Shown here in pieces: positions 1 through 39,170 of a stretch of DNA of 39,170 bases; the first letter of the stretch is position 1, and each line of letters begins with the position of its first letter. The DNA is from Xanthobacteraceae bacterium (GTDB taxonomy: Bacteria; Pseudomonadota; Alphaproteobacteria; Rhizobiales; Xanthobacteraceae). The stretch covers positions 1 to 39,170 of the forward strand of contig SHVN01000014.1 of assembly GCA_009694215.1 (NCBI GenBank). Direction: 5' to 3'. The position numbers and the translations under genes were made by a program. The notes beneath the pieces were generated by a model. It was not told where the DNA came from. It saw only the letters and a list, made by a program, of their open reading frames with translations, and ran no database searches.

Positions 1-3
1 TAT

Positions 4-80
4 TGGTCGGAGTGGCAGGATTTGAACCTGCGACCCCCTCGTCCCGAACGAGGTGCGCTACCAGGCTGCGCTACACTCCG
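4..80 (-). tRNA. tRNA-Pro (anticodon CGG)
   Basis: Read on the minus strand this folds as a complete 77-nt cloverleaf. The acceptor stem begins CGGAGTG and pairs with CACTCCG, followed by A and an encoded CCA end at positions 4-6. The anticodon arm is CCTCG-TTCGGGA-CGAGG, which places CGG at the anticodon and so reads the proline codon CCG. The T-arm contains the usual GTTCAAATC. It is transcribed away from the MmgE/PrpD gene; no integrase or attachment-site duplication is visible beside it. Confidence 0.97.
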
Positions 81-191
81 ACTAGAAGGCCGGTCTTATA
101 GCGGCGCCCTTATCCCCTCGCAAGCACAGGCGGTTTTTCGCTATAGAGCCCTGCCCGAGCCTCAATTGAGGCAGGCGTACGGCGAGGCGGC

Positions 192-1619
192 ATGGCACGG
201 GAAACACTGCAACTGGCGAAATACGCAACCGCGCTACGCTATGCGGACCTGCCGGCCGAGGTGATCCAGCGCGCCAAGGACGCCATCGCCGACACCATCG
301 CGGCCATCGCCTTCGGCGCTCACCTGCCCTGGAGCCGCATCATCGCCGATTACGCCCGCCGCCGCGGCGCTGGCGGCAAGGCCCGCGTCTTCGCGCCCGG
401 CGGCGCGCGCCTGCAGGCGCCGATGGCGGCGTTTGCCAATGGCGCGCTCGCGCATGCCTTCGAGATGGACAATCTCACCTGGCCGAACACCGGCGTGCAT
501 CCTGGCGCGACCATGGCCATGCCGGCGCTGGCGGTGGCGCAGGAGCGCGGCATAGGCGGGCGCGAGCTGATCGCGGCGGTGGTGGCGGGCAGCGAGGTGA
601 TGATCCGCATCGGGCGAGCGACCAAGCACAACAATGAGGGCCGCGGATTCCATGCACCCGGCACGACGGGCCCGTTCGGCGGCGCGGCCGCGGTCGGGCG
701 GCTGTTGAAATTCGACAACGACACAATGACCAACGCGCTCGGCATCGCGGGCTCGCTGTCCTGCGGGCTGCTGGAGTTCGCGCGCTCGGGCACCGGCGCG
801 ATGGTCAAGCGGATGCATCTCGGCCGCGCCGCCGAGAGCGGCGTGCTGGCGGCAAGCCTCGCGGAAGAGGGCTTCACCGGGCCGCAGAGCGTGCTGGAAG
901 GGCCGTTCGGATTCCTCAACGTCTATTGCGGCGAGAACGACGTCGCGGCGCTGACGCGCGGGCTCGGCAAGGAATGGGCGACGCTGCGCATCATGCTCAA
1001 GCGCTTCCCCGTCCACATCACCTCGCACACCTCGGTGCAGGCCGTTCAGGATCTGCAACGGGAGTACGGCTATGCCGGCGCCGATGTCGCCTCGATCCAT
1101 ATCGCCGGCAACCAGAAGATGGCGACGGTCAACAACATCCCGGCGCCGGCCGACCTGATGATGGCGCAGTATTCGCTGCCGTTCTGCGTGGCGCTGGCGC
1201 ATCACCGCGAGGCGCGCGATCCGGCCTCGTTCAACGCAAAGTCGTTCAACGATCCGGCGATCCGGACGCTTGCCGCCAAGGTGACGATCACGGTGGCCGA
1301 CGAAGCGCGGGCCGGCCACACCCTCGCCTCAACCGTCACGGTGACGCTCAACGACGGCCGCACGCTCAGCCGCCGCGTCGACAGCTTCAAGGGCACGCCG
1401 GAACAGCCGCTCGACCGCGCCGAGATGCGCGACAAGTTCCTGCTGCTGACCAAGGCATGCGATGGCGCGGCGATGGCGCGCCTGTTCGATCGATTGCAAA
1501 ATCTGGAAGCCGAACACAATCTCGACTGGATCAAGGTCGACGCGAAAAAGCCGAACAAGCCGCGGCCGCGCTCCATGGCAGCGCGGCGCGGCAGGCGAAT
1601 GAAGAAGCGAACGAAATGA
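192..1619 (+). CDS. MmgE/PrpD family protein (2-methylcitrate dehydratase-like)
   Basis: A 475-residue protein of the MmgE/PrpD family, whose members include 2-methylcitrate dehydratase, cis-aconitate decarboxylase and many uncharacterised dehydratase-like proteins. The N-terminal helical domain is recognisable (ANGALAHAFEMDN near residue 80, GFHAPGTTGPFGGAA near 150), and the C-terminal domain follows from about residue 270. The last ~25 residues form a Lys/Arg-rich tail (KKPNKPRPRS and onward), which looks non-conserved. The ATG at 192 follows a GAGGCGGC stretch. The stop overlaps the next start (ATGA at 1616-1619), so it is probably co-translated with the Sua5 gene. No prpB or prpC neighbours are present, so methylcitrate-cycle function is not supported and the substrate is unknown. 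Confidence 0.88.
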   Translation: MARETLQLAKYATALRYADLPAEVIQRAKDAIADTIAAIAFGAHLPWSRIIADYARRRGAGGKARVFAPGGARLQAPMAAFANGALAHAFEMDNLTWPNTGVHPGATMAMPALAVAQERGIGGRELIAAVVAGSEVMIRIGRATKHNNEGRGFHAPGTTGPFGGAAAVGRLLKFDNDTMTNALGIAGSLSCGLLEFARSGTGAMVKRMHLGRAAESGVLAASLAEEGFTGPQSVLEGPFGFLNVYCGENDVAALTRGLGKEWATLRIMLKRFPVHITSHTSVQAVQDLQREYGYAGADVASIHIAGNQKMATVNNIPAPADLMMAQYSLPFCVALAHHREARDPASFNAKSFNDPAIRTLAAKVTITVADEARAGHTLASTVTVTLNDGRTLSRRVDSFKGTPEQPLDRAEMRDKFLLLTKACDGAAMARLFDRLQNLEAEHNLDWIKVDAKKPNKPRPRSMAARRGRRMKKRTK

Positions 1620-2638
1620 ACGGCAAGATCGACACCCGATTCGTCCTCGCCGAATTCGCCTCCATTGCCGACGCGGCGGCCTGCCTCGCCGGCGGCGGCC
1701 TGGTCGCATTCCCGACCGAGACCGTCTATGGGCTCGGCGCCGACGCCACCAACGGCACAGCCGTTGCGCGCCTCTACGCCGCGAAGGGCCGGCCGTCGTT
1801 CAATCCGCTGATCGCACATGTATTCGATCTCGCCGCCGCCAAGCGGCTGGCGGTGTTCGACGCGACGGCGGAAAAACTCGCCGCAGCGTTCTGGCCGGGG
1901 CCGCTGACGCTCGTTCTGAAGAAGCGCGCCGGCTGCCCGGTGGCAGAGCTTGCGACCGCCGGCCTCGACAGCATCGCCGTGCGGGTTCCCGACCATCCGG
2001 TGGCGCTCGGCATCCTGAGCCGGCTCGGCCGGCCGGTGGTCGCGCCGTCCGCCAATCGCTCCGGTCACGTCTCGCCCACCACCGCGCAGCATGTGATGGA
2101 CGATCTCGGCGGCCGGATCGACTTCATCGTCGACGGCGGGCCCACGCCGGTCGGCGTCGAGTCCACCATCGTCGCCTGCCTCGACCGGCCGCTGCTGCTG
2201 CGCCCCGGCGGGCTGCCGCGCGAGGAGATCGAACGCGTGCTCGAAGGCCCGATCGAGGATCTCCTGTCGAGCGCGGTCGATCCGGAGGCGCCGATCGCGC
2301 CCGGCATGCTCGAATCCCATTACGCGCCCCGCGCGCGGCTTCGCCTCCAGGTGGACCGCGTCAATCCCGGAGAGGCGCTGCTCGCCTTCGGCACCAGGAT
2401 GCCGCCGGGTACCGAGCAGGCCGCGATCGTTCTCAACCTCTCGCCGGGCCGCGACCTCGTGGAGGCCGCCGCCAACCTGTTTTCCGATCTCCGCACCCTC
2501 GACCGGACGGGCGTCGCCACCATCGCCGTGATGCCGCTGCCGAACGAGGGCCTCGGCGAAGCCATCAACGACCGGCTTGCGCACGCCGCCGCGCCAAGGG
2601 AAGGTCAAGGGAAGGTTGGTCAGGAGAAGCTCCCATGA
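1616..2638 (+). CDS. sua5: L-threonylcarbamoyladenylate synthase, Sua5 type
   Basis: This 340-residue protein belongs to the Sua5/YciO/YrdC family. It makes threonylcarbamoyl-AMP from threonine, bicarbonate and ATP, the first step of t6A formation at position 37 of ANN-decoding tRNAs. The YrdC domain carries AFPTETVYGLGADATN (about residues 28-43), the KGRPSFNPL loop and PSANRSGHVSPTTAQHV. The length and the PGMLESHYAP linker before a C-terminal domain identify the long Sua5 form rather than short TsaC. The ATG at 1616 overlaps the upstream stop, and its own stop overlaps the next ATG at 2635, so three genes are translationally coupled. The open frame extends upstream of 1616 but only as a shadow of the MmgE gene. 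Confidence 0.93.
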   Translation: MNGKIDTRFVLAEFASIADAAACLAGGGLVAFPTETVYGLGADATNGTAVARLYAAKGRPSFNPLIAHVFDLAAAKRLAVFDATAEKLAAAFWPGPLTLVLKKRAGCPVAELATAGLDSIAVRVPDHPVALGILSRLGRPVVAPSANRSGHVSPTTAQHVMDDLGGRIDFIVDGGPTPVGVESTIVACLDRPLLLRPGGLPREEIERVLEGPIEDLLSSAVDPEAPIAPGMLESHYAPRARLRLQVDRVNPGEALLAFGTRMPPGTEQAAIVLNLSPGRDLVEAAANLFSDLRTLDRTGVATIAVMPLPNEGLGEAINDRLAHAAAPREGQGKVGQEKLP

Positions 2639-4062
2639 ACGAAATGAGCAAGCCCGTCACCGCCGTGTCGCCCACGACGCTGGCCCGCATGATCGCACTG
2701 GTCGGCGAGAAGAATGCCATCACCGACAAGGAGAAGCAGACGCCCTATCTGGTCGAGTTCCGCGCGCTGTGGACAGGCCACACCCCGGTGGTGCTCCGGC
2801 CGGGCTCGACCAGGGAGGTCTCCGAGCTGCTCAAGATCGCCAGCGAGACCACCACCGCGATCATCCCCCAGGGCGGCAATACCGGCCTCGTCGGAGGGCA
2901 AATTCCGCACAACGGCGAGATCGTGCTGTCGCTCAATCGCATGGACAAAATCCGCGAGCTCGATCCCATCTCCAACACCATCACCTGCGAGGCCGGAGTA
3001 ACCCTGCAGCGCGCGAGAGAGGCCGCGGCCGGCGTCGACCGGCTCTATCCGCAGCTCCTGCCCTCGGAAGGAAGCTGCACCATCGGCGGCAACCTCTCGA
3101 CCAACGCCGGCGGCACCGCGGCGCTTACCCACGGCGTGGCGCGCTCGCATGCGCTCGGGCTTGAAGTCGTGCTGGCCGACGGCCGCGTGCTCAACAATCT
3201 CAACAAGCTCAAGAAGGACAACACCGGCTACGACCTGAAGAACCTGTTCATCGGCGCCGAAGGCACACTCGGAGTCATCACCGCGGCGGTGCTGCGGCTC
3301 GTACCGCGGCCGAAGTCGGTCGAGACCGCATGGGCTGCGATCCCCTCGGTCCAGGCCGCCGTCGACCTGCTCGGCCTCGCGACCGAAATCAGCGCGGGCG
3401 GCGTGACGAGCTTCGAGATCATGGCGCGCGAGGGCATCGATATCGTCATCAAGCACGGCGGCGCGCGCGATCCGCTGGCGGCGAAGTCGCCATACTCGGT
3501 GCTGATCGAACTGTCGTCGCAGCGGCACGAGGGCCTGCGCGATCAGATGGAGCAAATTCTCGCCGAGGGGCTGGAGAAAGGCCTCGTGCTCGACGCCACC
3601 ATCTGCGAAAGCGTCGAGCAGGCCAAGACGTTCTGGCGCATCCGCGAGTTGTTCGGCGAGATGCAGGGCCGCGAGGGCGGCTCGATCAAGCACGACATTT
3701 CGGTGCCGGTCGCCAACATTCCGGCGTTCATCGAGGAAGGCAACGCCGCGGCGAGAAAGCTCATCCCCGGCTGCCGGCCGATGCCGTTCGGCCACGTCGG
3801 CGACGGCAACATCCATTACAACATCACCCAGCCGGTCGGCGCCGACAAGGCGGAATACCTCAAGCGCTGGGACGACATGAACGACACGATCTACAAGATC
3901 GTGCTGAAATACGGCGGCTCGGTCTCGGCCGAGCACGGCGTCGGCATCGTCAAGCGCGACTATCTGCCGAAGATCAAGGACCCGGTCGCCTACGAGCTGA
4001 TGAAGACGCTCAAGCGCACGCTCGATCCCAAGGGCATCCTCAATCCCGGCAAGGTGCTGTAG
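2635..4062 (+). CDS. FAD-binding oxidoreductase (GlcD/D-2-hydroxyacid dehydrogenase family)
   Basis: A 475-residue flavoprotein with an N-terminal PCMH-type FAD-binding domain (FAD_binding_4; GNTGLVGGQ at residues 81-89) and a C-terminal FAD-oxidase_C domain. The latter has GHVGDGNIHYN near residue 385 and SAEHGVGIVKRDYL near 430. The family oxidises D-2-hydroxy acids such as D-lactate, glycolate or D-2-hydroxyglutarate and passes electrons to a quinone or ETF-type acceptor. The length is typical of single-subunit GlcD/D2HGDH-like members; no glcE or glcF partner lies nearby, so a glycolate oxidase complex is not supported. The ATG at 2635 overlaps the Sua5 stop and is preceded by GGAGAAG. 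The exact substrate cannot be read from the sequence. Confidence 0.9.
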   Translation: MNEMSKPVTAVSPTTLARMIALVGEKNAITDKEKQTPYLVEFRALWTGHTPVVLRPGSTREVSELLKIASETTTAIIPQGGNTGLVGGQIPHNGEIVLSLNRMDKIRELDPISNTITCEAGVTLQRAREAAAGVDRLYPQLLPSEGSCTIGGNLSTNAGGTAALTHGVARSHALGLEVVLADGRVLNNLNKLKKDNTGYDLKNLFIGAEGTLGVITAAVLRLVPRPKSVETAWAAIPSVQAAVDLLGLATEISAGGVTSFEIMAREGIDIVIKHGGARDPLAAKSPYSVLIELSSQRHEGLRDQMEQILAEGLEKGLVLDATICESVEQAKTFWRIRELFGEMQGREGGSIKHDISVPVANIPAFIEEGNAAARKLIPGCRPMPFGHVGDGNIHYNITQPVGADKAEYLKRWDDMNDTIYKIVLKYGGSVSAEHGVGIVKRDYLPKIKDPVAYELMKTLKRTLDPKGILNPGKVL

Positions 4063-4074
4063 GCATCCGGCGAG

Positions 4075-4827
4075 TCAGAACAGCGAGCCCTGCCCGCTGT
4101 TCACGGGTTGCTGCGTCTTACGAACGGGCTTCGGTTTTTCCGCAGACGGCCCGGCCGCATCGGCGCTGTAGGGTTCGAGCAACACAGGCGAGTCGTTTGC
4201 CACGCGATTGACCGCCGACGGAATTTCATAGACCTGCATCGAGCCTTCGGGCGCCGGCGCGAGCAGTTCGGCCGCCGTTTTCTCGTCGACGTTTTTGCAG
4301 TCTAGCCACAGATCGAACTGCTCCGGCGGCACGATCACCGGAGCGCGGTGATGCACGGCGGCCATTTCTTCGTTCGCCTCGGTCGTGACGATGGCGGCGG
4401 TCTCCATCTCCTCGCCGTTCGGACCGGTCCAGGTCTCCCAGAGGCCGGCGAAGGCGATCGGCCCGGAGGCCACAGGCCGCGCGAGATACGGTCGCTTGGC
4501 GCCGCCATGCGGCTTCCATTCGTAAAAGCCGTCGGCCGGAAACAGGCAGCGGCGGCGCTTCATAGCGTTGCGGAACGCCGGCTTGTCGTTGACCGACTCG
4601 GCCCGGGCGTTGATCAGCAGCGTGAAGCCCTTCGGGTCCTTGACCCAGGCCGGGATCAGGCCCCAGCGCACCAGCGCGAACTGGCGCTCGCCTTCGGCCA
4701 TCCGCACGATCGGCACCGGCTGGGTCGGCGCGATGTTGTAGCGCGCCGGAAAATTGGGCTGCTCGCGATAGCGAAACAGCGCCCGGATCGCCGCCGGAGC
4801 GCTCGTGATACAATAGCGTCCGCACAT
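4075..4827 (-). CDS. SOS response-associated peptidase (SRAP/YedK-HMCES family)
   Basis: A 250-residue SRAP-domain protein. The family forms a covalent thiazolidine DNA-protein crosslink with abasic sites in single-stranded DNA, shielding them from breakage. The catalytic Cys2 is exposed when the initiator Met is removed (MCGRYC), which fixes the start at 4827. The other conserved positions are present: NIAPTQ at residues 31-36, INARAE with Asn73, FYEW with Glu103, and His159 in a HHRAP motif (the usual HxRMP has Met where this has Ala). The last ~30 residues are a Pro/Lys-rich tail. It is convergent with the FAD oxidase gene (12-bp gap) and divergent from the gene at 4940. No LexA box could be identified with confidence in the 112-bp divergent gap. 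Confidence 0.95.
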   Translation of the reverse strand: MCGRYCITSAPAAIRALFRYREQPNFPARYNIAPTQPVPIVRMAEGERQFALVRWGLIPAWVKDPKGFTLLINARAESVNDKPAFRNAMKRRRCLFPADGFYEWKPHGGAKRPYLARPVASGPIAFAGLWETWTGPNGEEMETAAIVTTEANEEMAAVHHRAPVIVPPEQFDLWLDCKNVDEKTAAELLAPAPEGSMQVYEIPSAVNRVANDSPVLLEPYSADAAGPSAEKPKPVRKTQQPVNSGQGSLF

Positions 4828-4939
4828 CGGATGCCCTCAATTCGCGCCGGCAATGGGCCCATAGGAGGAGATTCTTAGGGGCTCATTAACCAGCCGCGGC
4901 AACACTGCCGCATATCATTGCCGAACCGGACCGCTGACC

Positions 4940-5461
4940 ATGCCCGCGCCTGCCGCCGATTGCGCGAATGATCCAGCCAGAGCGGTCCTTTCCCCTGCCA
5001 CATCTGGCCGCGGCGGACCCAATATCAATCCTGCGACCGGGCTTTCCACCGATTATCTGAACCATTTCACCGAAGCCGTCATGGTGCTGGACATGGTGGG
5101 CGCCATGCCGGAATGCCTGGACGACCTGCGGGCCTGGCAGCCGAAGACCTACGCGGAGCATTTCGCCGCTTCCGGTTTTACCAATCGCGACGCCATCGTC
5201 GGCACCTATCGGGCCGCCGACCCCGAGGTGCGCCAGGCGCTCGACCGAGCTTCCGAGATGCTCAATGCGATGGTGAGGCAGGCGCGCGAAATGGTGCTCC
5301 AGCATGCCGGAACACCAGAGCTCGATGCGATCGCACGCCGCGCCACGGAGCGGCTTCGGCCGCTGCTCGTGCGCACCGCCGCGGTCATCAACGGCACCGC
5401 GGCCGACTCCGGCGGAGGTCAGGGACCGCAGGCCGCAATCGATGCTATGTTCGGGCGGTGA
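4940..5461 (+). CDS. Conserved hypothetical protein
   Basis: A 173-residue soluble, mostly helical protein with no signal peptide or membrane segment. The core starts at NINPATGLSTDYLNHFTEA (residues 29-47), a segment I recognise as recurring in Rhizobiales hypothetical proteins; the first ~28 residues look poorly conserved, so the true start could lie further in. A helical, Arg/Ala-rich C-terminal half follows. The stop overlaps the GTG start of the Nudix gene (GTGA at 5458-5461), so the two are probably co-translated. No function can be assigned. Confidence 0.75.
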   Translation: MPAPAADCANDPARAVLSPATSGRGGPNINPATGLSTDYLNHFTEAVMVLDMVGAMPECLDDLRAWQPKTYAEHFAASGFTNRDAIVGTYRAADPEVRQALDRASEMLNAMVRQAREMVLQHAGTPELDAIARRATERLRPLLVRTAAVINGTAADSGGGQGPQAAIDAMFGR

Positions 5462-5910
5462 GCACCGCACCCGACGCCCGCGCCTATCCCGACCGCCCTT
5501 TCCTCGCCGTCAGCGCCGCGATCATCCGCGATGGCCGTGTCCTGATCGCGCGGCGCGCCCGCGGCCCCGCGCTCGGCGTCTGGACGATGCCAGGCGGCGT
5601 GGTCGAGGCCGGTGAGACGCTGCTTGAAGCGCTGGTGCGCGAAATCCAGGAAGAAACCGGGTTGACGATCGAGCCGATCGCGCTGGCCGGCCACCGCGAG
5701 GTGCTAGTACGCGATGACGACCGGCGGGTGTCGCGCCATTTCGTCATCCTGTGCTTTGCAGCGCGCTGGATCGCGGGCGAGCCGCAGTTGAACGAGGAAC
5801 TGGCCGAAGCCCGCTGGCTCAGGCCCGCGGAGCTGACCGGGCTCAAGACCACCGAGGGCCTGGCCGAGATCGTCGCCGCAGCCTTCGAGCGCATCGAAAC
5901 GGCAGGCTGA
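5458..5910 (+). CDS. Nudix hydrolase
   Basis: A 150-residue single-domain Nudix protein. The box GX5EX7REUXEEXGU is intact: Gly47, Glu53, Arg61-Glu62, Glu65-Glu66, Gly68-Leu69. The residues after the N-terminal strand (AVSAAIIRDGRVLIARR) resemble ADP-ribose pyrophosphatase or MutT-like enzymes, but the substrate is unresolved. The chosen start is the GTG at 5458, which overlaps the preceding stop by four bases and puts the Nudix fold at the correct distance. A longer reading of the same frame from 5113 would only translate a shadow of the upstream gene. The following gene begins about 50 bp downstream on the same strand. Confidence 0.9.
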   Translation: MSTAPDARAYPDRPFLAVSAAIIRDGRVLIARRARGPALGVWTMPGGVVEAGETLLEALVREIQEETGLTIEPIALAGHREVLVRDDDRRVSRHFVILCFAARWIAGEPQLNEELAEARWLRPAELTGLKTTEGLAEIVAAAFERIETAG

Positions 5911-5958
5911 GTCGTCTTGCGCGTTTCAGCCGGCCGGCGCATATGTCCGGCGCAACCG

Positions 5959-6339
5959 ATGCTCAAACGCGCTTTCACCATAGCCCTCGTCGCACTGACC
6001 GTGGCAGCCACGCCCGCCCGCACCATCGAGGGCGGCCCCGCCCCGTTCGACGGCGATCTGATGCGGCTCGCCGAGATCCTCGGCGCGCTGCACTATCTGC
6101 GTACGCTTTGCGGCGCCAGCGAGGGGACCAAATGGAGCGACCAGATGTCGGCCCTGCTCGACGCCGAAGCCCAGAGCGGCGACCGCCGCAATCGCATGGT
6201 GGCGAACTTCAACAACGGCTATCGCAGCTTCCAGCGAACCTATCGAACCTGCACACCGGCCGCGAACGTCGCCGTGCGCCGCTATCTCGATGAAGGCGCC
6301 AAGATTTCGCGCGAGATCACCGCGCGTTACACGAACTGA
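5959..6339 (+). CDS. TIGR02301 family protein, exported
   Basis: A 126-residue protein recognised as the alphaproteobacterial family TIGR02301 from PFDGDLMRLAEILGALHYLR followed by LC, a conserved W and QM. It has an N-terminal signal peptide (MLKRAFTIALVALTVAATPA), so it acts in the periplasm. Two cysteines (in TLCGA and RTCTP) could form a disulphide. The ATG at 5959 is preferred because it begins the signal peptide; an in-frame TTG at 5917 would add 14 residues. It follows the Nudix gene closely and may be co-transcribed. Function is unknown. Confidence 0.82.
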   Translation: MLKRAFTIALVALTVAATPARTIEGGPAPFDGDLMRLAEILGALHYLRTLCGASEGTKWSDQMSALLDAEAQSGDRRNRMVANFNNGYRSFQRTYRTCTPAANVAVRRYLDEGAKISREITARYTN

Positions 6340-6489
6340 CTTTCGGGACGTCGCCGCGCAATCCCCGCTGTTAACCGCGTGGGTTAACCGTGTCCCGAAA
6401 ACAGCCTAGAAGCCGCGCATTCGCGTGCTAGCCTGTTTACCGATGTGACAGCGAGGGCGCGCCTCCGCCTTATTTCGAGCATTCATTCC

Positions 6490-6747
6490 GTGAACCAGAC
6501 AGACCCAAGCCAACAGCCGTCGCCCGAACGCGAACAGAAGATGGTCGCGCTCAGCTATGTCAACGAAGCCTGGGCGGAAGCACGGCTCGATGGCGTCGAT
6601 GACGACTGCATGGCGATGTCATGCCTGTTCGCCGCCTTCGCCGAGCTGGTCACCACCTACGGCGAGGAAGCGGCCGCGAAATACGCCGACAGTCTGTCCA
6701 AGCGCATCCGCAACGGCGAATTCACGGTCGAGATCGCCCGCCAGTAG
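6490..6747 (+). CDS. Small conserved hypothetical protein
   Basis: An 85-residue acidic, helical protein. The conserved part appears to be MVALSYVNEAWAEARLDG followed by FAAFAELVTTYGEEAAAKY, resembling small Bradyrhizobium-type hypotheticals. The GTG at 6490 is chosen because it gives a short polar leader (VNQTDPSQQPSPEREQK) before the conserved block; ATG at 6541 and GTG at 6445 are alternatives. The preceding gap holds two copies of GTTAACCG 13 bp apart (6370 and 6383). It is convergent with the response regulator, 13 bp away. No function can be assigned. Confidence 0.7.
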   Translation: MNQTDPSQQPSPEREQKMVALSYVNEAWAEARLDGVDDDCMAMSCLFAAFAELVTTYGEEAAAKYADSLSKRIRNGEFTVEIARQ

Positions 6748-6760
6748 CGCACCATCGATC

Positions 6761-7535
6761 CTATTTCGGGCGCGCCAGGCAGAACAGCCGGTTCAGCACG
6801 GCGTCGATGTCCTTGGCGAAGAACGGCTTGTAGAGAAAGTCCCGGGCGCCTTCGGCGCGGGCGCGGTCCTCGATCCGCGCGTCGCGCGTACCGGTGATCA
6901 TCACCACATTCATGTCCGGATGAAGGCGCCTGAACTCGGCGAGCGCGCCGAAGCCGCCGATGCCCGGCATCTGATAGTCCAGAAATACGATATCGAAGCG
7001 CTGCTGCCTCGCAAGCGCGATCGCGGCCGCCCCATCGCCAGCCTCCTCGGGCTGAAGCTTGAACCGGCTGGCCTGGAGTACCTTGCGACTGACCGAGCGC
7101 ACGGTGGAGGAGTCGTCGACGATCAGAATTCGCCGGGGCAGCCGGGCCTGGATGCAACTGTCGAGCAGATCGCGCGCCTCCTGAACATCGATCGGCTTGG
7201 CGAGCGTGCTGTCGATGTCGAGCCCGTCGGTCAGGACCTCGCGGGTCTTGATCGACGCAGCGCCGATCAGAATGGCCAGCGGCTGTTCGCGCGCGGCGCG
7301 GATGACGGCGAGCAGTTCCTGCCGCCCGACTTTCGGAATCCGGGAATCAAAAAAACACCACGTCGTAACCATTGCGCGCGAGCAGCTCGCGGGTCGTCAC
7401 GGGGTCGCCGAGAGTTTCAAGCTCGGACACTTCGATCGGGGTCGAGGCCTGCGCCGCGGCCTGGCGCAAGAGTTCTCGCTCCGCGGCCGCCTCGGAGATG
7501 ATCAGCATCTTGAGTGAGAAGAAATCGTCGCTCAT
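6761..7535 (-). pseudogene. Tandem-receiver response regulator, frameshifted
   Basis: Two overlapping minus-strand frames together encode one protein of about 257 residues with two receiver domains. The first frame runs from ATG 7535 and ends in GYDVVFF-stop. The second continues the same domain with DSRIPKVGRQ and then a complete second receiver: ILIVDDSSTVR, the phospho-acceptor in IVFLDYQMPG, the MITGT switch threonine and KPF lysine. The break sits in a run of seven A (T on the coding strand) at 7349-7355, and removing one base restores VFFDSR. The combined span is 775 nt, exactly one base too many. The first receiver lacks the usual acidic pair (LIISEAAAERE), so it may be a pseudo-receiver. 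There is no output domain or adjacent kinase. Mutation, sequence error or slippage expression are all possible. Confidence 0.85.
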
Positions 7536-7699
7536 CGCGCCGTCGTGCCACGCAAGGCATGCACTCCGGTGGTCCCCCCTTGTCCGGATGAATTATCCGC
7601 ACAACGCCTGCGAGCCCCCCTCGCCCCCTTCGGGAAACCCACAGGCTCAGGTTGTAAGCAAGCGTGGAAAACAGCAATCGAGAGTTGGGGGAACCGTAA

Positions 7700-9037
7700 T
7701 TAAACCGTGGGTTCCATCGTCTCCAGGAACTGCGCCGCCTCGCCCTGCGACGGCCCGACGAGTTCGCCCTGAAACATGACCTTCCGTCCGCGGACGAAAG
7801 TCCCAACCGGCCACCCAAGAACTGACACTCCGTCGTAGGGCGTCCAGCCGGCCCGCGAGGCGATCCAGCGGTCGGTGATGGTTTCGCGGCGCTTGAGATC
7901 GACCAATGTCAGGTCCGCATCATAACCGGCCGCTATCCGGCCCTTGCGAGCGATGCCGTAGATGCGCGCCGGGCCGGCGCTGGTCAGGTCGACGAACCGG
8001 GCAAGCGACAGCCGCCCGGCGTTGACGTGATCCAGCATGATCGGAACAAGCGTCTGAACCCCGGTCATGCCGGAATGGGTCTTCGGGTAAGGATGCGCCT
8101 TCTCCAGCCGGGTGTGCGGGGAGTGGTCCGAGCCGATGGTATCGATCACGCCCTGGGCGATACCCCGCCAGATGCCGTCGCGGTGCGAGGCGTCGCGCAC
8201 CGGCGGGTTGAGCTGGGCCAGCGTGCCGAGCCGCTCGTAGCAGTCCGGCGCGGCAAGGGTGAGATGCGAGGGTGTGGCTTCGCAGGAGGCGACGTCCTTG
8301 TGATCAGCGAGAAACGCGGCTTCTTCCCTGGTTGTTACGTGCAGAACATGCACACGTTTGCCGGTTTCGCGCGCGAGCTTGATCAAACGTTGCGTGCACA
8401 TCAGCGCGGCGGTGGCGTCGCGCCACACCGGATGCGACGACGGATCGCCATCGACGCGGAGATGCATGCGCTCGCGCAGCCGGTACTCATCCTCCGAATG
8501 AAAGGCAGCTCGGCGGCGAACAGCCTTGAGCACGGCGCGAACACCCTCGTCGTCCTCGATCAGGAGCGAACCGGTCGATGAGCCCATGAACACCTTGACG
8601 CCGCAGGCGCCGGGCAGCCGCTCGAGCATGGCCAGTTCATGGGTGTTCTCACGGGTGGCCCCCACATAGAACGCGAAATCGCAGTGCATCCGGTGATGCG
8701 CGCGGGCGACCTTGTCGGCCAGAGCCGCCTTGTCCACGGTGTTCGGCTCGGTGTTCGGCATCTCGAACACGGCGGTAACGCCGCCGAGCACCGCTGCTCG
8801 CGACCCGCTCTCCAGGTCTTCCTTGTGGGTCAGGCCCGGCTCGCGCATATGCACATGGCTGTCGATCACGCCCGGCAGCACATGCAGGCCGCGGCAGTCG
8901 ATCGTCTCGGCGGCGGACGAGCCGACGTCGCCGATCGCGGCGATCCGGCCGCCGGCGATGGCCAGATCGCGCACGCCCTCGCCGTCCTGGTTGACAATGG
9001 TGCCGCCCTTGAGGATCAGGTCGTAGCCGCCCGCCAT
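7700..9037 (-). CDS. pyrC: Dihydroorotase (class I, PyrC/allantoinase superfamily)
   Basis: A 445-residue amidohydrolase most similar to class I dihydroorotases, which convert carbamoyl aspartate to dihydroorotate in pyrimidine synthesis. Metal and substrate residues are present: HVHMREPG at 61-68, the carboxylated lysine in GVKVFMGSST (Lys148), His180, His233 and Asp304 in SDHSPHT. ATG 9037 is chosen because AAGGGAAA lies just upstream; a GTG at 9058 would add seven residues. It stands alone, divergent from the YgfZ-like gene, with no pyrB beside it. Allantoinase or hydantoinase activity cannot be excluded from motifs alone. Confidence 0.88.
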   Translation of the reverse strand: MAGGYDLILKGGTIVNQDGEGVRDLAIAGGRIAAIGDVGSSAAETIDCRGLHVLPGVIDSHVHMREPGLTHKEDLESGSRAAVLGGVTAVFEMPNTEPNTVDKAALADKVARAHHRMHCDFAFYVGATRENTHELAMLERLPGACGVKVFMGSSTGSLLIEDDEGVRAVLKAVRRRAAFHSEDEYRLRERMHLRVDGDPSSHPVWRDATAALMCTQRLIKLARETGKRVHVLHVTTREEAAFLADHKDVASCEATPSHLTLAAPDCYERLGTLAQLNPPVRDASHRDGIWRGIAQGVIDTIGSDHSPHTRLEKAHPYPKTHSGMTGVQTLVPIMLDHVNAGRLSLARFVDLTSAGPARIYGIARKGRIAAGYDADLTLVDLKRRETITDRWIASRAGWTPYDGVSVLGWPVGTFVRGRKVMFQGELVGPSQGEAAQFLETMEPTV

Positions 9038-9126
9038 CGTAATCGCTTTCCCTTGCACCTATTCCAGTCCGTGCCTTGAGCGGCCAACATCAGCGGCTTA
9101 CGTTACCGTAGGCAACAAGGAATCGC

Positions 9127-10014
9127 ATGAAAGCGGCACTTCTCCCCGACCGCGGCGTGGTCAAGGTCGCAGGCGCCGAGGCGCGCAGCTTCCTCAACGG
9201 GCTCCTGACCACCGACGTCACCAGGGTGACGCCGGAGCAGGCGCGTTTCGGCGCGCTGCTGACGCCGCAGGGGAAGATTATCGTCGATTGCATCGTCGCC
9301 GAGGCCCCGGCCGCCGACGGCGGCGGCTTCTTTCTCGACTGTCCGCGCGCGCTGGCGCCGAACCTCGTGGAGAAGCTCAATTTCTACAAGCTGCGCGCCA
9401 AGGTCATCTGCGAAGACCTGTCGGCGGTTCTGGGGGTCATGGCGATCTGGGGCGGCACCGGCTCGACCGAATACGGCCTGATCTACGCGGACCCGCGGCT
9501 GCCCGCCTTGGGGCAGCGCGTGATGCTGCCGCCGCATCTCGCCAAGGAGGCAGCGGCCGACCTCGGCGCCGAGCCGATGGAGGCCACGGCCTACGAGGCG
9601 CACCGCATCGCGCAGGGCGTGCCGCGCGGCGGGCTCGACTTCATCTACGGCGAGGCCTTCCCGCACGAGACCGACATGGACCAGCTTGCCGGCGTCGATT
9701 TCGACAAGGGCTGCTACGTCGGCCAGGAGGTGGTGTCGCGCATGGAGCATCGCGGCACCGCGCGAAACCGCGTCGTGCCGGTGGCGGTGGAGGGTTTTGC
9801 CCCCGAGGCCGGCATCCCGGTGATGGCCGGCGACAAGCAGGTCGGCACCACCGGCTCGCATGCGGGGCAAAGCGCGCTCGCCATGCTCCGCCTCGACCGC
9901 ATCGCCGACGCCCGCGCAGCGGGCACGCCGCTCATGGCCGGCGGCGTCGCGATCGAGCCGCGCAAGCCGGACTGGGCGACGTTCGATTGGCCGGGGGAGA
10001 CAGATGGTGGGTGA
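9127..10014 (+). CDS. ygfZ: Folate-binding protein YgfZ/CAF17-like
   Basis: A 295-residue protein of the YgfZ/GcvT-related family, which uses tetrahydrofolate in repair or assembly of certain iron-sulfur enzymes. The signature KGCYVGQE lies at residues 194-201, with the functionally important Cys196. The N-terminal GcvT-like fold contains NGLLTTDV and TPQGK. The ATG at 9127 has AAGGA seven bases upstream. Length matches the family. It is divergent from dihydroorotase with an ~89-bp shared promoter region, and the repeat element at 10075-10184 follows it. Confidence 0.92.
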   Translation: MKAALLPDRGVVKVAGAEARSFLNGLLTTDVTRVTPEQARFGALLTPQGKIIVDCIVAEAPAADGGGFFLDCPRALAPNLVEKLNFYKLRAKVICEDLSAVLGVMAIWGGTGSTEYGLIYADPRLPALGQRVMLPPHLAKEAAADLGAEPMEATAYEAHRIAQGVPRGGLDFIYGEAFPHETDMDQLAGVDFDKGCYVGQEVVSRMEHRGTARNRVVPVAVEGFAPEAGIPVMAGDKQVGTTGSHAGQSALAMLRLDRIADARAAGTPLMAGGVAIEPRKPDWATFDWPGETDGG

Positions 10015-10074
10015 GTTAGACCGCTAGAGTCCGATCCAATTCATTAGAAGCGGTTGCCACAAGCGCGGCGCACT

Positions 10075-10184
10075 CCCTCTCCCCGCTTGCGGGGAGAGGG
10101 TCGGGATGAGGGGGGGTCTGATTATCGATAGGCAACGATCCCCTCACCCGACCGCCTTCGGCGGTCGGCCTCTCCCCGCAAGCG
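10075..10184. repeat. Compound palindromic intergenic repeat
   Basis: The gap after the YgfZ-like gene holds an ordered set of inverted repeats. The first hairpin is CCCTCTCCCC-GCTTGC-GGGGAGAGGG (10075-10100). The second is CCGACCGCC-TTC-GGCGGTCGG (10148-10168). An outer pair joins them: CGCTTGCGGGGAGAGG (10084-10099) is exactly complementary to 10169-10184. This is the architecture of dispersed REP-like elements seen in Rhizobiales genomes. It could also act as a bidirectional terminator between the convergent flanking genes. It encodes no protein. Confidence 0.85.
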
Positions 10185-10240
10185 TGGAAAGGTGAAGTGA
10201 GTTTGCGGCAACGCTCGATTCCAAATTTCTGAACCAGACT

Positions 10241-10528
10241 CTAGACCAACTCTAGCCGCACCCGCCGGCCGAGCAGCGCGGCGGCCCGCTGTAGCGATTC
10301 AATCGTGATGTTGCCCTTCTCGGGATCGAGGATGCGATCGACCTGGGCGCGGCTCGTGTGCATGAGCTCTGCCAATCGCTTCTTGGTCATTCGCTTCGCC
10401 TTCATTTGCTCGGCGAGTTGCCATGCGACCACACGCTTCACCGCCTTGGTGGCGGCTACTTCGAGTATGCCGTCCTCTTCAAGGAAGCTCTCCAGACTCG
10501 AACCGACATGCTTCTTGTTGAATTTCAT
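10241..10528 (-). CDS. HigA-like helix-turn-helix antitoxin
   Basis: A 95-residue DNA-binding protein. Residues ~45-80 form an XRE-type helix-turn-helix (MTKKRLAELMHTSRAQVDRI). The family neutralises a RelE/HigB-type ribonuclease and represses its own operon. The ATG at 10528 overlaps the stop of the upstream toxin frame (TCAT at 10525-10528 on the plus strand), the classic coupled arrangement with toxin first, as in HigBA. The frame is intact while the toxin is broken, so it may persist as an orphan antitoxin. Confidence 0.87.
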   Translation of the reverse strand: MKFNKKHVGSSLESFLEEDGILEVAATKAVKRVVAWQLAEQMKAKRMTKKRLAELMHTSRAQVDRILDPEKGNITIESLQRAAALLGRRVRLELV

Positions 10529-10876
10529 GACATGAGCTCCTTCAGCCGCCGTCGCGCCAAACCGATTTCCGTGTCAGGAGTCTTTTGCGTCTTCTTGATG
10601 AACCCGCTCAAGACCACAATTCGATTGCTGTCGGCCGTGAACAGCCGCCGCGCCTCGCGCCCGCTTGGCAACGTCGAGCGCACTTCCCAAATGCGATCGA
10701 CAAGCTTGCGCCACCAGCGGCATGCCGAGTGGCCACCCAAATTGCAGCGCGCGCAAGTCTCCGCCGATAACCGCCCGATCCGCCGTGTCGAGGTCGCGCA
10801 ACCAGTCCCGTACCGGTTCCCTGCCGCTAACCGCGCGCCAAAACGCCAGAGGAATGGGCTGCAATCGAGGCGCCAT
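10525..10876 (-). pseudogene. HigB/RelE-like toxin (Gp49-like, DUF891), frameshifted
   Basis: Two minus-strand frames together give a ~116-residue Gp49-like (PF05973) toxin. ATG 10876 starts MAPRLQPIPLAFWRAV and runs through REPVRDWLRDL to GWPLGMPL. The rest, RKLVDRIWEVRSTLPSGREA then RRLFTADSNRIVVLSGFIKK, is in the next frame. The junction reads GTGGCGCAAG on the coding strand (plus-strand 10708-10714); deleting one G gives MPLVRKL and restores one reading frame. The span is 352 nt, one base over a multiple of three. As written, translation leaves the domain after about half its length, so no active ribonuclease is expected. Either the toxin was inactivated or the base is a sequence error. 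Confidence 0.85.
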
Positions 10877-10963
10877 GGCCGGTCCAAGTTATGAACTATA
10901 TAAGATACATTTCCCGAATTCAAGTTTCAGAGCTATGGGACAGATTGAACCATAAGGAACGCG

Positions 10964-11575
10964 ATGGCCGCCCCCCTCCTCCACGCCGACGGAAAGCATC
11001 GCTGCCCCTGGCCCGGCAAGGACGACGCCTTCTACATCGCCTATCACGACGACGAATGGGGCGTGCCGGAATACGACGACCGCGCGCTCTACGAGAAGCT
11101 CGTGCTCGACGGATTCCAGGCGGGGCTGTCGTGGATCACCATTTTGCGCAAGCGCGAGAATTTCCGCTGCGCCTTCGATGGGTTCAATCCGGAAAAAATC
11201 GCCCGCTATGATGCGCGCAAGAAAGCCAAACTGATGGCGGACGCGGGCATCGTGCGCAACCGCCTCAAGATCGAGGGCGCGGTGCTGTCGGCGCGCGGCT
11301 ATCTCGAAATCATGGATAAGGGCCCGGGCTTCTCGGCGTTCCTGTGGGACTTCCTCGACGGCAAGCCGAAGACCAACAAATTCCGCGACACCAAGCAGGT
11401 GCCGGCCGAGACCGACCTGTCAAAGAAGATGTCGAAGGAACTGGAGGCGCGCGGCTTCAAGTTCGTCGGCCCGACCATCGTCTATGCCTTCATGCAGGCG
11501 GTCGGCATGGTCAATGACCATCTGGTGACGTGTCATTGCCACGAGCGCGTAAAGAAATCCGGCAAGAAGAAATAG
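10964..11575 (+). CDS. tag: DNA-3-methyladenine glycosylase I
   Basis: A 203-residue Tag-family base-excision enzyme that removes 3-methyladenine from alkylated DNA. The zinc-site residues match E. coli Tag in order: Cys14 (HRCPWP), His28 (YHDDEWG), His186 and Cys190 (VNDHLVTC). The central GFQAGLSWITILRKRENFR and NKFRDT-type segments are typical. ATG 10964 has AAGGA seven bases upstream. A basic tail (KKSGKKK) ends the protein. The HD hydrolase gene starts 14 bp downstream, suggesting one transcript. The upstream gap to the toxin gene is AT-rich and holds divergent promoters. Confidence 0.96.
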   Translation: MAAPLLHADGKHRCPWPGKDDAFYIAYHDDEWGVPEYDDRALYEKLVLDGFQAGLSWITILRKRENFRCAFDGFNPEKIARYDARKKAKLMADAGIVRNRLKIEGAVLSARGYLEIMDKGPGFSAFLWDFLDGKPKTNKFRDTKQVPAETDLSKKMSKELEARGFKFVGPTIVYAFMQAVGMVNDHLVTCHCHERVKKSGKKK

Positions 11576-11589
11576 GCGTCATTTCCACG

Positions 11590-12240
11590 ATGCCCCGCAA
11601 GCCGACACCTCCCTCCCCAACCCTCCCCCTCAAGGCGGGACGGAGTAAAAAAGAGTTTCGCGCCTGGCAGCGCATGCTGTCGGGACGCCGCCTCGACCTG
11701 CTCGACCCCTCGCCGCTCGACGTCGAGATCGCCGACATCGCGCACGGGCTCGCCCGCGTCGCGCGCTGGAACGGCCAGACCGAAGGCGCGCATATCTACT
11801 CGGTGGCCCAGCACACGCTCTTGGTCGAGGTGGTGGCGCGGGCGCGCTGGCCCGGCCTCGACCGCAAGGCGCGGCTGGAAATCCTGCTGCACGACGCGCC
11901 GGAATATGTGATCGGCGACATGATCTCGCCGTTCAAGGCGGTGATCGGTGGCGCCTACAAGGCGGTCGAGGCGCGGCTTTTGGCCGCCATCCACCTCCGC
12001 TTCGGCCTGCCGGTGAAGCGCACCGGCGAGATCGAGCGCATGATCAAGATCGCCGACCGAGGCGCGGCCTGCCTCGAAGCGACGCAGCTTGCGGGCTTCA
12101 GCATGGCCGAGGCGCGGCGCTTCTTCGGGCCGCCGCCCGCGCTGTCGCCCGCAATTGAGCGCGATTATCTGACGCCCTGGCCGGCCGGGACGGCGGAGAA
12201 GCGATTCCTCGAACGCTTCAACACATTGGCGCGGGACTAG
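11590..12240 (+). CDS. HD-domain hydrolase (YfbR-like)
   Basis: A 216-residue HD-superfamily phosphohydrolase. Metal ligands are visible: His in HIYSVAQHTLL, the HD pair in ILLHDAPEYVIGDM, and a later Asp in MIKIADRGAA. Similarity to YfbR-type 5'-nucleotidases is suggestive only. The core begins at WQRMLSGRRLDLLDPS; the first ~20 residues come from a pyrimidine-rich stretch (11610-11640) resembling local intergenic repeats and are probably not conserved. ATG 11590 follows the tag stop by 14 bp. Its neighbours, a tyrosine phosphatase and a Nudix-type NAD regulator, suggest but do not prove a nucleotide-related role. Confidence 0.85.
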   Translation: MPRKPTPPSPTLPLKAGRSKKEFRAWQRMLSGRRLDLLDPSPLDVEIADIAHGLARVARWNGQTEGAHIYSVAQHTLLVEVVARARWPGLDRKARLEILLHDAPEYVIGDMISPFKAVIGGAYKAVEARLLAAIHLRFGLPVKRTGEIERMIKIADRGAACLEATQLAGFSMAEARRFFGPPPALSPAIERDYLTPWPAGTAEKRFLERFNTLARD

Positions 12241-12249
12241 GCCTCTCCA

Positions 12250-12372
12250 CGTCATGCCCGGGCATAGCCGTCCGAAGGACGGCGTCGCTTCGCTCGCCTA
12301 TGTGCCGGGCATCCACGTCTTTCTTCCTTACCAAGCAAGGCGTGGATGGCCGGGACAAGACCGGCCATGACG
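12250..12372. repeat. Dispersed palindromic repeat, copy 1 of the CGTCATG family
   Basis: This element opens with CGTCATG and closes with its complement CATGACG. It holds an inner hairpin CCGTCC-GAA-GGACGG (12268-12282) and arms around CCGGGCAT. Its final 33 bp (12340-12372) match 30711-30743 at 29 positions, so the window holds two members of one repeat family. It fills the gap between the HD hydrolase and the tyrosine phosphatase gene. The unit is non-coding and typical of Rhizobiales intergenic repeats. Confidence 0.8.
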
Positions 12373-12421
12373 CGGGCACATTCATGCCCTATATCATGCT
12401 CATGATTCCGGATTCGCATCG

Positions 12422-12928
12422 ATGATCCACGTCTGCTCCCTCGCCCGCCTGCACGACACCGTCGCGGAAACCCGCGCGAGCCACATGGTCACGCTGCTGC
12501 GCCTGATCGACCGTGTCGAGCGGCCGGCCTCCATCGTCGAGGCCAATCATCTCATCCTCGGCATGGACGACATCATGACGCCGATGGACGGCTACACCCA
12601 TCCGGCGGAGGAGCACGTCCACGACCTGATCGGCTTCGTGCAGCACTGGGACCGCCGCGCGCCGCTGGTGATGCACTGCTACGCCGGAATCAGCCGCTCG
12701 ACCGCGGGCGCGTTCATCACCGCCTGCGCGCTAAACCCTACCCGCGACGAGCGGGCAATCGTCCAGGCGATCCGCAAGTCGTCCGCGACGGCCGCGCCCA
12801 ATATCATGCTGGTCGGCCATGCCGACCGCATCCTCGGCCGGAACGGGCGCATGGTCGCCGCGGTCGAGACCCTGGGCCCCGGCCGGCCCGCCCCGGAGGG
12901 CGAACCCTTCCGGCTCGATCTGGAATGA
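12422..12928 (+). CDS. Tyrosine phosphatase family protein
   Basis: A 168-residue cysteine-based phosphatase. The P-loop is His85-Cys86-(X5)-Arg92 (HCYAGISRS), and GMDDI at residues 47-51 could supply the general-acid aspartate. It resembles small bacterial dual-specificity or tyrosine-type phosphatases; the real substrate is unknown. ATG 12422 lies 16 bp after the palindrome ATCATG-CT-CATGAT (12393-12406). The NadQ-like regulator follows after 48 bp on the same strand, so the two probably form an operon. A role in NAD control is inferred from position only. Confidence 0.86.
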   Translation: MIHVCSLARLHDTVAETRASHMVTLLRLIDRVERPASIVEANHLILGMDDIMTPMDGYTHPAEEHVHDLIGFVQHWDRRAPLVMHCYAGISRSTAGAFITACALNPTRDERAIVQAIRKSSATAAPNIMLVGHADRILGRNGRMVAAVETLGPGRPAPEGEPFRLDLE

Positions 12929-12976
12929 TCCATTGTTGCCGGTCCGGGCCGCCGACGCGCGCCCCGGCGTGAGACA

Positions 12977-13963
12977 ATGATGGACAACACGCATCTGACG
13001 CCGATCGAAGTGGGCCTAACCGCGGCCATTGTCGCCGTGGAGGCGGAAGAGCCGCGCATCCTGGTCGCCGCCGACCGCAGGAGCGCCACCCGCGCCGGCC
13101 TTCCGTTCGGGCCGTTCGATCCGCTGTCGCACCGCACCTTCGAGATTGGCCTGCGCAACTGGGTGGCGGCGCAGACCGCGATCAAAGTCGGCTACGTCGA
13201 GCAGCTCTATACGTTTGGCGACCGCGGCCGCCACGCCCGGCCCGACGACACCGGCATGCACATGATCTCGGTCGGCTATCTCGCGCTCACCCGCATGTCC
13301 GACAACGCAGCCGCGCTCCGCGAGGCCGAAGCGGGCTTCGAGCCGTGGTACCGCTTCTTTCCCTGGGAGGACTGGCGGAACGGCCGGCCGGGCATCCTCG
13401 ACCAGACCATCGTGCCGCTCTTGGAGCGTTGGGCGAAGACCGGCAAGAGCGGCGAGCCCGCGCGGCCGCTCGGCCGGAGCGAGCGGATCCGGCACTGTTT
13501 CGGCATCGGCGGCTCGCCCTGGGACGAGGAAAAGGTGCTCGACCGCTACGAGCTGCTCTACGAGGCGGGGCTCGTGGAGGAGGCGCGCCGCGACGGCCGC
13601 GAGGGCAACGTGCCGCGCGGAAAGATCGCCCCGCTCGGCGAAGCCATGCGCTTCGACCACCGGCGCATTCTGGCCACCGCCATCGCGCGGCTTCGCGCCA
13701 AATTGAAATACCGCCCGGTGGTGTTCGAACTGATGCCGGACGAATTCACCTTGACCGACCTGCAGCGCACCGTCGAGGCGATCTCCGGGCGGCATCTGCA
13801 CAAGCAGAACTTCCGCAGGCTGGTCGAATCCGCGGCGCTGGTCGAGCCGACCGGCGAGACCTCGACGGCGACCGGCGGGCGGCCGGCGGCGCTGTTCCGC
13901 TTCCGCCGCGACGTGGTGCAGGAGCGCCCGGCGCCGGGGCTGCGGCTCGGCGGGCGGGCGTAA
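12977..13963 (+). CDS. nadQ: NadQ-like NAD biosynthesis regulator (degenerate Nudix plus winged helix)
   Basis: A 328-residue protein resembling the alphaproteobacterial NAD regulator family (COG4111, named NadQ in comparative work). The N-terminal half is Nudix-like: VGYVEQLYTFGDRGRHARPD and MHMISVGYLAL match the strand pattern of NrtR regulators. The catalytic box is missing, however; where REXXEE should be, the sequence reads FEIGLRNWVAAQTAIK (residues 55-70), so hydrolysis is unlikely and ligand sensing is favoured. The C-terminal ~90 residues form a winged helix (FTLTDLQRTVEAISGRHLHK, then NFRRLVESAALVEPT). It sits behind the phosphatase gene. The palindrome before nadA at 19468-19506 is its likely operator. 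ATG 12977 is followed immediately by a second ATG. Confidence 0.82.
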   Translation: MMDNTHLTPIEVGLTAAIVAVEAEEPRILVAADRRSATRAGLPFGPFDPLSHRTFEIGLRNWVAAQTAIKVGYVEQLYTFGDRGRHARPDDTGMHMISVGYLALTRMSDNAAALREAEAGFEPWYRFFPWEDWRNGRPGILDQTIVPLLERWAKTGKSGEPARPLGRSERIRHCFGIGGSPWDEEKVLDRYELLYEAGLVEEARRDGREGNVPRGKIAPLGEAMRFDHRRILATAIARLRAKLKYRPVVFELMPDEFTLTDLQRTVEAISGRHLHKQNFRRLVESAALVEPTGETSTATGGRPAALFRFRRDVVQERPAPGLRLGGRA

Positions 13964-14083
13964 CCGCCGCCCATTGAACTTTTGCTGGAGACACCGCGAC
14001 CAAAGGGGGCGCGGCCCTCTCGGCTCCGCCCGAGCGCGCTATCGACGGCCGCTTGGCTGACATAGACCCCGCCGGGGGCACCC

Positions 14084-14310
14084 ATGGAATTCTTCTTTCT
14101 GCTCGGCCTCGTGATGCTGGCGTTCCCGATCATCGCCCTCGTGGCGCTGGTCAAGACTATCAACATCAACGAGCGCCTGCGCGGGATGGACGCGCGCTTC
14201 ACCGAGCTTGAGCTGCGCGTAACCGGCGCGCCAGGTGCCGCGCCTGCAGCGGTTAAAGCCCCTCAACCTGCAACTCCGCCTCCCGCCGCCGCCAAGCCCC
14301 CTCGCGTCGC
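14084..14310 (+). pseudogene. N-terminal fragment of a DUF2339-like membrane protein
   Basis: From ATG 14084 the frame encodes one membrane helix (MEFFFLLGLVMLAFPIIALV), a short coiled segment (INERLRGMDARFTELELRV) and a Pro/Ala-rich linker. This is how DUF2339 polytopic proteins of several hundred residues begin. After about 14310 the frame turns into Arg/His-rich translation that is only a shadow of the next coding frame, and it stops at 14524 without any of the expected membrane domains. I read it as the stump of a gene lost by deletion. The DUF2339 assignment rests on general pattern only. The end coordinate is approximate. Confidence 0.5.
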
Positions 14311-14345
14311 GCGCCAAGATCGGCTTCTGCAATTGCACGACCGGC

Positions 14346-14654
14346 ATGACCGACGACGCCGAGCTCGACCGCGTCGGCGACTTCGATCTGTTCGGCGGCA
14401 TCCTCTATGCGCAGGCGCCGGGCCAGCCGGTCACGGCGGGCTGGATGAAGGGCCGCAGCCGGCCGTTTGCGATTCGCAGCGCGCGCCGGGGCGATGCGAC
14501 CATTCTCGCGGTGGGGCTGCATGATCGCTGCAACGCGCTGGCTGCGACCGCGGTGCTGGAACGCGGCCAGCTGGCTGCGGCCGGACCGATCGTGCTGGAG
14601 TTCCTCAACAGCAGGACGGTGGTGGAGTGGGCCGAGGTTACGCTCGGACTCTGA
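14346..14654 (+). CDS. Hypothetical protein, possibly a C-terminal gene fragment
   Basis: A 102-residue frame from ATG 14346 with convincing coding character: MTDDAELDRVGDFDLFGG, then GWMKGRSRPFAIRSARRG and a C-terminus FLNSRTVVEWAEVTLGL. The same frame stays open upstream to 14235, where the translation overlaps the linker of the preceding fragment. There is no clear ribosome-binding site before 14346. It may be a short intact gene, or the 3' end of a longer gene joined to the DUF2339-like stump by a deletion. I do not recognise the family, and no membrane segment or signal is present. Confidence 0.5.
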   Translation: MTDDAELDRVGDFDLFGGILYAQAPGQPVTAGWMKGRSRPFAIRSARRGDATILAVGLHDRCNALAATAVLERGQLAAAGPIVLEFLNSRTVVEWAEVTLGL

Positions 14655-14707
14655 ATCGATACGCGCCGCTTTCGCGGCACGCATGAAACCCAATCAGACT
14701 TTTGAAA

Positions 14708-15166
14708 TCAGTCTTCGCCGGCCGATGCGCGGACGCCGCGCAGCCGGTAGGTCGACGCCAGTTCCGAGCGCGAGCCGCGACGGACAAAATTGCAGTAGGC
14801 GAAGCCCAGCCCCGAGATCGAGCCGCGGAAGCTGACCTGGCTAGTGCGATCGAGATTGAAGCAGGGCTCGAACGGAAGCCCGCGCAGCGAAGCGCAATAG
14901 CGGTCGCCGTTGGCGCGCAGCGTGCCGGTGGGCAGAACCACATAACGGCGCGGTCCGCTGCCGCCGATCTGGACGTAGCCCGCGACCGAGCCGTCGGCGT
15001 AGATGCGGCCGTTGCCGGTCGTGCCGTCGAAGCAGCTATAGGAGAAGTGCTTGCCCGCGATGAAATTCCGCGCCTCGGAGGCGCGCATTTCCTCGGCCTG
15101 GGCCGCGCCCGCCCCAACCAATGCCGCCAAAACCAGGGCCAGACGCTGCGCCTTAACCGACATCAT
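14708..15166 (-). CDS. Exported hypothetical protein
   Basis: A 152-residue protein with a signal peptide (MMSVKAQRLALVLAALVGAG, cleavage likely after AQA). The mature part has four cysteines (YSCFDG, RYCASL, EPCFNL, AYCNFV), consistent with two disulphides in the periplasm. The start at 15166 is chosen because GGAGTGGGGG lies directly before it; a longer reading from 15259 lacks a signal peptide at its N-terminus. It shares orientation with the AcuI-like gene upstream (15273), but the ~107-bp gap may hold its own promoter. I do not recognise a family. Confidence 0.78.
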   Translation of the reverse strand: MMSVKAQRLALVLAALVGAGAAQAEEMRASEARNFIAGKHFSYSCFDGTTGNGRIYADGSVAGYVQIGGSGPRRYVVLPTGTLRANGDRYCASLRGLPFEPCFNLDRTSQVSFRGSISGLGFAYCNFVRRGSRSELASTYRLRGVRASAGED

Positions 15167-15272
15167 CCCCCACTCCACTCGCTTCCTGACTGGGCCGCAG
15201 CCGTTAACGCGCCGGTTACCATAGGATTCGGAGCGATCATGCCTCACATTCGTAGCCAAATTCTGAACGTCT

Positions 15273-16259
15273 TTACCGGATCATAACCACGATCCGACCC
15301 CGAACCCGGCCTTCGAGGATCATTCCGGCCGCGCCAATGACCTCCGACAGACCGATCTGGCGGGTCATTTCCTCAAGTTTGCCGCGATCGAGATCGGATT
15401 CCAAGCGCCGCCAAGCTTCTACCCTCAACTTTGGTGAACATTGGACGGAGTCGATGCCCAAAAGCGACACCCCGCGCAAAATGAACGGGGCCACGCTTGC
15501 CGGCAGGTCCATGCCGCCGGCGAGACCGCAGGCCGCGACCGCGCCGCCATATTTCGTCATCGAGAGCAGGTTCGCCAGCGTGGTGGAACCGACCGAGTCG
15601 ATGCCGCCCGCCCAGCGTTCCCTGGCGAGCGGCTTGGGCGGCGCCGACAACTCGCTTCGGTCGACGATCTCGCTTGCGCCCAGGCCCTTGAGATAGTCGG
15701 CCTCCTCCCGGCGCCCGGTCGAGGCCGTCACCTGGAACCCGAGCCGGGCCAAAAGCGCGATCGCGACGGACCCCACCCCGCCGGCGGCTCCCGTGACCAA
15801 CACCGGACCGTCGCCGGGCTTGAGCCCGTGCCGCTCCAGCGCCATCACCGCCAGCATCGCGGTGTAGCCCGCGGTGCCGATCGCCATCGCCTCCCGCTCG
15901 CTCAATCCCGGAGGCAGCCGCACCAGCCACTGGCCCTTCACGCGCGCCTTCTCGGCGTAGGCGCCGAGATGGGTCTCGCCCAAGCCCCAGCCGTTGAGGA
16001 TGACCTTGTCGCCGGACTTCCAGTCCGGGTGCGTCGAGACCTCCACCTGGCCCGCGAAGTCGATGCCGGGGATCATCGGGAAGCAGCGCACCACCGGCGC
16101 CTTGCCGGTGACCGCGAGGCCGTCCTTGTAGTTGATGGTCGACCAGCCGATGCGGACGGTGACGTCGCCGTCCATCAGATTGGCTTCATCGAACTCGGTC
16201 AGACCAATGGTTTGCCCCTTCTCGGCCTTCTCGATCACGATCGCCTTGAACTTCGCCAC
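15273..16259 (-). CDS. acuI: AcuI/YhdH-type zinc-independent quinone/acryloyl-CoA reductase
   Basis: A 328-residue medium-chain reductase of the YhdH/AcuI group. These enzymes use NADPH and include acryloyl-CoA reductase. The GroES-like N-terminal domain contains [13 protein letters not shown] and PGIDFAGQV. The Rossmann dinucleotide loop is [20 protein letters not shown], with TGRREE after the second strand, as in NADPH-dependent members. Length is as expected. The start is GTG 16259, which has GGGGAG at good spacing and gives the family N-terminus ([10 protein letters not shown]). An extension to 16328 would run through the csp terminator. No acuK-like partner genes for DMSP use are nearby, so the acryloyl-CoA role is inferred from family. 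Confidence 0.85.
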
Positions 16260-16311
16260 ATCCGTCTCCCCGAGTTTCCCCTGTTCATAGTCGAGCAAAA
16301 TTCGACATGTC

Positions 16312-16341
16312 AAAAAAAAGCCCCGCACGAGGCGGGGCTTT
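16312..16341 (-). terminator. Rho-independent terminator of the cold-shock gene
   Basis: On the minus strand the hairpin GCCCCGC-CTCGT-GCGGGGC is flanked by A and T bases and followed by eight T (plus-strand A run 16312-16319). It lies 24 bp after the csp stop and before the AcuI-like start, so it should end csp transcription. Confidence 0.9.
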
Positions 16342-16364
16342 GCATTCCGTAGCGGAGGCGGCGG

Positions 16365-16568
16365 CTACTTCACCTTGATGTTTTCCGCCGATTCCTTGCC
16401 CTTGTTCGCAACGATCTCGTATTCGATGACCGCGCCTTCATTGAGCGTGCTGAGCCCCGCCCGCTCCACGGCCGAAATGTGCACGAACACATCCTTTCCG
16501 CCACCCTGAGGCTGGACGAAGCCATAGCCCTTGGTCGGGTTGAACCACTTTACGGTACCTGTCGCCAC
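16365..16568 (-). CDS. Cold-shock protein, CspA family
   Basis: A 67-residue single cold-shock domain that binds single-stranded RNA and DNA. Both nucleic-acid motifs are intact: RNP1 as KGYGFV and RNP2 as VFVHIS, with the aromatic KWF at residues 7-9. It starts with GTG at 16568, with GGAGAG five bases upstream. The ~160-bp gap to the MFS stop at 16731 leaves room for a long 5' untranslated leader, common in csp genes, but I could not verify a specific thermosensing fold. A strong terminator follows at 16312-16341, so it is likely monocistronic. Confidence 0.96.
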   Translation of the reverse strand: MATGTVKWFNPTKGYGFVQPQGGGKDVFVHISAVERAGLSTLNEGAVIEYEIVANKGKESAENIKVK

Positions 16569-16730
16569 TGCTGCTCTCCACGGTTGGTTGGCCTCGAAAG
16601 GATCGTCGGGGCTTGGCGACCATACCGCAATGCGCCGGCAGCCGATACGGCGTCAAACGAAAGTTTCTCTCAATGCGGGGAACCGTTGCTTCTACAACTT
16701 GCATCGAAACGAGGCGCCTAACGGAGGTAA

Positions 16731-17963
16731 TCAGGTGCCGGCGGGCGCCGGCGCCGGTCTTGGCACGGGCTTCTCGACGATCGGCAGATTGATGACCGCC
16801 GATGCGATGCCCAGGATGATCGTGCCCCACCAGATCACGTCATAGGAGCCGCTGGCTTCGAACAGCACGCCACCGAGCCATACGCCGAGGAAGCCGCCGA
16901 CCTGATGGCTGAAGAAAGCAAGGCCCAGCAGCATGGTCAGCCAGCGATTGCCGAACATGATCGCCACCAGCGCCGAGGTCGGCGGGATGGTCGACAGCCA
17001 GAGCAGACCTATGACGCCGCCGAAGATCAGCGTCGCGGCCGGGCTTGGCGGCAGCAGGATGAACGCGAAAATCGCCAGCGAGCGGCCGAAGTAGATCGCC
17101 GACAGCAGGTATCGCTTGGGCATCAAGTTGGCGATGTAGCCCGAGGCGATCGAGCCCACGATGTTGAGCAGGCCGATGACGGCGATGGTCCATCCGCCGA
17201 TCGAGGCCGGCAGACCGCGATCGATCAGATAGGCCGGCAGATGCACGGTGATGAAGAAGAGTTGAAAGCCGCAGGTGAAGTAGCCAAGGATGAGCAGCAC
17301 ATAACTGCGATGCCCGAGCGCCTCGGCCAGCGCCTGCGTCACGGACTGGCCGGGGGGCATGTACGGCGCCGCGCCTGGAGCCCTTCGCGGCGCCGCAAGC
17401 GCGAGCGACATCGGCAGCATCGTTAGCAGCACCGCGCCGAAGATCAGCAGCGTGTTGTGCCAGCCGAACTGGTCGATCAGCACGATCGCCAGCGGCGAGA
17501 ACAGGAACTGCCCGAACGATCCGGCCGCGGTGCCCATGCCGAAGGCCAGCGTGCGCCATTCGTCGGGCAGCAGCTTGGCGAAGGCGCCGAGCACCAGCGC
17601 AAACGAGCAGCCGCCGAGGCCGAGACCGATCATCACCCCCGCCGACAGGTGGAATTCAAGCAGCGTCGTGGCATAGGCCATCCAGACGATGCCGGCGACG
17701 TAGAGCACCGCGCCGCCCATCAGCACCTGGACCGCGCCGAAGCGGTCGGCGAGCGCGCCGGCAAACGGTTGCGCCGCGCCCCACAGCAGCATTTCGATGG
17801 CGAGCGCCAGCGCGAACGCGTCGCGGCCCCAGCCGTTGGCCGTCGTCATTGGCGTCAGGAAAAACCCGAACGTCGAGCGCGGGCCAAAGCTGATCAGGCT
17901 GATCAGGCAGCCGCAGAGCACGATGACGATCGGCGTGCGCCAGGTTGATAAGCGGGCGGGCAT
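16731..17963 (-). CDS. MFS transporter (paralogue of the adjacent upstream MFS gene)
   Basis: A 410-residue, 12-helix major facilitator protein in the inner membrane. It shares long blocks with the next MFS gene: FGPRS near residue 27, FTCGFQLFFITVHLPAYLID, MPKRYLLSAIYFGRSL and FFSHQVGGFLGVWLGG. The pattern resembles oxalate/formate antiporter or monocarboxylate-type MFS members, but the substrate is unknown. ATG 17963 starts nine bases after the stop of the upstream paralogue, so the pair is one operon. The C-terminus ends in the same INLPIVEKPV as its partner, followed by a Pro/Ala-rich tail. Confidence 0.9.
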   Translation of the reverse strand: MPARLSTWRTPIVIVLCGCLISLISFGPRSTFGFFLTPMTTANGWGRDAFALALAIEMLLWGAAQPFAGALADRFGAVQVLMGGAVLYVAGIVWMAYATTLLEFHLSAGVMIGLGLGGCSFALVLGAFAKLLPDEWRTLAFGMGTAAGSFGQFLFSPLAIVLIDQFGWHNTLLIFGAVLLTMLPMSLALAAPRRAPGAAPYMPPGQSVTQALAEALGHRSYVLLILGYFTCGFQLFFITVHLPAYLIDRGLPASIGGWTIAVIGLLNIVGSIASGYIANLMPKRYLLSAIYFGRSLAIFAFILLPPSPAATLIFGGVIGLLWLSTIPPTSALVAIMFGNRWLTMLLGLAFFSHQVGGFLGVWLGGVLFEASGSYDVIWWGTIILGIASAVINLPIVEKPVPRPAPAPAGT

Positions 17964-17972
17964 CTGGGGCGA

Positions 17973-19214
17973 TTATGCGGCAGCGGCCACGGGGCGCGCC
18001 ACCGGCTTCTCGACGATCGGCAGGTTGATGACCGCCGAAGCGACGCCAAAGAACACCGACAGCCACCACACCAGATCGTAGGAGCCGGTGGCCTCGAACG
18101 CGAGCCCGCCGAGCCAGACGCCGAGGAAGCCGCCGACCTGATGGCTAAAGAAGGCGAAGCCGAACAGCATGGTGAGCCAGCGGGTGCCGAACATCAGCGC
18201 CACCAGCCCCGACGTGGGCGGCACGGTCGAGAGCCAGAGCAGGCCGGTGACGGCGCCGAACACCAGCGTCGATGCGGTGCTGGGCGGCAGCGTGATCAGC
18301 GCCACGATCGAGAGCGCGCGGCCGAAGTAGATGATCGACAGCAGGTAGCGCTTGGGCATCCGTCCTGACAGCCAGCCCGAGCCGAGCGAGCCCACGATGT
18401 TGAACAGCCCGATCAACGCGATGGTCCAGGCGCCGGCGTCGGCGCCCATCCCGCGATCGACCAGATAGGACGGCAGGTGAACCGTGACGAAGGCCAGCTG
18501 GAAGCCGCAGGTGAAGAAGCCGATCACCAGCAGCACGTAGCTGCGGTGACCGAAGGCTTCGATTAGCGCGTTCCGCGACGACTGGAGCTGGGGAGCGCCG
18601 GCGGCGCGCGGCGGAGCCGGCGGCGTCGCCAGCACCAGCGACAGCGGCAGCACCAGCAGCAATGTGCCGGCGAACACCAGAAGCGTCGTCTGCCAGGAGA
18701 AGGCCTGGATCAGTCCATGCGCCAACGGCGAGTACAGGAACTGGCCGAACGAGCCGGCGGCGGTGCCGGCGCCGAAGGCAAAGCCGCGCCAGCTTTCCGG
18801 CACGAGCTTGCCGAGCGCGCCGACCACCATCGGAAACGAGCAGCCCGCAAGGCCGAAGCCGATGACGACGCCCGCCGAGACGTCGAGCATCAGCGTCGAG
18901 GTCGCAGTCGCCATCCCGATCAGGCCGATGGCGTAGAGGACCGCGCCGACCGACAGCACGCGCACCGGCCCGAAGCGATCGGCGACGGCTCCGGCGAACG
19001 GCTGCGCCGCGCCCCAGAGCAGGTTCTGCAAGGCTATCGCGAACGAGAAGGTCTCGCGGCCCCAGCCGCGGTCGAACGACATCGGGGTCAGAAACTGGCC
19101 GAGCGCCGAGCGCGGCCCGAAGGCGATGAGCGCGATCGCGCAGCCCACCGCGATCAGCACGACGGGCGTCCGCCACGAGAGCTTAATCGGCGCGGGCGCT
19201 GTCGCTGTGGACAT
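17973..19214 (-). CDS. MFS transporter (first of a tandem pair)
   Basis: A 413-residue, 12-helix MFS protein. ATG 19214 is chosen because GGAGAG lies six bases upstream and homologous N-termini of the pair align there; the open frame continues to 19361 without a plausible start. The signature FGPRSALGQFLTPMSFDRGW and GAVADRFGPVRVL (loop 2-3 motif) are clear. It is closely similar to the following gene across the whole length, which indicates a tandem duplication. It is divergent from nadA across a 310-bp gap. A link to uptake or export of an NAD precursor is possible but is inferred only from position. Confidence 0.9.
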   Translation of the reverse strand: MSTATAPAPIKLSWRTPVVLIAVGCAIALIAFGPRSALGQFLTPMSFDRGWGRETFSFAIALQNLLWGAAQPFAGAVADRFGPVRVLSVGAVLYAIGLIGMATATSTLMLDVSAGVVIGFGLAGCSFPMVVGALGKLVPESWRGFAFGAGTAAGSFGQFLYSPLAHGLIQAFSWQTTLLVFAGTLLLVLPLSLVLATPPAPPRAAGAPQLQSSRNALIEAFGHRSYVLLVIGFFTCGFQLAFVTVHLPSYLVDRGMGADAGAWTIALIGLFNIVGSLGSGWLSGRMPKRYLLSIIYFGRALSIVALITLPPSTASTLVFGAVTGLLWLSTVPPTSGLVALMFGTRWLTMLFGFAFFSHQVGGFLGVWLGGLAFEATGSYDLVWWLSVFFGVASAVINLPIVEKPVARPVAAAA

Positions 19215-19467
19215 ATGGCTCTCCGGAGTGCCGGCGCCGGACCGGCGCAGGATGACCGGAGCGATACTTAGGCTTTCGCGCCCGTCCGCCAAAGCGAAAG
19301 TTCGTGATGTGTTCGATTTCCGCGGCGCATGGCTGCATGACTGGGTCGCAGAGGCGGACAATACGCGGGATGGAGGGGGACTGGCGCGGGGTGGCCCGAA
19401 GTGCTATATGATTTGCTCGAAGTGAGAATAATGGGTCTGGGGATGCCGGCCGCGAGCCGGATGTTTT

Positions 19468-19506
19468 CACCCCCTAATATGCTCATATTGAGTATATTAG
19501 GGGGTG
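19468..19506. promoter_or_regulatory. 39-bp palindrome before nadA, candidate NAD-regulator operator
   Basis: Two perfect 13-bp arms, CACCCCCTAATAT (19468-19480) and ATATTAGGGGGTG (19494-19506), enclose a smaller palindrome CTCA-TAT-TGAG (19482-19492). Only the G/T pair at 19481 and 19493 breaks the symmetry. It ends about six bases before the nadA GGAGGA. The core TATGCTCA-TAT-TGAGTATA looks like a dimer-repressor operator, and NadQ is the obvious candidate binder. The GC arms could also form an RNA hairpin if transcribed. The rest of the 310-bp gap (19215-19524) shows no gene or further clear signal. Confidence 0.75.
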
Positions 19507-19524
19507 CCACTGGAGGAAACTGCA

Positions 19525-20625
19525 ATGCCGGTCTTGGACATTGTCGGCCAGCTGACGGCGCGGCGTCCCGCGCCCCCGCCCGCCGCATCTGGTAATGCGG
19601 CCTTGCGCAAATTCGGCGCCCTGCCCGCGCCGTCGCTCGAATGGAACCCCGAGGTCGAGCGCGATACCGCGCACCTCTATGCGCGCATCCAGAATGTCGT
19701 GCCCTCGGTCGAGTGGCCGTTCTTCGCGCCTTACGTGCGCGCGATCAACGCGCGGAAGAAGGAGCGCAACGCGGTCATCCTGGCGCACAACTACCAGACG
19801 CCGGAGATCTACCATTGCGTCGCCGATTTCGTCGGCGACTCGCTGCAGCTTGCGCGCGAGGCCACCAAGGTCAAAGCCGACGTGATCGTGCAGGCCGGCG
19901 TGCACTTCATGGCCGAAACCGCGAAGATCCTGAACCCTGACAAGACCGCGCTGATCCCCGACGTCCGGGCCGGCTGCTCGCTCGCCTCCTCCATCACCGG
20001 CGAGGACGTGCGGCTGATGCGCGAGCGCTTCCCGGGCGTGCCGGTCGTCACCTATGTCAACACCTCGGCCGAAGTGAAGGCCGAGAGCGACATCACCTGC
20101 ACGTCGTCGAACGCGCTGCAGGTGGTGGAGAGCCTTGGCGTCGATAAGGTGATCTTTGTGCCGGACCAGTACCTGGCAAAATACGTCGCGTCGCAGACCA
20201 AGGTGAAGATCATCGCCTGGAAAGGCTCGTGCGAGGTGCATGAGCGCTTCACCGGCGACGAGCTTTCGCTGATCCGGTCGAACGACCCCTCGGTGCAGAT
20301 CATCGCGCATCCGGAGTGCCCGCCGGACGTGATCGCGGCGTCCGACTTCACCGGCTCGACCGCGCATATGATCGACTGGGTGCGCAAGAACAAGCCCAAG
20401 CGTGTCGTGCTGGTCACCGAATGCTCGATGGCCGACAACGTGGCGGCCGAATTGCCGGACGTGGAGTTCACCCGGCCGTGCAACCTCTGCCCGCACATGA
20501 AACGCATCACGCTGCCGAAAATCCTCGACAGCCTCTTGCACATGAAGGAGAAGGTCGTGGTCGATCCCGCGATCGCCAAACGTGCCCGCCGCGCGGTCGA
20601 GCGCATGATCTACATGAAGTCCTGA
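19525..20625 (+). CDS. nadA: Quinolinate synthase
   Basis: A 366-residue NadA. It condenses iminoaspartate with dihydroxyacetone phosphate to give quinolinate, using a [4Fe-4S] cluster. Expected cluster cysteines are Cys151 (RAGCSLASS), Cys236 (GSCEVHE) and Cys322 (NLCPHMK). Substrate motifs HNYQ (88-91) and the [11 protein letters not shown] segment are present. ATG 19525 has GGAGGA at ideal spacing; the in-frame GTG at 19504 lies inside the palindrome and is rejected. The ~40-residue N-terminal extension is usual for alphaproteobacteria. nadC follows after 15 bp; nadB, often found between them, is absent. Confidence 0.97.
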
Positions 20626-20640
20626 CGGACGGGTGCGACC

Positions 20641-21534
20641 ATGCTGACACGGGCGACGGAAACTCTCACGGAGTCCCTGCTCTACCCCGGCGGCTTCATC
20701 TCGCCGCTGGAGATCGAGGACGCGGTGCATCGTGCGCTGGCCGAGGACCTCGGCCGCGCCGGCGACGTCACCTCGATCGCGACCATTCCACCCGGCACGC
20801 CGAGCCGCACGGTGATGGTGGCGCGCAGGGCCGGCACCATCGCGGGCCTGCCGCTCGCCGCCGCGTGCTTCCGCAAGCTTTCGCCCAGCATCGAGATCGT
20901 GGCCGCGGTGCGCGACGGCGCGACGGTCGAGGCTAGGACCGTGCTGATGCACATCAAAGGCGACGCCCGAGCCGTGCTTTCGGGCGAGCGCGTCGCGCTC
21001 AATTTCGTCCAGCACCTGTCGGGGATCGCAACCGCAACCAACGCCTATGTGCGCAAGGCCGGCGGCAAGACCCGCATCTGCTGCACGCGGAAAACTACGC
21101 CGGGGCTTCGCGCGCTGGAGAAATACGCGGTGCGCTGCGGCGGCGGGTTCAACCACCGCTTCGGGCTCGACGATGCCATCCTGATCAAGGACAACCACAT
21201 CGCGGTCGCGGGCGGCATCCGCGCCGTGCTGGAGCGCGCGAGAGCCGCCGCCGGCCATCCGGTGAAGGTCGAGATCGAGGTCGACTCGCTCGGCCAGCTC
21301 CAGGAGGTGCTCGACTGCGGCCTGGCCGACGTGGTGCTGATCGACAATTTCGATGTGGCATCGATGAAGAAGGCCGTGGCGCTGGTCGCGGGCCGGCTGG
21401 TGATCGAGGCGTCCGGCGGCATCACGCTCGACAGCATCGCGGACATCGCCGCGACCGGCGTGGACTACGCCTCGTCCGGCGCGCTGACGCATTCGGCTCC
21501 GGCGCTGGATGTCGGGCTGGATATCGAAATCTAG
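20641..21534 (+). CDS. nadC: Nicotinate-nucleotide pyrophosphorylase (quinolinate phosphoribosyltransferase)
   Basis: A 297-residue NadC, which converts quinolinate and PRPP to nicotinate mononucleotide, CO2 and pyrophosphate. Characteristic segments are CTRKTTPGLRALEKYAVRCG, GGFNHRFGLDDAILIKDNH, the EIEVDSL acidic site, and EASGGITLDSI in the phosphate-binding loop. Length fits the family. ATG 20641 is 15 bp after the nadA stop, so both are expected in one transcript under the palindrome at 19468-19506. The remaining gap to 21679 (144 bp) contains TATAAT at 21568 and TTGACA at 21607, but no convincing promoter pair. Confidence 0.97.
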   Translation: MLTRATETLTESLLYPGGFISPLEIEDAVHRALAEDLGRAGDVTSIATIPPGTPSRTVMVARRAGTIAGLPLAAACFRKLSPSIEIVAAVRDGATVEARTVLMHIKGDARAVLSGERVALNFVQHLSGIATATNAYVRKAGGKTRICCTRKTTPGLRALEKYAVRCGGGFNHRFGLDDAILIKDNHIAVAGGIRAVLERARAAAGHPVKVEIEVDSLGQLQEVLDCGLADVVLIDNFDVASMKKAVALVAGRLVIEASGGITLDSIADIAATGVDYASSGALTHSAPALDVGLDIEI

Positions 21535-21678
21535 CGCGCGGATTCACACCCTTCATAGCGGTTCAATTATAATCCCAGGCGCATGCCAGGCAGCGCACGG
21601 TCAATTTTGACAGTGCGGTAAAACCATAGAAAGTGCCCATGCGGATGTTCAAACCGGACGGTCGGCGGAGACTGCGCG

Positions 21679-22451
21679 ATGGCGATTAATATCGTTGAAT
21701 ACAATCTGATGCGGCGGTTCCGGGACCAGAAACTCTTCCCGCTGGGAGGCGACCTGCTGGAATTGGGCGAGGCCAACTGGTACGGCGACGTCAATCCCAA
21801 CATCCTGCGAGCGGATATCGCCAAATACGCCATTCCCGCCAAGCGGAGCGAATTGCTTGCAGAGCTCGACGAGGCCGTTAAGTCAGAAAAACCCAGCGCG
21901 GCCTGGGATATCGCCAGAGTCTATTGGAACATCTTTCTGCAGCCGTCTTCGATAACCGCGATCGACTTTCACGGCACGGAAAGGGCGCTGAAACTCGATC
22001 TCAATTCTCCGCTCGATATGAAGCGGCAATTCCACATCATCAACAATTGCGGCACGCTGGAGCATATCTTCAACATCGGACAGGCGTTCAAGACCATTCA
22101 CGATCACACCCTTCCGGGTGGCTTCATGATTCATCAATCGCCGTTCGTCGGATAGATCGCCACGGTTTCTATAATCTCAATCCGACGCTCTATTGGGATT
22201 TGTTCGCGAGCAACAATTACCTGATTTGCCTATTCATGTATGCGGAGGTGAATCCGCCAAAGATGATTCAGATTCAAAGCCGCGAACAAATATTGGAAAT
22301 GGCCAGGAACAACAGCATCGACAAAAATGCAAATCTCATTGTCGTGCTGCGCCGGCCCGAAGTGGCGGAGCCGTTCCGCATGCCGACGCAAGGCTACTAC
22401 GCCGGAGCCATTTCGCAGGACGCGAGCGAGGCCTGGCTCAAGCTGCGCTGA
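21679..22451 (+). pseudogene. SAM-dependent methyltransferase-like gene, frame broken
   Basis: The first frame from ATG 21679 has DLLELGEANWYGDV, then a motif IINNCGTLEHIFN followed by HTLPGGFMIHQSPFVG and a TAG at 22153-22155. Coding continues in another frame with DRHGFYNLNPTLYWDLFASN to the stop at 22451. The layout resembles methyltransferases of surface-sugar or secondary-metabolite loci. The span is 773 nt. Adding one GGAT unit at 22150 turns the junction into FVGWIDRHGFYN in a single frame of 258 residues. The region is visibly more AT-rich than its surroundings, suggesting acquisition from elsewhere. It ends five bases from the convergent hydrolase stop. Confidence 0.8.
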
Positions 22452-22456
22452 TAGGC

Positions 22457-23725
22457 CTAGAGCTTCGCGTTCTTCGTATCATTCGCGACCGGCGCCTGCG
22501 ACTGGTTGAGCGGCGGCACCTCGTAGCCGTCGCCCCAGTTGCGCGGGCGATAGAAGCTGTGCACGCCGATCTTGTAGAGCCGCTTCATCTCGTTCACCCA
22601 GGCCGGGTGCACCCAGTAGGCGTGGTAATGCGTGGAATGGCCGATCTCCGACAGCCACAGCTTGCCGTCGAGCATGTCGCGCGCGATCTCCTTGGCCTGC
22701 ACCCACATGTCGCGCTCGGTGACCACGTCGGGGATGCTGTCGCAGGCGAAGGTGAACTGGCAGGCGAGCTTGCGGTGCGCATTTTGATAGACGACGTCGC
22801 AGACGTTGGTCGGGTAGTAGCCGGAGAACACCCGGTTCATCACCACCTGGGCAACCGCGATCTGGCCGCGCTTCACCTCCCCGCGCGACTCGAAATAGAC
22901 CGCCTCGGCGAGACACTTCTCGGACTTGGGCCGCGACCTGGCATCGAGCCCGAGCCGCTCCGCCGGGGTCCTCGGCCGCTTGCCGGCGCCGGTGACCTCG
23001 CCCTTGGGCGCGACCGTCTCGCCCGGCCCCGGCATGGCCAGCGGCGCGTCGGACTTGGCACCTGCCGGCGGTGACGCGAGTGCCGACAGCTTGATGTCGG
23101 GATCGCGCGCCGGCGTTTCGATCAGCACCTGCTCGTCGGTCGGCCAGGGCTGGATGATGCCGAGCGCCTCGCCGAACGGGCTGTTGCCGAAATAGAGCCT
23201 GCCGAGCCGCACCGCAGCGTTGTTCCCAACCTCGCCGTCGACATCGGCCGGACGGGGGAACGACACGGTCTTCACCCGCCCCGGCGTCAGGTCGCGGGCA
23301 CCGCTGGCCGGCCATTCGTCCTCGCGCGGGCGCGAGACCAGAAGGTCGCCCTTCAGCCTGCGGTTGACCGCCGGGAAGTCGAGCCGCGGCCGCTGCACAG
23401 GACCCGCCGCGCCGGAAGGATCGCGTCCGAGCGAGCCGGTGGTTTCGAGATCGTAGGTGCCGATGCTGGCGAGCCGATAGGACGGCGGCTCTGGGATCCG
23501 GGTGCCGATGGGCTGCGGAAAGCTGAAGGTCGCGGCGTGGATCGTGCCGAACGGCGAGGCCAGCATATGTGCCCGCGCCCGCTGCGGCACCTCGCTCTGG
23601 CGGGCCATGAGCGCGACGAGATCCTGATGACCGATCGACCTCGGCAACAGGCTCATCATCAGGACGCTGAGGCCGAAGGCCCCGTAGTATCGGATACCCT
23701 TCGGCCTTTTACGCAACGCTACCAT
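22457..23725 (-). CDS. Cell-wall hydrolase, SleB-like (Hydrolase_2)
   Basis: A 422-residue envelope protein. It begins with a basic stretch and one hydrophobic segment (YYGAFGLSVLMMSLLP), then ~230 residues of low-complexity Pro-rich sequence. The C-terminal ~140 residues form a Hydrolase_2/SleB domain: CLAEAVYFESRGE with its catalytic glutamate, GQIAVAQVVMNRVFSGYYP and ACQFTFACD. SleB-type enzymes are lytic transglycosylases acting on peptidoglycan, here likely in the periplasm. ATG 23725 is preferred; GTG 23737 is possible. The start region is embedded in the GTTGCGT repeat cluster. Confidence 0.85.
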   Translation of the reverse strand: MVALRKRPKGIRYYGAFGLSVLMMSLLPRSIGHQDLVALMARQSEVPQRARAHMLASPFGTIHAATFSFPQPIGTRIPEPPSYRLASIGTYDLETTGSLGRDPSGAAGPVQRPRLDFPAVNRRLKGDLLVSRPREDEWPASGARDLTPGRVKTVSFPRPADVDGEVGNNAAVRLGRLYFGNSPFGEALGIIQPWPTDEQVLIETPARDPDIKLSALASPPAGAKSDAPLAMPGPGETVAPKGEVTGAGKRPRTPAERLGLDARSRPKSEKCLAEAVYFESRGEVKRGQIAVAQVVMNRVFSGYYPTNVCDVVYQNAHRKLACQFTFACDSIPDVVTERDMWVQAKEIARDMLDGKLWLSEIGHSTHYHAYWVHPAWVNEMKRLYKIGVHSFYRPRNWGDGYEVPPLNQSQAPVANDTKNAKL

Positions 23726-23776
23726 GCCTACGCTCACGCAACGGACGCAACAATTCGGTACGCAACGCCACGCAAC
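23711..23776 (-). repeat. Cluster of five GTTGCGT heptamers
   Basis: On the plus strand ACGCAAC occurs at 23711, 23736, 23745, 23760 and 23770, always in the same orientation. On the coding strand these are GTTGCGT copies spanning the start codon and the leader of the cell-wall hydrolase. The first copy lies inside the coding region. The spacing is irregular (25, 9, 15, 10). They may be binding sites for a regulator or remnants of local duplication. Confidence 0.6.
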
Positions 23777-23948
23777 ACAAGCGTCGACACCGGGCGCCTC
23801 TGTGGCTCCAATGCGACATGTTCTTTTATGGTCGGATTAACCTTGCGAAGCCGTTAATCGCGGCGCGCGCCGCACGCATCGAGCTCATGCGGCCGCGCTT
23901 CGCGCGGCGCTGGCGCGCATTGGTAAATGCTTGGTGAACGAGAGGCGG

Positions 23949-24239
23949 CTAGAGGAGCCGGGCGAGCGGCATGCCCGCGACGTACGGGCCCCCGAGCGTC
24001 AGCACAATTGCAATCAGGAAGCCGATCACCCGGGAATCCATCGCAATCATCGTGCCGGGCGCGCCGCGGCTGCGGGCGTATGCGGCCCCTTCAAAGATCA
24101 CCATGGCAATGATCACCCACAGATAGGGCGGGACCCGAAACTCCCGGCTCTCCGGAAAGAGCACTAGCACGAGGGCGTTGAAAAGCCCGCACAGGGTCAT
24201 GAACGCAATGAAAATCCGGTCGATGGTCATGGGTGCCAT
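23949..24239 (-). CDS. Small membrane protein, hypothetical
   Basis: A 96-residue protein with three predicted membrane helices (IFIAFMTLCGLFNALVLVLF, LWVIIAMVIFEGA, VIGFLIAIVLTLGG). The ATG at 24239 starts four bases after the stop of the neighbouring 81-residue membrane gene; ATG 24230 is an alternative. Together they form the tail of the TRAP gene string on the minus strand. The family is not recognised, and no catalytic motif is visible. A role alongside the transporter is only suggested by position. Confidence 0.6.
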   Translation of the reverse strand: MAPMTIDRIFIAFMTLCGLFNALVLVLFPESREFRVPPYLWVIIAMVIFEGAAYARSRGAPGTMIAMDSRVIGFLIAIVLTLGGPYVAGMPLARLL

Positions 24240-24243
24240 TTCA

Positions 24244-24489
24244 TCATAGTTGCAGCAGATGCGCAGCCGCGTAGTTGCCAGCGAGAAACATCGCAAGCCC
24301 GAGCGCGCATCCGAGCATCAGCGCACGATCCGGAATCGTCTCTGGCACCGGCCGCTTCAGCACGACCCTCAGCACCAACAGCGCCAGCCCGGCCACGATG
24401 AAGAAGACGATCAAAGGATGCAGCAAGACGTCGTTTCCGAACGGCCGGCGCTCGGCGAACAGGCCAAAGCCGAAGCCCGCAAGCCCCAT
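24244..24489 (-). CDS. Small membrane protein, hypothetical
   Basis: An 81-residue protein with two clear membrane helices (LIVFFIVAGLALLVLRVVL and ALMLGCALGLAMFLAGNYAA) and a short hydrophobic N-terminus. The same frame stays open upstream for about 25 codons without a start codon (reading PLWAWYGPM before the ATG). This places the start at 24489, just after the GC hairpin at 24518-24544. It precedes the other small membrane gene by four bases. The family is unknown to me; both genes follow the TAXI binding protein. Confidence 0.6.
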   Translation of the reverse strand: MGLAGFGFGLFAERRPFGNDVLLHPLIVFFIVAGLALLVLRVVLKRPVPETIPDRALMLGCALGLAMFLAGNYAAAHLLQL

Positions 24490-24517
24490 CGGGCCGTACC
24501 AGGCCCAAAGCGGAAAC

Positions 24518-24544
24518 GGCCGGCCGGTGCTGTGCCGGCCGGCC
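24518..24544 (-). terminator. GC-rich hairpin after the TAXI gene
   Basis: A perfect 10-bp stem GGCCGGCCGG / CCGGCCGGCC encloses the loop TGCTGTG (plus strand). It lies 24 bp after the TAXI stop. On the minus strand only a short T-run (GTTTCC) follows, so it may be a partial terminator or an mRNA-stabilising hairpin that separates expression of binding protein and small membrane genes. A second small stem, GGAGC-GCAA-GCTCC, lies between it and the stop. Confidence 0.5.
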
Positions 24545-24568
24545 TCGAAGGGAGCTTGCGCTCCTTCT

Positions 24569-25537
24569 TCACATCTTCACGCCCTTGTCGGTGAAGTACT
24601 TCGTCGCGCCCGGATGCCACGGGATCGGCGAATTCTTCGGCGACTGGTTGGCGAGGTCGATGGCCGCCGCCTCGCCGTGCACCGCGACCAGCTCAGCCTT
24701 CTTCTCGATGAAGATCTTGACGATGTCGTAGGCGACCTTGTCCGGCATGCTGGCGTTGGCGACCAGGATGTTCTGCACGATGGTAATCTTGTTGTCCTTG
24801 TCCTGGCCCGGATAGGTCTTGGCCGGGATGACGCCGGTGGTGTAGATGCCGCCGTACTTCTTGTTCATGGCATCGACCGCTTCGGTGTGATCGATCAGCT
24901 TGATCTTGACGCCGGGCGACGCGCCGAGATCGGTCACCGCCGCAGTCGGCAGGCCGCCGACCCAGAAATAGGCGTCGATCTTGCCGTCCTTGATCGCGTT
25001 GGTGGACTCGGCGACGCCGAGCCGCTCACGCTTCATGTCCTTGTCCTTGTCGAGACCGGCGCCCTCGATCACGCGGAACGCCATGACCTCGGTCGCGCTG
25101 CCGGGCGATCCGGTGGAGACGCGCTTGCCCTTGAGGTCCGACATCTTCTCGATACCCCTGCCCTCGACCGTCACGACATGCATGCGGTTTGGATAAAGCA
25201 CCATCAGGGTGCGCACATCGACCGGATTGCCCTTGAACTTGTCCTCGCCGTTGAGCGCGTCGAGCGCCGCGTCGACCATCACGAGGGCGACCTCGCTCTG
25301 CTTGGAGCCGATCAGTTTGAGATTGTCGACCGAACCGCCGGTGACGCGGGCGGTCGCGGCGTAGCCGGGCACATGCTTGGTCAGCACGTTGGCCATGCCG
25401 CCGCCGAGCGGGTAGTAGACGCCGCCGGTGCCGCCGGTGGCGATGGCGATGTTGACCTGCTGCGCCAATGCGCCGCCGGCAACGAGCGCAGCGCCCGCGA
25501 CCAGAGCGCCGAAGATCAGTCCTTTGCGTGTCATCAT
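24569..25537 (-). CDS. TAXI family TRAP transporter solute-binding protein
   Basis: A 322-residue periplasmic binding protein. The signal peptide (KGLIFGALVAGAALVAGG, cleaved near ALAQQ) is followed by the TAXI hallmark IATGGTGGVYYPLGGGMAN. Further TAXI-like segments include KRVSTGSPGSATEVMAFRV and DAYFWVGGLPTAAV. The family delivers solutes such as glutamate, 2-oxoglutarate or other anions to a fused TRAP permease. ATG 25537 has GGGAG three bases upstream; ATG 25534 also possible. The gene lies 19 bp downstream of the permease gene. The ligand is not predictable from sequence. Confidence 0.95.
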   Translation of the reverse strand: MMTRKGLIFGALVAGAALVAGGALAQQVNIAIATGGTGGVYYPLGGGMANVLTKHVPGYAATARVTGGSVDNLKLIGSKQSEVALVMVDAALDALNGEDKFKGNPVDVRTLMVLYPNRMHVVTVEGRGIEKMSDLKGKRVSTGSPGSATEVMAFRVIEGAGLDKDKDMKRERLGVAESTNAIKDGKIDAYFWVGGLPTAAVTDLGASPGVKIKLIDHTEAVDAMNKKYGGIYTTGVIPAKTYPGQDKDNKITIVQNILVANASMPDKVAYDIVKIFIEKKAELVAVHGEAAAIDLANQSPKNSPIPWHPGATKYFTDKGVKM

Positions 25538-25556
25538 GTTCTCCCTTTCGATTGTT

Positions 25557-27611
25557 CTAGACCTTGGCTGCCGGCGCTTCTGGCGGCCCCGGTTGCATGC
25601 GCTGTTTTAGCAGGACCGCGGCGGCAATCGCCAAGCCAAATGTAGCGGTGTAGTTGATATCGCGTCCGATGATCGCCTCCAAAAGCGCCTCGATCAGGCT
25701 CGGGAACACCAGCAGCAGGCCCGCCAGCGTCAACAGCGAGCGCTCGCTCAGCGTTGTGCGGCGCAGCGCCCAGCCTTGGGCGGCGGACGCCAGGGCCGCG
25801 AGGCCGAGCGCGGTCTTGACCGTGATTTCAACGATATCGACCCAGGAGCCGCCCGGCGGAACCTTGAGCAGGAGGCCGAGCCCCTGCGGATCGAGCACGA
25901 ACACGAACGGCACCAGGAATGCCGGCAGCGTGTACTTCCAGGCCTGCAGCGTCGTCTTGTAGGGATCGCCGCCGGTGATCGCGGCCGCCGCGAACGGCGA
26001 CAGCGCCGTCGGCGGCGAGACCTCCGAGAGCACCGAATAATAGAAGATGAACATATGCGCGGCGACGTCGGGCACGCCGAGCTTCATCAGCGCCGGCGCC
26101 GCGATCACGGCGCAGATGATGTAGGAGGCGGTGACCGGCACGGCGAGGCCGACGATCCAGACGATCAGCGCGGTGTAGATCGCGGTGAGCAGCAGGCTGC
26201 CGCCGGCGTAGTCGATGACGATCGCGGAGAACTTCAGGCCAAGCCCCGTGAGCGTGACCACGCCGACGATGATGCCGGCGGTCGCGCAGGTGGTGGCCGC
26301 GGTCAGCACACTGGTCGAGCCGTCCGACAGCGTCTTGACCAGGCGTTTAGGCGTGATCGCGGTCTCGCGCGTGAGGAAGCTTAACCCGAACGTCAGCACG
26401 GTCGACCAGAACACCGACAGCGTCGGCGAATAGCCCCACAGCATGAAGACGATGATCGAGATGAGCGACAGGAAGTGGAAGCCATAGCGCGAGGTTAGCT
26501 GCCAGAGCGAAAGGTCCTGCGAGGTATCGACCGTGCGCGCGCCGAACCGCTTGGCGTCGAGCTCGACCATGAACAGCAGCGCAAGATAGTAGAGACACGT
26601 CGGGATGGTCGCCATCCAGATCACGTCGAGATAGCTGATCTTGAGGAACTCGGCGATCAGGAAGGCGGCGGCGCCGAGCACCGGCGGCGAGATGATCGCG
26701 CCAAGCCCGCCCGCGGCCAGCAGCCCGCCGGCCGCGTTCTTCTCGAAGCCAGCGCGCTCCATCATCGGATAGGCGACCGCGCCGATCGTCACCGTTGTGG
26801 CGACCCCCGAGCCCGACGGCCCGCCGAGCAGGAACGACGACAGCACCACGGTGCGGCCGGCGCTGTTGGCCTTGTTGCCCATCAGCGCCATCGAGAAATC
26901 GATGAAGAATTTCCCGGCGCCGGAATGCTGCAGGAACGCGCCGTAGATCGTGAACAAAATGATCAGCGACGACGACACGTCGACCGGCACGCCGAAGATG
27001 CCCTCCAGCGTAATGAACAGATGGCCGACGAGCTGGCCGATGTCGAAGCCGCGGTGCGTCCACGGCTGCGGCAGATACGGCCCGAAATAGGAATAGGCGA
27101 TGAAGCCCAGCGCCACGACCGGAACGATCCAGCCGGTGGTGCGCCGCGTCGCCTCCAACAATAGAACGATGAAGACCACGCCGAGGATGGTATCGAGCTG
27201 GGTCGGCGAGGTGGCGCGATCGGTGAAATCCTCGCCGCCCTCGATGGCGTAAACGAGGATGCCGGCGCAGATCAGCCCCAGCGCCACATCCCACCAGCGG
27301 ATGCGGTTGCGGAACCGAAGGCTCATCGGAAACAGCAGAAAGCTCAGCACCAGCACGAAGGCGACGTGCGCGTAGCGCAGCGGCTGCGTCGAAATGATGG
27401 GAAAATCGCTGAACGGCCAGGCGCCGGCTATTGCCGCATAGAGGTGGAACACCGACATCACCACCGCGATCGTGGTGGCGACGTTGCCCGCGGTGCCGGA
27501 CAGCCGGTTGAACGTCCCCTCGTCGGCCTCGATGAATTCCTCGGCCTTCTTCAGCGCCGCTTCGGAAATGCCCGATGACGGAGCCGTGGCCGGTATCGCC
27601 CCCTCCGCCAT
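25557..27611 (-). CDS. TRAP transporter fused permease (DctQM-type)
   Basis: A 684-residue polytopic inner-membrane protein in which the small (DctQ) and large (DctM) TRAP subunits are one chain, as is normal with TAXI binding proteins. The ~17 hydrophobic segments include the DctM signature region GGPSGSGVATTVTIGAVAYPMM and GGLGAIISPPVLGAAAFLIAE (each longer block cited in part). ATG 27611 has GAGGGG four bases upstream. It drives uptake with an ion gradient together with the downstream binding protein. Permease-first order is the reverse of many TAXI operons. The 132-bp gap to the ppdK stop probably holds its promoter. Confidence 0.95.
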   Translation of the reverse strand: MAEGAIPATAPSSGISEAALKKAEEFIEADEGTFNRLSGTAGNVATTIAVVMSVFHLYAAIAGAWPFSDFPIISTQPLRYAHVAFVLVLSFLLFPMSLRFRNRIRWWDVALGLICAGILVYAIEGGEDFTDRATSPTQLDTILGVVFIVLLLEATRRTTGWIVPVVALGFIAYSYFGPYLPQPWTHRGFDIGQLVGHLFITLEGIFGVPVDVSSSLIILFTIYGAFLQHSGAGKFFIDFSMALMGNKANSAGRTVVLSSFLLGGPSGSGVATTVTIGAVAYPMMERAGFEKNAAGGLLAAGGLGAIISPPVLGAAAFLIAEFLKISYLDVIWMATIPTCLYYLALLFMVELDAKRFGARTVDTSQDLSLWQLTSRYGFHFLSLISIIVFMLWGYSPTLSVFWSTVLTFGLSFLTRETAITPKRLVKTLSDGSTSVLTAATTCATAGIIVGVVTLTGLGLKFSAIVIDYAGGSLLLTAIYTALIVWIVGLAVPVTASYIICAVIAAPALMKLGVPDVAAHMFIFYYSVLSEVSPPTALSPFAAAAITGGDPYKTTLQAWKYTLPAFLVPFVFVLDPQGLGLLLKVPPGGSWVDIVEITVKTALGLAALASAAQGWALRRTTLSERSLLTLAGLLLVFPSLIEALLEAIIGRDINYTATFGLAIAAAVLLKQRMQPGPPEAPAAKV

Positions 27612-27743
27612 TATCCCCTCTGACCGCCTCTATTGGGCGTTACGACATCATCTCCAAGACCGACGCTAGCATGGCCAGCGCGGAACGAGATACCCGACGA
27701 ACGTATTGGCAATACCGGCGGTTTGCGGGGGACCGGGCGAAAC

Positions 27744-30557
27744 TTACGCCTCGCCGGCGGCCTTCCTGCCGAGCGCCGCCTGGGCCGCCGCGAGCCGCGC
27801 GATCGGCACGCGGAACGGCGAGCAGGACACGTAGTCGAGCCCGATCTCGTGGCAGAACGCGACCGACGCCGGATCGCCGCCGTGCTCGCCGCAGATGCCA
27901 ACCTTGAGCTTCTTGCGGACGCTGCGCCCACGCTCGACGCCGATCTTAACCAGCGCGCCGACGCCCTCGCGGTCGATCGACACGAACGGATCGCCCGGCA
28001 GAATTCCGCGCGACGTGTAGATGCCGAGGAACGAGGCGGCGTCGTCGCGGCTGATGCCGAAGGTGGTCTGGGTCAGATCGTTCGTTCCGAACGAGAAGAA
28101 CTCCGCCGTCTCGGCGATCTGGTCGGCGATCAGCACGGCGCGCGGCAGCTCGATCATGGTGCCGACCTGATAGTCGAGCTTCGCTCCGGTTTCCTTCATC
28201 ACCGCTTGCGCCATCGCATCGATGCGCGCCTTGACAATGTCGAACTCGGCCCTGGTCGCGATCAGCGGCACCATGACCTCCGGCACCACCGGTTTACCGG
28301 TACTTTTGCCCGCTTCGACCGCGGCCTCGAAGATCGCGCGCGCCTGCATCTCGGCGATCTCGGGATAGGCAATCGCGATGCGGCAGCCGCGGAAGCCGAG
28401 CATCGGATTGAACTCGGCCAGATCCTTGGCGCGGTTCGCAAGCTTCTTCGGGTCGGCGCCCATGGCCGCGGCGACCTCGGCGATGTCGTCCTCGCCGTGC
28501 GGCAGGAACTCGTGCAGCGGCGGGTCGAGCAGCCGGATCGTAACCGGAAGCCCCTGCATGATCTCGAACAGCTCGATGAAATCGCCGCGCTGCATCGGCA
28601 GGAGCTTGTCGATCGCCCTGCGCCGCGATTTCTCGTCGTCGGCCAGGATCATCTCGCGCACCGCCTGGATGCGCGCCTCGTCGAAGAACATGTGCTCGGT
28701 GCGGCACAGCCCGATGCCCTCGGCGCCGAACTTGACGGCGACGCGGGCGTCCGCCGGCGTATCGGCATTGGCGCGCACGCCGAGCTTGCGTGCCTTGTCG
28801 GCCCAGCCCATCAGCGTGCCGAACTCGCCCGACATCGCCGGCTCCGTCATCGGCACGCGGCCGAGCAGCACCTGGCCGGTCGAGCCATCGATGGTGATGA
28901 CCTCGCCGCGCTTGAGCACCGTGTTGCCGGCCTGCATGGTCTGCGCGTTGTAATCGACCCGCAGCGTCCCCGCGCCGGAGACGCAGGGCTTGCCCATGCC
29001 GCGCGCGACGACCGCCGCATGCGAGGTCATGCCGCCGCGCGTCGTCAGGATGCCTTCGGCGGCGTGCATGCCGTGGATGTCCTCGGGCGAGGTCTCGACG
29101 CGGACCAGGATCACCTTCCTGCCGTCGGCCTTGAGCTTCGCCGCCTCGTCGGAGTTGAACACGATCTCACCGGAAGCGGCCCCCGGCGAGGCCGGAAGGC
29201 CGGTGGCGATCACATTGCGCTCGGCGTTCGGATCGATGGTCGGATGCAGGAGCTGGTCGAGGGAGCCCGGCTCGATCCGCGCCACGGCTTCGTCCCTGGT
29301 GATAAGCTTTTCGTTGGCAAGCTCGACCGCGATGCGGAGCGCGGCCTTGGCGGTGCGCTTGCCGTTTCGCGTCTGCAGCATCCAGAGCTTGCCCTGCTCG
29401 ACGGTGAACTCCATGTCCTGCATGTCGCGGTAGTGTTTTTCCAGCGCGCCGTAGATGCGGGTCAGCTCCTTGAACGCGGCGGGCATGGCGCGCTCCATCG
29501 AAGGCTTGTCGGAGCCCGCTTCCTTCCGCGCGATCTCGGTGATCTCCTGCGGCGTGCGAATGCCGGCGACCACATCCTCGCCCTGGGCGTTGATCAGGAA
29601 TTCGCCGTAGAGCCGCTTCTCGCCGGTGGATGGATTACGGGTGAAGGCCACGCCCGTCGCCGAGGTGTCGCCCATGTTGCCGAACACCATCGCCTGCACG
29701 TTGACCGCGGTGCCCCAGCTTTCCGAGATGGCGTGCAGCTTGCGATAGGTGATGGCGCGCGCGTTCATCCACGAGCTGAACACCGCGCCGATCGCCCCCC
29801 ACAATTGCGCCCGCGGGTCCTGCGGGAACGGCTCGCCCTTGTCCTCGCGCACGCGCTCCTGATAGCGCGCGACCACATCGACCCAGTCCTCGGCGGCGAG
29901 TTCGGTGTCGAGAGTGTAGCCCGAGCGCGACTTGTGATCCTCCAGAATGTCCTCGAAGTTGTGATGCTCGATGTCGAGCACGACGTTGGAATACATCTGG
30001 ATGAAGCGCCGGTAGGAATCGTAGGCGAAGCGCCGGTCGCCGGACTGCTTGGCCAGCGCCTCGACGGTCTCGTCGTTGAGCCCGAGGTTGAGCACGGTGT
30101 CCATCATGCCCGGCATCGAGGCGCGCGCGCCCGAACGCACCGAGACGAGCAGCGGATTGGCGGGATCGCCGAAGGTGCGGCTAGTGATGCGCGCGATGTG
30201 GGCGAGGCCCGCGTCGATCTGCGCGCGGAGCGCCGCGGGATAGGTCTGCTTGTTCGCATAGAAATGCGTGCAGACCGCCGTGGTGATGGTGAAGCCCGGC
30301 GGCACCGGCAAGCCGAGGTTTGCCATCTCGGCGAGGTTGGCGCCCTTGCCGCCGAGCAGGTCCTTCATGCCGGAGCGGCCCTGCGCCTTGCCGCCGCCGA
30401 AAGCGTAGACCCATTGGCCGGCGTTGCCGCCAACCGGCGTGGGTTTTTTGGCGCTTTTCTTGACGGTCCTTTTGACGACCGGGCGCGAAGTCTTGACCCG
30501 CGCCTTTGTGGGCTTTTTAGCCTTGGACTTCTTGGGGGACGAAGGACGGCGTACCAT
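27744..30557 (-). CDS. ppdK: Pyruvate, phosphate dikinase
   Basis: A 937-residue PPDK, which interconverts pyruvate, ATP and Pi with PEP, AMP and PPi. Domains are in standard order: ATP-grasp N-terminus (LLGGKGANLAEM), the phosphohistidine domain (GGMTSHAAVVARGMGKPC), and the C-terminal TIM barrel with GFRGCR and the catalytic cysteine of CGEHGGDP. ATG 30557 is preceded by GAGAG. The first ~42 residues are an added Lys/Arg/Pro-rich tail (MVRRPSSPKKSKAKKPTK), so the chain is some 50 residues longer than usual. The longer frame to 30689 only reads through the repeat at 30659-30743. It lies downstream of glyQ-CDGSH-glyS on the same strand. Confidence 0.96.
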   Translation of the reverse strand: MVRRPSSPKKSKAKKPTKARVKTSRPVVKRTVKKSAKKPTPVGGNAGQWVYAFGGGKAQGRSGMKDLLGGKGANLAEMANLGLPVPPGFTITTAVCTHFYANKQTYPAALRAQIDAGLAHIARITSRTFGDPANPLLVSVRSGARASMPGMMDTVLNLGLNDETVEALAKQSGDRRFAYDSYRRFIQMYSNVVLDIEHHNFEDILEDHKSRSGYTLDTELAAEDWVDVVARYQERVREDKGEPFPQDPRAQLWGAIGAVFSSWMNARAITYRKLHAISESWGTAVNVQAMVFGNMGDTSATGVAFTRNPSTGEKRLYGEFLINAQGEDVVAGIRTPQEITEIARKEAGSDKPSMERAMPAAFKELTRIYGALEKHYRDMQDMEFTVEQGKLWMLQTRNGKRTAKAALRIAVELANEKLITRDEAVARIEPGSLDQLLHPTIDPNAERNVIATGLPASPGAASGEIVFNSDEAAKLKADGRKVILVRVETSPEDIHGMHAAEGILTTRGGMTSHAAVVARGMGKPCVSGAGTLRVDYNAQTMQAGNTVLKRGEVITIDGSTGQVLLGRVPMTEPAMSGEFGTLMGWADKARKLGVRANADTPADARVAVKFGAEGIGLCRTEHMFFDEARIQAVREMILADDEKSRRRAIDKLLPMQRGDFIELFEIMQGLPVTIRLLDPPLHEFLPHGEDDIAEVAAAMGADPKKLANRAKDLAEFNPMLGFRGCRIAIAYPEIAEMQARAIFEAAVEAGKSTGKPVVPEVMVPLIATRAEFDIVKARIDAMAQAVMKETGAKLDYQVGTMIELPRAVLIADQIAETAEFFSFGTNDLTQTTFGISRDDAASFLGIYTSRGILPGDPFVSIDREGVGALVKIGVERGRSVRKKLKVGICGEHGGDPASVAFCHEIGLDYVSCSPFRVPIARLAAAQAALGRKAAGEA

Positions 30558-30630
30558 CAAAAGAACTCTCGCTGTCTCAAACTGGGTTCTTGTGACCCTT
30601 CCCCGGCGTTTCCTCAATCGGCTTTTCTTA

Positions 30631-30648
30631 TTGAGCTCATTGAGCTCA
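30631..30648. promoter_or_regulatory. Tandem TTGAGCTCA repeat before ppdK
   Basis: Two exact head-to-tail copies of TTGAGCTCA, each with the palindrome GAGCTC, lie 74-91 bp before the ppdK start. Nine-base phasing puts both on nearly the same DNA face, as for paired regulator sites. No known factor is recognised. Confidence 0.4.
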
Positions 30649-30658
30649 GCCTTTTCCG

Positions 30659-30743
30659 CGTCATGGCCGGGCTTGGCCCGGCCATCCACGCCTTATCTTC
30701 TTATGCCAAGGCGTGGATGACCGGCACAAGGCCGGGCATGACG
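30659..30743. repeat. Dispersed palindromic repeat, copy 2 of the CGTCATG family
   Basis: An 85-bp element bounded by CGTCATG and CATGACG, with inner arms around CCGGGC and GCGTGGATG/CATCCACG. Its last 33 bp agree at 29 positions with 12340-12372. It starts three bases after the glyS stop (30747 on the minus strand) and fills most of the glyS-ppdK gap, where it might also act as a terminator. Confidence 0.8.
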
Positions 30744-30746
30744 GAC

Positions 30747-32981
30747 TTAACCGCCCTCGATCTTGGAGAAATCCGCCACGGTCCGGGTCGCCTCCCTGAT
30801 CTCGTTCAAAAGCCGCAACCGGTTGGCCCGCAATTTCCCATCATCGGCGTTGACCGTGACCTTTTCGAAGAACGCATCCACATGCGGGCGGAGCTTCGAC
30901 ATAGCGGTCATGGCGGAGGCGAAATCCTCCTTGGCGACGGCCTGGTCGGCTTCCGCCTTAGCAACGCCGATGGCGCGGGCGAGTTCCTTTTCCTCGGGCA
31001 ACTGGAGCAGGGCTGCATTCGGCGCGCCGGCGTAGGAGGTGTTGTCCTTCTTCTCTTCGATGCGGAGGATGTTCGCCGCGCGCTTGGTTCCGGCCAGGAG
31101 GTTCTTGCCATCATCGGTGTCGAGGAATTTGGCGAGAGCTTCGATGCGACGGACGACCAGCACGAGGTCGTCCTGGCCTTCGAGGGCAAAAACAGCATCG
31201 ACCAGATCGTGGCGGGCACCCTGTTCGCGAAGTTGGACTTTCAGGCGGTCGGCCAAGAAGGCGAGAAGCGATCCCAATACTTCAAGTTCGTCATCCTGAG
31301 CAGGAGCATTGAAGCGCAGTCGATTGCCGATTTCTTGCACCTGCGCCCCAAGCCGAAGCATCTGCTGTGAAATTTCAGGATTGTGCTCCGACGGCACAGT
31401 TTTGAGCATTCGCTGCATCGCCACGTTCATATGCAGAAAGGAAAAGCGCAGCGGGTGGGTCATTGCGCTAATCAATCGAAGCCTAATTCCGCCATCCAAA
31501 ATAATACGAATGACTCCTAGCGCCGCGCGGCGCAGCGCATAGGGGTCTTTTGACCCGGTAGGCTTCTCGTCGATGGCCCAGAAGCCCGTCAGAATGTCGA
31601 TTTTGTCGGCGAGTGCGACAGCGACCGATACCGGATCGGCAGGAACGAGATCGTCAGGGCCTTTCGGCTTGTAGTGGTCTTCAATCGCGTGCGCGACTGC
31701 CTCGTCCTCGCCCTGCACCTCGGCGTAATACTTCCCCATCAGCCCTTGCAACTCGGGAAATTCGCCGACCACCTCGGTCAAGAGATCTGCCTTGCAGAGC
31801 TGCGCCGCGCGCTCGGCCTTGGCGGCGTCGGCGCCAACAATCGGAGCAAGATGGCCCGCCAATGCCGTGATACGCGTGATGCGCTCTGCCTGCGTGCCGA
31901 GCTTTTCGTGGAACACAATCTGCGAAAACTTCGGCAGCCGATCCTCCAGTCGCGTCTTGAGATCGGTGTCGTAGAAGAACTTCGCATCCGACAACCGCGC
32001 GCGGATCACGCGCTCGTTTCCGGCGACGATCGCGCCGCCGCCGTCGCTCGCCTCGATGTTCGACACGAGAATAAACTTGTTGGTGAGCTTCGCCGTCTGC
32101 GGATCGCGCACCACAAAGCATTTCTGGTTGTTGCGGATCGTCGCGCGGATGACCTCCTCGGGGATGGCGAGGAACTCCTTGTCGAACGAGCCCATCAGCA
32201 CCACCGGCCATTCAACGAGGCCCGCGACCTCGGCCAGGAGTCCCTCGTCCTCGACCAGTTCGAAGCCCTGCGCGAAGGCGAGCGTCTTTGCGTCCGTCAA
32301 AATTATCTGCGCGCGGCGCGCCGGATCGACCACCACCTTGGCCTTTTCGAGCCTGGCCATGTAATCGTCGAGCCGCTTCACCTTGATCGGTGCGGGCGCG
32401 AGGAAACGATGGCCGTAAGTGGTGTCGCCCGCGGCGACCTCGCCGACCGTGAACGGCACGACATCGGCCTCCTCGGTCTCCGGGCCGAACATCGCAACGA
32501 TCGAATGCAGCGGCCGCGCCCAGTTGAGCGCGCCAGGCTTGGCCGACGCCTCGCCCCAGCGCATCGCCTTCGGCCAGGGGAACGCCTTGGCCACCTCCGG
32601 CACGATGCCGGCAATCACCTCGATCGCGGGACGGCCCGGCTTGTCGATCACCGCTACATAAAAATCGCCCTTCTTGTCGGGCTGCACCTTGGCCTGATCG
32701 ATCGACGTCAGCCCCGCCGCACGCAGGAAACCGGCGATGGCCTGCTCGGGCGCGCCGACCTTGGGGCCCTTGCGCTCGTCCTTAATGTCAGGCTGGCGCA
32801 CCAGAATGCCGGCGACAGCGAGCGCCAGCCGCCGCGGCGTCGCGAACGCCTTGGCGCCGTCGTAGGTGAGCCCCGCGGCCACGAGCTTGTCCGTCACCAG
32901 CTTCTTCAAATCCTCCGCCGCCCGCGCCTGCATCCGCGCGGGGATTTCCTCGGAGAAGAATTCGAGAAGAAGGTCGGGCAT
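30747..32981 (-). CDS. glyS: Glycine-tRNA ligase beta subunit
   Basis: A 744-residue beta chain of the alpha2-beta2 glycyl-tRNA synthetase, which binds the tRNA. The start [18 protein letters not shown] is the family N-terminus, and ATG 32981 overlaps the stop of the CDGSH gene (TAATG). Typical blocks include [38 protein letters not shown] and [14 protein letters not shown]. The C-terminal anticodon-binding region ([20 protein letters not shown] onward) is intact. A ~65-residue linker near residues 495-560 is encoded by unusually AT-rich DNA. It works with GlyQ encoded upstream in the same operon. Confidence 0.97.
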
Positions 32982-33229
32982 TACGGCGTCAGCCTCTTGT
33001 GAGTGCCGTCGCAGGCCGGCTGTCTGGCGGTGCGCTTGCAGGTGCAGAACGCCGTCTCGCCGGATGCCGCAGCCTTGTATTCGAGCGGGGAGAATTCCGA
33101 GCCCTTGTGCGAACCGTCGCAGAACGGCTGCGCCTTGGACTTCCCGCAGGCACACCACCAGTAGCTCTTGCCCGCTTCGACACTGACTCGGATCGGCTTC
33201 GTTCCGCCAATTTCAGGTGTGCCACTCAT
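32981..33229 (-). CDS. Dual CDGSH iron-sulfur domain protein
   Basis: An 82-residue protein with two CDGSH motifs. The first is [16 protein letters not shown] (Cys26, Cys28, Cys37, His41) and the second [16 protein letters not shown] (Cys62, Cys64, Cys73, His77). Both fit the three-Cys, one-His consensus for a redox-active, pH-labile [2Fe-2S] cluster, so two clusters are expected in one chain. No membrane anchor is visible. Its ATG overlaps the glyQ stop (TCAT at 33226-33229) and its stop overlaps glyS ATG, so it is translationally coupled inside the glycyl-tRNA synthetase operon. Its cellular role is unknown. Confidence 0.95.
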
Positions 33230-34158
33230 GATGCCCCTCCTCCTTCGGTTTTCAGCCACGCCTCGCCGCAGGCCTTGGCCAGCTCGCGGACGCGAAGAAT
33301 GTAGCTCTGCCGCTCGGTCACCGAGATCACACCGCGGGCGTCGAGCAGATTGAACACATGGCTCGCCTTGATGCACTGGTCGTAGGCGGGCAGCACCATC
33401 AGGTGCTTGCTGCGGTCCGCCGACCATCCCGCGTCGAGATATTTCTTGCAGGCGGCCTCCGCCATCTTGAACTGCTCGAACAGCATCGCGGTGTCGGAGT
33501 GCTCGAAATTGTGCCGCGAGTATTCCTGCTCAGCCTGAAGAAAGACGTCGCCATAACTGACCTTGTCGGCGCCGTCGCGGCCGTTGAAATTCAAATCGTA
33601 GACGCGATCGACGCCCTGCACGTACATGGCAAGGCGTTCCAGCCCATAGGTCAGTTCGCCCGCGACCGGCGCGCACTCAAAACCCGCAACCTGCTGGAAG
33701 TAGGTGAACTGGCTAACCTCCATGCCGTCGCACCAGCACTCCCAGCCGAGCCCCCATGCGCCCAAGGTTGGGCTCTCCCAGTCGTCCTCGACGAAGCGGA
33801 TGTCGTGGAGCCTGGCATCGACGCCGATGGCGGCGAGCGACTTGAGATACAGCTCCTGGATGTCGGGCGGCGACGGCTTCAGGATCACCTGGAACTGGTA
33901 GTAGTGCTGCAGCCTATTCGGGTTCTCGCCGTAGCGGCCGTCCTTCGGCCGGCGCGAGGGCTGTACATAGGCCGCGTTCCAGCGCTTCGGCCCCAGCGCC
34001 CGCAGCGTGGTCGCCGGATGAAAGGTGCCGGCGCCGACCTCCATGTCGTAGGGCTGCAGGATGACGCAGCCCTGGTCGGCCCAGAAGCGCTGCAGCGCCA
34101 GGATCAGCCCCTGAAACGAGCGCTCCGGGCGCATATGGGCGGGAAGATCGTCGGCCAT
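33226..34158 (-). CDS. glyQ: Glycine-tRNA ligase alpha subunit
   Basis: A 310-residue catalytic alpha chain of the bacterial glycyl-tRNA synthetase. The chain has [19 protein letters not shown] and [20 protein letters not shown] at the N-terminus, [20 protein letters not shown] next, and [20 protein letters not shown] in the active site. ATG 34158 begins [16 protein letters not shown]; the frame upstream to 34308 is not conserved in character. The stop overlaps the CDGSH start, giving the order glyQ-CDGSH-glyS. It is divergent from the Bug-type gene across 140 bp. Confidence 0.98.
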
Positions 34159-34298
34159 GAGAAATCCAGGCGCGGGCGCGCGGGGTGAGACGTAACGGCG
34201 CGCTGGCGGGGGGTCAAGGCGAGCGAACCGCCTCTCCCCACGCCGCGCCGGGCGCGCTAGGGTGGCCCAAAGACAAGACAAAAGACCGGGAGGATCAC

Positions 34299-35273
34299 GT
34301 GCCGTCACGCCTTGCCAAATTCGCCGCCGCTTTGCTGCTGCTGGCCGCGGCCGCGCCCGCCGTGCAGGCGCAGGACTTCCCCAACCGGCCGATCCGCATG
34401 GTGATCGCCTTCCCGCCGGGGGGGCCGACCGATTTCGTCGGCCGCCTCGTCGCCGACAAGCTCAAGGACTCGCTCGGGCAGGTCATCATCGAGAACAAGC
34501 CCGGCGCCAACGGCGCGATCGGCGCGGACTTCGTCGCGAAGTCGCCGCCAGACGGATACACCCTGTTCCTCACCACGGTCGGCGCGGTCGCCATCACCCC
34601 GAACATGCGCACCGACCTGCCCTACGACGTGCTGCGCGACTTCGCGCCGGTGACGCTGGTGGTGCGCAACACCACCGTCGTCGTCGTGCGTGCCGACAGC
34701 CCCGCCAATTCCACCAAGGACCTCGCGGCGATGGCCAAGGCCAAGCCGGGAGAGATTCCATTCGCCTCCACCGGCGTCGGCTCGACCACGCATCTGGCGC
34801 TGGAGCTGTTCTCGACCGCGGCCGGCGTCAAGTTCGTGCATGTGCCCTATCGCGGCGCCGCTCCCGCCCTCACCGATCTGCTCGGCGGCCAGGTCCAGGC
34901 GTTCTCCGCCGACGTGCCGGTGCTGATGCCGCAGATCGCCGCGGGCAAGGTCAAGGCGCTCGGCGCGGCCTCCGGCCAGCGCAATCCGAAACTGCCGGAC
35001 GTGCCGACGCTCGCCGAGCAAGGCTATCCCGACACCTCGTCGGACAACTGGTATGGGCTGCTCGCGCCGGCCAAGACGCCGCCGGCGGTGATCGCCAAGA
35101 TCCACAGCGCCTTCGTCGCCGCGATCAACGATCTGGTGGTGAAGCAGAAGCTGATCGATTCGGGCGCGGTGCCGGTGGCGGACACGCCGGAGCAGTTCGG
35201 CAAGTTCCTCAAGGATGAGCTCGCGCGCTGGGGCAAGGTCGTGCGCGAGAAGGGCATCAAGGAGCCGAGCTGA
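34299..35273 (+). CDS. Tripartite tricarboxylate transporter-type (Bug) substrate-binding protein
   Basis: A 324-residue periplasmic binding protein of the Bug/TctC family. Its signal peptide ([20 protein letters not shown]) is followed by the characteristic [18 protein letters not shown] and the conserved [23 protein letters not shown] (only part cited per block), then [20 protein letters not shown]. The GTG start at 34299 has a strong GGGAGG; a longer frame from 34185 is not plausible. No TctA or TctB permease is in the window, so it is an orphan binding protein, a common state for this family. It interrupts the S49-glyQ neighbourhood on the opposite strand. Confidence 0.94.
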
Positions 35274-35286
35274 CGACTTTCATTTG

Positions 35287-35357
35287 AGCATGATCTTGTC
35301 CGAAAACCGGCTCCTACCCCGGATCAAGTCCGGGCCAGGCATTCTCGGGATCATGCT
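35287..35357. repeat. Dispersed AGCATGATC palindromic repeat
   Basis: The element starts with AGCATGATC (35287-35295) and ends with its complement GATCATGCT (35349-35357). CTTGTCCGAAAACCGG follows the first arm and CCCGGATCAAGTCCGGG forms an inner stem. This is a well-known kind of Rhizobiales interspersed repeat. It touches the stop of the small membrane gene and lies 13 bp after the Bug gene stop, so it may terminate both. Confidence 0.8.
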
Positions 35358-35549
35358 TTAGCGATCGGTCCGATATTCGCCGGTCGCGGGGTCGCGGCGC
35401 AGCGTCGGCACGCCGGCGCGCTCCGGATCGGACACGCTAACCGGATGCGCACGGTCGAGCTCGGTGTTGACGCGCTGCCATTCCCTGGCGAACAGCTTGA
35501 TCAGGATGACGGCGCCGATTGCGCCGAGTGCCCAAGCGACGACAGGCAT
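35358..35549 (-). CDS. Small single-pass membrane protein
   Basis: A 63-residue protein with one N-terminal membrane helix (VVAWALGAIGAVILIKLFA), a basic juxtamembrane stretch, and a polar tail ending TLRRDPATGEYRTDR. I recognise the tail pattern (VPTLxRDPxTGxYR) from small Rhizobiales proteins next to S49 peptidases. ATG 35549 has AGGAGG five bases upstream; GTG 35555 overlaps that site and is less likely. It begins nine bases after the restored stop of the peptidase gene, so it is probably co-transcribed. Confidence 0.82.
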   Translation of the reverse strand: MPVVAWALGAIGAVILIKLFAREWQRVNTELDRAHPVSVSDPERAGVPTLRRDPATGEYRTDR

Positions 35550-35558
35550 CACCACCTC

Positions 35559-36450
35559 CTACAATCCGTAACGCGACCATAACGCCCGCGCCTCGAGCGT
35601 CGCAACCATGTCGTCCGCTAGGCTTCGAACCGCTCCACAACTGCCCGAGGCCGCCGCGGCTCACGCCCACCACCCGCCGGCCGAACAGCCCGCGCTCCGC
35701 GATCAGGGGCGTGTGCACCTTCTCGCCATAGCGCTCGCGTAGCACCGCGCGCATGTCGCCGACGGCATCGACAAGGCCGAGTTCGCGGCCGCGTTGACCG
35801 GTCCAATATGCCCCAGAGAACAAGGCGGATTCACGGCTGTCGAGCTTGTCGCCCCGCCGCGCCTTCACGAGCGCGATGAAGCTTTCGTGAATTTCGCGCT
35901 GGATCGCCTTGAGACGCTCAACGTCCTCGGCCTTCTCCGGCAGGAACGGATCCAGCATCGCCTTGTTCTCACCGGACGTGTAGAGCCGCCGCTCGATGCC
36001 GACCTTCTCGATCAGCTTGTCGAAACCAAACGAGCCGCCGACCACGCCGATCGAGCCGACGATCGAGGAGGCGTCGGCGACGATCTCGTCGGCGGCGCAG
36101 GCGATCATGTAGCCGCCGGAAGCCGCGACGTCCTCGACGAAGGCCCGGACCGGAATCTTCTTCTCGCCGGCAAGCGCGCGGATGCGCCGGAGGATCAGGT
36201 ACGACTGCACCGCCGCGCCGCCCGGCAAATTGATCAAAAGCGCCACCGCGCGGATGTGTCGCATCGCGAACGCCCGCTCCAGCGAGCGCGCCACATTGGC
36301 GAGCGTGAGGCCGGGCTTGAGCGGGCTCGAAATGCCAATGACGCCGGAGAGTCTCACGACCGGCACGATGGGGATGTCGGCACGAAAACGCGCCGGCAGC
36401 AGGCTGCGTAGCGCCGCGGGAACTCGATCAGACGTGGACGGCTCGGCCAT
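35559..36450 (-). pseudogene. S49 family peptidase (SohB/SppA-like), C-terminus frameshifted
   Basis: From ATG 36450 the frame gives a complete S49 core: VVRLSGVIG, LLINLPGGAA, the DVAASGGYMIACAADEIVA block with the nucleophile Ser of ASGGY, SIVGSIGVVGG, and a later Lys-rich segment. Near the end the frame departs after LWSGSK and continues as unrelated Arg-rich sequence to 35437. The next frame reads LADDMVATLEARALWSRYGL then stop (35559-35561), a family-like C-terminus. Removing one base of the CC/GG pair at 35621-35622 joins them (GSKLADDM) into 296 residues; the span of 892 nt is one base too long. The catalytic part is unaffected, so activity may remain with an altered tail. The alternative is an assembly error. 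Confidence 0.85.
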
Positions 36451-36578
36451 GTTTCGATCACATATGCGTCAGCAGGGCCATCCTCAAGTCATCCCTTGTT
36501 AACATAACGGAGGCAAGTTGCCGGGAACGATGGATTCGGTGACGCGCTGTCGTCACACAACAATATCGGCGACCGGCA

Positions 36579-36680
36579 ATGAAAACTCTTTTTCTGTGTT
36601 TGCTCATGACATCGATCCTGATCGCGTCGTACTACGGCTCGGCCGCTCCGGCGATGCGGCGGCGGTTGATCAGCCGCTAG
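36579..36680 (+). CDS. Possible 33-residue membrane peptide
   Basis: ATG 36579 opens a 33-codon frame with a hydrophobic N-terminus (MKTLFLCLLMTSILIASYYG) and a basic end (MRRRLISR). It ends inside the last codons of the opposite-strand methyltransferase. There is no clear ribosome-binding site, and such peptides arise by chance. The surrounding 219-bp gap between the S49 and methyltransferase genes shows nothing else definite. Confidence 0.25.
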   Translation: MKTLFLCLLMTSILIASYYGSAAPAMRRRLISR

Positions 36681-37677
36681 CCAGCGGCAGCGCTCCGGCG
36701 CCGCGCAGAACCGCTTCGGCCTCGGCCGTCGGCTTTCCCTCTTCGTCGTTCAGCATCAATCCCGGCAGCAGCGCGAGCGGCGCGCGGCTGCCCTTGCGCG
36801 CGCGCACCAGGACGCGGATCGCAGGCTGACCGGCACGGCCATGGACCGGCAGCACCGCGACGTCACCAAAACGGCTGCCCAGCGCGGCCAGGACATCCGC
36901 CAGACCGTCCGCGCGCCAGATCAGCGTCAGCGTGCCGGCGGAATGAAGCAGGCGTGAAGCGGCATCGACCCAATCGGCAAGCACGTTAGGCGTCGCGACA
37001 TACGCCGCCAGCCGCCCGGGATCGGGCGACACGTTCTGGCGCGCCGGGTCGTTGAATGGCGGATTCATCAGAACGTGATCGGCCGTGCCGGGTCCAACTC
37101 CCTTGGCGATGTAGTCTTCGGCCGGCGCGGTCACGTCCAGGGCAGCCGCCGACGCGCGCCGATCGAGGCCATTGCGCTCGATATTCTCAGCGGCGATCGC
37201 GGCGAGTTCCGGATCAATCTCCACCAGCGTCACACTCACGTCCGGCACCCGGATCGCGAGCGCCAGGCCTGCAGCGCCGACGCCGGAGCCAAGGTCTACG
37301 GCACGATCGCCGGGACGCGCGGCGGTCGCAGCCGCCAGCAGGATGGCGTCGTGGCCGACCCTGTGCCCCCGCCGCTTTTGCTTCAGCCGCAGACGGCCGC
37401 CGAGCACGGCGTCGTCGGTCAGATCGGATTTCGGACCCGGCTCCGCCCCGGCGGACGATGGCCGCAATTCGTGCGCCAGCCCCGCCTCCTCCAGCAGTTG
37501 CCGCGCCGCCGCCCAATCGCCTTCATCGACCACGATCCGCCGCGGTAGCATGCCGAGGGAGCCTTCCAGCACGCTCATGTGCCGGTCCAGAACCATGTGC
37601 GGGATGTCTGCGCTCTTGAGCAGCGCCTCGATCGCGGTGATCAGCACCGCATTGTTGGTCCGGACGAGTTCCTGCAA
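36670..37677 (-). CDS. DUF2007 / TrmN6-like methyltransferase fusion protein
   Basis: A 335-residue two-domain protein. Residues 1-72 (MQELVRTNNAVLITAIEALL through VLEGSLGMLPRRIVVDEGDW) match DUF2007 proteins. After a linker (SSAGAEPGPKSD), residues 86-335 form a Rossmann methyltransferase like tRNA1(Val) adenine-37 N6 methyltransferase: LTDDAVLGGRLRLKQ, the SAM loop VDLGSGVGAAGLALA, and NPPF in motif IV. In relatives as I recall them these are two neighbouring genes, and LTDDAVL is where the second usually begins with Met. The start is TTG 37677 with GGAG upstream. It is divergent from the polyprenyl synthase and upstream of the S49 gene. Confidence 0.85.
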   Translation of the reverse strand: MQELVRTNNAVLITAIEALLKSADIPHMVLDRHMSVLEGSLGMLPRRIVVDEGDWAAARQLLEEAGLAHELRPSSAGAEPGPKSDLTDDAVLGGRLRLKQKRRGHRVGHDAILLAAATAARPGDRAVDLGSGVGAAGLALAIRVPDVSVTLVEIDPELAAIAAENIERNGLDRRASAAALDVTAPAEDYIAKGVGPGTADHVLMNPPFNDPARQNVSPDPGRLAAYVATPNVLADWVDAASRLLHSAGTLTLIWRADGLADVLAALGSRFGDVAVLPVHGRAGQPAIRVLVRARKGSRAPLALLPGLMLNDEEGKPTAEAEAVLRGAGALPLASG

Positions 37678-37855
37678 AGCCGTCAGCTCCGCAGGCGGGT
37701 GACGGCGGCGTCTGGCAGCGCCGAGCGGAAACCGGCTATAACCCCGCCGATGGCGGTATCCGCATTTCCGCCGGTGGGCAGCATGGTTGGCAACATCGGG
37801 TCGTCTCCCGCCGGCCGTGTCGTGGAGCCAATCGTCACATTTACGGCAACCGCAC

Positions 37856-37884
37856 TTGCAGGCCTATCATAGCGTTTCTATCCT
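37856..37884 (+). promoter_or_regulatory. Candidate sigma-70-type promoter of the polyprenyl synthase
   Basis: TTGCAG at 37856-37861 and TATCCT at 37879-37884 are separated by 17 bp, each matching four of six consensus bases. They lie 36-64 bp before the TTG start at 37920. The match is moderate and untested. The rest of the 242-bp divergent gap shows nothing definite. Confidence 0.4.
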
Positions 37885-37919
37885 CTCGCGTACCCCTTCG
37901 ACGAAATCCGGAGACCCAC

Positions 37920-38927
37920 TTGGCCGTCGTCATCCCATTCAGTCCGGCCGACGCCACCATCGACCGCTTGGCGGAGCGCCTCACGCCCGACATGCAGCGG
38001 GTCAATGCCGAGATTCTGACGCGCACCGGCTCCGAGGTGACGATGATCCCGGAGGTCGCCAATCATTTGATTTCTTCCGGCGGAAAGCGGCTGCGGCCGA
38101 TGCTGACGCTGGCGATGGCGAGCCTGACCGGCTACTCCGGCGACGGCCACATCAAGCTCGCCGCCGCGGTCGAGTTCATGCACACCGCGACACTGCTCCA
38201 CGACGATGTGGTGGACGGAAGCGAGATGCGCCGCGGCAGGCCCGCGGCCCGCATGGTCTGGGGCAACGAGGCGAGCGTGCTGGTCGGCGACTTCCTGCTC
38301 GGCCAGGCATTCAAAATGATGGTCGAGGTCGGCTCGATGCGGGCGCTGGATATCCTCTCCAATGCCGCCGCCGTCATCGCCGAGGGCGAGGTCATGCAGC
38401 TTGGCGCGGCCAAGAACACCGCCACCACCGAGGACGAGTATCTCTCCGTGATCCGCGCGAAGACCGCCGAGCTGTTCGCCGCAGCCTGCGAGGTCGGCCC
38501 GGTTCTGACCAATCGGCCGAAGGCCGAGCACGCCGCCTGCCGCTCGTTCGGCATGAACCTCGGCATCGCCTTCCAGCTGGTCGACGACGCGCTCGACTAC
38601 GGCGGCAAGTCGGCCAAGCTCGGCAAGAACGTCGGCGACGACTTCCGCGAGGGCAAGATCACGCTGCCGGTGGTGCTGTCGTTTCGCCGCGGTTCGGAGA
38701 CCGAGCGCGCCTTCTGGTCCCGTACGCTGGAGCATGGCGAGATTACCGACAGCGATCTGGAGACGGCGCTTGGCCTGATGATGAAGCACCGCGCGCTGGA
38801 AGACACCATCGGGCGCGCCCAGCACTACGGCGCGATCGCGCGAGACGCGCTGGCGCTTTTTCCGGCCTCGGAGATGAAGCAGGCGATCGAGGAGGCGGTG
38901 GAATTCTGCACCGCCCGGACGCACTAG
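37920..38927 (+). CDS. ispB: Polyprenyl (octaprenyl/decaprenyl) diphosphate synthase
   Basis: A 335-residue trans-prenyltransferase that builds the ubiquinone side chain from isopentenyl diphosphate. Both aspartate-rich motifs are intact: DDVVD at residues 95-99 and DDALD at 222-226, with GGKRLRP and QLGAAKNTATTEDEY also typical. Product chain length (C45-C50) cannot be read securely. The start is TTG at 37920 with GGAG seven bases upstream, and no later Met fits the conserved AVVIPF N-terminus. It is divergent from the DUF2007-methyltransferase fusion, a familiar Rhizobiales arrangement. Confidence 0.95.
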   Translation: MAVVIPFSPADATIDRLAERLTPDMQRVNAEILTRTGSEVTMIPEVANHLISSGGKRLRPMLTLAMASLTGYSGDGHIKLAAAVEFMHTATLLHDDVVDGSEMRRGRPAARMVWGNEASVLVGDFLLGQAFKMMVEVGSMRALDILSNAAAVIAEGEVMQLGAAKNTATTEDEYLSVIRAKTAELFAAACEVGPVLTNRPKAEHAACRSFGMNLGIAFQLVDDALDYGGKSAKLGKNVGDDFREGKITLPVVLSFRRGSETERAFWSRTLEHGEITDSDLETALGLMMKHRALEDTIGRAQHYGAIARDALALFPASEMKQAIEEAVEFCTARTH

Positions 38928-39013
38928 AGAGAGCAGAATCCGCGGACGACGCACCCGCCGGCATCGGCCGGGAAGCGCATTCGCTGACGCAGCGCCGCAG
39001 CACAGAACCGAGC

Positions 39014-39121
39014 TTACCTCTCCGTTCCGGCCGGTGCGAAATAGAGCATGACTGCAAAGATGACGAGGCCCGGCGTGCAGGCAGCCATCACGCCCAACAG
39101 GAATGCTTGCCAAGTCTCCAT
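39014..39121 (-). CDS. Small membrane protein, 35 residues
   Basis: A short frame from ATG 39121 with GAGAGG eight bases upstream encodes one membrane helix (METWQAFLLGVMAACTPGLV, then IFAVMLYFAPAGTER). The helix composition and good ribosome-binding site favour a real small protein over chance. It is convergent with the polyprenyl synthase. Similar tiny single-helix proteins occur in Rhizobiales, but I cannot name this one. Positions 39122-39170 show no further gene. Confidence 0.55.
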   Translation of the reverse strand: METWQAFLLGVMAACTPGLVIFAVMLYFAPAGTER

Positions 39122-39170
39122 CGCGTCGCCTCTCAAGAATTCACACTCGCCGGGCGCGAAGGCCGATCGC

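Follow-up and report, generated by a model that had tools for sequence, protein, structure and literature searches.

The nadA locus and its palindrome

The window, by which we mean the whole stretch of 39,170 nucleotides that was analysed, carries on its plus strand nadA, encoding quinolinate synthase (19525–20625; TIGR00550, PF02445), followed on the same strand by nadC, encoding quinolinate phosphoribosyltransferase (20641–21534; TIGR00078, PF01729/PF02749). The ATG start codon of nadA stands at 19525, behind a Shine-Dalgarno motif GGAGG recognizable in the plus-strand sequence at 19512–19516, and an alternative GTG start is present at 19504. The direct succession of nadA and nadC without an intervening nadB is found in this genome and also in L303, L304 and L310. 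In this genome, which is incomplete, no nadB match reached the family cut-off; an aspartate dehydrogenase domain scored above its own, and an aspartate dehydrogenase may take the place of NadB here. Two adjacent MFS transporter genes on the minus strand (16731–17963 and 17973–19361) are divergent from nadA, and both match lactate and oxalate/formate transporter models below cut-off.

A further plus-strand gene (12977–13963) encodes a protein whose best PDB match is to the structures 7q91–7q94, described as ‘NADQ transcription factor’ (E 7.4e-82, residues 13–324 of 328), and which contains a winged helix of the NrtR type (NrtR_WHD, PF21906). By these matches its product is clearly recognizable as a homologue of NadQ, the transcriptional regulator of NAD synthesis. 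The original prediction had noted a NadQ-like regulator gene in the vicinity, and the gene indeed ends about 5.5 kb from the palindrome described below.

The palindrome, a feature to which no strand is assigned, occupies 19468–19506 and reads CACCCCCTAATATGCTCA-TAT-TGAGTATATTAGGGGGTG, with 18-nt arms around a 3-nt gap. The 13-nt outer parts of the arms are perfect and are followed by one G/T position and a perfect inner CTCA/TGAG pair. At a threshold of at least 17 of 18 complementary arm positions and gaps of 0–8 nt it is unique in the window; the base composition would lead one to expect about 0.001 occurrences. It ranks second of 29 inverted repeats in the window, the best 25 of which were inspected; the one ranked above it (30659–30743) is longer and 86% complementary. 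Apart from the palindrome, no inverted repeat of the window is stronger than this one, whose 36-nt arms lie 13 nt apart. The palindrome is thus confirmed as it was first described, as one of the strongest symmetric sites of the window with two perfect 13-bp arms and an inner CTCA-TAT-TGAG, and its predicted end about six bases before the nadA ribosome-binding site is right to within a base (19506 against 19512).

The palindrome core as a probable NadQ operator

The available text of a 2016 study (PMC5343134) gives the consensus of the NadQ (COG4111) binding site as ttATRCTCannntGAGYATaa. The centre of the palindrome, TATGCTCATATTGAGTATA (19478–19496, no strand assigned), which we call O2, agrees with every specified upper-case position of this consensus and matches the search pattern with 0 mismatches; the whole palindrome consists of O2 and the outer arms CACCCCCTAA and TTAGGGGGTG. 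With up to three mismatches allowed, the pattern has two matches in the window where shuffled sequence would give 0.06: O2 itself and a site with three mismatches at 19412–19430. In the genome to which the window belongs (77% complete) O2 is the sole site with 0 mismatches. Two further sites in the same genome, with two mismatches each, were judged to be chance matches; for one of them, L002, the inspection covered a list of open reading frames.

How widely is this site kept? We collected the upstream regions of nadA from 257 genomes, read from 104 of 107 family matches, 89 of 140 order matches and 68 of 113 class matches; G001, G004 and G015, in which the match had no 5' end, were left out of the family set. 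O2 is present with at most two mismatches in 224 of the 257 regions. The 33 regions without it include G048, a 30-base stub, and G172 and G204, whose ends look like coding sequence. The site tracks the regulator gene: 219 of the 233 genomes that carry nadQ have it, as do 5 of the 24 in which nadQ was not found, a set that includes incomplete genomes (Fisher p 1e-15). The palindrome had been expected before nadA in close relatives that keep nadQ, and all six of the same-genus genomes sampled possess both nadQ and a core with 0 mismatches at that place. The consensus fit and the six relatives argue strongly for the predicted NAD-regulator operator before nadA, and O2 is almost certainly a NadQ site. 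The operator reading of the core is well supported and belongs to a type of site that is already known biology.

A second NadQ-like site and a promoter-like element

The weaker match to the NadQ pattern, TTTGCTCGAAGTGAGAATA (19412–19430, plus strand), is designated O1. In one group within the same family, 64 of the 65 leaders examined carry O1 and O2 as a pair, and the O1 consensus there is TTTGCTC....TGAG[AG]ATAA; the site logo omits L021, since the pattern found one site only in it, though a degenerate O1 is visible. Beside O1 lies a promoter-like element, P1 (19381–19409, plus strand), composed of CTGGCG (19381–19386) and CTATAT (19404–19409) with an upstream TG. Its assignment as promoter-like rests on conservation: the family form, CTGGCG, a spacer and TG.TATAT ending a few bases before O1, is preserved in the logo of 64 family leaders and in an alignment of seven relatives. 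A strict sigma-70 consensus scan of 19100–19700 gave 0 promoter matches. Because P1 ends a few bases before O1, the latter is expected to overlap the start site of transcription. NadQ would presumably bind at O1 as well as at O2.

The distance between O1 and O2 ranges from 54 to 259 bp in the leaders of the family group. Among the family leaders used for these distances (L004–L033, L072–L105 and L110), the 37 genus-deduplicated values of at most 150 bp are helically phased, with a best period of 10.4 bp (R 0.60), and 0 of 5000 jittered sets were phased as strongly. With one value per genus (24 genera) the mean R is 0.605, and 2 of 3000 sets were as strong. Such phasing would be expected if NadQ bridged the two sites through a DNA loop. 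Outside the family it is not replicated (31 values, R 0.26 at 10.5 bp, p about 0.13), and we treat looping as a lead only.

A terminator-like hairpin at a nearly constant distance from O2

Between O1 and O2 the terminator scan found a stem-loop, CCGGC-CGCGA-GCCGG (19446–19460, plus strand), which we call T and whose position is conserved. It is followed by a T-rich tail, ATGTTTTC (19461–19468, plus strand), that also appears as a block of T-rich columns across leaders. T ends 17 nt before O2. Judged by the window alone it could be a chance occurrence, the scan giving 1 hit against 0.3 in shuffled sequence, and its weight comes from the comparison across leaders. The original prediction missed T at this distance from the core, together with the second NadQ-like site and P1.

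Within the family group T is found in 59 of 64 leaders, 16–18 nt before O2 in 58 of these 59. It is this distance that is held and not the remainder of the layout, since T and O2 stay 16–18 nt apart while O1 and O2 are separated by anything from 54 to 259 bp. Across the whole sample a hairpin with a T-run ending 15–19 nt before O2 is present in 138 of the 224 leaders with O2, where dinucleotide shuffles would yield 0.7; the score cut-off for T in the counts quoted here was 22, raised from an initial 20. The distance is 16–18 nt in 133 of 142 detected hairpins, with modes at 17 nt (85 leaders) and 18 nt (38 leaders). At least five T occur in the 8 nt after the stem in 114 of the 138 leaders, and four in the other 24. 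Of the 68 families that have O2, 43 have T in place and 25 do not. T is likewise lacking in 55 of 193 non-compact O2 leaders and in all 31 compact promoters, in which two NadQ sites lie at most 36 bp apart. Examples of the compact form are L225, L231 and L354, and several genomes have nadQ immediately before nadA. Of the 24 genomes in which no nadQ was found, 3 have T in place.

The same anatomy emerges without any hairpin scoring from a column profile of one leader per family (58 leaders), which is mostly GC-rich from –36 to –29 and from –23 to –19 and T-rich from –17 to –12. These 58 leaders also display a short GC-rich block (57–78% GC) that separates the T-run from O2 and spans positions –9 to –5. 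The stems themselves vary, with 33 distinct right arms. The stem-arm comparison used 134 of the T leaders, and in the 53 rows (30 families) with a right arm other than GCCGG, 4.83 of 5 positions pair within a leader, a value that is high by construction as the arms were chosen by a pairing scan, against 2.36 between families.

A scan of named genomes kept 80 loci, many from Pelagibacteraceae; 34 have O2 and 10 of these have T, among them Afipia birgiae and Chelatococcus composti. The loci of Chelativorans and Aminobacter have O2 without T, and among the three named Mesorhizobium loci listed, two are without O2 and one has O2 without T.

Both in the window (19446–19468) and in the 138 leaders T has the anatomy of an intrinsic terminator, a GC-rich stem-loop followed by a T-run, and it very probably acts as one, so that some transcripts would end there. 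The widespread unit of terminator-like hairpin and operator, with its nearly constant spacing, is the unexpected result of this analysis.

A model of repressor-gated attenuation

What could hold a terminator-like hairpin in register with a repressor site? The front edge of RNA polymerase lies about 17–18 bp ahead of its active site. In the model that we favour, transcription would begin at P1, with its start overlapped by the weaker site O1, and O2 would lie within the part of the nadA-nadC leader that is transcribed. NadQ in its DNA-binding form would block initiation at O1, and on O2 the same protein would in addition form a roadblock. The nascent RNA would fold into T, whose base is 17 nt before O2, and completion of the hairpin would bring the front of the polymerase up to the first base of O2. 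Synthesis of the U-tract would then require the polymerase to force its way through the first half-site, and it would be slowed in the very window in which termination takes place, so that more transcripts would end at T; without NadQ it would read through.

The placement of O2 in the leader is probable because the best promoter scores downstream of T are close to those of shuffles (7.29 against 7.28) while those upstream are higher (8.1; 136 of the 138 T leaders). In 41 of the 89 leaders that reach a promoter score of 8 or more out of 12, the start, as estimated from the consensus, lies at most 16 nt before the stem. This leaves little room for an aptamer or a leader peptide, which makes the NadQ site the obvious partner of T. 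One DNA-binding protein would then control both initiation, at O1, and termination, through T and O2, and an attenuator driven in this way by a DNA-bound protein would need no aptamer, leader peptide or RNA-binding protein.

Several considerations weigh against the coupling. At its usual release point the polymerase would already overlap the first half of O2, and a firmly bound NadQ could for this reason stop it before the U-tract was made. In the window T is short and does not belong to the minimum-energy fold of the leader (19410–19530), though folding during transcription may differ. Many O2 leaders are without T, and its absence from non-compact leaders, from whole families and from every compact promoter implies that NadQ control does not need it. 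On balance, we hold the reading of T as a repressor-gated attenuator, with NadQ on O2 coupled to termination, to be a possibility of slightly less than even standing. Its extension to Alphaproteobacteria at large, where nadA leaders would carry a repressor-gated intrinsic terminator with O2 held 17 nt behind the hairpin, is put forward a shade more tentatively still.

Relation to known regulatory systems

Among the closest known systems is the NadQ (COG4111) regulon itself, as represented in the available text of PMC5343134 and in the structures 7q91–7q94: the consensus is the same, nadA is a target and the regulators are homologous. Operators are all that this text describes, and the paper nowhere uses the word terminator, whereas the present leaders combine two sites with a terminator-like hairpin at a fixed distance. 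The available portions of the open-licence literature, including PMC5343134, PMC11109978 and PMC3616915, yielded no terminator before a NadQ operator and no account in which an operator follows a terminator at a fixed distance; the NadQ structure study of Minazzato 2022 could hold relevant data.

Roadblock repression by LacI, PurR, GalR, CcpA and CodY bound downstream of start sites is established, according to the consulted parts of PMC10310618 and PMC4132739. The proposed action of NadQ at O2 would be similar in that a repressor site downstream of the start would hinder an elongating polymerase. It would differ in that the polymerase stalled at those roadblocks is, in the same accounts, released by Mfd or Rho, whereas here a terminator-like hairpin is built in at a near-constant distance. 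A partial parallel is offered by Chlamydia, where trpRBA transcripts end early in a YtgR-dependent manner (PMC6504234). There, too, a DNA-bound intergenic repressor ends upstream transcripts and has been proposed to act as an attenuator, but the excerpted account describes no conserved hairpin with a U-tract at a fixed distance. With the NAD+-I riboswitch (nadA motif), cited in the reference list of PMC11109978, our model shares control of the nadA leader in response to NAD status; it differs in that the leader here has no Rfam match and the RNA that precedes the hairpin is often short.

Intrinsic terminators and roadblocks formed by repressors are commonly regarded as devices of separate kinds. 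A composite of the two with near-fixed spacing, in 43 of 68 sampled operator families, would mean that evolution has coupled them. The unit also offers a natural series of spacers and stems in which the effect of a block ahead of the polymerase on intrinsic termination can be followed. If the model is true, NAD synthesis in a large bacterial class is subject to a second layer of control, beyond the operators to which the consulted NadQ literature is confined.

Alternative explanations and the outer arms of the palindrome

In the most serious competitor of the coupled model, O1 and O2 are NadQ operators of the ordinary sort and T, a leaky terminator without coupling to them, does no more than lower read-through of the leader, with a distance to O2 that is inherited or reflects a limit of packing. 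Repressor sites near start sites suffice for repression, and the 55 non-compact and 31 compact leaders that retain O2 without T are readily accommodated; the constancy of the spacing at 16–18 nt, despite varied stems and widely varying O1–O2 distances, is harder to explain in this way, and we consider the explanation somewhat doubtful, if worth serious attention. A second promoter, P2, could instead be located at O2, with TATRCT as its –10 element and T as an insulator; the 17 nt between T and O2 would then mimic the spacer between –35 and –10 elements, to which it is equal in length, and TATACT does resemble a –10 hexamer. The would-be –35 bases, however, are the variable arm of a hairpin, and between T and the start codon the best promoter scores equal those of shuffles, so that this candidate is unsupported and we regard it as improbable. 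Control might also be exerted at the level of RNA, with T and the O2 hairpin forming a protein target, a processing site or a riboswitch-like switch. The leader of the window does fold better than shuffles (z –3.83). Within the family the flanks of O2 form 249 pairs outside the core against 210 ± 8 in shuffles, and in chimera folding they give a mean z of –0.71 with 51 of 64 leaders negative (genus t –3.1), compared with 0.02 for the O1 control. Beyond the family the chimera test gives a weak signal (t –1.63 in 42 families with T and –1.98 in 31 without), and compensated outer arms are patchy. An Rfam covariance-model search of 19200–19700 returned 0 matches at E values up to 1, which led us to reject an NAD riboswitch; control at the RNA level as a whole has a small probability, similar to that of a second promoter.

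The outer arms bear on a further reading, according to which all 39 bp of the palindrome form a special, extended operator that accommodates a NadQ tetramer or two overlapping dimers, as the original prediction had suggested from the length of the arms. Perfect outer arms of 13 nt are far more than chance would produce in this genome. Yet the palindrome contains no other match to the core; the G-run on its right is absent in all seven aligned relatives, which share three C in the left outer arm, and the extra arm sequence of this genome amounts to CACCCCC/GGGGGTG. Outside the family the pairing of the flanks, followed base by base, is near the rate between families from the fifth base outward. 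With symmetry beyond the core moderate in the family and not clear outside it, the tetramer or overlapping-site proposal is left unsupported and has very little to recommend it; a conserved extended operator was rejected on the grounds that the arms are not general across relatives. The long arms are a local elaboration. The extra RNA-level hairpin that had been proposed alongside fares better in part, being plausible in this genome though not a general feature: the RNA segment 19464–19510 folds at –30.0 kcal/mol against –15.3 for chimeras, and the arms would form a very stable hairpin in the leader RNA. In L217, L198, L168 and L174, which belong to other families, NadQ operators likewise have long outer arms that are complementary to each other but unrelated in sequence to those of the window, and the long arms in these single families apparently evolved separately.
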